Shown here in pieces: positions 1 through 64,000 of a DNA stretch of 64,000 nt (position 1 is the first letter of the stretch; each line of letters begins with the position of its first letter). This DNA comes from Schaalia sp. ORNL0103. GTDB taxonomy: Bacteria; Actinomycetota; Actinomycetes; Actinomycetales; Actinomycetaceae. The position numbers and the translations under genes were made by a program. The notes under the pieces were generated by a model. That model worked only from the letters and a program-made list of their open reading frames with translations. It did not search any database and was not told the DNA's origin. The stretch covers positions 1,116,001 through 1,180,000 of the forward strand of contig NZ_JAHXSA010000001.1 in NCBI RefSeq assembly GCF_019429565.1. The letters run 5' to 3'.

Positions 1-998
1 GTGTCGGTGAGGGTGTACTCGCGACCGTCGGCGGCACGCGCACGGCGCACCGTCGGGTCCAGCGTCGCAAACAGCGCGTCCTGGACCAGGACACCCGCGT
101 CCGTCAGGCGGTTGAGCAGCGTCGACTTGCCCGCGTTCGTGTACCCGGCGATGGCCACCGACGGCACTGCCCCGCGGCGGCGCGAATTGCGCTGGGTGCG
201 ACGGGCGGGTTCCATGCGCGCGATGTCCGCGCGCAGCTTTGCCATGCGCGTGCGGATGCGGCGACGGTCCAGCTCGATCTTGGTCTCACCGGGGCCGCGA
301 GAGCCGATACCCGCGCCGCCCGCGACGCGGCCGCCGGCCTGACGGGACATCGACTCACCCCAGCCGCGCAGACGCGGCAGCAGGTACTCGAGCTGCGCGA
401 GCTCGACCTGCGCCTTGCCCTCACGGGACTTGGCATGCTGGGCGAAAATGTCGAGAATGAGGGCCGTTCGGTCGACGACCTTGGCGTCGACGACGTCCTC
501 CAGCCCACGACGCTGGGAGGGGGCCAGTTCCTCGTCAACGATGACGGTGTCGGCCTCGACGCTGCGCACGATGTCAGCCAGCTCGCGGGCCTTGCCAGAC
601 CCCAGGTAGGTTGCGGGGTCGGGCTTCATGCGGCGCTGGATGATGCCGTCGAGCACGCGCGAACCGGCGGTCTCCGCGAGCGCGGCCAGCTCGCGCAGCG
701 AGTTCTCGGCTTCCTCCTCGCTCTGCGTGGTGCGCAGGCCCACGAGCACGACCTTTTCGAGTCGCACCTGGCGGTACTCGACCTCGGAGATATCCTCACG
801 GTCGGAAGCGCCCGTGTCGACGCGGCGCGTGCCCGCACGAGCCTCGCGCTCGAGGGCACCCGCATCCTGGGAGGTGTCCTGACCCATCGTCGATGCGAGC
901 GCCGTTCCCGAGCGCGCGAGGATACGCGCGACAACGTCGTTGACGCGCTGGTCGCGCTCCTCTTTCGAGGAGTCCGCACCTGTGTGGGTCGTGTCCAT
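1..998 (-). CDS. hflX: GTPase HflX (3' end beyond the window)
   Basis: Ribosome-associated GTPase that acts on stalled or stressed 50S/70S ribosomes in the cytoplasm. Reading the minus strand from an ATG at 998 (AAAGGA upstream) gives about 332 codons. They include the HflX N-terminal domain, the glycine-rich linker GGRVAGGAGIGSRGPGETK that typifies the family, and the G1 P-loop GYTNAGKSTLLNRL. The frame is still open at position 1, so G3, G4 and the C-terminal part lie outside the window. It is divergent from the methyltransferase gene at 1084 and ends the conserved miaB-miaA-dapF-hflX neighbourhood of actinobacteria. The identification is secure; only the length is unknown. Confidence 0.95.
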   Translation of the reverse strand, partial: MDTTHTGADSSKEERDQRVNDVVARILARSGTALASTMGQDTSQDAGALEREARAGTRRVDTGASDREDISEVEYRQVRLEKVVLVGLRTTQSEEEAENSLRELAALAETAGSRVLDGIIQRRMKPDPATYLGSGKARELADIVRSVEADTVIVDEELAPSQRRGLEDVVDAKVVDRTALILDIFAQHAKSREGKAQVELAQLEYLLPRLRGWGESMSRQAGGRVAGGAGIGSRGPGETKIELDRRRIRTRMAKLRADIARMEPARRTQRNSRRRGAVPSVAIAGYTNAGKSTLLNRLTDAGVLVQDALFATLDPTVRRARAADGREYTLTD

Positions 999-1070
999 AA
1001 CCGTCCTTTTCGTGGGGGCTTCTAGTGTCGCACGCGCCGCCCCCATCTGCGCCTGCGCGCGCGGGCGCGA

Positions 1071-1076
1071 TAGGCT
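1071..1076 (+). promoter_or_regulatory. -10 box TAGGCT, probable leaderless promoter
   Basis: TAGGCT lies exactly 7 nt before the GTG at 1084. That is the spacing expected if transcription starts on the first base of the start codon. No Shine-Dalgarno sequence is present. The same hexamer and spacing occur before the gene at 3789, which supports both starts. Confidence 0.55.
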
Positions 1077-1083
1077 TTCTTCC

Positions 1084-1698
1084 GTGGACGAACAGTATTT
1101 CACCGACTCTTCCCCTGCGAGCGCGGAGGAGATCCGCACGATCGAGGTGAGCGCACGCGGCTTCGACCTGTCAATGCGCGTGTCGTCGCGCGTGTTCTCG
1201 GGTTCTAAGCTCGATCTGGGCACGCGTCAGCTCCTGGAGATCGCCCCGGACCTGCCCGAGGACGGGACCTTCCTGGACCTGGGCTGCGGGTGGGGTCCGA
1301 TCGCGACAATCATGTCGTTGGAGTCCCCGCAGGCTGCCGTGTGGGCGGTGGACGTGAACTCTCGCGCGGTGGATCTGACGCAGCGCAACGCCCAGTCCAA
1401 CGGGGCGAAGGGCGTGCGCGCACTCAAGGCGGAGGAGGCACTGACCGCCTCGCGGGAGTCGGACACGCAATTCGATGTCATCTGGTCGAACCCGCCCGTG
1501 CGCATCGGCAAGGACGCGATGCACGAGATGCTGCTGGCATGGCTGGGCAGGCTCGCCCCCACCGGCGTTGCCTACCTCGTCGTCCAGCGCAACCTGGGCG
1601 CGGATTCGTTGATCACGTGGCTGAACGGCCAGGGCTTCCAGGCCTCAAAGTACGCATCCAAGAAGGGCTTCCGCATCATCGAGGTCCGCCCCGCCTGA
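1084..1698 (+). CDS. RsmC-like class I SAM-dependent methyltransferase
   Basis: A 204-residue protein matching the catalytic half of the RsmC/RlmG family (MTS domain), which methylates guanine N2 in rRNA. The SAM-binding motif I is FLDLGCGWGPIA (about residues 61-72), the acidic motif II is AVDVN, and the catalytic NPP motif is WSNPPVRIGK. The N-terminal pseudo-methyltransferase domain of E. coli RsmC is absent, as usual in actinobacterial homologues. GTG 1084 is chosen because the -10 box TAGGCT sits 7 nt upstream and the N-terminus (MDEQYF) fits the family; a longer upstream frame would overlap hflX. It converges on dapF. The exact rRNA target is not evident from sequence. Confidence 0.85.
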   Translation: MDEQYFTDSSPASAEEIRTIEVSARGFDLSMRVSSRVFSGSKLDLGTRQLLEIAPDLPEDGTFLDLGCGWGPIATIMSLESPQAAVWAVDVNSRAVDLTQRNAQSNGAKGVRALKAEEALTASRESDTQFDVIWSNPPVRIGKDAMHEMLLAWLGRLAPTGVAYLVVQRNLGADSLITWLNGQGFQASKYASKKGFRIIEVRPA

Positions 1699-1713
1699 CG
1701 CCCGCCTCTTCCT

Positions 1714-1735
1714 CGACGAGGCCTGGGCCTCGTCG
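1714..1735. terminator. Bidirectional terminator hairpin
   Basis: Perfect 10-bp inverted repeat CGACGAGGCC (1714-1723) / GGCCTCGTCG (1726-1735) with a 2-nt spacer. It lies between the convergent methyltransferase and dapF genes and has no T-run. The ACGAGGCC arm recurs in other terminators of the window. Confidence 0.6.
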
Positions 1736-1741
1736 CGCTCT

Positions 1742-1765
1742 CCGGCCCCGTTTTCTGGGGGCCGG
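1742..1765 (-). terminator. Second hairpin, at the dapF 3' end
   Basis: CCGGCCCC (1742-1749) pairs with GGGGCCGG (1758-1765) around an 8-nt loop, immediately past the dapF stop codon. It probably terminates dapF. Confidence 0.5.
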
Positions 1766-1767
1766 GC

Positions 1768-2688
1768 TCAGGGCAGGCGGATCTCGGCGACTCGGGTCGC
1801 GGGTCCGGTGAGGAACACCGAGGCGTCCGTGATGCGGGGGTTCTCCCCCGACCAATCGATGACGCCGTCGAGGCCGACGATGACCGTTCCGCCCGGAATG
1901 TCGACGATCCACTGGGTGGGCGCACCCGGCCCGCGACGCAGTGCCGTGGCGAGGGCCGCCGCGCAGCATCCGGTACCGCATGCCTGGGTCTCCCCCACGC
2001 CTCGTTCCAGCACGCGCATCGCGATGTGCCCGTTCTCCCCGCCCGGCTCGGTCAGGTCGACGACCAGCTCGAGGTTCGTCCCCGCCTGGGGCGCCGGATC
2101 ATAGGAGGGACGCTGGGCCTGCGGGATCTGGGAGACGTCAACGGTGGGCAGGAAAATCTCGCGCAGGGTCTCCTCGTCGGCAAGCTCGACGACCGTGTGC
2201 GGGTTGGGCATGTCCACCCAGATACCACCCAGCACACCGTCAACACCGGGAACTCGCACGTCGATCGTCTCGCGCGCCGGAGAGGCCGCTGGACCCATGT
2301 CGACACGGTAGCTCGCCCCCTGCCCCTCGTCCTCGGATTCGGGGGTCACGCGTTTGATGCCGCCGCGCGTGGCCACGTCCAGCGTCTGCCCGACCGGCAG
2401 ATCCACGAGGCCCTCGCGGCGCAGGTGATCGACGAAGACGCGCACGCCGTTGCCGCACATCTCCGCCTTCGAGCCGTCCGCGTTGCGGTAGTCCATGAAC
2501 CACACGCCGTCGCGTTCGACAGCCCGGATAAAGCCATCCGCGCCGATTCCGAAGGCCGGCGAGCACAGCGTCGCGACCTCGACCTCGCTGGGGTCGTAGT
2601 CGTCGTATTGGTCCGTGGCGACGACGAAGGAATTGCCGGCACCGTGGGCCTTGACGACGCGGGCGTGGGCGGGCAGCTGCGTGTTCAT
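1768..2688 (-). CDS. dapF: Diaminopimelate epimerase
   Basis: Converts LL- to meso-diaminopimelate for lysine and peptidoglycan synthesis in the cytoplasm; a PLP-independent two-cysteine racemase. About 306 residues. Both catalytic cysteine motifs are present: MCGNGVRVF in the N-terminal half and ACGTGCCAAA in the C-terminal half. The opening KAHGAGNSFVV matches the family. Two consecutive ATGs occur (2691 and 2688). GGAG is spaced 5 nt from the second, whereas a TACGGT box 6 nt before the first could give a leaderless start at 2691. It lies 50 nt downstream of miaA, on the same strand. Confidence 0.96.
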   Translation of the reverse strand: MNTQLPAHARVVKAHGAGNSFVVATDQYDDYDPSEVEVATLCSPAFGIGADGFIRAVERDGVWFMDYRNADGSKAEMCGNGVRVFVDHLRREGLVDLPVGQTLDVATRGGIKRVTPESEDEGQGASYRVDMGPAASPARETIDVRVPGVDGVLGGIWVDMPNPHTVVELADEETLREIFLPTVDVSQIPQAQRPSYDPAPQAGTNLELVVDLTEPGGENGHIAMRVLERGVGETQACGTGCCAAALATALRRGPGAPTQWIVDIPGGTVIVGLDGVIDWSGENPRITDASVFLTGPATRVAEIRLP

Positions 2689-2738
2689 CATGGCTCCACC
2701 GTAGCCCCCGTCTCCCGGGCGTGCAGCCGCCGATCGTG

Positions 2739-3728
2739 TCACGAGCGTCCCAGGGCGGCCTCGGCCTCTCGCTGCGTCAGCTCGACGACGTGGCGCGCCA
2801 CGGCCTCGTTCGAGTCAAAACTCCCCACGTCCAGCCAGTGCACGCGCGGGTCCGGCCGCAGCCACTTGACCTGGCGGCGCGCCAGCTGACGCGTGGCCAG
2901 CGCGATAGATTCCACGGCCTCGTCCTCGCTCATCTGTCCGTCGATAACCGCGAGCGCCTGGGCGTATCCCGTGGCACGGGACGCGGTCTTCGCCTCGCGC
3001 AGGCCCACATCGATGAGGGCACGCACTTCCTCGATGAGTCCGCCCTCCATCATGGCGCGCGTGCGCACCGCGATGCGCTCATCCAGCTCCTCCATCGGGC
3101 GGCGCAGCGCCACCATGAGCGAGGGCGCCGCGAACTCGTGGCGAGGCATGGACGCCGAATAGGGACGCCCGGTCAGCTCGATAACCTCGAGGGCGCGGAT
3201 GATCCGGCGGGCGTTGTGCGGGTCGATGCGCTCGGCCGAGACCGGGTCGAGCTGGGTGAGGCGATCATGCAGGCCGCGCGAGCCCATCGGGCCCTCGGCT
3301 TCTTCTTCGAGTCGGGCGCGCACGGCCGGGTCCGTGCCCGGGAACTCGATGACGTCCAGGAGGGCGCGCTGGTACAGGCCTGAGCCTCCCGCGACCACCG
3401 CGACGCCCCCGCGCTCATGAATGCCCGCCACGTCGGCTCGCGCGTGTTTCTGGTAGGCGGCCACCGAGGCCTCGTCGCGAACCTCAAGCACATCGATCTG
3501 GTGATGGGCGATCCCTCGGCGCTCCTCCACCGGAGTCTTAGCCGTCCCCACGTCCATGCCTCGGTAGAGCTGCAGGGCGTCCGCGGAGACGATCTCGCCC
3601 GCGCCGCTCGCACCCAACGCACCCGGAAGCACGCAGGCCAGTTCCAGGGCCAGATCCGACTTGCCCGAGGCCGTGGGCCCCACAACCGCGCACACGACGT
3701 CCGACGCGCGCCTCACCGATGTCTCCAT
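2739..3728 (-). CDS. miaA: tRNA dimethylallyltransferase
   Basis: Transfers a dimethylallyl group to N6 of A37 in tRNAs reading UNN codons; the product is then thiomethylated by MiaB, encoded nearby. The protein has 329 residues with P-loop GPTASGKSDLALELA near residue 17, the DxxQxY-type motif SADALQLYRGMDVGTAK and GGSGLYQRALL, all typical of MiaA. The frame stays open upstream over the YbjN genes. ATG 3728 is chosen because the P-loop falls at the usual place and a TACACT -10 box lies 7 nt upstream. It faces away from the YbjN pair, so the two promoters share about 60 bp. Confidence 0.95.
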   Translation of the reverse strand: METSVRRASDVVCAVVGPTASGKSDLALELACVLPGALGASGAGEIVSADALQLYRGMDVGTAKTPVEERRGIAHHQIDVLEVRDEASVAAYQKHARADVAGIHERGGVAVVAGGSGLYQRALLDVIEFPGTDPAVRARLEEEAEGPMGSRGLHDRLTQLDPVSAERIDPHNARRIIRALEVIELTGRPYSASMPRHEFAAPSLMVALRRPMEELDERIAVRTRAMMEGGLIEEVRALIDVGLREAKTASRATGYAQALAVIDGQMSEDEAVESIALATRQLARRQVKWLRPDPRVHWLDVGSFDSNEAVARHVVELTQREAEAALGRS

Positions 3729-3735
3729 GGCCACC

Positions 3736-3781
3736 AGTGTACGGGTGCCTCCCGCAGATACCACCCAACAACGGCTAGGCT
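3736..3781. promoter_or_regulatory. Back-to-back leaderless promoters of miaA and the YbjN pair
   Basis: On the minus strand, TACACT (3736-3741) is 7 nt from the miaA ATG. On the plus strand, TAGGCT (3776-3781) is 7 nt from the ATG at 3789. Neither gene has a Shine-Dalgarno sequence at its start. The -35 regions are not convincing. Confidence 0.5.
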
Positions 3782-3788
3782 TAAGACC

Positions 3789-4235
3789 ATGAGCACAACT
3801 GACACTCTCCCGGTCACCCTCGACCGGATCACCCAAGCGGTCGAGGCCGTGGGGCTTATCCCCTTCGTGTCCAACACCGGCCAGGTCGCGGCCATCCTGC
3901 CGAACCGCACCGTCCGCATCGCTGTCCCCGAGGGCCACCCCGCCCAGGGCGTCGCCGACTACCCGCGTTTCTTCGATCCCTCGCACGCCGATCAGATCGC
4001 CTCCGCGGTGCGTCGCCTCAACGCCTCCACCTACCTGCCGAAGGTCACCTCCGGCACAACCGAGACCGGCGCGATCGCCCTGCACCTGCAGCACACCTTC
4101 AACTGGGTCGTGGGTGCGACGGACGACCAGGTCGCCGCCGAGGTCTCCCAGTTCATCATGGCCGCCGTCGCCATGATGAACCAGCTTGACATCATGTTCC
4201 CCGACCAGTGGACCAAGGAGGGCACCAATGCCTGA
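3789..4235 (+). CDS. YbjN-domain protein A
   Basis: A 148-residue cytoplasmic protein without signal peptide or membrane segment. The central region (SAVRRLNASTYLPKV and the following strand) and the C-terminal helix with MAAVAMMNQLD fit the YbjN/T3SS-chaperone-like fold (PF10722-type), often found in tandem pairs in actinobacteria. The function is not established; E. coli YbjN is linked to motility and stress. It overlaps the next gene by 8 nt, so the two are translated together. The family call is from remembered features and is moderate. Confidence 0.6.
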   Translation: MSTTDTLPVTLDRITQAVEAVGLIPFVSNTGQVAAILPNRTVRIAVPEGHPAQGVADYPRFFDPSHADQIASAVRRLNASTYLPKVTSGTTETGAIALHLQHTFNWVVGATDDQVAAEVSQFIMAAVAMMNQLDIMFPDQWTKEGTNA

Positions 4236-4767
4236 GTGGAAGAGCTTTACCTTCGGGGAGGGCGGCGAGGCCGTTCCCGAAACCACGCCCGCCCCCGCTG
4301 CTCCCTCCCCCGCGATGGAGGCCGACGAATACGCCGCCAAGTGGGGCACCGAGGTCGCCGAGGTGAGCATCGCTCGCATCGAGAACGTCCTCGAAGGTGA
4401 CGGACTGCCGCACGGGTCGAGCGAGTTCATCGCCGTCACCCAGCTGGAGGACGTGCGTTTCCAGATTCACCGCGAGCCGGTCGACGCCCCCTGGCTGCAG
4501 ATCGAGACCCGCATCGAGCCCGACGGCGAGGGCCACACCGAGCTGTCCCTCCAGGCTGTCGCCAACCGCTGGAACACCGAGCACCTCCAGCCCACCGTCA
4601 TCCCGATCGAAGACGGCGATCAGTGGATCCTCGTGGCCGCCTCGCGTTTCTTCGTGGGCGAGGGCCTCTCGGACCGCCAGATTCACGCGATGCTGCGCCG
4701 CGGCCTCATCATCGGCCTGTCGGCGGCTCAGGAGCTGCCCGGCCTGCTGGCCGAGGCCTCCAAGTAA
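4228..4767 (+). CDS. YbjN-domain protein B
   Basis: A 179-residue protein, the second member of a tandem YbjN pair. An acidic, Ala/Pro-rich N-terminal stretch (about residues 10-35) precedes a YbjN-like domain with LPHGSSEFIAVTQLEDVRF and LQAVANRWNTEHLQPT. ATG 4228 has AAGGAGG in the preceding gene, 6-7 nt away, so a longer upstream frame was rejected. Overlap with the gene at 3789 suggests the products act together, perhaps as a heterodimer (inference). No catalytic residues are recognisable. Confidence 0.65.
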   Translation: MPEWKSFTFGEGGEAVPETTPAPAAPSPAMEADEYAAKWGTEVAEVSIARIENVLEGDGLPHGSSEFIAVTQLEDVRFQIHREPVDAPWLQIETRIEPDGEGHTELSLQAVANRWNTEHLQPTVIPIEDGDQWILVAASRFFVGEGLSDRQIHAMLRRGLIIGLSAAQELPGLLAEASK

Positions 4768-4791
4768 CGCCAGCCGCGCATCAAACGAATC

Positions 4792-4826
4792 GTGCCCCGT
4801 TCCTCCGTCTGGGAGGAGCGGGGCAC
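4792..4826 (+). terminator. Terminator hairpin after the YbjN pair
   Basis: GTGCCCCGTTCCTCC (4792-4806) pairs with GGAGGAGCGGGGCAC (4812-4826), a 15-bp stem with one wobble pair and a 5-nt loop, 25 nt after the stop codon. No T-run follows. Confidence 0.7.
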
Positions 4827-5100
4827 TCTCGGTGGAGTGTGCGCCGACTACATGCGAAGGCGCGGCGCGTACCGCGTACGCGGGGAGGCCACGGGTCGCA
4901 TAGGGGGGCTCGAATCGACCCGCACTACCGAGAGTGCTCCCGCATGTCGATCGCCTCGTCGTCGTGACGATCGCCACAACACAAAAGTAACGCAGGAGTC
5001 GTGGGTCACACGCATGTTTCAGTGAGACATTTTCTCGTTTGTTACTGAGACAAACGATCAAACGTGCAGCGCCCGTCGCGCGTGGCACCCCGGCATGCAT
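4827..5100. other. Gene-free spacer between convergent YbjN and miaB genes
   Basis: No convincing gene was found. Positions about 4975-5065 are much more AT-rich than the surroundings. They contain an 8-bp inverted repeat TCGTTTGT (5035-5042) / ACAAACGA (5050-5057) and near-direct repeats AGTGAGACA and ACTGAGACA. Both neighbouring genes end here, so no gene promoter is expected and the patch is unexplained. Confidence 0.4.
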
Positions 5101-5133
5101 GAGCCTCCCCGGGCGCATCGCCCGGGGAGGCTC
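5101..5133 (-). terminator. miaB terminator hairpin
   Basis: Perfect 15-bp inverted repeat GAGCCTCCCCGGGCG (5101-5115) / CGCCCGGGGAGGCTC (5119-5133) with a 3-nt loop, 20 nt past the miaB stop codon. No T-run. Confidence 0.75.
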
Positions 5134-5152
5134 ACATCAGTGCAGATCAGGG

Positions 5153-6691
5153 TCAGCTCGGGGCGCCCACACGCAGCGTGGGGATACCCAGCGACACCGT
5201 GTTGTCAGGTTCGTCCGAGGCCTGACGGGCCTCCCACGCGTCACCGGCGCGCGTGCGGCGTACCTCGAACAGGCCGCCCTGCGCGCCCGAGTCGGCGATC
5301 AGGTGGTGCGGAGCACCGTAGGTGACAGTCGCGCGGATCATGTCGCCCGGGCGCGGACGATCGGCCTCGGCCATCCCCTCGGGGAGGGCGACGTGCACGA
5401 GACGATTGTCGCGGGCGCGTCCCGAAATACGGTGCGTAGCGCCATCCTTGCGGCCATCCCCCTCGGAGACGAGGACCTCGACCTCGGTCCCCGCCAGCGC
5501 GGCGTTATCCTCGGCGCAGATGCGCTCCTGAAGCTTGATGAGGCGCTGGTAGCGTTCGAGCGCCACATCGTCGGGCACCTGGTCCTCGCGGTCGGCGGCG
5601 GGCGTCCCGGGGCGCGGCGAGTACAGGAACGTGAAGGCGGAGGAGAAGCGAGCCTGCTCGACGACGTCGAGGGTCGCCTGGAAGTCTTCCTCAGTCTCTC
5701 CCGGGAAGCCGACAATGATGTCGGTGGTAATCGCAGCCTCCGGGATGGCGGCGCGCACGCGCTCCAGGATGCCCATGAAACGCTCACGACGGTAGGAGCG
5801 GCGCATCTGACGCAGGATCGCGTCCGACCCGGACTGCAGGGGCATGTGCAGGCTCGGCATGACCGTGGGGGTCTCCGCCATAGCGGCGATCACGTCATCC
5901 GTGAAGGCTGCGGGGTGGGGCGATGTGAAGCGCACGCGCTCGATGCCCTCGACGCGGCCCACGGCGCGCAGCAGGTCGGCGAACGCGCCGCGCTCACCGA
6001 ATCCGACGCCGTAGGAGTTGACGTTCTGACCCAGCAGGGTCACTTCGATAGCACCCTGCGAGGCGACGGCCTCGACCTCGGCGAGAATGTCGCCGGGGCG
6101 ACGGTCACGTTCCTTGCCGCGCAGGTGCGGAACGATGCAGAACGTGCATGTGTTGTTACAACCCACGGAGATGGACACCCATGCGGCGTACGCGCTCTCA
6201 CGGTGGGTGGGCAGGGTCGAGGGAAAGACCTTGAGGGATTCCTCGATCTCGACGGCGGCCGCGCGGTTATGCTCGGCACGGCGCAGGAGCGCCGGGAGCA
6301 CGTCGATGTTGTGCGTGCCAAAGACGGCATCCACCCACGGAGCCTTCTCGACGATGCCGTCACGCATCTGCTGGGCGAGACAGCCACCAACCGCGATCTG
6401 CATGCCGGGGCGCGCACGCTTGACGGAAGCGAGCTGACCGAGGTTACCGAAAAGGCGGGTCGCTGCGTTCTCACGCACGGAGCAGGTATTGATGACGATG
6501 ACGTCGGCGCCCATGTCGCCGGCGTCGGTCGCGCGGGCGGCAGCCTCAGGGACCTGCTCAACGGGGACGAGGCCGGCCTGCTCCAGCAGACCCGCCATTC
6601 GTTCGGAGTCGTGTTCATTCATCTGGCAGCCGAGCGTGCGCACCGCGTAGGTGCGGGGCGCCGTGGTGCCGTCCTGCGTCATCGTATTCAT
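5153..6691 (-). CDS. miaB: tRNA-2-methylthio-N6-dimethylallyladenosine synthase
   Basis: Radical-SAM methylthiotransferase that adds a methylthio group at C2 of i6A37 made by MiaA. The 512 residues contain the UPF0004 N-terminal domain with [14 protein letters not shown], the conserved cysteines of NTCSVREN and GGCLAQ, the radical-SAM cluster motif CNNTCTFC, and a C-terminal TRAM domain. Length is normal for actinobacteria. ATG 6691 lies 8 nt after a TAGACT -10 box overlapping the end of cinA, so a separate, possibly leaderless promoter is likely. It sits between recA-recX-cinA and the YbjN/miaA group. Confidence 0.96.
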
Positions 6692-6699
6692 CGCAGTGA

Positions 6700-6705
6700 A
6701 GTCTA
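6700..6705 (-). promoter_or_regulatory. Candidate -10 box of miaB
   Basis: TAGACT on the minus strand lies 8 nt before the miaB ATG, over the cinA stop codon. It fits the TAnnnT leaderless pattern seen elsewhere in the window. No -35 element was identified. Confidence 0.4.
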
Positions 6706-7215
6706 GTCGCCCACCTGCGCACCGGCGAAGTCGAGCACGTCACGCACCAGGACGATAGCCGCGTCGATCGCGCCCGCACGCACGGCCGCTCGATCACCGT
6801 CGAGGTGCAGGAGGCGATGCTCCTCCCCCACCGGGTGAACGCAGGCGATGTGGACGGTTCCCGCGGGGAACCCGTCAGCGGGGCCGGGGCCGGCGACCCC
6901 GGTCGTCGATACGCCGATGTCTGCGCGGAACAGCTCGCGCACCCCTCGGGCCATCTGACGAGCAACCTGCTCATCCACCGGACCCGTCGCCGCCAACTGG
7001 CTCTCCGAAACGCCCAACACCGAGGCCTTGGTATCGACCGCGTAGGTGCACGCACCCCCGCGTACGACGTGAGAGGCACCGGGTACGTCCACGAGGCGCG
7101 CGACGAGGCCGCCTCCGGTCAGCGACTCCGCCGTCGCAACCGTCAGGCCACGCTCAGTCAGATCCGCTATCAGGTCGGCGAGCGCCTCATCGCTCACTGC
7201 GGTCACAGTCCCCAC
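6703..7215 (-). CDS. cinA: CinA-family nicotinamide-nucleotide amidohydrolase
   Basis: A stand-alone CinA C-terminal (PncC-like) domain that deamidates nicotinamide mononucleotide in pyridine nucleotide salvage. About 170 residues with the motif [12 protein letters not shown] near the start and [20 protein letters not shown]. The N-terminal COG1058 domain is absent, as in most actinobacteria. The start is uncertain: GTG 7215 has AGGAGG at 7 nt, while ATG 7221 is only 1 nt from it. Either way it overlaps recX by 13-19 nt. In many actinobacteria cinA lies between pgsA and clgR; here it follows recX. Confidence 0.85.
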
Positions 7216-7829
7216 TGCCATGCCTCCTCGGTACCGCTCTCCTCGTCGCCCCACGTGTCGAGGGCGTCGCGCACGGCGGCAGACGCGACAGACGGCGAAT
7301 ACCCCTTGCGTGCGAGCATGGAACTCAGTCTACGGTAGGCGGTCTCGCGCGGGACGCCCGCAAGGGAGCGACGCTTGCGAGCCACCAGCTGTGCCGCGCG
7401 CTCCGCCTCGTCGTCCCGATCGATCTGAGACAGGGCACGCTCGATCGTCGACGAGTCCAGCCCCTTGCGCACGAGGACTTCGCGCACTGCTCGACCAGAC
7501 GCTCCGGTCCCCGAAAAACGCGAGCGGACGAGCGCGTCCGCGTACGCCTGATCATCGACGAGACCAACGGCCTCAAGACGGTCGACGACGCGGGCGGCGA
7601 TCTCGGCGCTGAAGCCTCGCCCTTCAATCGCGCTGGTCAACTCCGAGCGGGAACACGCGCGCGCGTCGAGCTTGCGCAGGGCGACCTCGCGCGCGGCCTC
7701 GATCGCCGCCGTGCCCGTCAGGGCCGCATTGCGTTCACGGGCGCGCGCGAGCCTCTCGCCCGGGGAGGAACGCCGGTGACGTTCCTCCCCCAGCTCGGGA
7801 TGATCTTCAGGATCCAGGTAGCGGACCAC
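7203..7829 (-). CDS. recX: Regulatory protein RecX
   Basis: Modulator that binds RecA filaments and limits their extension and activity. The 208 residues include a charged N-terminal region and three-helix RecX repeats (LDARACSRSELTSAI, GLVDDQAYADALVRSR, VRDALDTW). The gene starts 3 nt after the recA stop codon, so it is cotranscribed with recA under LexA control. Its 3' end overlaps the cinA start. Confidence 0.93.
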   Translation of the reverse strand: MVRYLDPEDHPELGEERHRRSSPGERLARARERNAALTGTAAIEAAREVALRKLDARACSRSELTSAIEGRGFSAEIAARVVDRLEAVGLVDDQAYADALVRSRFSGTGASGRAVREVLVRKGLDSSTIERALSQIDRDDEAERAAQLVARKRRSLAGVPRETAYRRLSSMLARKGYSPSVASAAVRDALDTWGDEESGTEEAWQWGL

Positions 7830-7832
7830 GAC

Positions 7833-8924
7833 TCAGAAGCCCGCGTCCTCGTCAGGATCGATGTCGGGCACGTCCTGGGACGCCTGGTCCGGATCCGGGG
7901 CCTCGCCGATGCCCAGCGAGACGAGGATCTTCTGTTCGATCTCGTTAGCCAACTCGGGGTTGTCCACGAGGAACTGACGCACGTTCTCCTTGCCCTGGCC
8001 CAGCTGGTCGTCGCCGTAGGTGAACCAGGAGCCGGACTTGCGCACGATACCGGCCTCGACGCCCATGTCGATAATCGAGCCCTCGCGCGAAATGCCCTTG
8101 CCGTAAACGATGTCGAACTCGGCCTGCTTGAAGGGCGGGGCCATCTTGTTCTTGACGACCTTGGCGCGCGTGCGGTTACCGACGGGGGCGCCGGCCTCCT
8201 TGAGGGTTTCGATACGGCGCACGTCGATACGCACGGATGCGTAGAACTTTAGGGCCTTACCGCCCGTCGTGGTCTCCGGGGAGCCGAAGAAGACACCGAT
8301 CTTTTCGCGCAGCTGGTTGATGAAGATCGCGGTGGTGCCAGTGGCGGACAGGGCGCCCGTGATCTTACGCAGGGCCTGGCTCATGAGGCGGGCCTGCAGG
8401 CCGACGTGAGAGTCACCCATTTCGCCTTCGATTTCCGCCTTGGGCACGAGCGCCGCAACAGAGTCAATGACGATGATGTCGATGCCGCCAGAGCGGATCA
8501 GCATGTCGGCGATCTCGAGGGCCTGCTCACCCGTGTCAGGCTGGGAGACCAGGAGGGAGTCCGTGTCGACGCCCAGTGCGCGGGCGTAGACGGGGTCGAG
8601 AGCGTGCTCAGCGTCGATGAAGGCCGCGTTGCCGCCGGCCTTCTGGGCATTGGCGACAGCGTGCAGGGCGACCGTGGTCTTACCGGAGGACTCGGGGCCG
8701 TAGACCTCGATGACGCGGCCACGCGGGAGGCCACCGATGCCGAGGGCGACGTCGAGAGCGAGGGAACCCGTGGGGATCACCTGAACGGGCGGGCGGTTGT
8801 CATCGCCCAGGCGCATGACGGAGCCCTTGCCGAACTGCTTATCAATCTGCGACAGGGCGACTTCGAGAGCCTTATTGCGATCGTTGGTCGCGGGCTTTGC
8901 GGCGGGTGCTTTACGGGCTGCCAT
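7833..8924 (-). CDS. recA: Recombinase RecA
   Basis: ATP-dependent strand-exchange protein of homologous recombination and trigger of LexA self-cleavage. The 363 residues contain Walker [16 protein letters not shown], the Walker B region [14 protein letters not shown], the L2 loop [21 protein letters not shown] and an acidic C-terminus. The start is supported by AAAGGA before ATG 8924. No intein is present. recX follows after 3 nt, and an SOS box lies about 170 bp upstream. Confidence 0.99.
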
Positions 8925-9050
8925 GGTGATCCTTTCGTCTGCGGCCTCTCCGGCCTGCGGGTGTCCTGGCCTGGAATGCCACCCCTCTCCGAGGCGACAT
9001 GACGAGTATGCGACCGGCCATCGTCATCTGCGTCCCGCGCACGTCACCCC

Positions 9051-9059
9051 TGTGGATGA
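9051..9059 (+). promoter_or_regulatory. DnaA-box-like 9-mer near recA
   Basis: TGTGGATGA differs from the perfect box TGTGGATAA at one position. It lies between the LexA box and the recA start, and may be chance. Confidence 0.25.
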
Positions 9060-9093
9060 CACGCGTCGGAGCGTCGTCGCCCACAAGCTTAAA

Positions 9094-9109
9094 TGGAACA
9101 CATGTTCGA
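9094..9109 (-). promoter_or_regulatory. LexA (SOS) box upstream of recA
   Basis: The minus strand reads TCGAACATGTGTTCCA, matching the actinobacterial/Gram-positive SOS consensus TCGAAC-N4-GTTCGA at all but one position. It is about 170 bp upstream of recA and should put recA-recX under DNA-damage control. Confidence 0.85.
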
Positions 9110-9172
9110 CCATCGATCGACACGCCGCCCACCAATCAGACGGACATCGATCACACCGACGACCCGAGTCGG

Positions 9173-9397
9173 TCAGCGCCCCCGCTCACGTGGATCCACG
9201 CGATGAATCCAGCGCGCATCCTCGCGCCCGGTTTCCTCGCACAGGGTCGCCCAGACCTCGTCCGGGTTCACGCCAGCGGACAGCGCCTCGCGCGCGGTCG
9301 CCCCTAGCGAGGCGAGATAGAGGTCGGAGACATACGAACGGCCGAGGGCCGACCCGAAGGTCGCCTCGACCGCCTCGTAAAACTCAGAGTGCTTCAC
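9173..9397 (-). CDS. DUF3046 family protein
   Basis: A 74-residue cytoplasmic protein. The opening KHSEFYEAVEATFG, the central GRSYVSDLYLASLG and the AGVNPDEVWATLCEE region match DUF3046, a small actinobacterial family almost always found just upstream of recA. The function is unknown. It starts at GTG 9397, 3 nt after the ClgR-like gene, so the two are probably cotranscribed. The recA SOS box lies beyond its 3' end. Confidence 0.85.
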   Translation of the reverse strand: MKHSEFYEAVEATFGSALGRSYVSDLYLASLGATAREALSAGVNPDEVWATLCEETGREDARWIHRVDPRERGR

Positions 9398-9400
9398 GCG

Positions 9401-9715
9401 TCAGGAAATCAGCGTGACGGGCACGATATCGTCGGGCACCGCGTCGGGAATGACCGCACCATCGATAATCGCCATGCGCTCGGAAACCTCGCGAAGCACG
9501 AACCACAGCGGCACGCGCAGAGCCGAGGTGATCGCCTCGAGCAGCTCCGACGAGGCTTCCTTCTGGCCGCGCTCAACCTCGGACAGGTAGCCGAGGGAGA
9601 CCTGGGCCTCCGAAGAGACTTCGCGCAGGGTTCGACCCTGGCGCTGGCGGATGCCACGCAGGACATCGCCCAGTTCGCTGCGCAGCAGCGGGGTTTCGCT
9701 CAGTGTCTTTTCCAT
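9401..9715 (-). CDS. ClgR-like XRE-family transcriptional regulator
   Basis: A 104-residue DNA-binding protein with a Cro/C1-type helix-turn-helix at about residues 13-68 ([37 protein letters not shown]). This HTH and the position between pgsA and DUF3046-recA fit ClgR, which in actinobacteria activates clp protease and other proteostasis genes. The C-terminus carries hydrophobic DIVPVTLIS; ClgR is degraded by ClpP through its C-terminus in other genera. ATG 9715 follows a TACAGT box by 6 nt with no Shine-Dalgarno. Target genes are not in the window. Confidence 0.8.
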
Positions 9716-9721
9716 ACTGTT

Positions 9722-9727
9722 ACTGTA
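9722..9727 (-). promoter_or_regulatory. Candidate -10 box of the ClgR-like gene
   Basis: TACAGT on the minus strand ends 6 nt before the ATG at 9715. No ribosome-binding site lies between them, which suggests a leaderless mRNA. Confidence 0.4.
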
Positions 9728-9885
9728 GCCGTTCTGTTTCGAGGGACGCATTGTTAGTTCGCGCATCGAAACGCTGTGACGTTCCGCTTTCATTCCTCGC
9801 GTTGCATTCATACCCGTACAACGTGGACACTTTCAGGCTTATTCCACCGACGAGTTGATCTCGATATGGGTTGCGTCACCCACGC

Positions 9886-10614
9886 TCAACTCTGGACATG
9901 CTGTCCCGCAGTGCGGCGGCGTGATGGCACAGGCTCCTCCGGAGCATCGTTATCGCCAGAGTCCGCCACTGCCTCGCCGACCGCGGCTTCGCCAGTGCTC
10001 GCCCCGCGCATGAGGCGCACACCATCGATGACGTACATGAAGCCCGAGTAGAGCGTCAGCGCGAGCGCAACGCCCGCGAAAATCTGCCCGAGGCGAATAA
10101 GAAGGACAACCCACCACTCATTGGCCTCGTTCAGCGCCGTGAAGTGCGCCCACGGGATGAGCAGGGTCCCCAGGGCCACCATCTGCATGAAGGTCTTCAG
10201 CTTGCCCGCCTGGTTGGCAGACACGACGACACCGCGGCGCAGGAAGAAAGCACGCATCGCGGTGATGCCCAGCTCTCGCACCGCGATGAGAATCGTCAAC
10301 CACCAGGGCAGATACCCCTGGTAGGACAGCAGGCCGAAGCCGCACAGGGTCAGGGCCTTGTCGGCGATAGGGTCGGCGATGCGGCCGAAGTCGGTGATCT
10401 GCCCCCACGAGCGCGCGAGTTCCCCGTCGAAGCGGTCCGTGATCGCGGCGACGGCGAAGACGACGAATGCCGCCCACAGCGCGATCCACGACTGCTGAAG
10501 GCCGAGAACAATGAAGACCGGAACGAGGACCAGACGCAAAACGGTCAGCACGTTGGGCAGGTTCACCAAGGGAACCTTGCTGTCTCGCTGCACGCGCGAC
10601 ACGTTCTCGCTCAT
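9886..10614 (-). CDS. pgsA: CDP-diacylglycerol-glycerol-3-phosphate 3-phosphatidyltransferase
   Basis: Membrane enzyme making phosphatidylglycerol phosphate, the first committed step to phosphatidylglycerol and cardiolipin. The 242 residues carry the CDP-alcohol phosphotransferase signature as DRFDGELARSWGQITDFGR followed by IADPIADK, with all four aspartates present. About five hydrophobic segments are visible, and an acidic/charged tail follows. ATG 10614 has AAAGGA upstream. It lies 17 nt downstream of ftsK on the same strand. The product could feed the cardiolipin-synthase-like enzyme at 60163. Confidence 0.93.
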   Translation of the reverse strand: MSENVSRVQRDSKVPLVNLPNVLTVLRLVLVPVFIVLGLQQSWIALWAAFVVFAVAAITDRFDGELARSWGQITDFGRIADPIADKALTLCGFGLLSYQGYLPWWLTILIAVRELGITAMRAFFLRRGVVVSANQAGKLKTFMQMVALGTLLIPWAHFTALNEANEWWVVLLIRLGQIFAGVALALTLYSGFMYVIDGVRLMRGASTGEAAVGEAVADSGDNDAPEEPVPSRRRTAGQHVQS

Positions 10615-10631
10615 GACCGTTTCCTTTCCGC

Positions 10632-13487
10632 TCAGCGGCCCGTGAGCTGCCAAGCGTCCTCGTTGTCCTCGGGTTCCTCGTCGACCCAGTCGGGCGAGGA
10701 CCCACCAAAGTTATGACCAGAGTAAGGGTCAACCCCACTGCCGCGCGAATCGCCGGCGCCAGCCGTGCCCATTTCGTAACCGGATGCGGGAGCTGCATCG
10801 GCCGGGGACGAGGCAGGAGCCTCCCCCGCAGCACCCGCCGCAGCACCGATGGCCGGGCTGGGCGCCCCCTCGTGAGCGGCCGGAGCGGGCGCGGGGGCGT
10901 GCTCAGGCTCGGGCTCGGCGATGCCGGCTGACTCTCCGCGCAGCATGGCGAGGACCTCGGGCAGCTGTTCGGGGGTGACGAGCACCTGGCGCGCCTTGGA
11001 TCCTTCGGAGGGGCCGACGATTTCGCGCGACTCGAGCAGGTCCATGAGGCGACCGGCGCGGGCGAAGCCGACGCGCAGCTTGCGCTGGAGCATCGATGTG
11101 GAGCCGAGCTGGGTGGAGACGACGAGCTCGGCGGCCTGCAGCAGGTCTTCGAGATCGTCTCCGATGTCCTCGGCGACCTTGGCTTCCTTCTTCTCCGGCA
11201 CGACGTCGTCGCGGTAGTGCGTCTCCATCTGGCTCTTGACATGGGAGACGATCTGGTGGATCTCGGATTCGGAGACCCAGGCACCCTGGACACGCATGGG
11301 CTTGGAGGCGCCCGCGGGCAGGTAGAGGGCGTCACCCTGGCCGATGAGCTTTTCGGCGCCGGGCTGGTCGAGGATCGTGCGCGAGTCAGTCAGCGAGGAG
11401 GTCGCGAACGCGAGGCGCGAGGGGATGTTGGCCTTGATGAGGCCGGTGACGACGTCGACGGAGGGGCGCTGCGTGGCCAGAACCAGGTGGATGCCGGCGG
11501 CTCGAGCGAGCTGCGTGATGCGCTGAATCGACGCCTCGACGTCGCGCGGGGCGACCATCATGAGGTCGGCGAGCTCGTCGACGACCACGAGCAGGTACGG
11601 GTAGGGGTGCAGCGTGCGTTCCAGCCCGGGCTTGGCCTGGACCTGTCCGGCGGCCACAGCCTTGTTGAAGTCGTCGATGTGCTTGAAGCCGTAGTCCGAG
11701 AGGTCGTCGTAGCGCGCGTCCATCTCCTTGACGACCCATTCGAGGGCCTCGGCGGCCTTCTTGGCGTCGGTGATGATGGGCGAGATGAGGTGCGGGATGC
11801 CCTCGTAGATCGTGAGTTCCACGCGCTTGGGGTCGACGAGGATCATACGCACCTGCTGGGGCGTCGCACGCATCATGATCGACGTGATCATGGAGTTGAC
11901 GAAGGAGGACTTACCGGAACCGGTCTGGCCGGCCACCAGCATGTGCGGTGTCTTGGCCAGGTTGGTGACGACGTAGCCGCCTTCGACGTCCTTGCCGACG
12001 CCGACGACGAGCGGGTGCTGGTTGCGGCGGGCAGCTGCGGAGCGCAGGACGTCACCGAGGGCCACGTTTTCACGGTCGGCGTTGGGGATCTCGATGCCGA
12101 TGGCGCTCTTGCCGGGGATCGGCGCGAGAATACGCACGTCGGCGGAGGCCACCGCGTAGGCGATGTTCTTCGACAGGTTGGTGAGCTTGTCGACCTTCAC
12201 GCCCGCGCCGAGGACGACCTCGTAGCGGGTGACTGTCGGGCCTCGGGAGAAGCCGGTGACGCGAGCGTCGACGTTGAAGTCTGCGAAGACCTGCCCCAGG
12301 GCCGCGACGACCTGGTCGTTGACGGAGGATCGGGTCATGTGGGGCGGGCCGGAGACCAGGAGGTCCTCCGAGGGGAGCGTGTAGCTGATCGAGTCGTCGA
12401 GGTTGGGCTGGAAGGCCCCTTCGGGCTCGTCGGTGATCGGCGGGGGCGCCGGCTCGTCCTCGGGCTCCGGTTCGGGCTCTGGCACGTGCGCGGGCACCTG
12501 GACGGGCGCGGGGGCCACGGCGGGACGCATCTGGGTGAGCATCTCGGTGGGCGCGTCGGGCGTCGTTGCACGAGGCCGGGGCGCGGGAGCCGGGGCGGAC
12601 GCGGGGGCCGCGATGGCACCGGATTCCAGGAGGCGGGTCTCCCCCACGGATTCCGTGTCGGTCGCCTTGCGGAAGGACTCGTCGCCGTCGTATTCGTCGA
12701 GGAACGCGTCGTCTCCCGCTGCGAGGTCTTTGCGCGCCTTGCGGCGGGCTTCCTTGGCGGGGTCACCACCAGCCTGATCGGCTTCCTCGGCGTCGCCCTC
12801 GGGGCGCTCACCGCTGAGGTGGGCGGCGAGGTCGCGCAGGCGTGCGGGAACGTCGGCGACGGCCGTACGCGTGGCGAGCAGGATCGAGTAGGCCAGAAGG
12901 AGGATCATGAGGGCACCCGCACCCCAGCCGGAGAGCAGCATGGCGAGGGGGCGTGCGACGAACCAGCCGAGCAAGCCACCGGCCGCCTCGATGCCGGGTT
13001 CGGTGCCCATCGCGGGGTTTCCACGCGAGATGTGGACCAGGCCGGTGAGCGCTGCGGTGATGCCGATGCCGCCTGCCACGTGGTGGGGCAGCGCGGATCG
13101 CCCGGATCGCGCGGAGACGAGCTCGACGGCCAGGGCGATCAGGACGAGGGGCAGGACGACCGAGAAGATGCCGAACAGGCCGGCGGAGGCGTGGTGGATC
13201 GCATCGCCGGCCTCGCCGGAAATCTGGAACCACTCGCGCAGCGCGATAACGATGGCCGCGGCAACTGCAACGAAGGCCGCAGCGTCACGCTTGACCTGCG
13301 AATCGGTTGCCTTCCACGCGCGCACGGCACCGACACCGGCGCGGCCGAGCGCGGAAAAGAAGCGCGCCAGGAAGCCTGGCTGCGTTGCTTCGGGCTGGGG
13401 CGCTTGGGCGGACTTGTTCGAGCCTCCCTTGGCGCGCGGGCGCGCGGGAGCCTTACCGGACGACGAGCGTGGAGACGATTGTGCCAT
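10632..13487 (-). CDS. ftsK: DNA translocase FtsK
   Basis: Septal DNA pump that clears and aligns chromosome termini during division. The 951 residues comprise an N-terminal region with about four membrane segments (residues ~60-205), an Ala/Pro/Glu-rich linker (~225-370), the alpha/beta motor with Walker [12 protein letters not shown] and Walker [14 protein letters not shown], and a gamma winged-helix domain ([20 protein letters not shown]) that reads KOPS sites. An acidic tail of about 100 residues follows. GGAAGG precedes ATG 13487. It lies between the PfkB kinase and pgsA. Confidence 0.97.
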
Positions 13488-13544
13488 GATCCTTCCACCA
13501 TATCGCCCGCCGCGGCCCCACTCTGCCAGGCGCGCCGCGCGAGA

Positions 13545-14492
13545 TCAGCGCAGGATGTTGGTAACAACCCCGGTTTCGAGTACGTTTTCAACCTGCTCGC
13601 GCGTGGGAACGGGCAGAGCCGACTCGTGGGAGATGGCCAGCGCGCCACCCGCGTTCGCCATGAGGCACGCGGTCTCCAGGTCGTAGCCCATGGCCAGGCC
13701 CGCACACATCTCACCGATGTGGGTATCGCCCACGCCCGCGGTGTCCGCGATACGCGACTGGAACGCGGGAATCGAGATGACGGGAGCATCCGCAACCTTC
13801 TGCAGCTCGCAGCCCCGCTCCCCCACGCGGCGAACCGTGGCGGCGTCCGGGCGCATGTAGGTGCGGATCGTGGAGCCGTGACGGTTGGCGTCGAGAATAC
13901 CGGCGAGAGTGGAGGCCTCCCAGCCGTTCATCGTCACGACGTCGGCACGGGGGAAGATCATCTCCCACGCCTCAACGGGAACCTGCGCGACTGCGGGAGA
14001 CACCGAGACGACGAGCGTCACGAAAGGCGGCAGTGACGCGGCCCATTCGCTCAGCTCGGAAGCCGCGTGCGCGCTCGTCATGTCGGAGGCGGCCACGTGG
14101 ACAACGTCCCCCTCGCGCAGCTCGATGCTCGCAAGGGCACCGCGCGATGGCTCCGATTCGACGCCGGCCGTCACGACCGAACGCATCGACCCATCTTCGA
14201 CGATGAGCTGAATGACGACGCCAATGTCACCCACCAGTTCGGGGGTCAGGACCTCGACGCCGGCCTCAACCAGCTGCTGACGAACGGCGAAAGAGTTCGG
14301 ACCCGTGCCAAGCGGCGACGCGGCCGCAGTCGGGATGCCCATGGCCGCGGCGGCGCACAGGGTCGTGAAGCCACCGCCCGGGCGCGAGCTGGCGGCATCC
14401 GCATGAACGGATCCACCACGCTCCGGCACGTATGCGATGTGCATCGGCAACACGAGCGCAACAGAGTGCGTCGAAATAAAACGACCCGACAC
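13545..14492 (-). CDS. PfkB-family carbohydrate kinase
   Basis: A 315-residue ribokinase-like sugar or nucleoside kinase. The N-terminal glycine motif appears as ASSRPGGGFTTLCAAAAMG, and the C-terminal PfkB signature as DTAGVGDTHIGEMCAG. The catalytic aspartate is retained, although the usual GAGD is GVGD. The substrate cannot be told. GTG 14492 is preferred because AAGGAAGGA lies 6 nt upstream; a TTG six codons earlier (14510) is possible. It sits between RNase J and ftsK, where many actinobacteria have no gene, and may be an accessory insertion. Confidence 0.8.
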   Translation of the reverse strand: MSGRFISTHSVALVLPMHIAYVPERGGSVHADAASSRPGGGFTTLCAAAAMGIPTAAASPLGTGPNSFAVRQQLVEAGVEVLTPELVGDIGVVIQLIVEDGSMRSVVTAGVESEPSRGALASIELREGDVVHVAASDMTSAHAASELSEWAASLPPFVTLVVSVSPAVAQVPVEAWEMIFPRADVVTMNGWEASTLAGILDANRHGSTIRTYMRPDAATVRRVGERGCELQKVADAPVISIPAFQSRIADTAGVGDTHIGEMCAGLAMGYDLETACLMANAGGALAISHESALPVPTREQVENVLETGVVTNILR

Positions 14493-14561
14493 GTAGATTC
14501 CTTCCTTCAAGCGCGCGCTACCGCCCAGCGCACCAGGGCCTCGTCAATGAAGACTGCCAGA

Positions 14562-16301
14562 CTACTGCTCGGTAACGACCGGAACGATCATAGGACGACG
14601 ACGCAAGCGTCGCGCAACCCAGCGTCCGATCACGCGGCGCATCGCCTGCTGCAGGACGTAGGGGTCCTGCCCGCCGGGAGCAGCCGCGTCCTTGAGTGCC
14701 TGCGTGACGTCGGGGAGGATCTCCTCGAACACCGAGTCGTCCTCGGCCATACCAATCGCGCGAATCTCCGGGCCGGCCAGGACCATGCCCGAATCGTGCT
14801 CGACGACCGCGAAGATCGAGATGAAGCCCTCCGACCCCAGGGTGCGGCGTGTCTCCAGCTCGTCCTCGGAAATCTCTCCGATCGAGCGGCCGTCCACGTA
14901 CACGTACTCGCAGGGCACGATGCCCGACACGCGCGCGACGCCGTCCTTGAGGTCGACCGTCACGCCGTCCTCGGCCAGGACCACGTTCTGCGGGTCGATG
15001 CCCGTCTTGACTGCCAGCTGACCGTTGCCCACCAGGTGACGGACCTCGCCGTGGATAGGCATGACGTTCTTGGGCTGAACGATGTTGTAGCAGTAGATGA
15101 GCTCGCCGGCGCTCGCGTGACCGGACACGTGCACCTTCGCGTTCTCCTTCGACACGACGCGCGCACCCAGGCGGGTCAGGTCGTTGATGACGCGGTACAC
15201 GGAATTCTCGTTGCCGGGAATCAGCGAGGAGGCCAGCACGACCATGTCGCCCGGTTCGATCGTCACGGTGCGGTGCGATCCCACCGACATGCGCGACAGC
15301 GCGGCCATCGGCTCGCCCTGCGAACCGGTCGCCATGTAGACGCGCTCGGAAGGCGGCAGCTCACCGATGCCCTTGAGGTCCACGATGATGCCCTCGGGGA
15401 TCGACAGGTAGCCCTTTTCTTCCGCGATGCGCATGTTGCGTTCCATCGAGCGGCCCACGAAGGCCACGCGACGCCCGTGATGGGCGGCCGCGTTGATGAC
15501 CTGCTGGACACGGTGCACGTGCGAGGCGAAGGAGGCGACGACGATCTGGCCCGTGGCCTCGCCGAACACCTGGTCGAGGACCGGGCCGATCTCGCGCTCG
15601 GGCGTGATAAATCCGGGCACCAGCGCGTTCGTGGAGTCCACCATGAACAGGTCGACACCCTCCTCGCCCATGCGGGCGAAGGCGCGCAGGTCGGTGAGAC
15701 GGCGGTCCAGCGGCAACTGATCCATCTTGAAGTCACCCGTGATGAGGACGTTGCCCGCGTCCGTGCGCACGAAGACCGCGAGCGCGTCGGGGATCGAGTG
15801 GGTGACGGAGACGAACTCGAGGTCGAAGGGACCGACGGTGAGGCGGTCGCCCTCGGCGACGACGTTAAGGCCCGGGTCGGGCAGGCGGTGTTCGCGCAGC
15901 TTGGGTGCGACGAAGGCCAGGGTCAGGTCGGATCCGTAGATCGGAATGTCTCCTCGCAGCTTGAGGAGGTAGGGCACGGCACCGATGTGGTCCTCGTGGC
16001 CGTGGGTGAGGACGAGGCCGACGACGTCGTCCATGCGCTCTTCGATCCAGGAGAAATCCGGCAGGATCAGGTCGACGCCGGGCTGGGTCTCCTCGGGGAA
16101 GAGGACGCCACAGTCCACGACCAGGAGCTTGCCCCGGTATTCGAGGACGTTCATGTTGCGGCCGACCTCGCCGAGACCTCCCAGCGGGATCACTCGCAGT
16201 GCGCCATCTTCCAGGGGCGCGGGTTCGCTGAGGTTCTCGTACAAAGACTTCATGATGCCAGTCTGCCACGTTGGCACCGCTTTGCCCGCATCGGAAGACA
16301 T
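14562..16301 (-). CDS. rnj: Ribonuclease J
   Basis: Metallo-beta-lactamase/beta-CASP nuclease with 5'-3' exonuclease and endonuclease activity in mRNA decay and rRNA maturation. About 579 residues: zinc motif LTHGHEDHIGA, ITGDFKMDQ, the beta-CASP region (FASHVHRVQQVINAA, YMATGSQGEPMAALSRM) and the late HVSGHASAGEL. The C-terminal domain ends in a basic RRLRRRP stretch. The start could also be ATG 16253 (MKSLYENLSEP); neither has a clear Shine-Dalgarno. The frame extends upstream over the ABC gene, but that part is not family-like. Confidence 0.93.
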   Translation of the reverse strand: MSSDAGKAVPTWQTGIMKSLYENLSEPAPLEDGALRVIPLGGLGEVGRNMNVLEYRGKLLVVDCGVLFPEETQPGVDLILPDFSWIEERMDDVVGLVLTHGHEDHIGAVPYLLKLRGDIPIYGSDLTLAFVAPKLREHRLPDPGLNVVAEGDRLTVGPFDLEFVSVTHSIPDALAVFVRTDAGNVLITGDFKMDQLPLDRRLTDLRAFARMGEEGVDLFMVDSTNALVPGFITPEREIGPVLDQVFGEATGQIVVASFASHVHRVQQVINAAAHHGRRVAFVGRSMERNMRIAEEKGYLSIPEGIIVDLKGIGELPPSERVYMATGSQGEPMAALSRMSVGSHRTVTIEPGDMVVLASSLIPGNENSVYRVINDLTRLGARVVSKENAKVHVSGHASAGELIYCYNIVQPKNVMPIHGEVRHLVGNGQLAVKTGIDPQNVVLAEDGVTVDLKDGVARVSGIVPCEYVYVDGRSIGEISEDELETRRTLGSEGFISIFAVVEHDSGMVLAGPEIRAIGMAEDDSVFEEILPDVTQALKDAAAPGGQDPYVLQQAMRRVIGRWVARRLRRRPMIVPVVTEQ

Positions 16302-16350
16302 GTTGGGCAGGTCGGCCCTCTCACATTTGACGCGTTCGGAGGGCGCTGAA

Positions 16351-17028
16351 CTACTCGCTCTCGCGCAGATGGCCGTCCTCCATGACGTAGCTGCGGTCCG
16401 CGAAGCGCTGCGCCTCGGCCTCGTGCGAGACGACGAGGACGGCTGCTCCCCGGTCGGCGGCGTCGCGCAGGAGGGTGAGGGCAGCGGTCGCGTTCGCGCT
16501 ATCGAGGCCGGCGGTTGGCTCGTCTGCGACGACGATCGCGGGGTCCATGAGGAGGGCGCGCGCAATCGCCATGCGCCGCAGCTCACCGCCCGACAGCTCG
16601 GTGGGCGCAGCGTCGGCGAGGTCGCCCAAGCCCACGGAGGCCAGCAGCTCGCGGGCACGGTCCGCGGGCGCCTCGTCCTTGGTGTAGAGGATCGAGGGAA
16701 GCAAGACGTTGTCGAGGACTGTCAGGGCTCGCAGGGCCGTGTGCCCCTGGGGGATGAGGCCGATACGTTCATTGCGCAGGCGCGAGAGCTCCTCGTCGCG
16801 CAGCGAATACAGGTCTGTGCCGTCCAGTCGTACGTGTCCTGCGGTCGGCGTGAGGATGCCGGCGAGCATGTTCGCCAGGGTGCTCTTGCCGCTGCCGGAG
16901 TGCCCCGAGACGACGGTCAGTTGGCGCTCCTCCAGGCCGATATCCAGCGGGTGGACGGCCGTGAAGAGGCGCTTTCCCCCGCGGGCTCGGGCGAATTCTT
17001 TCGTGAGTCCCGTTGCCTCGATGATCAT
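16351..17028 (-). CDS. ABC transporter ATP-binding protein of the DUF4418-linked operon
   Basis: A 225-residue ATPase of the LolD/MacB type, the energising subunit for FtsX-like permeases. Walker A is GHSGSGKSTL, the signature LSGGELRRMAIARAL, Walker B IVVADEPTAGLD and the H-loop VVSHE. The Q-loop position reads IPQGHTALRALTV. Its start codon is 1 nt from the stop of the permease gene at 17030, the last junction in a tightly packed five-gene operon. The substrate is unknown; MacB/Lol-type systems usually move lipoproteins, peptides or signals across the envelope rather than importing solutes. Confidence 0.9.
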   Translation of the reverse strand: MIIEATGLTKEFARARGGKRLFTAVHPLDIGLEERQLTVVSGHSGSGKSTLANMLAGILTPTAGHVRLDGTDLYSLRDEELSRLRNERIGLIPQGHTALRALTVLDNVLLPSILYTKDEAPADRARELLASVGLGDLADAAPTELSGGELRRMAIARALLMDPAIVVADEPTAGLDSANATAALTLLRDAADRGAAVLVVSHEAEAQRFADRSYVMEDGHLRESE

Positions 17029-17029
17029 G

Positions 17030-18238
17030 TCATTCCCCTTCCTTGAGGGCCAGGCTGGCGTCCATTGTCGTCACGTACCGTAGCGCTATCCACGAGGAGA
17101 CGAGGGCGACGAGGCCCACCGACGCGAGCGCTCCCAGCGCGAGCAGCGCCAGCGTGGGCAGCGACGGGACGAGGAATCCCCCTCCCAGGCTTTGGCGTAC
17201 GAGGCCGGAGAAGGACACGAGGAGGACACCGGAGACGACGATGCCGCCCACGCCACCGAGCGCGTTGACCGCGAGGGCCTCGCGAATGATAATGCGAGAG
17301 ATCAGCCGACGGTGTGCTCCGGCGGCGATGAGGGTTGCGAACTCTCTCCTGCGCTCGACGATCATCAGGACGAACATGAGGGTGATCATAAGCAGGCCGA
17401 CTCCCCACGCGACGGCGATGAGGGTGGTGACCGTACGGGAGGTCGCCTCCAGTGATTGCGCGATGCCACTGACAAGCTTTGTCGACGTGGCCACCGAGAC
17501 GCCGGGGACCTGCTCGCGGATCTGCGCGGCCACGGCCTCGGCGTCGTATCCGGGTGCCACCTTGACCATGACCGAGGAGATGATGCGGTCGGTTTCGAGC
17601 GTCGAGTACTTGTTGAGTCCCTTGCGCAGCGACGAGTCGATGACCTTCTTCGCGGTCTCGAAGTTCATGTAGACCGCGTTGTCGAGGGTCGATCCGGTCG
17701 GGTCGAATTGGCCGACAACCCGAAGGGTGTTGTCAAAGAGCTGGAAGTTCTCCGGGTCGTTGGCGAGCACGTTGGCGCCGACGATCACCTCATTCTCCCC
17801 CAGCTGCGTCTGCCCGACGGCATCGTTCATCCACGGCTGGATCGTGAAGTCGGTGGCCGGGTCGTAGGCGATCACCTGGTAGCGGCCCGAGCAGCAGCTC
17901 GCCCTCGCCGAGGCGAGGAAGAGCTGGGAGGAGGCGGCCTCGACGCCGTCGACGGCTGCGACTGCCTCGCGCGTGGACGCGTCCATGTAGAAGTACGACG
18001 GTTCGGCGCTCACGAGGAAGGTCTGCGCGTCGAAGTCGGTGTCGGCCTCGTCGGGCGTCACCATGATGTCGGCTCCGAGGCGCGACTGGGTCGTGCGCAG
18101 GCCGTATTCGATGCCTTGGACGACCAGCGTTCCGCCGAAGATCGTCATCGTCATGAGCATGGAGAAGAAGACCAGGGCCCCCGTCCGCACGGGGTAGCCG
18201 CGCAGATTCATCCATGGAAGTCGCGACAGCGACAGCAT
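17030..18238 (-). CDS. FtsX/MacB-type permease with an extracytoplasmic Cys-Cys pair
   Basis: A 402-residue membrane protein with one N-terminal membrane segment (~20-42), a large outside MacB-like domain (~45-270) and three C-terminal segments (~275-300, ~325-350, ~365-390), the FtsX-like topology. The only two cysteines are adjacent (C115-C116, in ASCCSGRYQV), in the outside domain just before YDPATDFTIQPW. That PxTDFxxxPW motif and RLGAD are shared with the permease at 18266, so the two are paralogues likely to form a heterodimer. AAGGAGG precedes the start. Confidence 0.85.
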   Translation of the reverse strand: MLSLSRLPWMNLRGYPVRTGALVFFSMLMTMTIFGGTLVVQGIEYGLRTTQSRLGADIMVTPDEADTDFDAQTFLVSAEPSYFYMDASTREAVAAVDGVEAASSQLFLASARASCCSGRYQVIAYDPATDFTIQPWMNDAVGQTQLGENEVIVGANVLANDPENFQLFDNTLRVVGQFDPTGSTLDNAVYMNFETAKKVIDSSLRKGLNKYSTLETDRIISSVMVKVAPGYDAEAVAAQIREQVPGVSVATSTKLVSGIAQSLEATSRTVTTLIAVAWGVGLLMITLMFVLMIVERRREFATLIAAGAHRRLISRIIIREALAVNALGGVGGIVVSGVLLVSFSGLVRQSLGGGFLVPSLPTLALLALGALASVGLVALVSSWIALRYVTTMDASLALKEGE

Positions 18239-18265
18239 TGCGTCATTCCTCCTTGACCGTTGTCC

Positions 18266-19456
18266 CTACACCAGGACAGATTTATTCCCCGTGGCCGCAC
18301 GGCTGACCCGAGCGATCGCGAGACGCGTTCCGGCGACACCGACGCAGGTGACGGCGACTATTGACAGGCCCGCGAGGGGCAGCGACGTCGCGGGGGCGGC
18401 AAGGGCCTCGACGAGGCTCCCGTCCCCCACGAGTGGCACGGTGAGGGCTGCGAGGCAGACTCCCACGAGCGCTCCGGCCACGTGAAGCAGCGCTGATTCG
18501 CTCAGCATGACACGGCTCATGATGGAGCGCGATGCCCCAATGGAGCGCCACACGGCCAGTTCCTGCAGCCGTTCGTTCATGAGGCTCACCTGCACGATGA
18601 TGAGGGCGCCCAGTAGAACGAGCCAGGTCGCTCCCAGGACCCCGATTGCGACCCCGCGGTGCGCGCGGATGCCCGATGCGGCCCCGACGAGCGCCTCGGT
18701 GGCGTGCACCGCACTGACCTTGCGCACGTAGAGGTTGATCCAGTTGGTCACGCTCTCGATGGCGTCGCTGTCCGAGGCGCGTACGAGCGCGGCAGAGTAG
18801 TCCGTACGCGGGTCGAGGGAAGCGTCGATGTCCTGCCCCGCCGCGCGCGCGTCCGCCATCATGTCCGTCAGGGTGTCCATGGAAACGAAGACTGCGTCAT
18901 CGAGTTCCGAGCCGGTGGCGAGGAGGTGAGCGCCGATCGGGCGTTCTCGCCCAAAGACGGAGAGGCTCTGTCCGTCCGCGCCGGGCACGGCACTACCGAC
19001 AAGAACCGAGCCGCGCGGCAGCGACGTCCCGTCCCCCTCGGCAATCCAAGGCGAGAGCGCGAAATCCGTCTCGGGTTCGAAACCGACAATCCACCGGGTG
19101 GACCCATCGGCAAGCGTCTCGGACACATAGAGCTGATAGGACACCGCGGCGATGTCCTCGTTGGACGACATGCGCGCCAGGGCCGAGCGCGGCTGGTGAC
19201 AGCCCACGGGGGTCCCGAGCATAAGGAGGCGCTTCTTCTCCACCTGGTTCAAGCAGGTCGTCGGGTACACGACAAGGTCGGCGCCGAGCCTGCGCTCAGC
19301 GAGGGTGAGCTCCGCCCGCATCGCACCCACGAGGATCAATCCGCCGAACACGCAGGCTGCCTGTGCGAGTGCAAGCACAGCGATGATGAGGGAACGGACG
19401 GGATGCGCGCGGATGGTCAGGAGGGGAACGCGGCGCAGGGACAGCGCGTTACTCAT
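18266..19456 (-). CDS. Second FtsX/MacB-type permease, paralogue of the 17030 gene
   Basis: A 396-residue protein with the same topology: N-terminal membrane segment ~22-45, outside domain ~50-245, and three C-terminal segments. It shares RLGADLVVYP and EPETDFALSPW with the neighbouring permease. Its outside cysteines are placed differently: C68 (YPTTCLN) and C86 (TPVGCHQP) flank a basic stretch; C35 is in the membrane segment. Paired cysteines in both subunits suggest a thiol, disulfide or metal in the outside domains (inference). Its ATG overlaps the preceding stop codon (ATGA). Confidence 0.85.
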   Translation of the reverse strand: MSNALSLRRVPLLTIRAHPVRSLIIAVLALAQAACVFGGLILVGAMRAELTLAERRLGADLVVYPTTCLNQVEKKRLLMLGTPVGCHQPRSALARMSSNEDIAAVSYQLYVSETLADGSTRWIVGFEPETDFALSPWIAEGDGTSLPRGSVLVGSAVPGADGQSLSVFGRERPIGAHLLATGSELDDAVFVSMDTLTDMMADARAAGQDIDASLDPRTDYSAALVRASDSDAIESVTNWINLYVRKVSAVHATEALVGAASGIRAHRGVAIGVLGATWLVLLGALIIVQVSLMNERLQELAVWRSIGASRSIMSRVMLSESALLHVAGALVGVCLAALTVPLVGDGSLVEALAAPATSLPLAGLSIVAVTCVGVAGTRLAIARVSRAATGNKSVLV

Positions 19457-20334
19457 CGGCTCCCCTCACCGATCCCTTCGACGTTGATCCACAGCGCGGG
19501 ACGCACCCCGTACTGCAGGTCGACGTTCGCTCCACTGAGCGAGGGCACGCCCGTCGCGTCGACGAATTGCGTCGCGAAACCGTATGTTCCGGGAGAGCGC
19601 AGCCACCAGTCTGCCGTGCCGTCCTCGGAGACGCTCAGGGGTCCCGCGGCCGCGTGAACGCTGGCGGGCGCCGCTCCGATGTCACTGCGCGCGGCGGGCG
19701 TGTTCAGGTAGATGACGCTCTCGGTCTCACTGAGCGCAAAAACCCGGTCGTCAGTCGCGGCTCCGCCGCTCGCGCCGGTGATCGACTGATCCGCGTTCTC
19801 GTTGTGCACCGTCTCGATGAGCCCTCGCTGAACGGGGGTGAACGCGCCCTCGTAGAAGTTGCCGTTCATCCACGCGCGCAGGTCAGAGTTCTCCCACGTG
19901 ACCTCCTCGAAGGGCACGTGGTGGTACTGGCGCGCCTCGAGAACGTCTGCGCTCAGGAGCAGAAGCTGGCCGTCGATCTTGTCGAGGACAATCCACGTGA
20001 TCGGCTCCGGACCGTTGCTTGTATTTCCGTCCTGCTCGTAGGAGCCAAAGGACACGGTGTCGCCCTTGGATACCGAGCGGTACGGCAGCCCGGGATCGGC
20101 TTCGACGAGGGCCTGCGCGCGCTGCGCCGCGTCGCTGTACCCGCCGAGCGCATGGAAGAGCTCGTACGCCCCCTGGGCGTCCCCGGCCTCGTCCAGGGCG
20201 ACGGCCTCGCGATAGCGCACCGCGTTGCGCACGACGATCGCGAGAACGGCGACGAGGGATAGCACGAGGAGAACCGCGCCGATGCGCACGGTTTTCGAAC
20301 GTCCTAGGGCTCTCACGCCGCCATTGTCTCCCAT
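19453..20334 (-). CDS. Membrane-anchored DUF6273 domain protein
   Basis: A protein of about 293 residues with one membrane anchor near the N-terminus (IGAVLLVLSLVAVLAIVV). A short helical repeat (DAQGAYELFHALGGYSDAA) and a C-terminal DUF6273-like domain follow, with TWIVLDKIDGQLLLLSADVL, WENSDLRAWMNGNFYEGAF, WLRSPG and GVRPALWI. The domain should lie outside the membrane. DUF6273 is common in gut and oral Gram-positives and has no assigned function; it resembles lectin-like FGE/sulfatase-modifying folds (weak inference). The start is uncertain between ATG 20334 and GTG 20316. It is the second gene of the operon. Confidence 0.7.
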   Translation of the reverse strand: MGDNGGVRALGRSKTVRIGAVLLVLSLVAVLAIVVRNAVRYREAVALDEAGDAQGAYELFHALGGYSDAAQRAQALVEADPGLPYRSVSKGDTVSFGSYEQDGNTSNGPEPITWIVLDKIDGQLLLLSADVLEARQYHHVPFEEVTWENSDLRAWMNGNFYEGAFTPVQRGLIETVHNENADQSITGASGGAATDDRVFALSETESVIYLNTPAARSDIGAAPASVHAAAGPLSVSEDGTADWWLRSPGTYGFATQFVDATGVPSLSGANVDLQYGVRPALWINVEGIGEGSR

Positions 20335-20347
20335 CCGGGGCGATACG

Positions 20348-20773
20348 TCAGGCAGAGGGCCTCGTGTCCTTCTTCCAGGACGCCACCAGCGCCCCAATAC
20401 CGCTACCGGCGACCAGGACGCTCATAATGCGCACGAAGGGCTGGAAGACGGTGTGGCAGCGCATCGTCTTCATCGCGCACAGCGGGCAGATCCCGCCGGG
20501 AATGAAGAACACAACGACGCTGGCGATGACCGCGAGCGCGAGCAGGGCCAGGCGCGCGGGCTTGTTCTTGACGAGGGAGGAGGCGCCGTACAGCGCGATG
20601 AGGCCGACGGCGCTGCCGGCCACCATGTTCTGGCACTGGTGGCAGTGCATCCACGAGCCGTCTGCCCGTTGCTCGCACGCCGAAAAGACGGTCACACCTC
20701 CGGCGAGCAGCAGGGCGCTGAGGGCGGCGGGGACCAGCGGAATGATGACGTCCTTCTTTGCCACGGTATCCAT
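20348..20773 (-). CDS. DUF4418 family four-helix membrane protein
   Basis: A 141-residue membrane protein with four hydrophobic segments (~10-31, ~50-68, ~75-93, ~110-132). It carries a duplicated M-x-C-H motif: WMHCHQC at residues 41-47 before helix 2 and CPLCAMKTMRCH at 96-107 before helix 4, plus C33. This cysteine/histidine layout matches DUF4418, a family of unknown function found beside ABC permeases in anaerobic Firmicutes and Actinobacteria (from memory). Metal, heme or quinone binding are possibilities, not shown. First gene of the five-gene operon. GTG 20764 has better Shine-Dalgarno spacing than ATG 20773. Confidence 0.8.
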   Translation of the reverse strand: MDTVAKKDVIIPLVPAALSALLLAGGVTVFSACEQRADGSWMHCHQCQNMVAGSAVGLIALYGASSLVKNKPARLALLALAVIASVVVFFIPGGICPLCAMKTMRCHTVFQPFVRIMSVLVAGSGIGALVASWKKDTRPSA

Positions 20774-20807
20774 TCCTTGAAGACAACGATCAGTGTTGAT
20801 GAGCTTT

Positions 20808-20845
20808 ACCTAAGTATATTAAGCCTACCTTTCAACACCCGTCAA
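20808..20845 (-). promoter_or_regulatory. AT-rich promoter with metal-box-like half sites before the DUF4418 operon
   Basis: On the minus strand, TTGACG (20840-20845) is separated by 18 nt from TAATAT (20816-20821), overlapping TATACT (20813-20818). TTAGGT (20808-20813) and AGGTAGGC (20823-20830) resemble half sites of DtxR/IdeR boxes, but no full palindrome forms. Metal control is only a hypothesis. Confidence 0.45.
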
Positions 20846-20883
20846 CGATCGGTGACACCACCACGGCGCCCCGAACATACACC

Positions 20884-20912
20884 TCGCCCCCGCCGGGGCT
20901 CGACGGGGGCGA
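20884..20912 (-). terminator. dapA terminator hairpin
   Basis: TCGCCCCCG (20884-20892) pairs with CGGGGGCGA (20904-20912) around an 11-nt loop, just past the dapA stop codon. Confidence 0.6.
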
Positions 20913-20920
20913 ACTGTATG

Positions 20921-21817
20921 TCAGAGCAAGCCAGCGGTGCACAGGGCGCGACGCAGGGCCGACACCTCATCGTCACTGATGCCCACCATCGGCAGGCGCA
21001 CGGCCGGGCTGTCGATGACGCCCTGGAGCCACAGGGCGTACTTCGCCATGACCGCTCCCTGTCCGCCGCCCATGATCGCGTGCACGAGGGGACGCAGCGA
21101 ATAGGAGAGCTCACGGGCCTCCCACACCTGGTCGCTGTCGAGCAGCTCGATCATGCGACGGTACTGGGCTGAGGCCACGTGCGTGACCACGGAAATGAAG
21201 CCCGAGGCGCCGCCCGTCATCCATGCGAAGTTCAGGCCGTCGTCCCCCGAGTAGTACTCCAGGCCCGTGCGGTGCATGCGCTCCACGCCGGTCTCCACAT
21301 CACCCGTCGCGTCCTTGACGCCCAGGATCCGCGGGTGCTGGGCAAGGATGTCTAGGGTCGCGTCAGAGAACGCGATGCCCGTGCGCCCCGGAATGTCGTA
21401 GAGCATGACGGGCAGGTCGGTCGCATCCGTCACGGCGCGCACGTGCGCGCGCAGGCCCTCCTGGGAGGGGCGGTTGTAGTACGGGGACACGATCAGCAGA
21501 CCGTCCGCACCGTGCTCCTGGGCGCCCTCGCCGATGCGCACCGCGTGGGCGGTGTCGTTCGAACACGCGCCGCACAGGATGAACGCTCGATCCCCCACGG
21601 CCTCACGGACGGCGTCCGTCAGGTCGTTCTTCTCCGGCTGGTGAGTCGTCGGCGACTCGCCCGTCGTGCCGGACAGCAGAATCGTGTCGCACCCTTCGTC
21701 GACGAGCTTGATCGCCAGGCGCTGCGCGGAGGGCAGATCAATCTCACCGGTATCGGTCATCGGCGTGACCATGGCGGCTGCGAGGGAACCGAAGCGGCGG
21801 GGAGGAATGTTGCTCAT
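20921..21817 (-). CDS. dapA: 4-hydroxy-tetrahydrodipicolinate synthase
   Basis: Condenses pyruvate with aspartate semialdehyde in the lysine/diaminopimelate pathway; cytoplasmic TIM-barrel Schiff-base aldolase. About 298 residues with LSGTTGESPTT (pyruvate site), VSPYYNRPSQEGL with the conserved tyrosines, YDIPGRTGI, and the Schiff-base lysine in LGVKDATGD. The start is ATG 21817 (MSNIPPRRFGS) or 21826. In many actinobacteria dapA is followed directly by rnj; here the five-gene DUF4418/ABC operon separates them. dapB lies just upstream, with a GNAT gene between. Confidence 0.96.
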   Translation of the reverse strand: MSNIPPRRFGSLAAAMVTPMTDTGEIDLPSAQRLAIKLVDEGCDTILLSGTTGESPTTHQPEKNDLTDAVREAVGDRAFILCGACSNDTAHAVRIGEGAQEHGADGLLIVSPYYNRPSQEGLRAHVRAVTDATDLPVMLYDIPGRTGIAFSDATLDILAQHPRILGVKDATGDVETGVERMHRTGLEYYSGDDGLNFAWMTGGASGFISVVTHVASAQYRRMIELLDSDQVWEARELSYSLRPLVHAIMGGGQGAVMAKYALWLQGVIDSPAVRLPMVGISDDEVSALRRALCTAGLL

Positions 21818-21921
21818 GCGTTCCATGATACGCACGGCCCCTCGCATTGGGCGCACTGCGTCCCCGACGTGGACGGAGCGCCGCGCACGCACCCGCGTGG
21901 CGACGCTCGCGCCGTGGGCCC

Positions 21922-22464
21922 TTAGTCGCGCTCCGCCCACCACATGTGCTGCGTGGGGCCATCGCCCAGCACTCGCACCGCGCCCGAGGGCGCGAAACCC
22001 GCCGACGTGTAAAAGCGCTGGCGTTCCTCATCGTCCACACCGACCCACACGCGCAGCTGGCCACTCGTCAGGTCTGCGACCGCCGACAGTAGGCGCGACG
22101 CATGCCCCGAGCGGCGGAAGTTCTTATCCACCGTCAGCTCATACACCTGCGTCGCGGCCACCGCCGCCTCACCCGGTGAAGCTTCGGGAGCCGTGGGCAC
22201 CCCGGCCTCGTCGGGACCGGCGAGCGCGAAGCCGACGATCGTGTTGCCGTGGAGGGCGACGAGGAGGGCGGTGCCGCCCGGCCGCGGAGAGGCCAGCGTC
22301 GCCTCCCACTGGGCGGCGAGCACCTCCTCGGTAATGCCCTGAGCGTCGAGGGCGTCCTGCCCCATGAGGGAGCGCCAGGCCTCGCGCTGCAGGCGAGCGA
22401 TCGCGCGCGCGTCGCCGCTCTGAGCGGGGCGCACGGAGCGGTCCGGACCCACGCTCTGGCTCAC
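21922..22464 (-). CDS. GNAT family N-acetyltransferase
   Basis: A 180-residue cytoplasmic acetyltransferase with a single GNAT domain: N-terminal RPAQSGDARAIARLQREAW, a central strand TQVYELTVDKNFRRSGHASRL carrying the acetyl-CoA pyrophosphate loop (RRSGHA in place of Q/RxxGxG/A), and the late YTSAGF motif. The substrate is unknown. Its GTG overlaps the dapB stop codon, so it is translated with dapB. The operon suggests a link to lysine or cell-wall metabolism, but such neighbours are often unrelated. Confidence 0.85.
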   Translation of the reverse strand: MSQSVGPDRSVRPAQSGDARAIARLQREAWRSLMGQDALDAQGITEEVLAAQWEATLASPRPGGTALLVALHGNTIVGFALAGPDEAGVPTAPEASPGEAAVAATQVYELTVDKNFRRSGHASRLLSAVADLTSGQLRVWVGVDDEERQRFYTSAGFAPSGAVRVLGDGPTQHMWWAERD

Positions 22465-23201
22465 AGGCCCATCACCTGGTCGAGGCCGATCGTCAGGCCC
22501 GTACAGCCGATCACGCGGCGCACGCCCAGCAGGACACCGGGCATGAAAGACACGCGATCGAAGGAATCGGTGCGGATGACCAGCTGCTCACCCGCGTTGC
22601 CCAGGAGGATCTCCTCCGAGGCGGTCAGGCCACGCAGGCGCACGGCGTGGACGGGGACACCATCCACGCGGCCACCGCGGCTGCCGAGCTCGTCGGTTTC
22701 GGTCGCGTCGGGCATCTCGCCCAGGCCGGCCTCGGCGCGCGCCTTCGCGATGCCGCGCGCGGTCGCCACGGCGGTGCCCGAGGGGGCGTCCACCTTGGCG
22801 GGGTGATGCATCTCGATGACCTCGGCGGACTCGAAGTAGGGGGCGGCCATGGCGGCGAACTTCATGGCGAGCACCGCGCCCATCGCAAAGTTCGGAGCGA
22901 TCAGGACGGCACGCCCAGCGGCCTCAGCGTGCTCGCGCACGCGCGCGTAGGACTCTTCCGTCCACCCGGTCGTGCCCACGACGACGTCCACGCCCGCGTC
23001 GAGGAGCGCGTGCACGTTGGACTCGGTGACGCTGGGGATCGAGAAGTCGACGGCGACCTGCGCGCCATTCACGCTCTGCGGCGTGATCTCGTCGCCCGCA
23101 TCGAAGAGGGCAACGACCTCCATGTCCGGGGCGTCCGTGACCGCCTGAACGACGGTCGATCCCATGCGGCCCTTGGCTCCTGTCACTGCGACGCGAATCA
23201 C
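22461..23201 (-). CDS. dapB: 4-hydroxy-tetrahydrodipicolinate reductase
   Basis: Second committed step of diaminopimelate synthesis, reducing the DapA product with NAD(P)H. The 246 residues begin with the Rossmann motif VAVTGAKGRMGS and include the substrate loop EMHHPAKVDAPSGTA with catalytic His and Lys, and the VGTTGW motif. GTG 23201 has AAGGAG upstream. Length and motifs are complete. It forms a unit with the GNAT gene and dapA; the M16 peptidase gene upstream ends 99 bp away. Confidence 0.96.
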   Translation of the reverse strand: MIRVAVTGAKGRMGSTVVQAVTDAPDMEVVALFDAGDEITPQSVNGAQVAVDFSIPSVTESNVHALLDAGVDVVVGTTGWTEESYARVREHAEAAGRAVLIAPNFAMGAVLAMKFAAMAAPYFESAEVIEMHHPAKVDAPSGTAVATARGIAKARAEAGLGEMPDATETDELGSRGGRVDGVPVHAVRLRGLTASEEILLGNAGEQLVIRTDSFDRVSFMPGVLLGVRRVIGCTGLTIGLDQVMGL

Positions 23202-23300
23202 TGCGCTCTCCTTCTTACGGTTGTGTGGCTCTCTTCAGGGTATTCCCACGGGCGGCGCGACGAGCACTGATGGACAGGGGGTATCTCACTCCCCCGTTTC

Positions 23301-24605
23301 TTACTGCGCGGGCAGGACGAGGGCGCGGCAATCCAGCTTGGTGATGAGGGAGGCCGCCAGGGCGCGCACGTCGGCGGCTTCCACCGCGTCGAACTCGGCG
23401 AGGGACTCGTCGATGGGGCGGTAGCGACCAATGATCTCAGAGCGGCCCAGTCGCATCATGCGCGACCAGTTGTCTTCGAGGCCCAGGACGACACCTCCGC
23501 GCACCTGTCCGCGCACGCGCGTCATCTCTTCCTCGGTCGGGCCGTCGGTGGCGAGATCTTCCAGCTGAGCACGCATGATGGCCTCGACCTCACCGACCTT
23601 ATCGGGGCTGCAGCCCGCGTACATACCGAAGGTTCCGGTGTCGGAGTAGGCGACGTCGAAGGCGTAGGTCGTGTAGGCCAGGCCGCGCTTTTCGCGCACC
23701 TCCTGGAAGAGGCGCGACGACATGGAGCCGCCCAGGACTGACAGCAGGACACTCATGGTCGGGCCCGCGGGGTCCGTGGCCGACAGGCCCTCGCAGCCGA
23801 TGATGACGTGCGCCTGGGTCACGTCTCGCCTGCGCGTGATGTCCTTGTCATGGTCGGCAATCGGTGTCACGATCGTGGATCGACGAGGCCGGGGCGAGGC
23901 CGCGCTGCCCGCGTCCCAGGGCGATCCCTCCAGGGCGGCCTGCACGCGCTCGCACACTGAATCGTGGTCGACGTTGCCGGCGGCTGCGACGATGAGGGAT
24001 GAGGGGCCGTAGTGGGCCTGGTAGTGCTCCCACACATCCGCGCGCTCGACCTCACGGATGGCCTGGGGCGTGCCGCCGACGGGGCGTCCGATCGGACGGT
24101 CGCCGTGGACGGCCAGCTGGAATGTGTCGTGGACCGTGTCCGTGGGCGAGTCCTCCCCCATCGCCAGTTCGTCGAGGATGACGCCGCGCTCCATCGAGAA
24201 ATCTTCCTCGTCGAGGCGTGAGTCGGTGACCATGTCGGTCAGCGTCTCGATCGCCATGTCGAGGTCCGCGTCGCGCACGCGCGCCCAGTAGGCGGTGTGC
24301 TCGCGAGCGGTCTCCGCGTTCGACTCGCCGCCCACGCTGTCGAAGGCGACGGCGATGTCGAGGGCGGAACGCTTGTTCGTGCCCTTGAACAGAAGGTGCT
24401 CGAGGAAGTGGGTCGACCCGGCCGTGCGCGGTCCCTCGTCGCGCGACCCCACGGGCACCCACAGGGACACGCCCGCGCTCTTCGTCGCGGGAATCTCCTG
24501 GGTCAGGACGCGCGTCCCGGCTCCCAGGATCGTGCGATCAATGCGGGTGTCGCCATCCTCGATGGACAGGCGGGCCTCGTCGAGCGGCAGCGGCTTGGGC
24601 GTCAT
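23301..24605 (-). CDS. M16 family zinc metallopeptidase
   Basis: A 434-residue processing-peptidase-like enzyme of the M16B group. The inverted zinc motif HFLEH is in STHFLEHLLFKGT (~residue 65), followed by the downstream glutamate region (AETAREHTAYWA). The C-terminal half has the SSRLFQEVREKRGLAYTTYAF signature with the conserved Arg/Tyr pair. A homologue lies directly downstream of pnp in many actinobacteria. No signal peptide, so probably cytoplasmic. The frame extends 31 codons further upstream, but ATG 24605 has GAGGAG and a family-like N-terminus. Confidence 0.92.
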   Translation of the reverse strand: MTPKPLPLDEARLSIEDGDTRIDRTILGAGTRVLTQEIPATKSAGVSLWVPVGSRDEGPRTAGSTHFLEHLLFKGTNKRSALDIAVAFDSVGGESNAETAREHTAYWARVRDADLDMAIETLTDMVTDSRLDEEDFSMERGVILDELAMGEDSPTDTVHDTFQLAVHGDRPIGRPVGGTPQAIREVERADVWEHYQAHYGPSSLIVAAAGNVDHDSVCERVQAALEGSPWDAGSAASPRPRRSTIVTPIADHDKDITRRRDVTQAHVIIGCEGLSATDPAGPTMSVLLSVLGGSMSSRLFQEVREKRGLAYTTYAFDVAYSDTGTFGMYAGCSPDKVGEVEAIMRAQLEDLATDGPTEEEMTRVRGQVRGGVVLGLEDNWSRMMRLGRSEIIGRYRPIDESLAEFDAVEAADVRALAASLITKLDCRALVLPAQ

Positions 24606-24667
24606 ACTTCTCCTCTTGCGTCCCCCATGATCCGGGGGTTGGCACGAAACGTTCACAGTGTAGCCGT

Positions 24668-24714
24668 AAAAAGGCCGGTGGCCGGGCGGAGCACACACTC
24701 CGTCCGGCCACCGG
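24668..24714 (-). terminator. Intrinsic terminator of pnp
   Basis: A 17-bp stem (24675-24691 with 24698-24714, one wobble pair, 6-nt loop) is followed on the minus strand by CC and five T (24668-24672). It is among the best-formed terminators in the window and separates pnp from the M16 peptidase gene. Confidence 0.9.
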
Positions 24715-24738
24715 TCCGATTCAGCTAGCGGGAGCTAC

Positions 24739-27084
24739 TCACTCCTCGGAAGCGCCGTCCTCGCGCTCGTCGTCACGGCGACGGCGGGTGCGGGTACGGG
24801 GGCGACGCTCGCGACGCTCGGAGCGGTCGCGGCGCTCGCGACGCTGCTCGGTCTGCTCGCCCTCGGCGGCCTCGAGCTCGCCGGCCTCGCCGTCGATGAC
24901 GGCGTGCAGGCTCAGCTTGCCGCGGTCGCCGATCTCAGCGATCTCGACCTCGACCTGCTGGCCGACCTGCAGGACGTCATCCACGGAGTCGATGCGCTTG
25001 CCACCCACGAGGCGACGGACCTGCGAGATGTGCAGGAGGCCGTCCTTGCCGGGGGTCAGCGACACGAAGGCGCCGAACGAGGTGGTCTTGACGACCGTGC
25101 CGACGAAGCGCTCGCCAACCTCGGGCATCTGCGGGTTCGCGATCTGGTTGACCATCGTGCGGGCGGCCTCAGCGGAGGCGCCGTCGGAGGAGGCGATGTA
25201 GACGGTGCCGTCGTCCTCGATGGTGACGTCAGCGCCGGTCTCGTCCTGGATCTGGTTGATCATCTTGCCCTTGGGGCCGATGACCTCGCCGATCTTGTCG
25301 ACGGGGACCTTGACGGTGATGATGCGAGGGGCGTTGGGGCTCATCTCATCCGGGCCGTCGATAGCCTGGTTGATGAGGTCGAGGATCGCCAGACGGGCGT
25401 CGCGGGCCTGGGCCAGCGCGGCGCGCAGCACCTGGGAGTCGATGCCGTCGAGCTTGGTATCCAGCTGCAGGGCCGTGATGAAGTCACGGGTACCGGCAAC
25501 CTTGAAGTCCATGTCGCCGAAGCCGTCCTCGGCGCCCAGGATGTCGGTCAGGGTGACGGCCTTGAACTGGCCATCGACCTCACCGGTCATGAGGCCCATC
25601 GCGATGCCCGCAACGGGGGCGCGCAGCGGCACGCCGGCCTGGAGGAGGGACAGGGTCGAGGCGCAGACGGAGCCCATCGACGAGGAGCCGTTGGAGCCCA
25701 TGGTCTCGGAGACCTGACGGATCGCGTAGGGGAAGTCCTCGCGCGAGGGCAGGACGGGGACCAGGGCGCGCTCGGCCAGGTCGCCGTGGCCGATCTCGCG
25801 GCGCTTCGGGGAGCCAACGCGGCCAACCTCGCCCGTGGAGAACGGAGCGAAGTTGTACTGGTGCATGTAACGCTTGGCGTTGACGGGCGACAGGTTGTCG
25901 ATCTGCTGCTCCATGCGCAGCATGGCCAGGGTGGTGACGCCCAGGATCTGGGTCTCGCCACGCTGGAACAGGGCGGAACCGTGCACGCGGGGCAGGACCT
26001 CGACCTCGGCGGAGAGCGAACGGATCTGGCGCGGGGTACGGCCGTCCATGCGGATCTCTTCGCGCAGGGTGCGGTTACGGATCGTGGCCTTCTCGAGCGA
26101 GCGGAAGGCAGCCTTGAGGGCCTTCTCCGACTCGGGGAAGCGCTCGGCCAGTGCCTCGAGCATCTCTTCCTTGACAGCGTCAACGGCCTCGTCGCGGGCG
26201 AGCTTGCCCTCGGTCAGCAGGGCCTGGGCGACCTTCTCAGCCGCGTATTCCTCGACCGCCGCGTACTCTTCGTCGGTGTAGTCCAGGAACAGCGGGAACT
26301 CGGCGGTCTCCTTGGAAGCCTTCTCGGCCACCTTGAGCTGAGCCTCGCACAGAGCCTTGATGAAGGGCTTGGCGGCCTCGAGGCCGTCGGCCACGACATC
26401 TTCGGTGGGGACGGTTGCGCCAGCCTGAATGAGCTCCCACTCATTCTTGCCGCCGCCGGCCTCGACCATCATGATCGCGACGTCTTCGGAGCCGTCTTCC
26501 TTGGTGACGATGCGGCCCGCAACAACGATGTTGAACACGGAACGCTCGAGCTCGCTCCAGCGCGGGAACGCGACCCACTGGTCGTCGATGAGCGCCAGGC
26601 GGGTGCCGCCGATCGGGCCGGTGAAGGGCAGGCCGGCAATCTGGGTGGACATGGACGCGGCGTTGATCGCCAGAACGTCGTAGGCGTCGTCCGGATCGAT
26701 CGTCAGGACGGTCTCGACGACCTGGACCTCGTTGCGCAGGCCCTTGACGAAGCCGGGGCGCAGCGGGCGGTCGATGAGGCGGGCGGCCAGGATGGCCTCG
26801 GTGCCCGCGCGGCCTTCGCGGCGGAAGAAGGAACCGGGGATGCGACCCGCGGCGTACTGACGCTCTTCAACGTCGACGGTCAGCGGGAAGAAGTCGAACT
26901 GGTCCTTGGGGTTCTTGCCCACCGTGGTGGCGGACAGAACGGTGGTGGAATCGTCCAGGTAGGCCAGGGCAGAGCCGGCGGCCTGCTTGGCGAGACGGCC
27001 GGTTTCGAAGCGCACGGTGCGCTTGCCGAAACGGCCGTTATCGATAATCGCCTCTGCGGCGATGATGTCGGAGCCTTCCATCAT
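24739..27084 (-). CDS. pnp: Polyribonucleotide nucleotidyltransferase (PNPase)
   Basis: Phosphorolytic 3'-5' exoribonuclease; in actinobacteria it also makes heteropolymeric RNA tails. The 781 residues contain two RNase PH domains joined by a helical domain, the second with the active-site region [21 protein letters not shown] domain ([16 protein letters not shown]) and an S1 domain ([26 protein letters not shown]) follow, with a basic Arg-rich tail. Two ATGs at 27084/27081 share AAGGAG. The 5' leader holds a candidate Actino-pnp structure, consistent with autoregulation. rpsO is upstream, as in many bacteria. Confidence 0.98.
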
Positions 27085-27124
27085 GGGGCGTTTCTCCTTG
27101 GTTTGTTGGTGTCGCGCTCCACTT

Positions 27125-27170
27125 CGGCCTTCGATCGAAGCCCACGGATAAACGCTCCGTAGGCCACTGT
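27125..27170 (-). ncRNA. Candidate Actino-pnp leader structure
   Basis: On the minus strand, GCCTACGGA (27164-27156) pairs with TCCGTGGGC (27148-27140) around a 7-nt loop, followed at once by the self-complementary CTTCGATCGAAG. The location in the pnp 5' leader, about 60-80 nt before the start, fits the Actino-pnp RNA motif described for exoribonuclease leaders. A covariance-model search was not possible. Confidence 0.55.
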
Positions 27171-27225
27171 CGAAAACCGGCGGCTTTCGCGCGAGAATTA
27201 ACGGTTTGCCCGAGGCGGGCGTGTG

Positions 27226-27261
27226 AAAACCGGCCCGTCTCCGCTACGGGAGGCGGGCCGG
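27226..27261 (-). terminator. Terminator between rpsO and pnp
   Basis: CCGGCCCGTCTCC (27230-27242) pairs with GGAGGCGGGCCGG (27249-27261), one wobble, 6-nt loop, followed on the minus strand by TTTT (27226-27229). It lies 7 nt past the rpsO stop codon. Confidence 0.8.
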
Positions 27262-27268
27262 CCCAAAA

Positions 27269-27538
27269 TCAGCGGCGCAGGCCGAGACGCTCGATGAGCG
27301 AGCGGTAACGCTCGATGTCGATGTCAGCCAGGTAACCCAGCAGGCGGCGACGACGGCCGACCAGCAGCAGCAGGCCACGACGGGAGTGGTGGTCGTGCGT
27401 GTGGGTCTTGAAGTGCTCGGTCAGATCCTTGATGCGGCGGGTCAGCAGCGCGATCTGCACCTCGGGGGAACCGGTGTCGCCCTCGTGGGTCGCGTACTCG
27501 GCGATGATCTGGTCCTTGACGTCCTTGCTCAGCGGCAC
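27269..27538 (-). CDS. rpsO: 30S ribosomal protein S15
   Basis: Primary 16S rRNA-binding protein of the small-subunit platform. The 89 residues start at GTG 27538 ([15 protein letters not shown]), with AAGGAG 6 nt upstream; an in-frame ATG 11 codons earlier is not family-like. The motif [17 protein letters not shown] and the [22 protein letters not shown] region are diagnostic. It has its own terminator before pnp, so some pnp expression probably comes from a separate promoter or read-through. Confidence 0.98.
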
Positions 27539-27779
27539 AGGCTTCTCCTTTGTGTTCGTTGCGCGGGGCATCCGGGCTTTTCCCGGGTGCTGACAGTCCG
27601 CGGCCGGTGTACGGCCTTTCTACAGTAGCACGCCACCGGCGTTATCCCCACAATGAGCGACCAAGCTAACGATTCTGCCTTCTCACGAGGACTCTTCTCC
27701 TCCCCCGACCTGCGCTCCCCCGGCCTCGGGCCGGGTGGACGCCTCCGTTAGCGCGGGGCCAGGCGAAGAGGATGGTGTC

Positions 27780-28769
27780 CTATCGGGCGGTGACGGAGTC
27801 CGGGTCGACGCGCCCAGCGACGCCGATGCCGAGGACGGAGGCCGTCTGGCGCAGGTCGTCGTCCATCTGGGTGAGCAGTTCATCGAGGGAGTCGAAGGAG
27901 AGCATGGGGCGGATGCGTGACACGAAGGTCACCGCGATACGTTCGCCATACAGGTTGAGGTCCGAGCGGCCCAGGACGTGGGCTTCGACGGTGCGTTCGA
28001 CGCCGTTGAACTGGGGGTTGGTACCCACGGAGATGGCGGCGGGGAGGAACTCTGCGGACTGGGTGCCGGGCACGGCGCGCACGACCCAGCCGGCGTAGAC
28101 GCCGTCGGCGGGGATGACGCCTTCGACGTCCTCGGACAGGTTTGCGGTCGGGAAGCCGAGGGTGCGGCCGCGCTTGAAGCCATGGCACACGGTGCCGCGG
28201 ATGCGGTGAAGGTGGCCGAGGACGCGGGCGGCACCGGACACGTCGCCGGCGGCGAGGAGCTCGCGCACCCACGAGGAGGACCAGCGGCGCCCCTCGGGGG
28301 CCTCGATGTCGGTGACCGTGATGACGTTGAAGCCGTAGCGGCGCCCGAGCTCGCGCAGCGTGTCGATGGTGCCCGCGTTGCCGCGTCCGAAACGGAAGTC
28401 TTCGCCGACGACGACTTCGCGCGCACCGCAGCGCTCGACCAGGTATTCGTACACGAACTCGTCGGCTTCGAGGCTGTAGACGCTCGCGTCGTAGTGGGCG
28501 ACGAGCGTGGCGTCCAGTCCTGCGGCGGCCATCGCGTCGAGTCGGTCGCGCAGCGGGGAGATCAGCTGGAGGCCTACCTCCGGCTTGTGGACCTGGATGG
28601 GGTGCGGGTCGAACGTAATGGCCACGGCGTCGACGCCGAGCTTATGGGCCCGCTCAACGCACGTGGAGATGACCTTCTTGTGTCCGTTGTGCATGCCGTC
28701 GAAGTTGCCGATCGTGACGACACTGGCCTCGTTGCCGGGAATGTCAGAGAGGGAATACCAAACGTTCAT
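27780..28769 (-). CDS. ribF: Bifunctional riboflavin kinase / FAD synthetase
   Basis: Makes FMN and FAD from riboflavin. The 329 residues have an N-terminal nucleotidyltransferase domain with VTIGNFDGMHNGHKKVI and a late WSSSWVRELL, then a C-terminal riboflavin-kinase domain with RTLGFPTANLS and the TNPQFNG region. ATG 28769 overlaps no other gene and has AGAGA upstream. It ends the rimP-nusA-ylxR-infB-rbfA-truB-ribF series; the 200 bp beyond it before rpsO hold a weak GC hairpin near 27719-27735 as possible terminator. Confidence 0.95.
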   Translation of the reverse strand: MNVWYSLSDIPGNEASVVTIGNFDGMHNGHKKVISTCVERAHKLGVDAVAITFDPHPIQVHKPEVGLQLISPLRDRLDAMAAAGLDATLVAHYDASVYSLEADEFVYEYLVERCGAREVVVGEDFRFGRGNAGTIDTLRELGRRYGFNVITVTDIEAPEGRRWSSSWVRELLAAGDVSGAARVLGHLHRIRGTVCHGFKRGRTLGFPTANLSEDVEGVIPADGVYAGWVVRAVPGTQSAEFLPAAISVGTNPQFNGVERTVEAHVLGRSDLNLYGERIAVTFVSRIRPMLSFDSLDELLTQMDDDLRQTASVLGIGVAGRVDPDSVTAR

Positions 28770-28779
28770 GAGTCTCTTT

Positions 28780-29832
28780 CTAGAAAACCAGGACGGTGCG
28801 CAGGCGAGAAGCATCGATGCGAAGCAGACCCAGCACGGTGCCATCGGGCGCGACGGCGGCGATCGGCGAGGTCTCCTCCTCGGACGCATCGCCCGGGCGG
28901 TAGCCCACCTCGGTCGCCCACTGGGCCAGCTCGTCGCGCGAGCGCCTGGGTGCCTGGCCGTGCGCGAACGCCCCGGCCTCTGCCTCGGTCATGAGCAGGG
29001 AGGGGAACATGGTGCGCGCGGCCTCGCCCAGCGGGACGAGGGGCATGACCGGTTCCGCGTCCGGCTCCCCTTCCGCGGTGGCTGCCTCGACGGCGGCGCT
29101 CAGCTCCTCGAGCGTCATCGCCGTCTCCAGGGGCACATCGCCCACGCGCGTGCGGCGCAGCGCGGTCAGGTGAGCGCCCACGCCGAGCGCCTCGCCGGCG
29201 TCGCGCGCGAGGGCGCGCACATAGGTGCCCGAGGAGCACTCGACGACGACATCAACGTCGACCACGCGAACGGGGCCGGACAGAGCCTGAACGTCGGGCG
29301 CGTTGTCGGCGTCGGTTTCCTCGAGGATGCACTCTGCGGGGCGCGGGGGCTCGAGGACCTCCAGGCGAGAAATACGCACCGGACGCGCCGCCAGTTCAAC
29401 GTCCTCACCCGCGCGGGCGAGGGCGTAGGCGCGCTTGCCGTTCACCTTGATCGCCGAGACGGTCGAGGGCACCTGCATGATGTCCCCACGCAGTGGCGCG
29501 AGCGCGGCCTCTAGCTGTTCCTCACTCAGCGAGGAGCAACCAACGGCTGCGGTCGCGACGCCTTCGGCGTCGTCCGTGTTGGTAGCGACGCCGAAGCGGA
29601 TCGTCGCCCGATATTCCTTCGAATGACCACTCACCCAGGTGAGCAGCTTCGTCGCCTTCCCGATGCCGATCACGAGGACTCCCGTGGCCATCGGGTCCAG
29701 GGTGCCGCCGTGCCCCACCTTGCGGGTGTGGGCCAGGCGTCGCACGCGCGAGACCACGTCGTGGCTGGTGAGTCCCTGCGGCTTGTCGATGACAAGCAGG
29801 CCGGGACGAGGATTATCGGGGCGACGAGCCAT
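28780..29832 (-). CDS. truB: tRNA pseudouridine-55 synthase
   Basis: Makes the universal pseudouridine 55 in the T-loop of tRNAs. The 350 residues begin with LLVIDKPQGLTSHDVVSRVRR and contain the catalytic-aspartate motif VGHGGTLDPMATGVL, then the family motif KEYRATIRFG and SSGTYVRALARD. The C-terminal part is a PUA-like extension longer than in E. coli. The gene starts 5 nt before the rbfA stop when read from ATG 29832, so translation is probably coupled. Confidence 0.95.
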   Translation of the reverse strand: MARRPDNPRPGLLVIDKPQGLTSHDVVSRVRRLAHTRKVGHGGTLDPMATGVLVIGIGKATKLLTWVSGHSKEYRATIRFGVATNTDDAEGVATAAVGCSSLSEEQLEAALAPLRGDIMQVPSTVSAIKVNGKRAYALARAGEDVELAARPVRISRLEVLEPPRPAECILEETDADNAPDVQALSGPVRVVDVDVVVECSSGTYVRALARDAGEALGVGAHLTALRRTRVGDVPLETAMTLEELSAAVEAATAEGEPDAEPVMPLVPLGEAARTMFPSLLMTEAEAGAFAHGQAPRRSRDELAQWATEVGYRPGDASEEETSPIAAVAPDGTVLGLLRIDASRLRTVLVF

Positions 29833-29837
29833 GAGGG

Positions 29838-30290
29838 TCAGGCCCAATCCTTCGCGTCGGCCTCGTCCTCTTCGTCGTCGCGACGGTAGGGGTCGGCGTC
29901 GCCGGCGTAGGTCGCGCCTGCGGACGCGGCGGCGATGGCCTCGTCCTTCGCCTTGGCCTTGGCCAGGGCGTCCTCGAGCGCGGCGGCACTCTCGGGCAGG
30001 GCGTCAAGGATGAACTCCAGGGTCGGGGTCAGGCGCAGGCCCAGGGCCTTGCCCACACGCGAGCGGAAAAGACCCTGCGCGGATGCGAACGCGCGCGCGG
30101 CCTTCTCGCGCTGCTCGTCGTCGCCGAGCACCGTGTAGAAGATGGACGCGTGCTGCAGGTCGCCCGTCACGCGCACGTCCGTGATGGTGACGAGCTCCAG
30201 GCGGGGATCCTTCACCTGGCGTCCGATCATCGACGCGACGGTCTGCAGGATTCGCTCCTGCACCTTTCGAACGCGAGCTTCGTCAGCCAT
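29838..30290 (-). CDS. rbfA: Ribosome-binding factor A
   Basis: 30S assembly factor that helps mature the 16S 5' end, needed in the cold. The 150 residues show the KH-like core: RVRKVQERILQTVASMIGRQ, DPRLELVTITDVRVTGDLQHA, FRSRVGKALGLRLTPTLEF. An acidic C-terminal tail (residues ~125-150) is longer than in E. coli. ATG 30290 has AGGAGG upstream; an earlier in-frame ATG is less likely. It lies between infB and truB, the usual order. Confidence 0.95.
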   Translation of the reverse strand: MADEARVRKVQERILQTVASMIGRQVKDPRLELVTITDVRVTGDLQHASIFYTVLGDDEQREKAARAFASAQGLFRSRVGKALGLRLTPTLEFILDALPESAAALEDALAKAKAKDEAIAAASAGATYAGDADPYRRDDEEDEADAKDWA

Positions 30291-30389
30291 CGCGCCCTCC
30301 TTTCGGGCACTCACGCCCTTGTCGAAACACTAGATGAGAGAAGATCGGGGTCCGAGCGTGCCCGGACCCCGATACTTCAAGCCACGGAA

Positions 30390-33185
30390 TCAGTCACGAG
30401 CCTTCTCGCGCATCTCCCAGGTCTCAATGACGTCGCCTTCGGCGATGTCCTTGTAACCCAGCGTGATACCGCACTCGTAGCCCTCGCGGACCTCGGTGAC
30501 GTCGTCCTTCTCGCGACGCAGGGATGCGATCTCGAGGTTGTCGGCGACAACCACACCGTCGCGCACCAGGCGAGCCTTGGTGCCGCGCTTGATCGTGCCG
30601 GAACGGACGATCGAACCGGCGATGTTGCCGAACTTGCCGGAGCGGAAGACCTGGCGGATCTCCGCGGTGCCCAGCTGGACCTCCTCGTAGATCGGCTTGA
30701 GCATGCCCTTGAGGGCAGCCTCAATGTCGTCGATCGCAGAGTAGATGACGTTGTAGTACTTGATCTCGACGCCCTCGGCATCCGCCATCTCGGCCACGCG
30801 CTCAGCGGGACGGACGTTGAAGCCGATGATGACCGCGTTGTCGACGGTCGCCAGGTTGACGTCGTTCTGCGTGATCGCACCGACACCGCGGTGGATGATA
30901 CGCAGCGCGACCTCGTCGCCCACGTCGATGCGCAGCAGCGAGTCTTCCAGGGCCTCGACGGCACCGGACACGTCGCCCTTGATGACCAGGTTGAGGGTGT
31001 CAACCTCGCCCTCGGCCAGGACCTTGTCGAAGTCCTCCAGGGAGACGCGCTTGCGGCGCTTAGCCAGCAGGGCCTGACGCTCGGCGGCCTCACGCTTGTC
31101 GGCGATCTGGCGGGCCGTGCGGTCGTCGGGCGCAACCAGGAACGAGTCGCCGGCGCGCGGGACGGACGTGAGACCGAGGACCGCGACGGGGGTCGACGGA
31201 CCGGCCTCGGAGACGTCGTTACCGGCGTCGTCGAACATGGCGCGCACGCGGCCGTAGGACGAGCCGACCACGAGGGAGTCGCCCACGTGGAGCGTGCCGC
31301 GCTGGACCAGCATGGTCGCGACTGCGCCGCGGCCCTTGTCCAGGTTCGCTTCGATGGCGACGCCGCGCGCGTCGGTGTTCGGGTTGGCCTCGAGGGTCAG
31401 CGCCGCGTCGGCGGTCAGCAGGACGGCCTCGAGCAGCTCGCGGATGCCCTGGCGCTGCTTGGCGGAGATGTTCACGAACATGACGTCGCCGCCGTACTCT
31501 TCCGCGACCAAGCCGTACTCGGTGAGCTGGGAGCGGATCTTCTCCGGGTTCGCCGTGTCCTTATCGACCTTGTTAACCGCGACGACGATCGGAACGCCGG
31601 CGGCCTGCGCGTGGTTGATGGCCTCAACCGTCTGGGGCATGACGCCGTCATCGGCTGCGACCACGAGGATCGCGATGTCGGTGACCTGGGCACCACGGGC
31701 ACGCATGGCCGTGAAGGCCTCGTGGCCGGGAGTATCGATGAAGGTGATCGGGCGGGCGGTGCCGTCCTCAGCCTTGACCGTGACCTGGTAGGCGCCGATG
31801 TGCTGGGTGATGCCGCCGTGCTCGGTGTCGACGACGTCGGTGTGACGGATCGCGTCGAGCAGCTTGGTCTTACCGTGGTCGACGTGGCCCATGACGGTGA
31901 CGACCGGCGGGCGGGACACCATGTTCTCGGCGTCGTCAAGCTCTTCGGCCTCGAGGTCGATGTCGAAGGACTCGAGCAGCTCGCGGTCCTCGTCCTCCGG
32001 GGAGACGACCTTGACGTCGTAGCCGAGCTCCGCGCCCAGGGCCTCGAAGGTGTCCTGGTCGAGGGACTGCGTGGCGGTCGCCATCTCGCCCAGGGCGAAG
32101 AGGACCGTCACGAGCGCTGCGGGATTGACGTCGATCTTCTCGGCGAGGTCAGCGAGGGATGCGCCCTGGCGGATGCGGATCTGCGCGCCGTTGCCGCGCG
32201 GGATCGACACGCCGCCGATGACGGGCGCGTTCTGCTGCTCGTACTCTTGACGCTTCGCGCGCTTCGACTTGCGTCCGCGCTGCGAGCGGCCGCCTCCGCG
32301 ACCGAATGCGCCCGGCGTGGAGCCACGACCGCCGCGGCCACCGCCGCGGGGACCGCCGAAGCCGCCGCCGTTGTTCTGGGGACCGCCGGCGCCTGCACCT
32401 GCGCCACCGGGACGTGCGCCGCCGCGACCGCGTCCACCGCGGCCGGTGCGCTCGCCGCCGTTACCGGAAGCAGCGTTTCGTGCGAAGTTCGCCTGGCCGG
32501 GCATCATGCCCGGGTTCGGACGGTTGCCACCGGGGCGCGGGGCGCCGGGACGGGGACCGCCGTTACCGGAGGCACCCTGACGCGAGGCGCCGGGACGCGG
32601 GCCGCCGTTGCCGGAGCCGCCCGGGCGCGGGGCACCGGGGCGAGGGCCGCCGGAGCCGCCGGGGCGAGGCATGCCCTGCGAGGAGGCGTAGGGGTTGTTG
32701 CCCGGGCGCGGGCCACCGGGGCGAGGGCCGCCGGGGCGGGCCGGACGCGGCGCATCGGCGCGACGAGGCGCGGGCTTGGGTGCGCCGCCTTCCGCACTCT
32801 TGCGGGTAGCGGGCTTGGGGGCAGCATCGGCCTTCTTGGTGCGAGGCTTGGGGGCACCCGGCTTGGGCGCAGCAGCCTTGGGCGCAGCGGCCTTGGGGGC
32901 AGCGGCGGCAGCCTCGGCCGCGGGAGCCTCCGCCTTGGGGGCGGCGGGCTTCTTCGCAGCGGGCTTAGCCGCGCTGGGCTTGGGGGCCTTGGCGGCGGGC
33001 TTGGCGTCCGCTTTCTTGGTCTTGGGGGCCGTCGCGAACTTCTCGCGCATCTGCCGCACGACGGGCGGTTCGAGCGAGGACGACGACGACTTGACGAATT
33101 CACCTGCTTCCTTCAGGTGACCCATCAGTTCTTTGCTGGTGATTCCGAGCTCTTTGGCGAGCTCGTGGACACGCAACTTTGCCAC
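30390..33185 (-). CDS. infB: Translation initiation factor IF-2
   Basis: GTPase that brings initiator tRNA to the 30S P-site. The 931 residues include an N-terminal IF2N helix-rich module ([19 protein letters not shown]), a roughly 250-residue Ala/Lys- then Gly/Arg/Pro-rich low-complexity segment typical of actinobacteria, a second IF2N module, then the G domain with [24 protein letters not shown] and NKVDK, followed by domains II-IV. GTG 33185 has GGAG at 4 nt. No frameshift was seen through the repetitive region. Confidence 0.98.
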
Positions 33186-33321
33186 ATTTCTCCATTCCGG
33201 AAGCGTCTCCGGTCCGGAGACGCCTTACTGATATTGCTGGCAGCTCATCGCTGGGTACTCATCGGGTGCCCATCAGCTTCCAACCCGCTTCCATTTTCTC
33301 GGCGTTGATGGCCCATGGCCA

Positions 33322-33609
33322 TCACTGGTGGTTGATCAACTCCTCCACGTCGTCCCACACGCCGTCCGTCAGGTTTCCCGTTCGGAACGCGCGCGAGAGA
33401 CCCCGTCTGGCTCGGGCTTTGTGGACGCACCCCGCATCGGGGTGAATCCAGGCCCCTCGGCCCGGAAGAGTGGCCGTTCGGTCGAGGCGAATCGAACCGT
33501 CCGGCGAGCGAACGATCCGCACGAGCGCGGATCGATGCGCGTGTGCGCCGCATCCAATGCAGGTGCGCTGGGGCCCAGGGGTGGGCACTGGCGGCACAGA
33601 ATACGACAC
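33322..33609 (-). CDS. ylxR: YlxR family RNA-binding protein (DUF448)
   Basis: A 95-residue basic protein with the YlxR fold: RTCIGCGAHAHRSALVRIVR near the N-terminus, GRGAWIHPDAGCV and a late helix LSRAFRTGN. Family members sit between nusA and infB and have been linked to RNA binding and RNase P/transcription regulation; the role is not firmly set. GTG 33609 abuts the 3' side of a perfect 12-bp hairpin that contains its only Shine-Dalgarno-like sequence, which may control its translation. Confidence 0.9.
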   Translation of the reverse strand: MSYSVPPVPTPGPQRTCIGCGAHAHRSALVRIVRSPDGSIRLDRTATLPGRGAWIHPDAGCVHKARARRGLSRAFRTGNLTDGVWDDVEELINHQ

Positions 33610-33639
33610 AATCCCCTAGCTTAGTCCAGCTAGGGGATT
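33610..33639 (-). promoter_or_regulatory. Perfect hairpin between nusA and ylxR covering the ylxR ribosome-binding site
   Basis: AATCCCCTAGCT (33610-33621) and AGCTAGGGGATT (33628-33639) form a perfect 12-bp stem with a 6-nt loop. On the mRNA, the AGGGG that could act as ribosome-binding site is in the 3' arm as read from nusA, and the arm ends directly at the ylxR GTG. No T-run follows, so control of translation or processing is more likely than termination. Confidence 0.6.
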
Positions 33640-33653
33640 GCTCGTCTCAGATT

Positions 33654-34682
33654 CTATGAGCGACTTGTCACGTCGTCGGGGGTCGAGACGCGCGAGGCGA
33701 TTGCGTCGTCGCCGGTTTCCGTGTCGGCGTGGATGTCGATGTGGTAGTTCGTCAGGCGCGCGGCGAGGCGAGCATTCTGGCCTTCCTTGCCGATGGCGAG
33801 GGAGAGCTGGAAGTCGGGGACGATGGCGGTCGCCGTGCGGTTGTCCACGGAGTGGACGACGACGCGCGTGACGCGTGCGGGCGACAGCGAGTTGGCGACG
33901 AAGCGCGCCGGATCATCGGAGTAGTCGACGATGTCGATCTTCTCCCCGCCCAGCTCGGCCATGACGGAGCGCACGCGTGCACCCATCGGGCCGATGCAGG
34001 CACCCTTGGCGTTGATGCCTTCGCGGGTGGCGGCCACGGCGATCTTCGTGCGGTGGCCGGCCTCGCGGGCGATGGCCTTGATCTTGACGAGGCCCTGCTG
34101 GATTTCGGGGACCTCGCGCTGGAAGAGGCCGGCGACGAGGTTGGGGTGGGTGCGCGACAGGGTGATGCGCGGACCACGCTCGGTACGCTCGACGCCCACG
34201 ACGTAGGCGCGGATGCGGTCGCCGTGGCGGTAGGACTCGCCGGGAACCTTTTCACCGTCGGGCAGGACGGCCTCGAAGTCGTCGGAAACCTGAACCATGG
34301 TGGGGCGACCGGGGCGCGGGGCCTGGACGGTGCCCGTGATGATCTGACCTTCGCGTCCGGCGAAGTCACCGAAGACGCGCTGGTCGTCGGCGTCGCGCAG
34401 GCGCTGCATGATGACGGAGCGGGCGGTCGACTGGGCGATGCGGCCGAAGTTCTTCGGGGTGTCGTCGAACTCGCCGATCGGGTTGCCGTCCTCGTCCTCG
34501 TCCATAGCCATGACGGTGACGCGTCCGGTCTTCTTGTCGATTTCGATGCGGGCCTGGGAGATGGCGCCGGGCAGGTTGTGGTACGCCTTGAGCAGCGCCT
34601 CTTCGATGGCGTCGACGAGGGTTTCGAGGCTGACGCCCTTCTCGTTTTCCACCATCCGCAGAGCGGTCATATCGATTTCCAT
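33654..34682 (-). CDS. nusA: Transcription elongation/termination factor NusA
   Basis: RNA polymerase-binding factor for pausing, Rho and intrinsic termination and rRNA antitermination. The 342 residues have the N-terminal RNAP-binding domain, an S1 domain (GQIITGTVQAP), and two KH domains (GHRTKIAVAATREGINAKGA, LSLAIGKEGQNARLAARLT). The acidic repeats of E. coli NusA are missing, as in other actinobacteria. It begins 6 nt after the rimP stop, in the usual rimP-nusA-ylxR-infB order. Confidence 0.97.
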   Translation of the reverse strand: MEIDMTALRMVENEKGVSLETLVDAIEEALLKAYHNLPGAISQARIEIDKKTGRVTVMAMDEDEDGNPIGEFDDTPKNFGRIAQSTARSVIMQRLRDADDQRVFGDFAGREGQIITGTVQAPRPGRPTMVQVSDDFEAVLPDGEKVPGESYRHGDRIRAYVVGVERTERGPRITLSRTHPNLVAGLFQREVPEIQQGLVKIKAIAREAGHRTKIAVAATREGINAKGACIGPMGARVRSVMAELGGEKIDIVDYSDDPARFVANSLSPARVTRVVVHSVDNRTATAIVPDFQLSLAIGKEGQNARLAARLTNYHIDIHADTETGDDAIASRVSTPDDVTSRS

Positions 34683-34688
34683 GGTCTC

Positions 34689-35159
34689 CTACTTCCCCGT
34701 TCCAAAGTCGACGCGGGAGCGCGCCTTCCTCATGTCAGAATAGTCAATGGTAGTCGTTTCGCCGTCGACATCGATCGTTGCGCTGGTCTCGTTCGCGGCG
34801 ACGACGCGTCCGGAGACGTAGCCGCCAGCTCGCAGCTTGATGCGCACGAGGCGTCCAATCTGTCGCATCCAGTGCCCGACCTTCGTGAGCTCGCGTTCGG
34901 CTCCCGGCGTGGAGACTTCGAGCAGGTATTCGCCGTCAATCGGGTCAGCGACATCCAGGGCTTTGGACACGGCGCGAGACACCTCAGCGAGGGTGTCCGA
35001 GTCAATTCCGTCGGCACCGATGGGCGCTTCGACGATGACCCGCAGGAGGGGCATCGCGTCGGAGCGTGAGCGGGTCACCGAGTCCAGTTCCAGTCCCGAG
35101 CGTGCGACCACGGGAGCCAGCAGCTCCTCGAGCGGTCCCTCTGACGTGGACGATGCCAT
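34689..35159 (-). CDS. rimP: Ribosome maturation factor RimP
   Basis: Assembly factor for the 30S subunit. The 156 residues show the two-domain RimP structure: an N-terminal domain with GLELDSVTRSRSDAMPLLRVIVEA and the DGEYLLEVSTPGAERELT motif, then a C-terminal SH3-like barrel. It is the first gene of the nusA-infB operon and is divergent from the lipoprotein gene at 35231; the 70-bp gap between them must hold both promoters. Confidence 0.95.
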   Translation of the reverse strand: MASSTSEGPLEELLAPVVARSGLELDSVTRSRSDAMPLLRVIVEAPIGADGIDSDTLAEVSRAVSKALDVADPIDGEYLLEVSTPGAERELTKVGHWMRQIGRLVRIKLRAGGYVSGRVVAANETSATIDVDGETTTIDYSDMRKARSRVDFGTGK

Positions 35160-35230
35160 ATGCGCCTATCTTTCTCTCGCGTACGCGGGTCAGTTCCCTA
35201 TCCTACCCGGGGGTGTGGGATGATGCGGGT

Positions 35231-36235
35231 GTGCGTTTCGCAAAACTGACTTTGACCACACACCGCATTCCCGGCCTCGTCGTGACGTCGGCTGCGGTTT
35301 TCGCGCTGTCCGCGTGCGACGCGTCGTCGCTGCCCACTCTGTCTGGTTTCGCGGCGGTTCGCGACCAGGCCGCGCGCACGGAGGCTGCCGCTGCGGCTCG
35401 CGCTACCCAGCTGGCAGATATCGCGACGGATTGCGCCTCTTGTTCGTCCACTCTGCGTGACGTGGCTTCATCCTCGCAGGCACGGCTCGAGGCGCTCGGC
35501 GGACTGTGGGACCCGTGGGGCGGGGCGACGCCCGAGGGCGCATCCGCTCCGGCAGCAGTATCCGATGCACCCACCGACGTCTCGGCGTACGTGTCGTGGC
35601 TGGCGCGCACGGCCACGCGCGACCTCGAGATCGCTGCCAACCCGGACAAGACGAGCGCCGAAGAGGCACGCACGCTCGGTGCCTCCGCGCTCGGGCGTTA
35701 CGCGAGCGCGGTGAGCCTCGCCCACGTCTACGGCATCGATCTCGAGACCGGCGATGACGCGGCGCAACTCATCAACGACCGCGTGAATATAGCGTCGCGT
35801 CAGGGCGTTCAGACCTGGGCGATCGACCTGTTCAATGAGTCGTCCATCTCCCCCACGTTCGCCCCTTCCGGCAAGGACCTCGCTTCTTCGGCGGAGCTCT
35901 CGCAGGCTGTCGCCACGTGGGATTGCACCGCCTCATCACTGCCGAAGGCGCAGGTGAGCGCGGGGACGCTGAGCGACGCGTACAACGTGTCCGGCGAGCT
36001 GCTCGTCCGCGTCGATACCGCTTTGCGCGCTGGGGCTGCGGACACACGCACGTCGCGTTGCACACTCGATGCGCTTGATGCCGCCTCTCTGGCCTCAAAC
36101 CTGCTCGCGGCTGACGCCGCGATGCTCACGAGCGACTCCGCAGATGTGCGCGCGGCGGGCGCCAGCGCTGCCCTCATCGATATCGAGCAGTGGGCTTCCC
36201 GCACGTCCCTGCCCGCTCTCATCGGCACGCGCTAA
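35231..36235 (+). CDS. Predicted lipoprotein, possibly with a ferritin-like DUF4439 domain
   Basis: A protein of about 334 residues with a lipoprotein signal: basic start, hydrophobic core LVVTSAAVFA and lipobox LSAC at about residues 25-28. The rest is alanine-rich and mostly helical, with few strong motifs (CASCSSTLRD near residue 70, EEARTLGASALGRYASAVSL). A DUF4439 ferritin-like protein is often encoded beside rimP in actinobacteria, and the helical composition fits, but sequence evidence is thin. Starts at 35231 or 35213 are possible; the former gives a better signal peptide. The protein is probably anchored outside the membrane. Confidence 0.6.
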   Translation: MRFAKLTLTTHRIPGLVVTSAAVFALSACDASSLPTLSGFAAVRDQAARTEAAAAARATQLADIATDCASCSSTLRDVASSSQARLEALGGLWDPWGGATPEGASAPAAVSDAPTDVSAYVSWLARTATRDLEIAANPDKTSAEEARTLGASALGRYASAVSLAHVYGIDLETGDDAAQLINDRVNIASRQGVQTWAIDLFNESSISPTFAPSGKDLASSAELSQAVATWDCTASSLPKAQVSAGTLSDAYNVSGELLVRVDTALRAGAADTRTSRCTLDALDAASLASNLLAADAAMLTSDSADVRAAGASAALIDIEQWASRTSLPALIGTR

Positions 36236-36274
36236 CACGCGGTGCGAGGCCGGCACTCCGACGGATAGAACAAC

Positions 36275-36303
36275 AGGGCCGCCCCCATCCGGGGAGCGGC
36301 CCT
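36275..36303. terminator. Shared terminator of the lipoprotein gene and leuB
   Basis: AGGGCCGC (36275-36282) pairs with GCGGCCCT (36296-36303), extended by C/G pairs around a small internal mismatch. It lies between two convergent genes. Confidence 0.65.
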
Positions 36304-36318
36304 CGTCGTATCGATACC

Positions 36319-37368
36319 TCAGACCCTGGCGGCGATGTCATCGCCGATCTGGGAGGTGGAGCGCACGAGCGGCGTTCCCGCCGCCGCGGCCTCGGCGCGC
36401 GCCGCCATGTCGGCGTCGATCGCCGCGCGCACACGCTCTGCTTCCTCGGCGAATCCCATGAAGTCGAGCATGAGCGCGACGGAGGAGATGGTCGCGGTCG
36501 GATCTGCCTTACCCTGCCCCGCGATGTCGGGGGCGGAGCCGTGCACGGGCTCGAACATGGAGGGGTACTCGCGCGAGGGATTCAGGTTGCCCGACGCGCT
36601 CAGGCCGATGCCGCCGGTGACTGCCCCGGCCTCGTCAGTGAGGATGTCTCCGAAAAGGTTGTCGGTGACGATCACGTCGAAACGGCCCGGGTCGGTGACC
36701 ATGTAGATGGTGGCGGCATCGATGTGGCAGTAGTCGACGCTCACGTCGGGGTACTCCTCCCCCACCTCGTCGACGATGCGGCGCCACATGTGTCCGGCGT
36801 TGACCAGGACGTTGTGCTTGTGGACGAGGGTGAGGTGCTTCTTGCGCGAGGCGGCCGCCTCGAAGGCGTAGCGCACGACGCGCTCGACGCCGTAGGCGGT
36901 ATTGACGCTGACCTCGGTCGCGATCTCGTGCGGGGTACCCACGCGCACGGCGCCACCGTTACCGCAGTAGAGGCCCTCGGTACCTTCACGAACGACGACG
37001 AAGTCGATGTCGCCGGGGTTGGCCAGGGGGCTGGGCACGCCCTCGTAGTACTTGGAGGGGCGCAGGTTGACGTAGTGGTCGAGGGCGAAGCGCAGCTTGA
37101 GGAGCAGACCGCGCTCGAGGACGCCGGAGGGCACGGAGGGATCGCCGACCGCGCCAAGCAGAATGACGTCGTGGCGCTTGATCGCCTCAAGGTCCTCGTC
37201 GGTCAGGGTGTCGCCGGTGGCGTGCCAGCGCTCGGCACCCAGGTTGAAGTGGGTGGTGGAGTAGTCGATGCCCTTGTCCGCCAGGACGCGGTCCAGGACC
37301 TTCAGGCCTTCGGGGACGATTTCCTTGCCGATTCCGTCACCGGGGATTACTGCGATGTTCAGTGTCAT
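36319..37368 (-). CDS. leuB: 3-isopropylmalate dehydrogenase
   Basis: Oxidises and decarboxylates 3-isopropylmalate in leucine synthesis (NAD-dependent). The 349 residues carry [15 protein letters not shown], the substrate region [34 protein letters not shown] and the C-terminal [22 protein letters not shown], all typical of the actinobacterial leuB type. ATG 37368 has GGAG upstream. It stands alone; leuA, leuC and leuD are not in the window, although ilvBNC is 4 kb away on the same strand. No leader peptide was found upstream. Confidence 0.93.
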
Positions 37369-37454
37369 GACTCCATCTTCCCCCGCGTCTGCGCCGCGCG
37401 TCCGAACGGGTCCAACCCGTGGTCTCTTTGCGCCGTGACGTCCCCCATAGACGA

Positions 37455-37496
37455 GGCCGGGGCCGGGAGGGCATACACGCTCCCCCGGCCCCGGCC
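37455..37496 (-). terminator. Sialidase gene terminator
   Basis: GGCCGGGGCCGGG (37455-37467) and CCCGGCCCCGGCC (37484-37496) form a 13-bp stem with a 16-nt loop, 15 nt past the sialidase stop codon. No T-run. Confidence 0.7.
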
Positions 37497-37510
37497 GCGA
37501 TGGATATGGA

Positions 37511-39769
37511 TCAGATCCACGCACCCGAAGATGCGAAGTAGTACCAGCGTCCGTCGATCATCTGCCAGCCGGTGACCATGTGACCATCACCAGCGAAGTA
37601 GTACCAGGTAACGCCGATGTGCTGCCAGCCGGTGAGCATGGCACCCGAGGGAGCCAGGTAGTACCAGCTGCCGGTGTTCTGCCAGCCGGTGAGCATCGCG
37701 CCCGAGCCGGAGAAGAGGTACCAGGTGCCGTCGACCTGCACCCAGCCGGTCGCCATGACGCCGGTCGCGGGATCCAGGTAGTACCAGGAACCATCCTTGA
37801 CCCAGCCGCTCACGCGAGCGCCGTAGGCGTTGTAGTAGCTCCACTTTCCGTCCTGGAGGTCCCAGCCGGTGACCATCATGCCCGATGCGTTGAAGCGGTA
37901 GGTGGCGTCACCGATCGTGATGGTCTGGTTGGTCGCGTAGCTGGAGTCCTCCAGCTGCCACTTCCAGCCCGAGCCGGTGTTCACCCAGTGCGCGGGGGTG
38001 ACCGCGGGGGCGGGCTCAGGGGTGGGCTGCGGCTCCGGAGTCGGATCCGGAGTCGGCTGCGGCTGGGGGGTCGGGTCAGGGGTGGGCTGCGGCTCGGGAG
38101 CAGGCTCCTCGCCGGGGTCGGTCAGGCCGAGGTAGGCGGCGTCCAGTCGCATGAACTCGATGTTCTTGTAGCCGCCGGACTCGTACAGCAGGCCCCAAGT
38201 GCCGTCACCGAGGGGGTGCAGCGTCGAGTAGGCCATCTCGCCACTCTCGAAGACCTTGCCATCGTTCCAGGTGAAGCCATCGTCGTAGGAGACGCGGATG
38301 GTGCCGTTGGCGCGGGCGCTGGAGGAGTCGGCGTTCGAGAAGAGCAGGACGCGAGCACGGGCGGAGCCCTCGGGGGCATCCGGGTAGGCGCGAACGATCG
38401 AGGCGTTGTTACGCGGGTCCGTCAGGTCCCAGTTGTGGCGGAACGGCCCCCAGGTCTGCCCACCATCGTAGGAGATGGCTTCGAGGCGCTGGCCGGCGGT
38501 GCCCTGCGTGCGCGAGTTGAGCAGCAGGCGACCGTCGGAGAGCTCGACAACCTTGTTCTCGTCGGCGCTGCCCTCGGTCGGTGCGCCGGGCTTCCAGGTC
38601 TGGCCGTGGTCGTCGGAGTAGACGGAGACGGCCATGAGCGAGGTCGTGCCGGAGTTGGCGACGGCGTACTGCTGGATGAGGCGGCCGGCGTGGGCGCCGT
38701 AGCGCAGCTGGATGCCTTCACCGGAGGAGGCGAAGCGGGTAAACCACTGGTCGGTGTGGCCTGCGGTCACCTGGTCGGTGATGGTGCGCGGGTTCACCCA
38801 GGTCTCGCCGTTGTCGTGGGACTCGACGACGTGGGCGTGCAGGATGTTACGAGCCGCAGGATCGGTGCCCAGCTGGGACTGGAAGAGGCCGGCGTCGTAG
38901 GACTTGACCGAGAACAGGAAGATCGTTCCGGTGGTGCGGTCCACGACGAAGGAGGGGTCGGAGTAGCCGATCTTCTGGGCGCCGGGGGTGCCGGCGAGGG
39001 CGGTCTTGATCGGGGTCCAGGACTTACCGCCGTCCTTGGAGATGCGGTAGACGATCGAGTTGGCCTGAGGCGCGTCCTGGCAGGTGTTGGGGCGGCCGTC
39101 CCACGAGGCGATGATCCAGCCGTTGTTGGCGGTGGTCAGCGCGGGGATGCGGTGGCAGCTGAATCCGGCGAGGCCGGGGGACGCGAGGCGGACCTTGTCG
39201 CCGATCGCGTAGTCCTGCGGGGTCTCCAGCGGGTCCGGGGCCGGGGGACGCTCACCCTGGGCGACGGTCACCGGGTCGGCATTGGCGGTAATGCCACCGG
39301 CGATGACGTCGGTGCCGTTGCGGTCACGGGTGGCCGCCCACGTGGTCATCGGGGTGAAAGTACCAGCCGCAACGTCGTCCGCGGTCACGGTGTGCGTGGC
39401 GGTCGTGCACTGCTTGGTGGTGTGCGCGGCGAGGTTATGCCAGCGGCAGTTCGGAGCGCCGGTGGTGAGGACGCCGGAGAGGTTCGAGTCCACCGGGAAG
39501 ACGGTGAGCGCGCTGTCGGTGTTGTTGGTGTAGGTGACGGTGATGGTGATCAGGTCACCTTCGTACACCTTGTCTCCGTGGGAGTCGGTGCGCGTGACGG
39601 TGACGGTGATGGGGGCCGAACCTTCGTCGGTTGCCGAGGCCGCCACCGGAGCAGCTGCACCGGTGTCACTGGTCGGGGTCGCGAGCGCGGGAACCGAGAG
39701 AGTCGCGCACAGCAGCACGGCTCCCGAGGCAGCCGCGAGGGCGCGCCCGTAGTGGCGGAGGGTCATCAT
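37511..39769 (-). CDS. nanH: Secreted sialidase with C-terminal cell-wall-binding repeats
   Basis: Exo-sialidase (GH33 type) releasing sialic acid from host glycans. The 752 residues: signal peptide 1-30 (ending ATLSVPALA); an N-terminal beta-sandwich ~50-170; a catalytic propeller ~190-545 with the FRIP-like CHRIP (R207) and five Asp boxes (SKDGGKSW 244, SHDNGETW 317, SDDHGQTW 385, SYDGGQTW 433, SYDDGFTW 494); a Pro/Glu/Thr linker (~553-592); and about six or seven aromatic GW repeats of the CW_binding_1 type to the end. There is no LPxTG; attachment is presumably through the repeats. A palindromic operator lies upstream. Confidence 0.93.
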
Positions 39770-39803
39770 TGGTCCTTCCGATATGGGTTGTCAATCAGCG
39801 GTC

Positions 39804-39821
39804 AGTGAGTCATGACTCACT
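39804..39821. promoter_or_regulatory. Perfect 18-bp palindrome, candidate operator of the sialidase gene
   Basis: AGTGAGTCATGACTCACT is a perfect inverted repeat 35 bp before the sialidase start, just downstream of a TATGAT -10 candidate. A repressor bound here would block transcription. It does not match operators I know for NanR or NagC. Confidence 0.65.
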
Positions 39822-39834
39822 ATCCACGAGATTC

Positions 39835-39840
39835 ATCATA
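39835..39840 (-). promoter_or_regulatory. Candidate -10 box of the sialidase gene
   Basis: TATGAT on the minus strand matches TATAAT at five of six positions and lies in an AT-rich stretch. The -35 region (TGGTTA at 17 nt) is poor, which fits a regulated promoter. Confidence 0.45.
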
Positions 39841-40090
39841 CAAATTTAGATGCTCGCTAACCAGTTATATGACAGACAACTTTTATCAACGTCTAGGACA
39901 ATTACATTAGAACTATCGACATTCACACACGCCTGTCAACCCCTCATTCCACAACAGGCCTACACACTCAGACCCCCAATCCCCGCACCGCCCAACAATG
40001 CCAACCCCTCCCCTGCCAAACCAAACGATCCAACAAACAATTCGCCTCACCAGAACATGCCGACCAACACTGGGCAGTAGAACAGATCAC
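39841..40090. other. Spacer with a strongly G-poor, C-rich plus strand
   Basis: No credible gene. About 39930-40075 has long runs of A and C with very few G on the plus strand. A 76-codon open frame across it is low-complexity (Pro/Asn/Ser) with no ribosome-binding site. The skew resembles the rRNA leader and spacer, or a Rho-loading region; the function is unknown. Confidence 0.4.
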
Positions 40091-40096
40091 GGCTAG

Positions 40097-40124
40097 TTGC
40101 TCAGCAAGCACTTACCTGTAAACT
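40097..40124 (+). promoter_or_regulatory. Candidate promoter of the 51-aa secreted protein
   Basis: TTGCTC (40097-40102), a 16-nt spacer and TAAACT (40119-40124) lie about 38 bp before the GTG at 40162. Confidence 0.4.
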
Positions 40125-40161
40125 AGTCCTGTCAATCAGTCTTTCACAGCAAGGAATCACA

Positions 40162-40317
40162 GTGCGCCCCTCCCGTCGAACTCTGACGCGCGTCGCATCG
40201 GCCGCCGTCGCTTCCCTCGTGATCGTTGCACCGATCTCCACCGTCTCCAACGCGGATGCTCTCTCCCCCGCGCCCCTTCCGTGGACGAACGGCGCGGACG
40301 AGGCACCGGCGAACTGA
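40162..40317 (+). CDS. 51-residue secreted microprotein or truncated secreted protein
   Basis: A short frame starts at GTG 40162 with AAGGA 6 nt upstream. The product has a classic signal peptide: MRPSRRTLTR, hydrophobic core ASAAVASLVIVAPI, and a likely cleavage after the SNADA region. Only about 20 mature residues rich in Pro, Ala and Asp follow before TGA. A promoter-like sequence precedes it, and a terminator arm begins about 49 bp after it. It could be a genuine secreted peptide or the 5' remnant of a larger surface-protein gene. No family recognised. Confidence 0.5.
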   Translation: MRPSRRTLTRVASAAVASLVIVAPISTVSNADALSPAPLPWTNGADEAPAN

Positions 40318-40359
40318 CCCCGCGGAAACCCTGCCGAACGTAACCGTGCCCGTGAGCAC

Positions 40360-40381
40360 AAAAGGGCCCCGGCCTCGTCCC
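40360..40381 (-). terminator. Left half of the ilvC terminator, split by the IS
   Basis: GCCCCGGCCTCGT (40366-40378) is the exact complement of ACGAGGCCGGGGC at 41867-41879 on the far side of the IS. AAAA at 40360-40363 would give the T tail on the minus strand. The inner CCC (40379-40381) would extend the stem with GGG at 41863-41865. Confidence 0.75.
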
Positions 40382-40427
40382 ATGTTTGAACTGCGCCCCG
40401 AAAGTTGGACGCGTTTAATGGTAGCCG

Positions 40428-41288
40428 TTATGCGGCTTCCCGTAGGGCCTGATCCCGGTATTCTGCCGGGGTCAGGCCCTTGAGCTTTACTTGGCGTCTT
40501 ACTGTGTTCCAGTGTGTGATGTAGGCGTCGAGGTCGGCTTTGAAGCTCTCGAAGGTTGGCCAGTCTTGGCCGCGAAAGAACTCGTCCTTGATGTGTCCGA
40601 AGACCTGCTCAGTGGCGCCGTTGTCGATGCAGTTGCCTTTGCGTGACATGCTCTGGATGAAACCGTTATCAGCAAGCGTGCTGATGTAGGCCTCGTGCTG
40701 GTACTGCCATCCCATGTCCGAGTGCAAGATCGGCTCGACCCCTGCGGGCTTGGCATCCATGAGTATCTGGAGCATCTCTTGTTGCTGGGCGAGGTTGGGG
40801 CACAGAGAGATGGAGTAGGCGACAATCTCTTTGCTGGCAAAGTCGTAGACCGGAGCGAGGTAGGCCTTACCGAAGGAGAGCTTGAACTCGGTGACATCGG
40901 TACCCAATTTCTGCCAAGGGCCATCGGCTGTGAAGTCGCGGCCGATGATGTTCTTGAAGCTTTGCCCCACGTCCCCCTTGTAGGAGTTGTACCTGTGATA
41001 GGCCCTCTCGCGGCGTATGCCGCAGCGCAGCCCCATCTCGCGCATCATCTTCAAGACCGTCTTATCGGCGATGCGCTCTCCTGCCTCAGCGCGTAGGCAC
41101 ATGGCGATCTGCCTGTGACCGCACCCGTTGGGGGTTCGTGAAAAGATCTGGGCGACCTTGGGACGTAGCTGCGCCCGGGTCACGCCCTTGGGGTGAGCCA
41201 GCGCGTAGTAGTAGCTCGACCTGGCAAGACCAGCGGCCTCGAGGAGATCACCCACCGCATGTCCGCGCCCTGAAAGCTCGGCGACCAC
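40428..41288 (-). CDS. IS3-family transposase OrfB (DDE integrase core)
   Basis: A 286-residue frame from GTG 41288, normally made as the C-terminal part of an OrfAB fusion. The HTH_21-like region (RTPNGCGHRQIAMCLRAE) precedes the rve catalytic core, with D in LGTDVTEF, D in LHSDMGWQYQ and E in ATEQVFGHIKDEFF, a complete DDE triad. The end VKLKGLTPAEYRDQAL is typical of IS3/IS150-group transposases. The frame is open back to the slippery A7 in OrfA. Confidence 0.93.
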   Translation of the reverse strand: MVAELSGRGHAVGDLLEAAGLARSSYYYALAHPKGVTRAQLRPKVAQIFSRTPNGCGHRQIAMCLRAEAGERIADKTVLKMMREMGLRCGIRRERAYHRYNSYKGDVGQSFKNIIGRDFTADGPWQKLGTDVTEFKLSFGKAYLAPVYDFASKEIVAYSISLCPNLAQQQEMLQILMDAKPAGVEPILHSDMGWQYQHEAYISTLADNGFIQSMSRKGNCIDNGATEQVFGHIKDEFFRGQDWPTFESFKADLDAYITHWNTVRRQVKLKGLTPAEYRDQALREAA

Positions 41289-41800
41289 TAGGGCTTTGTC
41301 CCGGTTTGGGAGCGCCTCTGCGCCTTCAGGGCAATCGATTTTTTTAGGTACGCCACCTGCGCCTCGAGCTTGCGCACGCGCTCGGCGAGTTCCTCCTCAC
41401 GCGTTGGTGGCACCGCCCGCACCGACCCCTTCGGCCTGCCCTTGGGCTTGGGCTTGAGCGCCTGCACGCCGCCCTCGCGGTACAGCCTGCACCACTGCTT
41501 CAACGGTGTCGCGCTCGCAATACCGAAACGCACCATCGCCTCAGGCTTACTCATCCCACCGTCAACCACGGCCCTCGCTGCGGCGACCTTGGTCTCATAG
41601 TCGTATTTGGCCCGCTTTACTCCCATGGCAAGAAGCCCGCCCCTCCCGATCACGCGGTACATCTTCTGCCACTCTCTCACAGTCTCGGCAGACACACCAA
41701 GCCTCCTGGCGGTCAAACCATAGCCACATCCCCTCTCAAACATCTCCACCGCCTGCTCCCGAAGCAAACGATCATGCCTCAACCCCAGATCCACAGACAC
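41288..41800 (-). CDS. IS3-family OrfA, DNA-binding and frameshift partner
   Basis: The 170 residues contain two helix-turn-helix modules (MFERGCGYGLTARRLGVSAE, then MVRFGIASATPLKQWCR), a basic linker, and a C-terminal leucine-zipper-like helix (EELAERVRKLEAQVAYLKK). Starts at GTG 41800. The slippery sequence AAAAAAA at 41345-41339 allows -1 frameshifting into the OrfB frame, which is open from there, giving the active transposase. It overlaps OrfB by 1 nt. Confidence 0.88.
   Translation of the reverse strand: MSVDLGLRHDRLLREQAVEMFERGCGYGLTARRLGVSAETVREWQKMYRVIGRGGLLAMGVKRAKYDYETKVAAARAVVDGGMSKPEAMVRFGIASATPLKQWCRLYREGGVQALKPKPKGRPKGSVRAVPPTREEELAERVRKLEAQVAYLKKSIALKAQRRSQTGTKP
41339..41345 (-). 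promoter_or_regulatory. Programmed -1 frameshift site of the IS
   Basis: A run of seven A on the coding strand, in OrfA codons for LKKS. A -1 slip enters the OrfB frame with no stop codon before it, as in other IS3-family elements. Confidence 0.7.
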
Positions 41801-41862
41801 GAAAAGCCTCCCATTCCCTGGACTTCAATTTCGATGTCCAAGAAACGGGAGGCAGTTCAGTT

Positions 41863-41881
41863 GGGAACGAGGCCGGGGCTT
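41863..41881 (-). terminator. Right half of the ilvC terminator, split by the IS
   Basis: ACGAGGCCGGGGC (41867-41879) follows the ilvC stop codon by about 28 nt. Without the IS it would pair with 40366-40378 around a 5-nt loop. Now ilvBNC transcripts run in the sense direction into the transposase genes unless another terminator acts. Confidence 0.75.
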
Positions 41882-41907
41882 GACGCTATCCGAAACGGAC
41901 CGCGAGA

Positions 41908-42933
41908 TCAGCGCGCGGCGCTGCCCTCGGTGTAGTCCTCGTCGGAGTCGGTCCAGCCGAAGGCCTTGCGCAGCTTCTGGCCGGTCTTCTCGATCGGGTG
42001 AGCCTCTTCCTCGGCGCGCAGCGCCTTGAACTCGAGGGCGCCGTTATCCTGATCGGCGATGAACTTGCGGGCGAACGTGCCGTCCTGAATGTCGGCCAGG
42101 ACAGCCTTCATGGCCTCCTTGGAGGACTCGTTGATGACGCGCGGGCCGGAGACGTAGTCGCCGTACTCAGCGGTGTCGGAGCAGGACCAACGCTGCTTGG
42201 TGATGCCGCCCTCGTTGATGAGGTCGACGATCAGCTTCATCTCGTGGCAGACCTCGAAGTAGGCGATCTCGGGCTGGTAGCCAGCCTCGACCAGGGTCTC
42301 GAAGCCGGCCTGGATCAGGTGGGAGACGCCGCCACACAGGACAGCCTGCTCGCCGAACAGGTCGGTCTCGGTCTCCTCGGTGAAGGTCGTCTTAATGACG
42401 CCGGCGCGGGTGCCGCCGATGGCCTTCGCGTAGGACAGGACGAGGTCCCAAGCCTGGCCGGAGGCATCCACCTCAACGGCGACGACGTCCGGGGTGCCCT
42501 TGCCCTGGGTGTAGGTCTCGCGGACCTTGTGGCCGGGGCCCTTGGGGGCGACCATGACGACGTCGTGGCCCTCGGGGACCTCGATGTAGCCGTAACGGAT
42601 GTTGAAGCCGTGCGCGAAGAGAAGGGCGGCGCCTTCCTTCAGGTTGGGGGCAACCTGCTCGGCGTACACGTAGCGCTGGACCTGGTCGGGCAGCAGCAGC
42701 GAGACGACGTCGCCCTCGGCGACGGCCTCGGCCACGTCCTTGACCTCGAGGCCGGCGGCCTCAGCCTTGGCCCAGGAGGAGGAACCGGGGCGCAGGCCGA
42801 CGACCACGTCAACTCCGGAATCCTTCAGGTTCAGCGCGTGCGCGTGACCCTGCGAACCGTAACCAATGATGGCAACCTTCTTGGACTGGATCAGCGACAG
42901 GTCTGCGCCGTCGTCGTAGATGATTTCTGCCAT
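41908..42933 (-). CDS. ilvC: Ketol-acid reductoisomerase
   Basis: Second step of valine and isoleucine synthesis, a Mg- and NADPH-dependent isomeroreductase. The 341 residues (class I length) contain [17 protein letters not shown], the substrate domain [19 protein letters not shown] and the metal-binding E/D residues, and [19 protein letters not shown] 42933 has AAGGAG at 8 nt; ATG 42939 is too close. It is the last gene of ilvBNC. Its terminator has been split by the IS. Confidence 0.97.
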
Positions 42934-42935
42934 TT

Positions 42936-43448
42936 TCATTTCTCCTTCAGTTGATCCGTGATCGAGCGCGACCCGCGGCCGATAGCCACGGCGCCCGACT
43001 GGACGAGTTCGGTGACACCGTAGGGCTCCAGGGCCCGCAGCAGCGCCTCCAGCTTGGATAGGGAGCCGATCGATTCGATGACGACCGACTCGGGTTGCAC
43101 GTCGACGACGTGTGCGCGGAACAGGTCCACGATCTGCAGGACCGAGGTACGACGGGTCTCGTCAGCCTGGACCTTCATCATGAGCAGACGCCGTTCGACG
43201 GAGTCTTCGGGTTCAAGCTCGACAACCTTGAGGACGTTGATGAGCTTGTTGAGCTGCTTGACCACCTGCTCGATGGGCGCGGAGTCTGCGTCCACGATGA
43301 TGGTCATGCGGGAGATCTCCGGGTGTTCGGTCTCTCCCACGGTCAGCGACTTGATATTAAAGGCGCGGCGGGCGAAAAGCGCGGCGACGCGAGTGAGCAC
43401 GCCGGGCTTGTTTTCGACCAACACGGCCAGAGTGTGACGATTCGTCAT
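42936..43448 (-). CDS. ilvN: Acetolactate synthase small (regulatory) subunit
   Basis: Regulatory partner of IlvB that confers valine feedback inhibition and full activity. The 170 residues have an N-terminal ACT domain ([43 protein letters not shown]) and a C-terminal ALS_ss_C domain ([35 protein letters not shown]). It starts on the ilvB stop codon (1-nt overlap) and ends at the ilvC start, so all three are translated from one mRNA. Confidence 0.97.
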
Positions 43449-45214
43449 CAGTCTTCCACCTCCCAGTCGGGCGCCATGCCCTTGGCGTAACGAATCTCAT
43501 CGTTGGACACGCCCGCGGCGACCATCGGCCAGACCATCGAGTCCTTGGAGACGCGGAAGTCAATGAGAACGGGGCGATCATTGATCGACATGGCCCATTC
43601 AATGGCCTCGTCGACCTCGTCGATGGAGCGAACGGTGCGCGCGGCCATGCCGTAGGCCTGCGCGAGCATCTCGAAGTTGGGGATCTGCTCGCCCTCGACG
43701 GGGTTGAGCGTCGTGTTCGAGTAGCGCTTGCCGAAGAACAGGGACTGCCACTGGCGGACCATGCCCAGCACCGAGTTGTTGATGAGGGCGACCTTGATCG
43801 GGATGTTGTTGATCGTGCAGGTGGCCAGTTCCTGGTTGGTCATCTGGAAGGAGCCGTCGCCGTCGATCGCCCACACGACCTTGTCGGGGGCCGCGACCTG
43901 GGCACCCATGGCTGCGGGGATGCAGTAGCCCATGGTGCCGGAGCCGGAGGAGGAGATGAAGCTGCGCGGGTTGTCCAGCGTGATGAACTGCGCGGCCCAC
44001 ATCTGGTGCTGGCCCACGCCCGTCACGTAGATCGCCTCGGGGCCAACCTTGTCGGAGAGCTTCTTGAGGACCTCCTGGGGCGCCATCATGCCGTCTTCGG
44101 GCTCAGCCCATCCGATCGGGTACTTGGTACGCAGACGGTCGAGGTAGCGCCACCATCCGGAGATGTCCGCCTTGTTTTCCGACGAGGCCTGGGCGATTTC
44201 CTCGGTGAGGATCGGCAGGGCGGTCGCCAGGTCGGCGACGATCGGGATGTCGGCGTGGCGGTTCTTCGAGATCTCCGCGGCGTCGATGTCGATGTGCACG
44301 ACGGTGGCGCGGGGCGCGAAGGAGTCGAGGCGGCCCGTCACGCGGTCGTCGAAGCGGGCGCCGAGCGCCACGATCAGGTCCGCGCGCTGGAGGGCGCCGA
44401 CGGCCGCCACGGTGCCGTGCATGCCGGGCATGCCGAGGTTGTGTCGATCGGAGTCGGGGAACGCGCCGCGGGCGGTCAGCGTGGTGACGACGGGGGCGTT
44501 CGTGATCTCGACGAGGTCGGTGAGGGCGCCGGTGGAGCCGGAGCGGACGATGCCGCCGCCCACGTAGAGCACGGGGGCCTGGGCGTCGGCGATCGCGCGG
44601 GCGGCCGCACGCACCTGCTTCATGTTCGGCTTGTCCGCGACGCGGTAGCCGGGCAGGTCGAGGGCGGGAGGCCAGGAGAAGTCCATCTCGGCGACCTGCG
44701 CGGACTTGGTGATGTCTACGAGGACCGGGCCGGGGCGGCCGGTGCCCGCGAGGTGGAAGGCCTCGGCCAGGCGCGCGGGGATCTCCGCGGGATCCGTGAC
44801 GAGGAAGGAGTGCTTGGTGATCGGCATCGAGGCGCCGACGACGTCGGCTTCCTGGAAGGCGTCGGTTCCGATCAGGGATGCGCCGACCTGGCCGGAGATC
44901 ACAACGATCGGGACCGAGTCCATGCAGGCGTCGCCCAGGGCCGTCAGCACGTTGGTGGCACCGGGGCCGGACGTCACGATCGCGCAGCCGACCTTACCGG
45001 TGGCCAGGGCGTAGCCTTCGGCGGCGTGGCCCGCGCCCTGCTCGTGACGGACAAGAATGTGGCGGATGGACGTCGACGCCAGCAGCGGGTCGTAGGTCGG
45101 CAGAATTGCGCCGCCGGGCATACCGAACACGTCGGTAACGCCCAGGGCCTCGAGGCTGGCCACGATAGCCTCGGCTCCGGTCATGCGGGTGGTGTTGGCG
45201 GTGTCGCTCACCAT
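43448..45214 (-). CDS. ilvB: Acetolactate synthase large (catalytic) subunit
   Basis: ThDP-dependent enzyme forming acetolactate or acetohydroxybutyrate, the entry to branched-chain amino acids. The 588 residues include FGMPGGAILPTYD, the catalytic glutamate in VRHEQGAGHAAEGYA, the FAD-domain GMPGMHGTVAAVGAL, and the ThDP motif WAIDGDGSFQMTNQELAT ending in LINN. ATG 45214 has GAGGA upstream; an earlier in-frame ATG is not needed. Expression is controlled by the attenuator at 45247-45384. Confidence 0.97.
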   Translation of the reverse strand: MVSDTANTTRMTGAEAIVASLEALGVTDVFGMPGGAILPTYDPLLASTSIRHILVRHEQGAGHAAEGYALATGKVGCAIVTSGPGATNVLTALGDACMDSVPIVVISGQVGASLIGTDAFQEADVVGASMPITKHSFLVTDPAEIPARLAEAFHLAGTGRPGPVLVDITKSAQVAEMDFSWPPALDLPGYRVADKPNMKQVRAAARAIADAQAPVLYVGGGIVRSGSTGALTDLVEITNAPVVTTLTARGAFPDSDRHNLGMPGMHGTVAAVGALQRADLIVALGARFDDRVTGRLDSFAPRATVVHIDIDAAEISKNRHADIPIVADLATALPILTEEIAQASSENKADISGWWRYLDRLRTKYPIGWAEPEDGMMAPQEVLKKLSDKVGPEAIYVTGVGQHQMWAAQFITLDNPRSFISSSGSGTMGYCIPAAMGAQVAAPDKVVWAIDGDGSFQMTNQELATCTINNIPIKVALINNSVLGMVRQWQSLFFGKRYSNTTLNPVEGEQIPNFEMLAQAYGMAARTVRSIDEVDEAIEWAMSINDRPVLIDFRVSKDSMVWPMVAAGVSNDEIRYAKGMAPDWEVED

Positions 45215-45246
45215 TCGTCCTCTCAATCGTTGGGACCGTCTCAAAG

Positions 45247-45286
45247 AAAAAACCCCGTCAGGTCCGGCAGATGCGCGGATGCGGGG
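45247..45286 (-). terminator. Attenuator terminator of ilvBNC
   Basis: On the minus strand CCCCG...TCCG pairs with CGGA...CGGGG (outer arms 45282-45286 and 45253-45257) and is followed directly by six T (45252-45247), 32 nt before the ilvB start. Confidence 0.88.
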
Positions 45287-45291
45287 AATTC

Positions 45292-45335
45292 GGCGTGCGA
45301 TCCATCCTCACGTTACACGGCAGGCATCGCACGCC
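45292..45335 (-). promoter_or_regulatory. Pause/competing hairpin of the ilvBNC attenuator
   Basis: GGCGTGCGAT (45292-45301) and ATCGCACGCC (45326-45335) are perfectly complementary. The 5' arm in the mRNA lies inside the leader peptide frame, so a ribosome at the branched-chain codons would change which hairpin forms. Confidence 0.75.
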
Positions 45336-45384
45336 CGGGTACGATGACCAGGGCGAGGATTCCAATTCCGCGAACGTTGAGCAT
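45313..45384 (-). CDS. ilvL: ilvBNC leader peptide
   Basis: A 23-codon frame from ATG 45384 (AAAGG just upstream) to TAA. Ten of 23 residues are Ile, Leu or Val, with a dense stretch GILALVIVP in the middle. The peptide has no function of its own: slow decoding when charged Ile/Leu/Val-tRNA is scarce would hold the ribosome and prevent the terminator at 45247-45286 from forming. This is the same logic as the ilvBNC attenuator of Corynebacterium. Symbol used by analogy. Confidence 0.85.
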   Translation of the reverse strand: MLNVRGIGILALVIVPGRAMPAV

Positions 45385-45548
45385 GCCTTTACCGTATCTC
45401 GCCTAGGCGCTGCGCTCTTCTTCATCTCATTGTGCGGACCTTTGGGTTCTGATCGCCATCTAGGACGATGGACTGAGATGCACAGCACGTATTACTGGTT
45501 TAATTGATACATACCTCATATCACAATCCACAACACGGAGATTTCATC

Positions 45549-47141
45549 GTGCATCAGGTGTTCGAGATTCTGAGCGAACAGCCGGTTCTGTTCCTCTTCA
45601 TTCTCATCGGAATAGGCATGGCGTTCGGCCATGTGAAAATCAAGGGCATTAGCCTCGGCGCCGCCGCCGTTCTCTTCTTTGCCATCGCGTTGGCAGCGTG
45701 GGCACAGTCCTACGACATCGAGCTGCGAGTCACCCCCCAGCTGGGCACTCTCGGCCTGACGCTCTTCACGTTCGCGATCGGCATCAACTCGGGTGCGTCA
45801 TTCTTCCACAACCTGAAGACCGCCGTCGGCCCGATTCTGGCGATGGTTGCCCTCTACGGCATCACCGCCACCGTCGGCCTCTACGTCGGTAAGGCCATGG
45901 GTATGGACGTTCCGCTCATCGCCGGTACCTTCGCGGGTTCGGTGACGAACACACCCGCTCTGGCCGCCGCCGGTGAGGCCTCCGGCGATCCTGCACGTGC
46001 GACGGTCGGCTACTCGATCGCCTACCTCTTCGGCGTCATCGGCATGCTTGCCGCTTCGATGGCCGCACTGCACTACGGTCGCAACGATAAGGATGCCCCC
46101 TCTCCCCTGTCGAACCGCACGATCCGCGTCGAGCGCGACGATCACCCCTTCGTCGGCGACATCTACGAGAAGCTCGGCGAGAAGGTCTCCTTCTCCCGTC
46201 TGCGCCGCGGCGAGACCGGCCCAATCACCCGTCCCCAGATGTCCGACACCCTGGATCCTGGTGACCTTGTGACGGTCGTCGGCCCCCGTGAGCTCGTCGC
46301 TCGCGCCGCCACCGAGCTCGGCCACGCGTCCTCTCACTCCCTCATGCAGGACCGCTCCTACCTTGACTTCCGCCGCATGACGATCTCCAACCCGAAGGTC
46401 GCCGGACGCACGGTTGCCTCGCTCGGCCTCGCCAAGGAATTCTCGGCGACTATCTCGCGCGTGCGCCGCGGCGACGTCGACATGGTTGCCGAGCCGGGCC
46501 TCGTCCTCCAGGAAGGTGACCGCGTGCGCGTCGTCGCCCCCACGTCCAAGATGGCTGAGATCACCAAGTTCTTCGGCGACTCGTCCCGAGGCCTCACGGA
46601 CCTCAACCCGATCGCCCTGGGCATCGGCATGGCGCTGGGTATCGCGATCGGTGAGCTGCCGATCCTGACCCCCTCCGGCGAGTACTTCTCGATCGGCTCC
46701 GCCGCAGGCACGCTCATCGTGGGCCTTATCTTCGGCCGCGTCGGCCGCATCGGCCCCATCGCAACGGCTCTGCCTTTCACGACCTGCCAGGTGATGGCCG
46801 AGCTCGGCCTGCTCATCTTCCTCGCGCAGGCGGGCGCCAAGGCAGGCGGTCAGATCCTCGAGGCCTTCACGTCGGGCGACTGGATCCGCATCTTTGCCCT
46901 GGGCATCGTCATGACGTCGATTATGGCGGTCGGCCTGTACTGCACGATGCGCTGGATCTTCAAGATGGGCGGCACGAAGCTCGCCGGTCTGCTGGGCGGC
47001 GCTCAGACGCAGCCCGCCGTCCTCGCATTCGCGAACGGCCGTACCAACGCCGATCCTCGCGTGTCGCTCGGCTACGCGCTGGTCTACCCGGTCGCCATGG
47101 TCGGCAAGATCATCGTCGCCACGATCCTGGGCGGCATGTAG
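45549..47141 (+). CDS. AAEx-family anion exchanger (YidE/AspT type)
   Basis: A membrane transporter of 530 residues with about ten hydrophobic segments in two halves: N-terminal (residues ~10-180, with FAGSVTNTPALAAAGEA) and C-terminal (~355-530, with LLGGAQTQPAVLAFANG). Between them are two RCK_C/TrkA-C-like domains (residues ~195-340). The matching TNTPAL / TQPAVL motifs in each half are typical of aspartate-alanine exchangers and of the succinate exporter SucE of Corynebacterium. The substrate is probably a dicarboxylate or acidic amino acid. GTG 45549 has GGAG at 8 nt. It is divergent from ilvBNC. Confidence 0.85.
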   Translation: MHQVFEILSEQPVLFLFILIGIGMAFGHVKIKGISLGAAAVLFFAIALAAWAQSYDIELRVTPQLGTLGLTLFTFAIGINSGASFFHNLKTAVGPILAMVALYGITATVGLYVGKAMGMDVPLIAGTFAGSVTNTPALAAAGEASGDPARATVGYSIAYLFGVIGMLAASMAALHYGRNDKDAPSPLSNRTIRVERDDHPFVGDIYEKLGEKVSFSRLRRGETGPITRPQMSDTLDPGDLVTVVGPRELVARAATELGHASSHSLMQDRSYLDFRRMTISNPKVAGRTVASLGLAKEFSATISRVRRGDVDMVAEPGLVLQEGDRVRVVAPTSKMAEITKFFGDSSRGLTDLNPIALGIGMALGIAIGELPILTPSGEYFSIGSAAGTLIVGLIFGRVGRIGPIATALPFTTCQVMAELGLLIFLAQAGAKAGGQILEAFTSGDWIRIFALGIVMTSIMAVGLYCTMRWIFKMGGTKLAGLLGGAQTQPAVLAFANGRTNADPRVSLGYALVYPVAMVGKIIVATILGGM

Positions 47142-47177
47142 CGGCAACGTCTCCCGCGGGTTCGATCCTGCGACAAC

Positions 47178-47209
47178 AATGGGGCCGGCCCTTTCGGGTC
47201 GGCCCCATT
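47178..47209 (+). terminator. Terminator of the AAEx exchanger gene
   Basis: AATGGGGCCGGCCC (47178-47191) pairs with GGGTCGGCCCCATT (47196-47209), a 14-bp stem with one wobble and a 4-nt loop, 36 nt after the stop codon. Confidence 0.8.
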
Positions 47210-47760
47210 CGTATGCCTCCTTGTCGTCCCCTCAAACCATCAAGGCCACCGCGAAGCTCTCAAGGGCGCTCGGGCTCCGGTGCCCGTAGCCCCTGAAAGA
47301 ACCTACTCCCTCAAAGTCGCACGTAATTCGATTGCGTGAGCTTTCAACAATGCCCGAAAACGTTGCAATTTCAACACCTTGAGTTCATATCTTGAAACAG
47401 TCGCAGGGGAATTACGTGCGAAATTGCTGAGAAGGTCGAAAGCCACCAATACGATCACATAAAAGCCGGCGCATGGCCGCCGAGGCCTGGCTGCGGTGCC
47501 CGTGGGCGGTGGCGGGGCCTGGTAGCCAGGAACCAGAGCCTGACTTGCCGCGCTCAGCTGATCAATCCTCGCGGCGTCGCCTTTGTTCCGGGCACCGCAT
47601 GGCCTGCCCGCCCGCTCGTCGCCCGCGCCGCGAGCTCCGCTCGGCGCGTCGCCTCGAAGCCCGGCCAGGCCCCGCAGGCCCTGCGGCGCCCTCCACAAGG
47701 GCGACGCTTGCTCAGTACGTTGTCGTGGCCCTCTATGACTGCCAACTCGGCCTACGCACA
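47210..47760. other. Gene-poor region with an AT-richer block and a structured GC-rich block
   Basis: No convincing gene. 47300-47470 is AT-richer and contains a perfect 12-bp inverted repeat (CGCACGTAATTC at 47318-47329, GAATTACGTGCG at 47409-47420). 47470-47700 is very GC-rich and folds into several short stems, for example CCGCAG (47672-47677) / CTGCGG (47681-47686) and CGAGC (47631-47635) / GCTCG (47639-47643). Open frames exist in several phases without ribosome-binding sites, and their Arg/Ala-rich products look non-coding. It could be a non-coding RNA, a MITE-like repeat or decayed sequence. Confidence 0.4.
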
Positions 47761-47761
47761 A

Positions 47762-47797
47762 ACGAGGCCGCGACCGGTTTCCCGGCCACGGCCTCGT
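47762..47797 (-). terminator. Terminator of the ThrE/microprotein operon
   Basis: ACGAGGCCG (47762-47770) pairs with CGGCCTCGT (47789-47797), with inner CCGG/CCGG pairing. It lies 14 nt past the stop of the small gene at 47811. Confidence 0.7.
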
Positions 47798-47810
47798 CAA
47801 TGCATGAGCG

Positions 47811-47966
47811 TCAGCGCGAAATCAGCGCGACGAGCACTCGAGCGGTCACCGCCGCCACGCACACAATCGCGATGTTGCGGCCGACGGCGCGAATCTCGTC
47901 ACGGTCAATCTCGTACTCAATCTCAAACGACGGCGGCTTCAGGCCCGCTTCGATCTCGAATTTCAT
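47811..47966 (-). CDS. 51-residue membrane microprotein coupled to the ThrE-like exporter
   Basis: ATG 47966 overlaps the stop codon of the exporter gene (ATGA) and has GGAGGA 6 nt upstream, inside the exporter's 3' end. The product has an acidic amphipathic start (KFEIEAGLKPPSFEIEYEID) and one hydrophobic segment at about residues 31-49 (NIAIVCVAAVTARVLVALIS). A terminator follows at once. This arrangement strongly suggests a real two-gene operon, perhaps a small accessory subunit of the transporter (inference). No family recognised. Confidence 0.75.
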   Translation of the reverse strand: MKFEIEAGLKPPSFEIEYEIDRDEIRAVGRNIAIVCVAAVTARVLVALISR

Positions 47967-49327
47967 ACGTTCTCCTCCTCGTACTCCCACAGGTTGGGGA
48001 CTCGTTCTTGCTTTTCGACGAGCCAGTTCTTATCCGTCAGCATACGGGAGAGCGCGAGGCCCATGCCGATCGCGACGATCGTGAACATGACCGTGAAGAG
48101 CGCGGCGAGCGCATCGTCGATCTGCTGGTTGTTCAAGTAGGTCAGAGCACGATAGAGCGGCACACCGGGGATCATGATGACGACAGCAGGCACGGACAGG
48201 GTCACGCGCGAGAAGCGCGTCCTGCGGGCCACGAAGACGGCGAGAAGGCCAGCTGCGAGCGCGGCGAGGCCGACGCAAGCCGGGGCAGGAACGCCGAGTT
48301 CCAGGTGCAGGGCGATACGAGCAGTGTTGATAACGGCACCGATGAGTGCGGCCGTCGCGCACACGCGTTGCGGTGAATTGAAAAGCATCGCAAACCCGTA
48401 TGCAGCAACAAAGCTGGCGAGGAAGCGCAGGAGGTAGTGCAGCCATGGAACGAGCGAAACACCGTACTCGGGCGTCACAGACCACCCGAAGACAGCCGAG
48501 ATCGCCCAGACAGCCACACCCGCCGACATGACGAGCATCGTCACGTACACGAGGCGACCGACGCCGCCTTGGAAGTCTTGTCGCACCAAATCGATCAGGC
48601 CCGTCACGAGCGGGAAGCCTGGGACCAAGAACAGCAGCGCGGAAATAAAGCCGGCCTGGTGCGTCGATTCAATACCGAGGAAATGCTGAGCCGGTGCGAC
48701 CAACAAAATGTAGATCATCGCGGCGAGAGCGCCGCAGGCCATCCACACGCCGAAGTGGTTCATGTGGCGGATCAGCATCTGGCGGCGAAGCGCTTGTCCA
48801 AAGAACGACGCGACGGCAACGGCAGAGCACTCGACCCATCCCCCACCGTTCAAGAATGCGAAGGCCGCACAGGCGAGGCCGGAGGCAAGCGCGTTGGAGA
48901 ACCAGTCGTAGAGGCCGGGAACCTTCGCAATCTTGTCGAGTTCATCGGACACATCCTCGACTCGCACGGACTTGCCGTTCAAAGACGCCACGTAGTTGTT
49001 GATGCGGTCGATCTTGTCTGCGTTCACGCCCATCAGACGTTGCTCGGCGAGCTCCGTTCGGAATGTGCCGTTCGCGTACGCAGTCGCGATGATCTCCGTG
49101 TACGTAACCTGTGCTCGGTGCTCTGAAATGCCGACGGCTCGCGCAAGGTCTGCCATCGACTTCTTAACACGGTAGGCGCTGGCGCCGAACGACAGAAGCA
49201 TCTGGCCGAGTCGGAGAACTACCTGGGATTGATGGGCGAGGCGGTCGTGCGCCGCCATGCGTTGAGCGAGGACCTCGTCTTTGCCACCGTGGTGGTGAGG
49301 CTCGTGCGGGTGTGCAGAAGTGACCAT
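47963..49327 (-). CDS. ThrE-like threonine/serine exporter
   Basis: A 454-residue membrane protein of the ThrE family. The N-terminal ThrE domain (DUF1212) has LLSFGASAYRVKKSMADLA and a cytosolic helical region. About ten hydrophobic segments follow, with FLVPGFPLVTGLIDLVRQD in the middle and a C-terminal ThrE_2 (DUF3815) half containing VPAVVIMIPGVPLYRAL. The first 15 residues are His-rich (HPHEPHHHGG), possibly metal-binding. Export of threonine, serine or small peptides is likely. A 12-bp palindrome (49337-49348) lies 9 bp before the start. Confidence 0.88.
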   Translation of the reverse strand: MVTSAHPHEPHHHGGKDEVLAQRMAAHDRLAHQSQVVLRLGQMLLSFGASAYRVKKSMADLARAVGISEHRAQVTYTEIIATAYANGTFRTELAEQRLMGVNADKIDRINNYVASLNGKSVRVEDVSDELDKIAKVPGLYDWFSNALASGLACAAFAFLNGGGWVECSAVAVASFFGQALRRQMLIRHMNHFGVWMACGALAAMIYILLVAPAQHFLGIESTHQAGFISALLFLVPGFPLVTGLIDLVRQDFQGGVGRLVYVTMLVMSAGVAVWAISAVFGWSVTPEYGVSLVPWLHYLLRFLASFVAAYGFAMLFNSPQRVCATAALIGAVINTARIALHLELGVPAPACVGLAALAAGLLAVFVARRTRFSRVTLSVPAVVIMIPGVPLYRALTYLNNQQIDDALAALFTVMFTIVAIGMGLALSRMLTDKNWLVEKQERVPNLWEYEEENV

Positions 49328-49336
49328 GGATATAGC

Positions 49337-49348
49337 ATCGCATGCGAT
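49337..49348. promoter_or_regulatory. 12-bp palindrome upstream of the ThrE-like gene
   Basis: ATCGCATGCGAT is self-complementary and ends 9 bp before the exporter start codon, next to TATAT. Possible operator; the regulator is unknown. Confidence 0.35.
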
Positions 49349-49476
49349 ACAGCGATATGCGGGCGACGTTGGTCCGTCACGTGCGATTTTTCATGTGGTG
49401 GACAGAAGACACGGTGTGGACCGCCAGTCCCGGACGTGCAGAAAGTGCAACTGACAAAGGGCGAATTGGAAACGCG

Positions 49477-49519
49477 AAAAAAATGAAGCGGCCGGAGACG
49501 TAAAGTCTCCGGCCGCTTC
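49477..49519 (-). terminator. rRNA operon terminator
   Basis: GAAGCGGCCGGAGAC (49485-49499) and GTCTCCGGCCGCTTC (49505-49519) form a perfect 15-bp stem with a 5-nt loop, followed on the minus strand by A and seven T (49483-49477). Confidence 0.93.
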
Positions 49520-49529
49520 CGTACGTGTG

Positions 49530-49648
49530 TTGTGGCGGTGTCCTACTCTCCCACAACCTGGCGGTTGCAGTACCATTGGCGCTGCCGGGCTTAGCTTCCA
49601 GGTTCGGAATGGAGGCTGGGCGTTTCCCCGGTGCTATGACCACCACAA
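49530..49648 (-). rRNA. rrf: 5S ribosomal RNA
   Basis: About 119 nt. The minus strand shows the typical 5S core: GCACCGGGGAAACGCC, then CCATTCCGAACCTGGAAGCT and GGTTGTGGGAGAGTAGGAC, with complementary GTGGTGG/CCGCCAC ends. Ends are approximate. It is the last gene of the operon, about 130 nt after the 23S gene. Confidence 0.95.
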
Positions 49649-49779
49649 GTCTTGGTGTTCAACACTGTTCCCCCGCCGTGGTTTGGTGGGGTGTGGGTTG
49701 ATCGTGGTTTGTATAGTGGTTGCGGCTGTTTTGCTGGTGTCTTTTTGTTCACCCGGACCTGTTGGTTGGGTGGTTGTTT

Positions 49780-54756
<4,977 letters not shown>

Positions 54757-55000
54757 AAACAAAAACGTTAAAGCCCAGAAAAACCAACCAACCAAACAAG
54801 GCCAGCCAGCAATCCCAACCAAAAACACTCAAAAACAAAAAACAGGCATAAAAAAACAAACAAACACACTATCGAGTTCACAAACAACACCCACACACCC
54901 CAGACAACCAAGCCACAAACCCAGCCACCAGAGCGGTGAACCACCACCACAAACTCACTCACAAGCTCGTAGCGACAGGTGAATAATCTACTCACCCCCA
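54757..55000 (-). other. rRNA operon leader with antitermination-like sequence
   Basis: The minus strand is G/T-rich and C-poor across the transcribed leader. It contains GAACTCGATAGTGTGTTTG (54884-54866), like the leader element that precedes 16S in other actinobacteria and is thought to carry boxA-type antitermination and processing signals. No protein gene. Confidence 0.6.
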
Positions 55001-55013
55001 CACCCAAAGTCAA
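54985..55013 (-). promoter_or_regulatory. rRNA operon promoter
   Basis: TTGACT (55013-55008), a 17-nt spacer and TAGATT (54990-54985) on the minus strand. Transcription should start near 54977, giving a leader of about 220 nt before 16S. It is the best sigma-70-type promoter in the window. Confidence 0.8.
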
Positions 55014-55111
55014 ACCAAAACACCGTGACCCCCACCACACACACCACAAACCCACCAAACACAACGAAAAGTCCGTGTCGATTCAGCTTGCATGCCCGTG
55101 CACAGTCAACG

Positions 55112-55156
55112 AAAAGGCGGGCCCGACCGCGCATCACCAGCGCGATCGGGCCCGCC
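55112..55156 (-). terminator. Malic enzyme terminator
   Basis: GGCGGGCCCGACCGCGC (55116-55132) pairs with GCGCGATCGGGCCCGCC (55140-55156), 17 bp with one mismatch, followed on the minus strand by TTTT (55115-55112). It separates malic enzyme transcription from the rRNA promoter. Confidence 0.85.
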
Positions 55157-55174
55157 AAACAGCCGAAATGACTC

Positions 55175-56602
55175 TCAGTTCACATCCATATCGGGCTGAA
55201 CGGGGATATCCACGGTCGGAAGGTCGCGCACGGCACGACGCACGGCCTTGGAGACGGCGGGCGCAACGCGCTTATCGAAGGCGCCGGGGATGATGTAGGA
55301 GGGCGAGAGCTCGTCCTCGGAGATCACGGACGCGATAGCCACGGAGGCGACGCGCAGTACCTCGGTCGTAATCTCCTTGACCTTTGCGTCCAGGAGACCG
55401 CGGAACAGACCCGGGAAGGCCAGAACGTTGTTGATCTGGTTCGGGTAGTCGCTGCGGCCCGTGGCGACGACGGCGGCGTACTTGCCGGCGCCGATCGGGT
55501 CAACCTCGGGCGTGGGATTGGCGAGCGCGAAGACAATAGCGTCGTCAGCCATGGTCTCGACGTCGGAGGGCTCAAGGATGTTGCCGGAGGAGACGCCGAT
55601 AAAGACGTCGGCACCCTTGAGGACCTCCTTGAGGGAGCCGTGGACGTGGCGGGGGTTGGTCGCCTCGGCCAGCGCCTTACGGGAGGGGTGCATGCCCTCG
55701 GTCGCGTCTCCGGACAGCGCGCCGTCGCGGCCACAGCCGATGATGTCCCGCGCACCCTGGGCGAGAAGCAGGCGGATGATCGCGTTGCCGGCGGCGCCGA
55801 CGCCGGAGACGACGATGCGCACATCCTCGATCTTCTTGCCCACGATCTTCAGGGCGTTGATGAGCGCGGAGAGGACCACGATCGCGGTGCCGTGCTGGTC
55901 GTCGTGGAAGACGGGGATGTCGAGCTCGGCGCGCAGGCGCTCTTCGATCTCGAAGCAGCGGGGTGCGGAGATGTCCTCCAGGTTGATGCCGCCGTAAGCG
56001 GGGGCGATAGCCTTGACGATCGAGATGATCTCTTCGGTGTCCTTGGTGTCCAGGACGACCGGCCACGCGTCGACGCCGCCGAACTCCTTGAACAGGACGG
56101 CCTTTCCTTCCATGACGGGCAGGGCAGCCTCGGGGCCGATATCGCCCAGGCCGAGCACCGCGGTGCCGTCGGAGACGACCGCGACCGTGTTGGCCTTCAT
56201 GGTCAGCAGGTGGGCCTTCTGGGGCATGTCGTGGATGGCGGTGCACACGCGGGCCACGCCGGGCGTGTAGGCACGCGAGAGGTCGTCACGGTTACGCAGC
56301 GGCACCTTGGAGTGGATCTCCACCTTGCCGCCGATGTGGCTCATGAAGGTCTGGTCGGCGACGGAATCGGCGGTCACGCCGGGCAGCGCAGCGATGGCGT
56401 CGCGCACCTCGCGGCGGTGCTCGGAATCGCGCATGTCGCACGTCAGGTCAATGATGATGCGCCCGCGGTCGGAGTCGGCCACGTCGAGGCCCTTGATCTC
56501 CGCTCCAGTCGAAGAGACTGCGTCAACAATGGACGCGATGGAAGTCGTCTTCTCGTCCACCTCGATACGGTAGGAGGCGGTGTACGACGGCGATGTGCGC
56601 AT
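55175..56602 (-). CDS. NAD(P)-dependent malic enzyme with N-terminal ACT domain
   Basis: Decarboxylates malate to pyruvate, linking the C4 acids to glycolysis. The 475 residues start with an ACT-like domain (~8-82, [20 protein letters not shown]), then the malic domain with [12 protein letters not shown] (catalytic Tyr), [19 protein letters not shown] and the metal site in [13 protein letters not shown]. The NAD domain has [12 protein letters not shown]. The ACT fusion suggests allosteric control by an amino acid (inference). Length is normal for the short bacterial type without a phosphotransacetylase domain. Confidence 0.93.
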
Positions 56603-56791
56603 GTCTGTCCTTTCGTTGGGCGCCCGGCCACAGTCGGCCCGGCTGTCCTCAAGCGCTCATCCTAGGTAACTTTCCACTCCCCCCGAAAGAGGAATGCCAC
56701 AACGTGGACACGTGCGAGCGATCAGGGACGAGGCCGGGGCACCTCCTCGGGAGATCACCACGAGGCCGCGGCGTCCAGTCGGGAAACGACG

Positions 56792-56826
56792 ACGGGGGCC
56801 GGGATCGCATCGATCCCGGCCCCCGT
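56792..56826 (-). terminator. gatB terminator hairpin
   Basis: ACGGGGGCCGGGATCG (56792-56807) and CGATCCCGGCCCCCGT (56811-56826) form a perfect 16-bp stem with a 3-nt loop, 21 nt past the gatB stop codon. No T-run. Confidence 0.75.
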
Positions 56827-56846
56827 GACGCTCGCGCGGAGTAACC

Positions 56847-58343
56847 TCAGGCGCCGACCATCTCCATGATCAGTTCACGCACGCGGGCGGCGTCAGCCTG
56901 CCCGCGAGTGGCCTTCATGACCGCGCCGACGAGGGCACCGGCCGCCTGGACCTTGCCACCCTTGATCTTCTCGACGATGTCGGGGTTGGCGTCCAGGGCC
57001 TCCTGGACGGCCGCCGTCAGGGCACCGTCGTCGGAGACAACCTCAAGGCCTCGGGCCTCGACGACCTGCGTCGGATCGCCTTCGCCCGCGAGGACACCCT
57101 CGAGGGCCTGGCGCGCCAGCTTGTCGTTGATACGACCCGAATCGATAAGACCCTGCAGCTCGGCGACCTGAGCGGGGCTGACCCCGGCCTCGTCGAGGGA
57201 AACCTCGCGCTCCTTGGCGCGGCGCGAGATCTCGCCCATCCACCACTTGCGGGCGGAGGCGGGATCGCAGCCCGCGGCGACCGTGGCCTCGATGAGCTCG
57301 AGTGCGCCAGCGTTGATGACGTCGCGCATCTCCATGTCCGCGTAGCCCCACTCGGTGCGCAGGCGGCGGCGCTTGGCGACGGGCAGCTCGGGCAGCGAGG
57401 CGCGCAGCTCCTCCACCCATTCGCGATCCGGGCGGATCGGCACCAGGTCGGGCTCGGGGAAGTAGCGGTAGTCCTCAGAATCCGACTTCTCACGGCCGGA
57501 CGACGTCGAGCCGTCCTCCTCGTGGTAGTGTCGGGTCTCCTGCAGGATCGTGCCACCCTCGGACAGGATCTGGGCCTGGCGCTGCATCTCGTAGCGCACG
57601 GCCGAGGCGATGCCGCGGAAGGAATTCACGTTCTTCGTTTCGGTGCGCGTACCCAGCGGGGACTCGGGCGTCGGGCGCAGCGACACGTTGATGTCGGCGC
57701 GCACGTTGCCACGCTCCATGCGAGCCTCGGACACGTCGAGGGCGCGGAAAATGTCGCGCAGGGCCTGCACGTAGGCGGCGGCCACCTCGGGCGCACGCTC
57801 ACCGGCACCCTCGATCGGGCGGGTCACGATCTCCACGAGCGGCACGCCCGCACGGTTGTAGTCCACGAGCGAGTGGTCCGCGCCCTGGATGCGACCGTCA
57901 GCGCCACCGATGTGCGTGTTCTTACCCGCGTCCTCCTCCATGTGCGCGCGCTCAATCTGCACGCGGAACATGGTGCCGTCCTCAAGCTCGACGTCCACGT
58001 AACCGTCGTGAGCGATCGGCTCGTCGGACTGAGAGGTCTGGAAAGCCTTCGTCAGGTCCGGGTAGAAGTAGTTCTTACGCGCGAAACGGCAGTACTCCGC
58101 GATCTCGCAGTTCAGCGCCAGGCCGATCTTGATCGCGTACTCGACGGCCTTGTGGTTGACGACCGGCAGGGAGCCGGGCAGACCCAGCGACACGGGGGTC
58201 ACGAAGGTGTTCGGGTCGCCACCAAACGCGTTGGGGGCTGCGTCGAACATCTTGGTCTTGGTGCCCAGCTCGACGTGCACCTCAATGCCGAGAACCGGGT
58301 CGAAGCGGCGCGCCGCCTCGTCGTAATCCATGAGCTCAGTCAT
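56847..58343 (-). CDS. gatB: Asp-tRNA(Asn)/Glu-tRNA(Gln) amidotransferase subunit B
   Basis: Kinase/tRNA-binding subunit of GatCAB, which turns Glu-tRNA(Gln) or Asp-tRNA(Asn) into the amidated form. The 498 residues include [20 protein letters not shown], the active-site segment [31 protein letters not shown] and the C-terminal YqeY-like helical domain. ATG 58343 overlaps the gatA stop by 1 nt. The presence of GatCAB suggests that no GlnRS is used, as in other actinobacteria. Confidence 0.97.
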
Positions 58344-59848
58344 CACTTTTCCTCCCAGTTAGCTGCGGGGCACTGACCCGCGACGTCGTCGCTGAGCGCC
58401 TCCACCAGGGACGCCACCTTGTACATGACCAGGTCGCCGCGCGCGGGGGCCAGCACCTGGAAGCCGATGGGCAGGCCCTCGGAGGACACCGCGTTGGGCA
58501 CGTTCACGCCGGGGATGCCCGCCAGGTTCGCGGGGATCGTCGCGACGTCGTAGAGGTACATGGCCAGCGGGTCGGAGGTCTTCTCACCGAACTTGAAGGC
58601 CGTCTCGGGGGCCGTGGGCGACACGAGGACGTCGACCTGCTCGAACACCGCGTCGAAGTCGCGCTGGATAAGCGTGCGCACCTTCTGGGCGCTGCCGTAG
58701 TAGGCGTCGTAGTAGCCGGCCGAGAGCACGTGCGTGCCCAGGATGATGCGGCGCTTGACCTCGTCGCCGAAGCCGGCCTCGCGGGTGGCCGCCATGACGC
58801 GCTCGGCGGTCACGGGACCCTCGGTGGGCTCGACGCGGATGCCGTAGCGCATGCCGTCGAAGCGGGCCAGGTTCGAGGAGACCTCGGCGGGCATGATCAG
58901 GTAGTAGGCGCCCAGCGAGTACTCCAGGTGCGGGCAGGAGACCTCGACGATCTCGGCGCCGGCCTCACGCAGCTTCTCGACGGTGGCGTTGAAGGCGTCG
59001 ATAACGTCCTTCTGGTAGCCCTCGCCGCTCAACTCCTTAACGACGCCAACCTTCAGGCCCTTCATGGAGCCTTCCGCGGCCACGGACTCGACGGCCTCGG
59101 TGAGCGCGGGGACCGGCTCGTTGAGGGAGGTCGAATCGTTGGGGTCGTAGCCGCCGATCAGCTCGGTCAGGGCGGCCGCGTCCGCGACCGTGCGGGTGAC
59201 GGGGCCGATCTGGTCCAGGGACGAGGCCATGGCCACCAGGCCGAAACGCGACACCGCGCCGTAAGTGGGCTTGGCGCCGACCGTTCCGGTCACGAACGCG
59301 GGCTGGCGGATCGAGCCGCCCGTGTCGGAACCGAGGGCCAGGGGAACCATGTAGGCAGCGACAGCAGCGGCCGAACCGCCGCCGGAGCCGCCGGGGATGC
59401 GCTCGGTGTCCCACGGGTTCTTGGTCGCACCGAAGGCGGAGTGCTCGGTGGACGAACCCATGGCGAACTCGTCCATGTTGGTCTTGCCGACGATGGGCAG
59501 GCCGGCTTCCTTGATCTTGGTGGTGACGGTCGCGTCGTAGGGAGGCTCCCAGTCGCCCAGGATCTTCGAGGCGCAGGTGGTGCGCAGGCCGCGCGTCACC
59601 ACGTTGTCCTTGACTGCGATCGGCACGCCCGCCAGGCGGTGCAGGGTCTCCCCCGCCGCGCGGCGCGCGTCCACGTCGGCCGCGGTCGCCAGGGCGCCCT
59701 CGCGGTCGACCGTGATGAAGGCGTTGACGCGGTCCTCGATGGCGTCGATGCGGTCCAGGCAGGCCTGGGTCAGCTCGACGGAGGTGATCTGGCCGGCGGC
59801 CAGCATGTCCGCCAGCTCGAGGGCGCTCTTCTTCAGCAGCTCGTTCAT
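58343..59848 (-). CDS. gatA: Asp-tRNA(Asn)/Glu-tRNA(Gln) amidotransferase subunit A
   Basis: Amidase subunit that releases ammonia from glutamine for GatB. The 501 residues hold the amidase-signature catalytic Lys in [14 protein letters not shown], the [13 protein letters not shown] stretch with the cis-serine, and the nucleophile serine in [14 protein letters not shown] 59848 overlaps the gatC stop by 1 nt, so gatCAB is translationally coupled. The frame continues upstream over gatC but is not family-like there. Confidence 0.97.
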
Positions 59849-60144
59849 CAGTCCTCCCCCAGAATCTGCGGAACCAGGAACATGCCGTCCTGGGCGGCGG
59901 GCGCCTGAGCGAGCACCTCGTCGCGGTCCACGGTCTGCCCAATCTCGTCTTCGCGCCACACGTTGGTCAGCGGAATCGGGTGGGACGTGGCGGGAACCTC
60001 GGGGGTGGCGACCTCGGACACCTTGGAGACGGCGTCGGCGATCGCGTCGAGCTCACCCGCGAAACGCGTGATTTCCTCGTCGGTCAATGCGATGTGGGCC
60101 AGGCCCGCAACGCGGGCGACCTCGTCAGTACTAATGCGTGACAT
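59848..60144 (-). CDS. gatC: Asp-tRNA(Asn)/Glu-tRNA(Gln) amidotransferase subunit C
   Basis: Small stabilising subunit of GatCAB. The 98 residues contain [20 protein letters not shown], a helix typical of GatC, and the C-terminal [20 protein letters not shown] with the conserved A-P...DG.F.VP pattern. ATG 60144 follows a TAGGAT box by 7 nt with no Shine-Dalgarno, suggesting a leaderless gatCAB mRNA. Only 18 bp separate it from the divergent PLD gene. Confidence 0.95.
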
Positions 60145-60151
60145 GTGTGGC

Positions 60152-60157
60152 ATCCTA
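60152..60157 (-). promoter_or_regulatory. Candidate leaderless -10 box of gatCAB
   Basis: TAGGAT on the minus strand ends 7 nt before the gatC ATG, within an 18-bp divergent gap. Its -35 would lie inside the PLD coding sequence. Confidence 0.45.
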
Positions 60158-60162
60158 CCCGT

Positions 60163-61428
60163 ATGGCCTTTTCACAGCGACGCCAACTCACCAGGCAGAC
60201 GTGGTCGATCGTCAAAAAAGCGGGAATCGCGCTGCTCGCCGCCCAGGCGGCCGCAGTCGTGACCGTGCACGCGATCGACCGCATGCGCACCGCCCGTATC
60301 CCCGGTGGCGTGCACGGTTTCCCCACCCTGCCTCCCGCCGACACGCAGATCGGCGACACCGTGGCGCGGACGTACACCGAGGGAACCTCCCTGTACGCAG
60401 ACATGTTGGAGGCCATTGAAGGGGCGACGCATCACATTTATTTCGAGACCTTCATTTGGCGCTCGGACCGCTGGGGCCAGCGCTTTAAGACGGCACTGAT
60501 CGACGCGGCGAAGCGCGGTGTCGAGGTGTTCTGCGTGTGGGACGGCTTCGGCGTCCTCAACCAGGATCCGCGCTTCTACAAGTTCCCCGTGATGCCGAAT
60601 CTGCACGTGCGTAAGTTCCCGACGCTACGTTCGGGCTTCTTCACCCTGAACATTCGTCGCACGGGCCAGGATCACCGCAAGATTCTCGTGGTCGACGGCG
60701 AGGTCGGATTCGTCGGCGGCTACAACATCGGCGATCCCTTTGCCAACGAGTGGCGCGACACCCACGTGCGCATCACGGGCGAGGCCGTGTGGGAGCTGGA
60801 AAACGGCTTCGTCGACTTCTGGAACCACTTCCGCCCCAAGACCTGCCCGGAGCTGCCCGATCAGGGTGCGCGGGCGTGGAGCGCGGACGTGACCGCGCAG
60901 TTCAACCTGCCGCACTACCTCCTGTACCCGATCCGCGGCATGTACATCGATGCGATTGAGCGCGCGACCGACCGCGTGCTCATCACGACGGCGTACTTCA
61001 TCCCCGACCGCGAGGTCCTCGGTTCCCTGATCGCCGCCGCCCGCCGTGGCGTGCGCGTCCAGGTGCTGATCCCCGAGTATTCCAACCACATCCTGGCGGA
61101 CTGGGTGGCGCGCCCCTACTACGGCGAGCTGCTGCGCGAGGGCGTGGAGATCTGGCTGTACCGTCACGCGATGGTCCACTCGAAGACGATGACGGTGGAT
61201 GGGCGTTGGTCGACGATCGGCACGGCGAATATCGACCGCCTGTCGATGCGCGGCAACTACGAGGTGTGCCTGCAGTTCTTCTCTCGCCCGCTGGCCGCGC
61301 GCATGGAGGAGATTTTCGCGAACGACCTGACGACGGCCCGCCGCCTGACGATCGACGAGTGGGAGAAGCGCTCGATGATCACCCGCGTCGGCGAGGTGCT
61401 GCTGGGCCCCTTCGAGCCCTTCGTCTGA
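60163..61428 (+). CDS. Phospholipase D-family protein, probable cardiolipin synthase
   Basis: A 421-residue protein with one N-terminal membrane segment (~18-38) and two HKD catalytic motifs: DHRKILVVDGEVGFVGGYNI (residues ~172-191) and VHSKTMTVDGRWSTIGTANID (~344-364). Two HxKx4D motifs form one active site joining two phosphatidylglycerols, as in Cls-type cardiolipin synthases, or another phosphatidyl transfer. A single N-terminal anchor fits Cls less well than the usual two, so the substrate is not certain. It converges on ligA with only 12 bp between stop codons. Confidence 0.85.
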   Translation: MAFSQRRQLTRQTWSIVKKAGIALLAAQAAAVVTVHAIDRMRTARIPGGVHGFPTLPPADTQIGDTVARTYTEGTSLYADMLEAIEGATHHIYFETFIWRSDRWGQRFKTALIDAAKRGVEVFCVWDGFGVLNQDPRFYKFPVMPNLHVRKFPTLRSGFFTLNIRRTGQDHRKILVVDGEVGFVGGYNIGDPFANEWRDTHVRITGEAVWELENGFVDFWNHFRPKTCPELPDQGARAWSADVTAQFNLPHYLLYPIRGMYIDAIERATDRVLITTAYFIPDREVLGSLIAAARRGVRVQVLIPEYSNHILADWVARPYYGELLREGVEIWLYRHAMVHSKTMTVDGRWSTIGTANIDRLSMRGNYEVCLQFFSRPLAARMEEIFANDLTTARRLTIDEWEKRSMITRVGEVLLGPFEPFV

Positions 61429-61440
61429 GCCCCGGCCTCG

Positions 61441-63858
<2,418 letters not shown>

Positions 63859-63867
63859 TTATCCACA
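63859..63867 (+). promoter_or_regulatory. Perfect DnaA box
   Basis: TTATCCACA, identical to the DnaA box consensus; first of two copies 30 bp apart, same orientation, upstream of ligA. Confidence 0.7.
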
Positions 63868-63888
63868 GGGGCACGTGAGTGCCTCGGG

Positions 63889-63897
63889 TTATCCACA
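63889..63897 (+). promoter_or_regulatory. Perfect DnaA box
   Basis: Second TTATCCACA, also followed by GGG. The pair is not an origin: there is no AT-rich unwinding region and no cluster of further boxes in the visible sequence. Confidence 0.7.
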
Positions 63898-63948
63898 GGG
63901 CTTCTCACGTCGCTTGATCGGCAGCGAGCGCAGCGGGATCGTTGGTGC

Positions 63949-64000
63949 ATGAAGGATTCCGGTTGCCTCGCCCGATCGGCCTTGCGAGCCGACGTTCACC
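63949..64000 (+). CDS. Possible start of a further gene, cut by the window edge
   Basis: ATG 63949 opens a frame of 17 codons (MKDSGCLARSALRADVH) that runs off the right edge. There is no clear ribosome-binding site. The wording is loosely like N-termini of AbiEi/DUF559-type proteins, which in actinobacteria often follow TTATCCACAGG sequences. Too short to identify. Confidence 0.25.
   Translation, partial: MKDSGCLARSALRADVH

What the first reader, a model, noticed from the sequence alone, without database searches (positions are those of the whole stretch)
16351..20845. Five-gene cysteine-rich DUF4418/DUF6273/dual-permease ABC operon of unknown substrate
Genes DUF4418 - DUF6273 - permease - permease - ATPase are packed with overlaps or gaps of 1-27 bp under one AT-rich promoter. 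DUF4418 carries two M-x-C-H motifs and a CPLC pair before its membrane helices. Permease 17030 has only two cysteines, adjacent, in its outside domain; permease 18266 has two outside cysteines in another position. The permeases share RLGAD and PxTDFxxxPW-type motifs, so they are paralogues and likely form a heterodimer. The pattern suggests a system handling a thiol, metal or redox cofactor at the membrane. No function is assigned to DUF4418 or DUF6273 as far as I know.
Basis: partly seen in the sequence, partly recalled or inferred. Interest (0 to 1): 0.8.

Follow-up and report, generated by a model that had tools for sequence, protein, structure and literature searches.

The report
Thiol-armed helper of iron uptake
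A small membrane machine with strictly conserved sulfur-bearing residues on its outer side appears to be switched on when iron is scarce and to assist a known bacterial iron-import system; how it works is still untested.

Summary
The operon is real: DUF4418 - DUF6273 - FtsX permease B - MacB-type permease A - ATPase, minus strand. The key cysteines hold: four Cys of DUF4418 in 47-49 of 49 distinct sequences, the Cys-Cys pair of permease A in 42 and 43 of 43. The permease-B cysteines do not (12 of 18 each). The wider-spread unit is three genes, DUF4418 - permease A - ATPase; 17 of 21 carriers have a second permease. Substrate class can be narrowed: the two best DtxR-type iron boxes of the 64-kb window lie in this promoter. 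Among 98 genomes (own included), DUF4418 and permease A occur in the same 21, and all 21 carry FtrD of the FTR1-P19 (Fet/Sif) iron system. In several genomes the module lies beside or inside that cluster. Best reading: an iron-starvation-controlled accessory of Fet/Sif using ATP to drive thiol or thiophilic-metal chemistry outside the membrane. Against: the FtrD link is not significant in Bacillota, and relatives of the module lie beside nitrous-oxide reductase, which makes Cu(I) handling a live but unproven alternative.

The parts
20348..20773 (-). DUF4418: four-helix membrane protein, a duplicated hairpin; C33, M42-x-C44, C99, M104-x-C106 in the two outward loops (start may be GTG at 20764)
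   Evidence: Pfam 67.5 bits; conservation; halves align to each other at 97.8%; AlphaFold2 mean pLDDT 78.8; topology read by eye
19453..20334 (-). DUF6273 with one N-terminal membrane anchor; probably lectin-like; no Cys
   Evidence: Pfam 103.2 bits; hydropathy and Cys count; fold of other DUF6273 domains from PMC10743442 passages
18266..19456 (-). permease B, FtsX family, paralogue of permease A; C68 and C86 not family-wide
   Evidence: Pfam FtsX 28.6 bits; 12 of 18
17030..18238 (-). permease A, MacB_PCD + FtsX, with vicinal pair C115-C116 in the outside domain
   Evidence: Pfam; C115 42 of 43, C116 43 of 43
16351..17028 (-). ABC ATPase of the LolD/FtsE/MacB kind
   Evidence: Pfam 108.9 bits; best NCBIfam hit LolD 172 bits, below its cut-off 307.75
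20795..20813 (-). DtxR/IdeR-type iron box, best in the window
   Evidence: 15.4 bits with a matrix of 31 published sites whose own scores run 7.5-21.6; 13 of 19 consensus matches, shuffle p 0.020
20814..20832 (-). second, weaker DtxR-type site (a one-base shift scores nearly the same)
   Evidence: 11.4 bits, next best in the window; best site elsewhere in the window 9.7 bits

Best explanation
An accessory module of the FTR1-P19-FtrD (Fet/Sif) iron uptake system, repressed by a DtxR/IdeR-type regulator when iron is plentiful. Shown by computation: gene order, cysteine conservation, iron boxes, nested co-occurrence, physical linkage. Inferred: the ATPase and MacB-type permeases (two different ones here, one in three-gene relatives) turn ATP-driven motion into movement of the permease's outside domain rather than pumping a solute; there the Cys-Cys pair exchanges thiol/disulfide electrons or a thiophilic metal ion with the four outward Cys and two Met of DUF4418, keeping the extracytosolic iron-handling proteins (P19, FtrD) reduced or metal-loaded. 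DUF6273 would add a binding domain in the Schaalia lineage. The confidence is for the iron-accessory role with outside thiol/metal chemistry of either sort; the role alone I would put near 0.8.
For: Iron boxes: the two best sites of the window are in this promoter; in 18 of 21 Actinomycetaceae-range promoters the best site beats every control window of the same locus. Co-occurrence: 21 of 21 DUF4418 genomes carry FtrD against 6 of 77 others; by genus 4 of 4 within 8 of 54, p about 2e-4. Permease A is in the same 21. Linkage to FTR1/P19/FtrD/Sif genes in L038, L039, L040, L043, L045, L055, L061, L078. Invariant outward Cys. Related Fet genes are needed under iron limitation, and reducing power from its ABC part was proposed (PMC10783030 passages); sifABCDE is induced by iron chelation (PMC5449479 passages).
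Against: Weaker shuffle test: only 13 of 21 promoters at p<=0.05; many strains are near-identical, and AT-matched control windows were few in several loci. The own genome's FTR1 cluster is on another contig and its promoter has no clear box with this matrix. In Bacillota FtrD is in 7 of 17 DUF4418 genomes against 3 of 20, p 0.14. Other copies lie in NosZ and methyltransferase clusters. No experiment touches DUF4418. The permease-A model is poor (54.8) and no complex could be modelled.
Confidence: 0.6

Rival explanations
1. Cu(I)-handing machine: DUF4418 collects Cu(I) with its Cys/Met set and passes it through the permease Cys pair to extracytosolic copper proteins, P19 in iron-system loci and nitrous-oxide reductase in others. 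It would work like NosDFY (recalled) but from unrelated parts. This is a special case of the best explanation, so the odds overlap.
For: C...MxC repeats and a Cys pair are Cu(I)-type ligands (general knowledge); module copies near NosZ (927 bits for the L116 protein; homologues in L109 and L111 by clustering) and a CuA-motif frame in L120; [quoted passage not shown]
Against: Promoters here look iron-controlled, not copper-controlled. No binding data. Methyltransferase and nitrogenase-like contexts (L123, L119) are not copper systems.
Confidence: 0.22
2. A true transporter that exports a reductant, small thiol or iron-mobilising compound, or imports an iron chelate, with DUF4418 as a redox-sensing subunit.
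For: ABC architecture; iron regulation; the C. jejuni authors also discuss an unknown chelator or substrate (PMC6083913, PMC10783030 passages).
Against: MacB/LolC/FtsX-type permeases have four helices and act by outside-domain movement rather than a channel (general knowledge; fold by Pfam); no solute-binding protein in the operon.
Confidence: 0.15
3. An ordinary MacB/Lol-like envelope transporter with no special link to iron.
For: Best NCBIfam hits are LolD, ADOP, FtsX, DevC and similar.
Against: All of those hits are below cut-off; iron boxes, co-occurrence and linkage; the Cys pair is absent from the 4 SifB and 3 SifC examined.
Confidence: 0.07

Closest known systems
Campylobacter jejuni FetMP-FetABCDEF (P19 cluster; PMC6083913, PMC10783030 passages)
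   Same: Iron-regulated; two paralogous FtsX-type permeases plus ATPase next to a Cys-bearing membrane protein; works with FTR1 (FetM) and P19 (FetP)
   Different: FetA is an eight-helix protein with DUF2318; DUF4418 is a duplicated hairpin with no detectable kinship to the FtrD membrane part (1.5%); no thioredoxins in this operon; permease Cys pair is new here; the module coexists with FtrD in the same 21 genomes
Bifidobacterium breve sifABCDE (PMC5449479 passages)
   Same: Actinobacterial iron-induced membrane protein - permease - permease - ATPase operon
   Different: SifA and SifE (FMN-binding) have no counterpart in the window operon; the Sif-like genes of this organism are a separate cluster (L077)
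MacB / LolCDE / FtsEX type ABC systems
   Same: MacB_PCD + FtsX permease and LolD-like ATPase
   Different: Vicinal Cys pair, DUF4418 partner, no membrane-fusion protein gene in the operon
NosDFY copper assembly machine (recalled; no paper on its structure was held)
   Same: ABC machine thought to act outside the membrane on metal delivery
   Different: No NosD-like protein among the five; different permease and partner

Membership tests
DUF4418 (PF14387) | Pfam score over the curated cut-off | tested here: met
   67.5 against 27 bits
DUF6273 (PF19789) | Pfam score over the curated cut-off | tested here: met
   103.2 against 23.5 bits
Fet/Sif core cluster | FtrD-like (PF10080/DUF2318) protein in the operon | tested here: not met
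   None of the five proteins matches it; the genome has one elsewhere, C3:5916-6218; DUF4418 profile against FtrD membrane part 1.5%
Fet/Sif core cluster | two FtsX-type permeases and an ATPase | tested here: met
   but the closest kinship of permease A is to permease B rather than to SifB/SifC
Fet/Sif core cluster | adjacent to FTR1 and P19 | tested here: inconclusive
   Adjacent in L039, L040, L043, L045, L055 and L061, not in the window's own genome, where they are on another contig
MacB/FtsX-type ABC systems | MacB_PCD and FtsX domains with a LolD/MacB-like ATPase | tested here: met
   Permease A has both; permease B has FtsX only; ATPase LolD-like but below cut-off
MacB/FtsX-type ABC systems | ATP-driven movement of the outside domain without transport through the membrane | not testable with these tools
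   needs biochemistry or structures
NosDFY | NosD periplasmic protein with NosF and NosY | tested here: not met
   no such domain among the five proteins
DtxR/IdeR regulon | 19-bp box TTAGGTTAG(G/C)CTAACCTAA in the promoter | tested here: met
   15.4 bits at 20795-20813, best of the window; consensus from PMC1382209 passages. Binding and regulation themselves not tested

The most novel reading that the evidence does not exclude
A previously undescribed ATP-driven Cu(I) (or other thiophilic-metal) handing machine on the outer face of the membrane: DUF4418's duplicated C...MxC hairpins load a vicinal Cys pair in a MacB-type permease, which serves different client proteins in different lineages, P19 for iron import and nitrous-oxide reductase for N2O respiration.
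Probability: 0.22. Interest if true: 0.82.

Novelty: new variant of a known kind. Interest (0 to 1): 0.6.

Why it matters
In the Fet iron system the function and substrate of the ABC part are called unclear by its own investigators (PMC10783030 passages). Here a second ABC module with conserved outward cysteines is nested in genomes with the same kind of system. That gives concrete residues (C115-C116; C33, C44, C99, C106) with which to test whether such machines move electrons, thiols or metal outside the cell. DUF4418 occurs in one paper of the held library, as a line of an expression table, so a functional assignment looks new within that library only.
Full report
WHAT IS THERE. On the minus strand lie DUF4418 (20348-20773), DUF6273 (19453-20334), an FtsX permease (18266-19456, here permease B), a MacB_PCD/FtsX permease (17030-18238, permease A) and an ABC ATPase (16351-17028), with spacings +13, -4, +27, +1. 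The closest named record for DUF4418 is Schaalia odontolytica (L057; 98%, 99%). A dapA-like gene upstream and a ribonuclease-J-like gene downstream are recognised by eye from the translations.

CONSERVATION. I took DUF4418 from 50 stretches of relatives and distant genomes (L115 repeats L062; the window itself not counted): 51 copies, 49 distinct. The four Cys are in 47, 48, 49 and 48 of 49, the two Met of the MxC motifs in 46 and 44, the His after the first MxC in 34. The two halves of the family align to each other (97.8%, E 8.7e-13), Cys on Cys and MxC on MxC, so the protein looks like a duplicated membrane hairpin; no unrelated hairpins were tested as control. The AlphaFold2 model (nine sequences) has four long helices, mean pLDDT 78.8, pTM 0.74. 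By the positive-inside rule, applied by eye, both Cys loops face outward. Permease A homologues (over 80 bits) were found in 43 of the 50 stretches, though not always next to DUF4418 (5-7 kb away in L079 and L080); with the window they make 43 distinct sequences, C115 in 42 and C116 in 43. L061, L082, L083, L119, L121, L122 and L124 gave none. Four SifB and three SifC permeases have no Cys pair. Permease B keeps C68 and C86 in 12 of 18 each (one of the 18 is the shortened frame of L122).

MODULE SHAPE. Among 98 genomes (own included), permease A at E<=1e-10 occurs in 21, the same 21 that hold DUF4418 over the cut-off. Seventeen have a second match (permease B); four (G003, G044, G056, G077) have one. 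The three-gene form is also seen in Clostridia stretches L060, L062, L063. So DUF4418 - permease A - ATPase is the wider-spread core, and DUF6273 plus permease B look like an addition, seen here in this genus and in one Bacillota-range stretch (L122). DUF4418 is rare elsewhere: over the cut-off in 10 of 396 genomes of the phylum and 14 of 398 of a Clostridia-containing phylum.

IRON, REGULATION. A matrix from 31 C. glutamicum DtxR sites (PMC1382209 passages) gives its two best sites of the whole window in this promoter: 15.4 bits at 20795 and 11.4 at 20814; the best elsewhere is 9.7. In 18 of 21 promoters (window plus 20 loci of the order) the best site exceeds every 200-bp control window of its own locus; L037, L043 and L045 do not. 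The higher-scoring L045 sites listed lie just before its own FTR1 gene. AT-matched control windows were few in several loci (none in L046 and L051). A plainer test, consensus match against dinucleotide shuffles, reaches p<=0.05 in 13 of 21, and in none of the 31 copies from the other stretches. Several of the 21 are near-identical strains, so the counts are not independent. The FTR1 cluster of the own genome shows no such box in front of FTR1; its best site (11.1 bits) lies before FtrD. The genome has three matches to the DtxR-type family, a family also matched in 13 of 14 control genomes.

IRON, CO-OCCURRENCE. FtrD (PF10080) is in 27 of the 98 genomes: all 21 with DUF4418 and six without it; no genome has DUF4418 over the cut-off alone. 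By genus, 4 of 4 DUF4418 genera fall among 8 FtrD genera of 54, p about 2e-4. Beyond the relatives the link weakens: in other Actinomycetota FtrD is in 5 of 9 DUF4418 genomes and 0 of 11 others searched; in the Bacillota set in 7 of 17 against 3 of 20, p 0.14. The comparison genomes were not drawn at random.

IRON, LINKAGE. L038 has FtrD, SifB, SifC, SifD, FMN-binding and ApbE genes followed by the module on the same strand. In L039 the module is followed by FTR1-P19-FtrD-SifB. In L040, L043, L045 and L055 FTR1 follows the ATPase. In L061 DUF4418 is followed by FTR1-P19-FtrD. In L078 the module lies between two Sif-like permeases and a Sif-like ATPase with an FtrD gene. The own genome has FTR1, P19, FtrD, two permeases, ATPase, an FMN-binding protein (20.3 against 22 bits) and ApbE on contig C3, unlinked.

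OTHER CONTEXTS. In L116 the module lies near a Sec-dependent nitrous-oxide reductase (927 bits); L109 and L111 hold homologues of it by clustering, and L120 a CuA-motif frame. L123 holds a corrinoid methyltransferase and nitrogenase-like frames; L086, L110, L113 and L117 hold SsuA-type binding proteins by clustering, of which the L113 one was scanned (64.8 against 163.5 bits). In a permease-A tree (context labels by hand, some by genome rather than by locus) Schaalia and the L060-L063 Clostridia group together (0.988); L036-L039 (0.999) join them only weakly (0.450). The NosZ-context loci and most of those with SsuA-type or methyltransferase neighbours fall in another group (1.000). L078, L081, L113, L108, L114 and the L079/L080/L084 set fall outside both. 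Both groups keep the Cys pair.

MECHANISM. Shown: operon, conservation, iron boxes, nested co-occurrence in this order, linkage. Inferred: iron-repressed expression, an outside-face complex, ATP-driven motion, and thiol or thiophilic-metal exchange between DUF4418 and permease A. For the related Fet system, loss of fetA, fetB, fetC or fetD impairs growth under iron limitation; the function of its ABC part is called unclear, and a source of reducing power is proposed (PMC10783030 passages). That a copper site is required in P19 and FetP is known to me here only from a title in its reference list. Because loci with different client pathways keep the same cysteines, a shared outer-face chemistry seems likelier than a pathway-specific substrate. 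Copper would fit P19 and NosZ; electrons would fit too. The data do not decide.

LITERATURE. DUF4418: one paper, whose table lists a B. longum DUF4418 gene (-2.24) and the next-numbered ABC permease gene (-2.12) (PMC7701253 passage). DUF6273: five papers; in one, models of other DUF6273 domains resemble C-type lectins (PMC10743442 passages). PMC6083913, PMC10783030, PMC5449479, PMC8238504, PMC10418091 and PMC1382209 were seen as passages; none was read whole. NosDFY, SAO and the action of MacB-type systems are recalled.

CHANGES ON CHECKING. The tree claim was corrected (0.988 does not cover L036-L039), 'three best sites' became two, the weaker shuffle count and the own-cluster promoter were added.

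Noticed in passing
L122:8369-10898: A Bacillota-range stretch with DUF4418, DUF6273, one shortened permease-B-like frame whose last residues resemble the end of permease A, and the ATPase; either a real loss or an assembly collapse.
   Followed up: partly
L056 and L058: Records titled Xylanimonas cellulosilytica and Sanguibacter keddieii carry DUF4418 96-97% identical to the window's, so the titles are probably wrong.
   Followed up: no
L077:2350-11235 (own genome, contig C3): A complete Sif/Fet-like cluster: FTR1, P19, FtrD, two permeases, ATPase, FMN-binding protein, ApbE.
   Followed up: yes
window 20764: A GTG nine bases after AAGGA is a more likely DUF4418 start than the ATG at 20773, which directly abuts AAGGA (by eye).
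   Followed up: partly
L060, L062, L063, L115: Frames that look by eye like a fumarate-reductase/succinate-dehydrogenase flavoprotein and iron-sulfur pair lie upstream of the module in these Clostridia stretches (L062 and L115 are one contig).
   Followed up: no
L109, L111, L116: Rieske-, cytochrome b- and cytochrome c-like frames (by eye) lie between the DUF4418 module and the NosZ-family gene.
   Followed up: no
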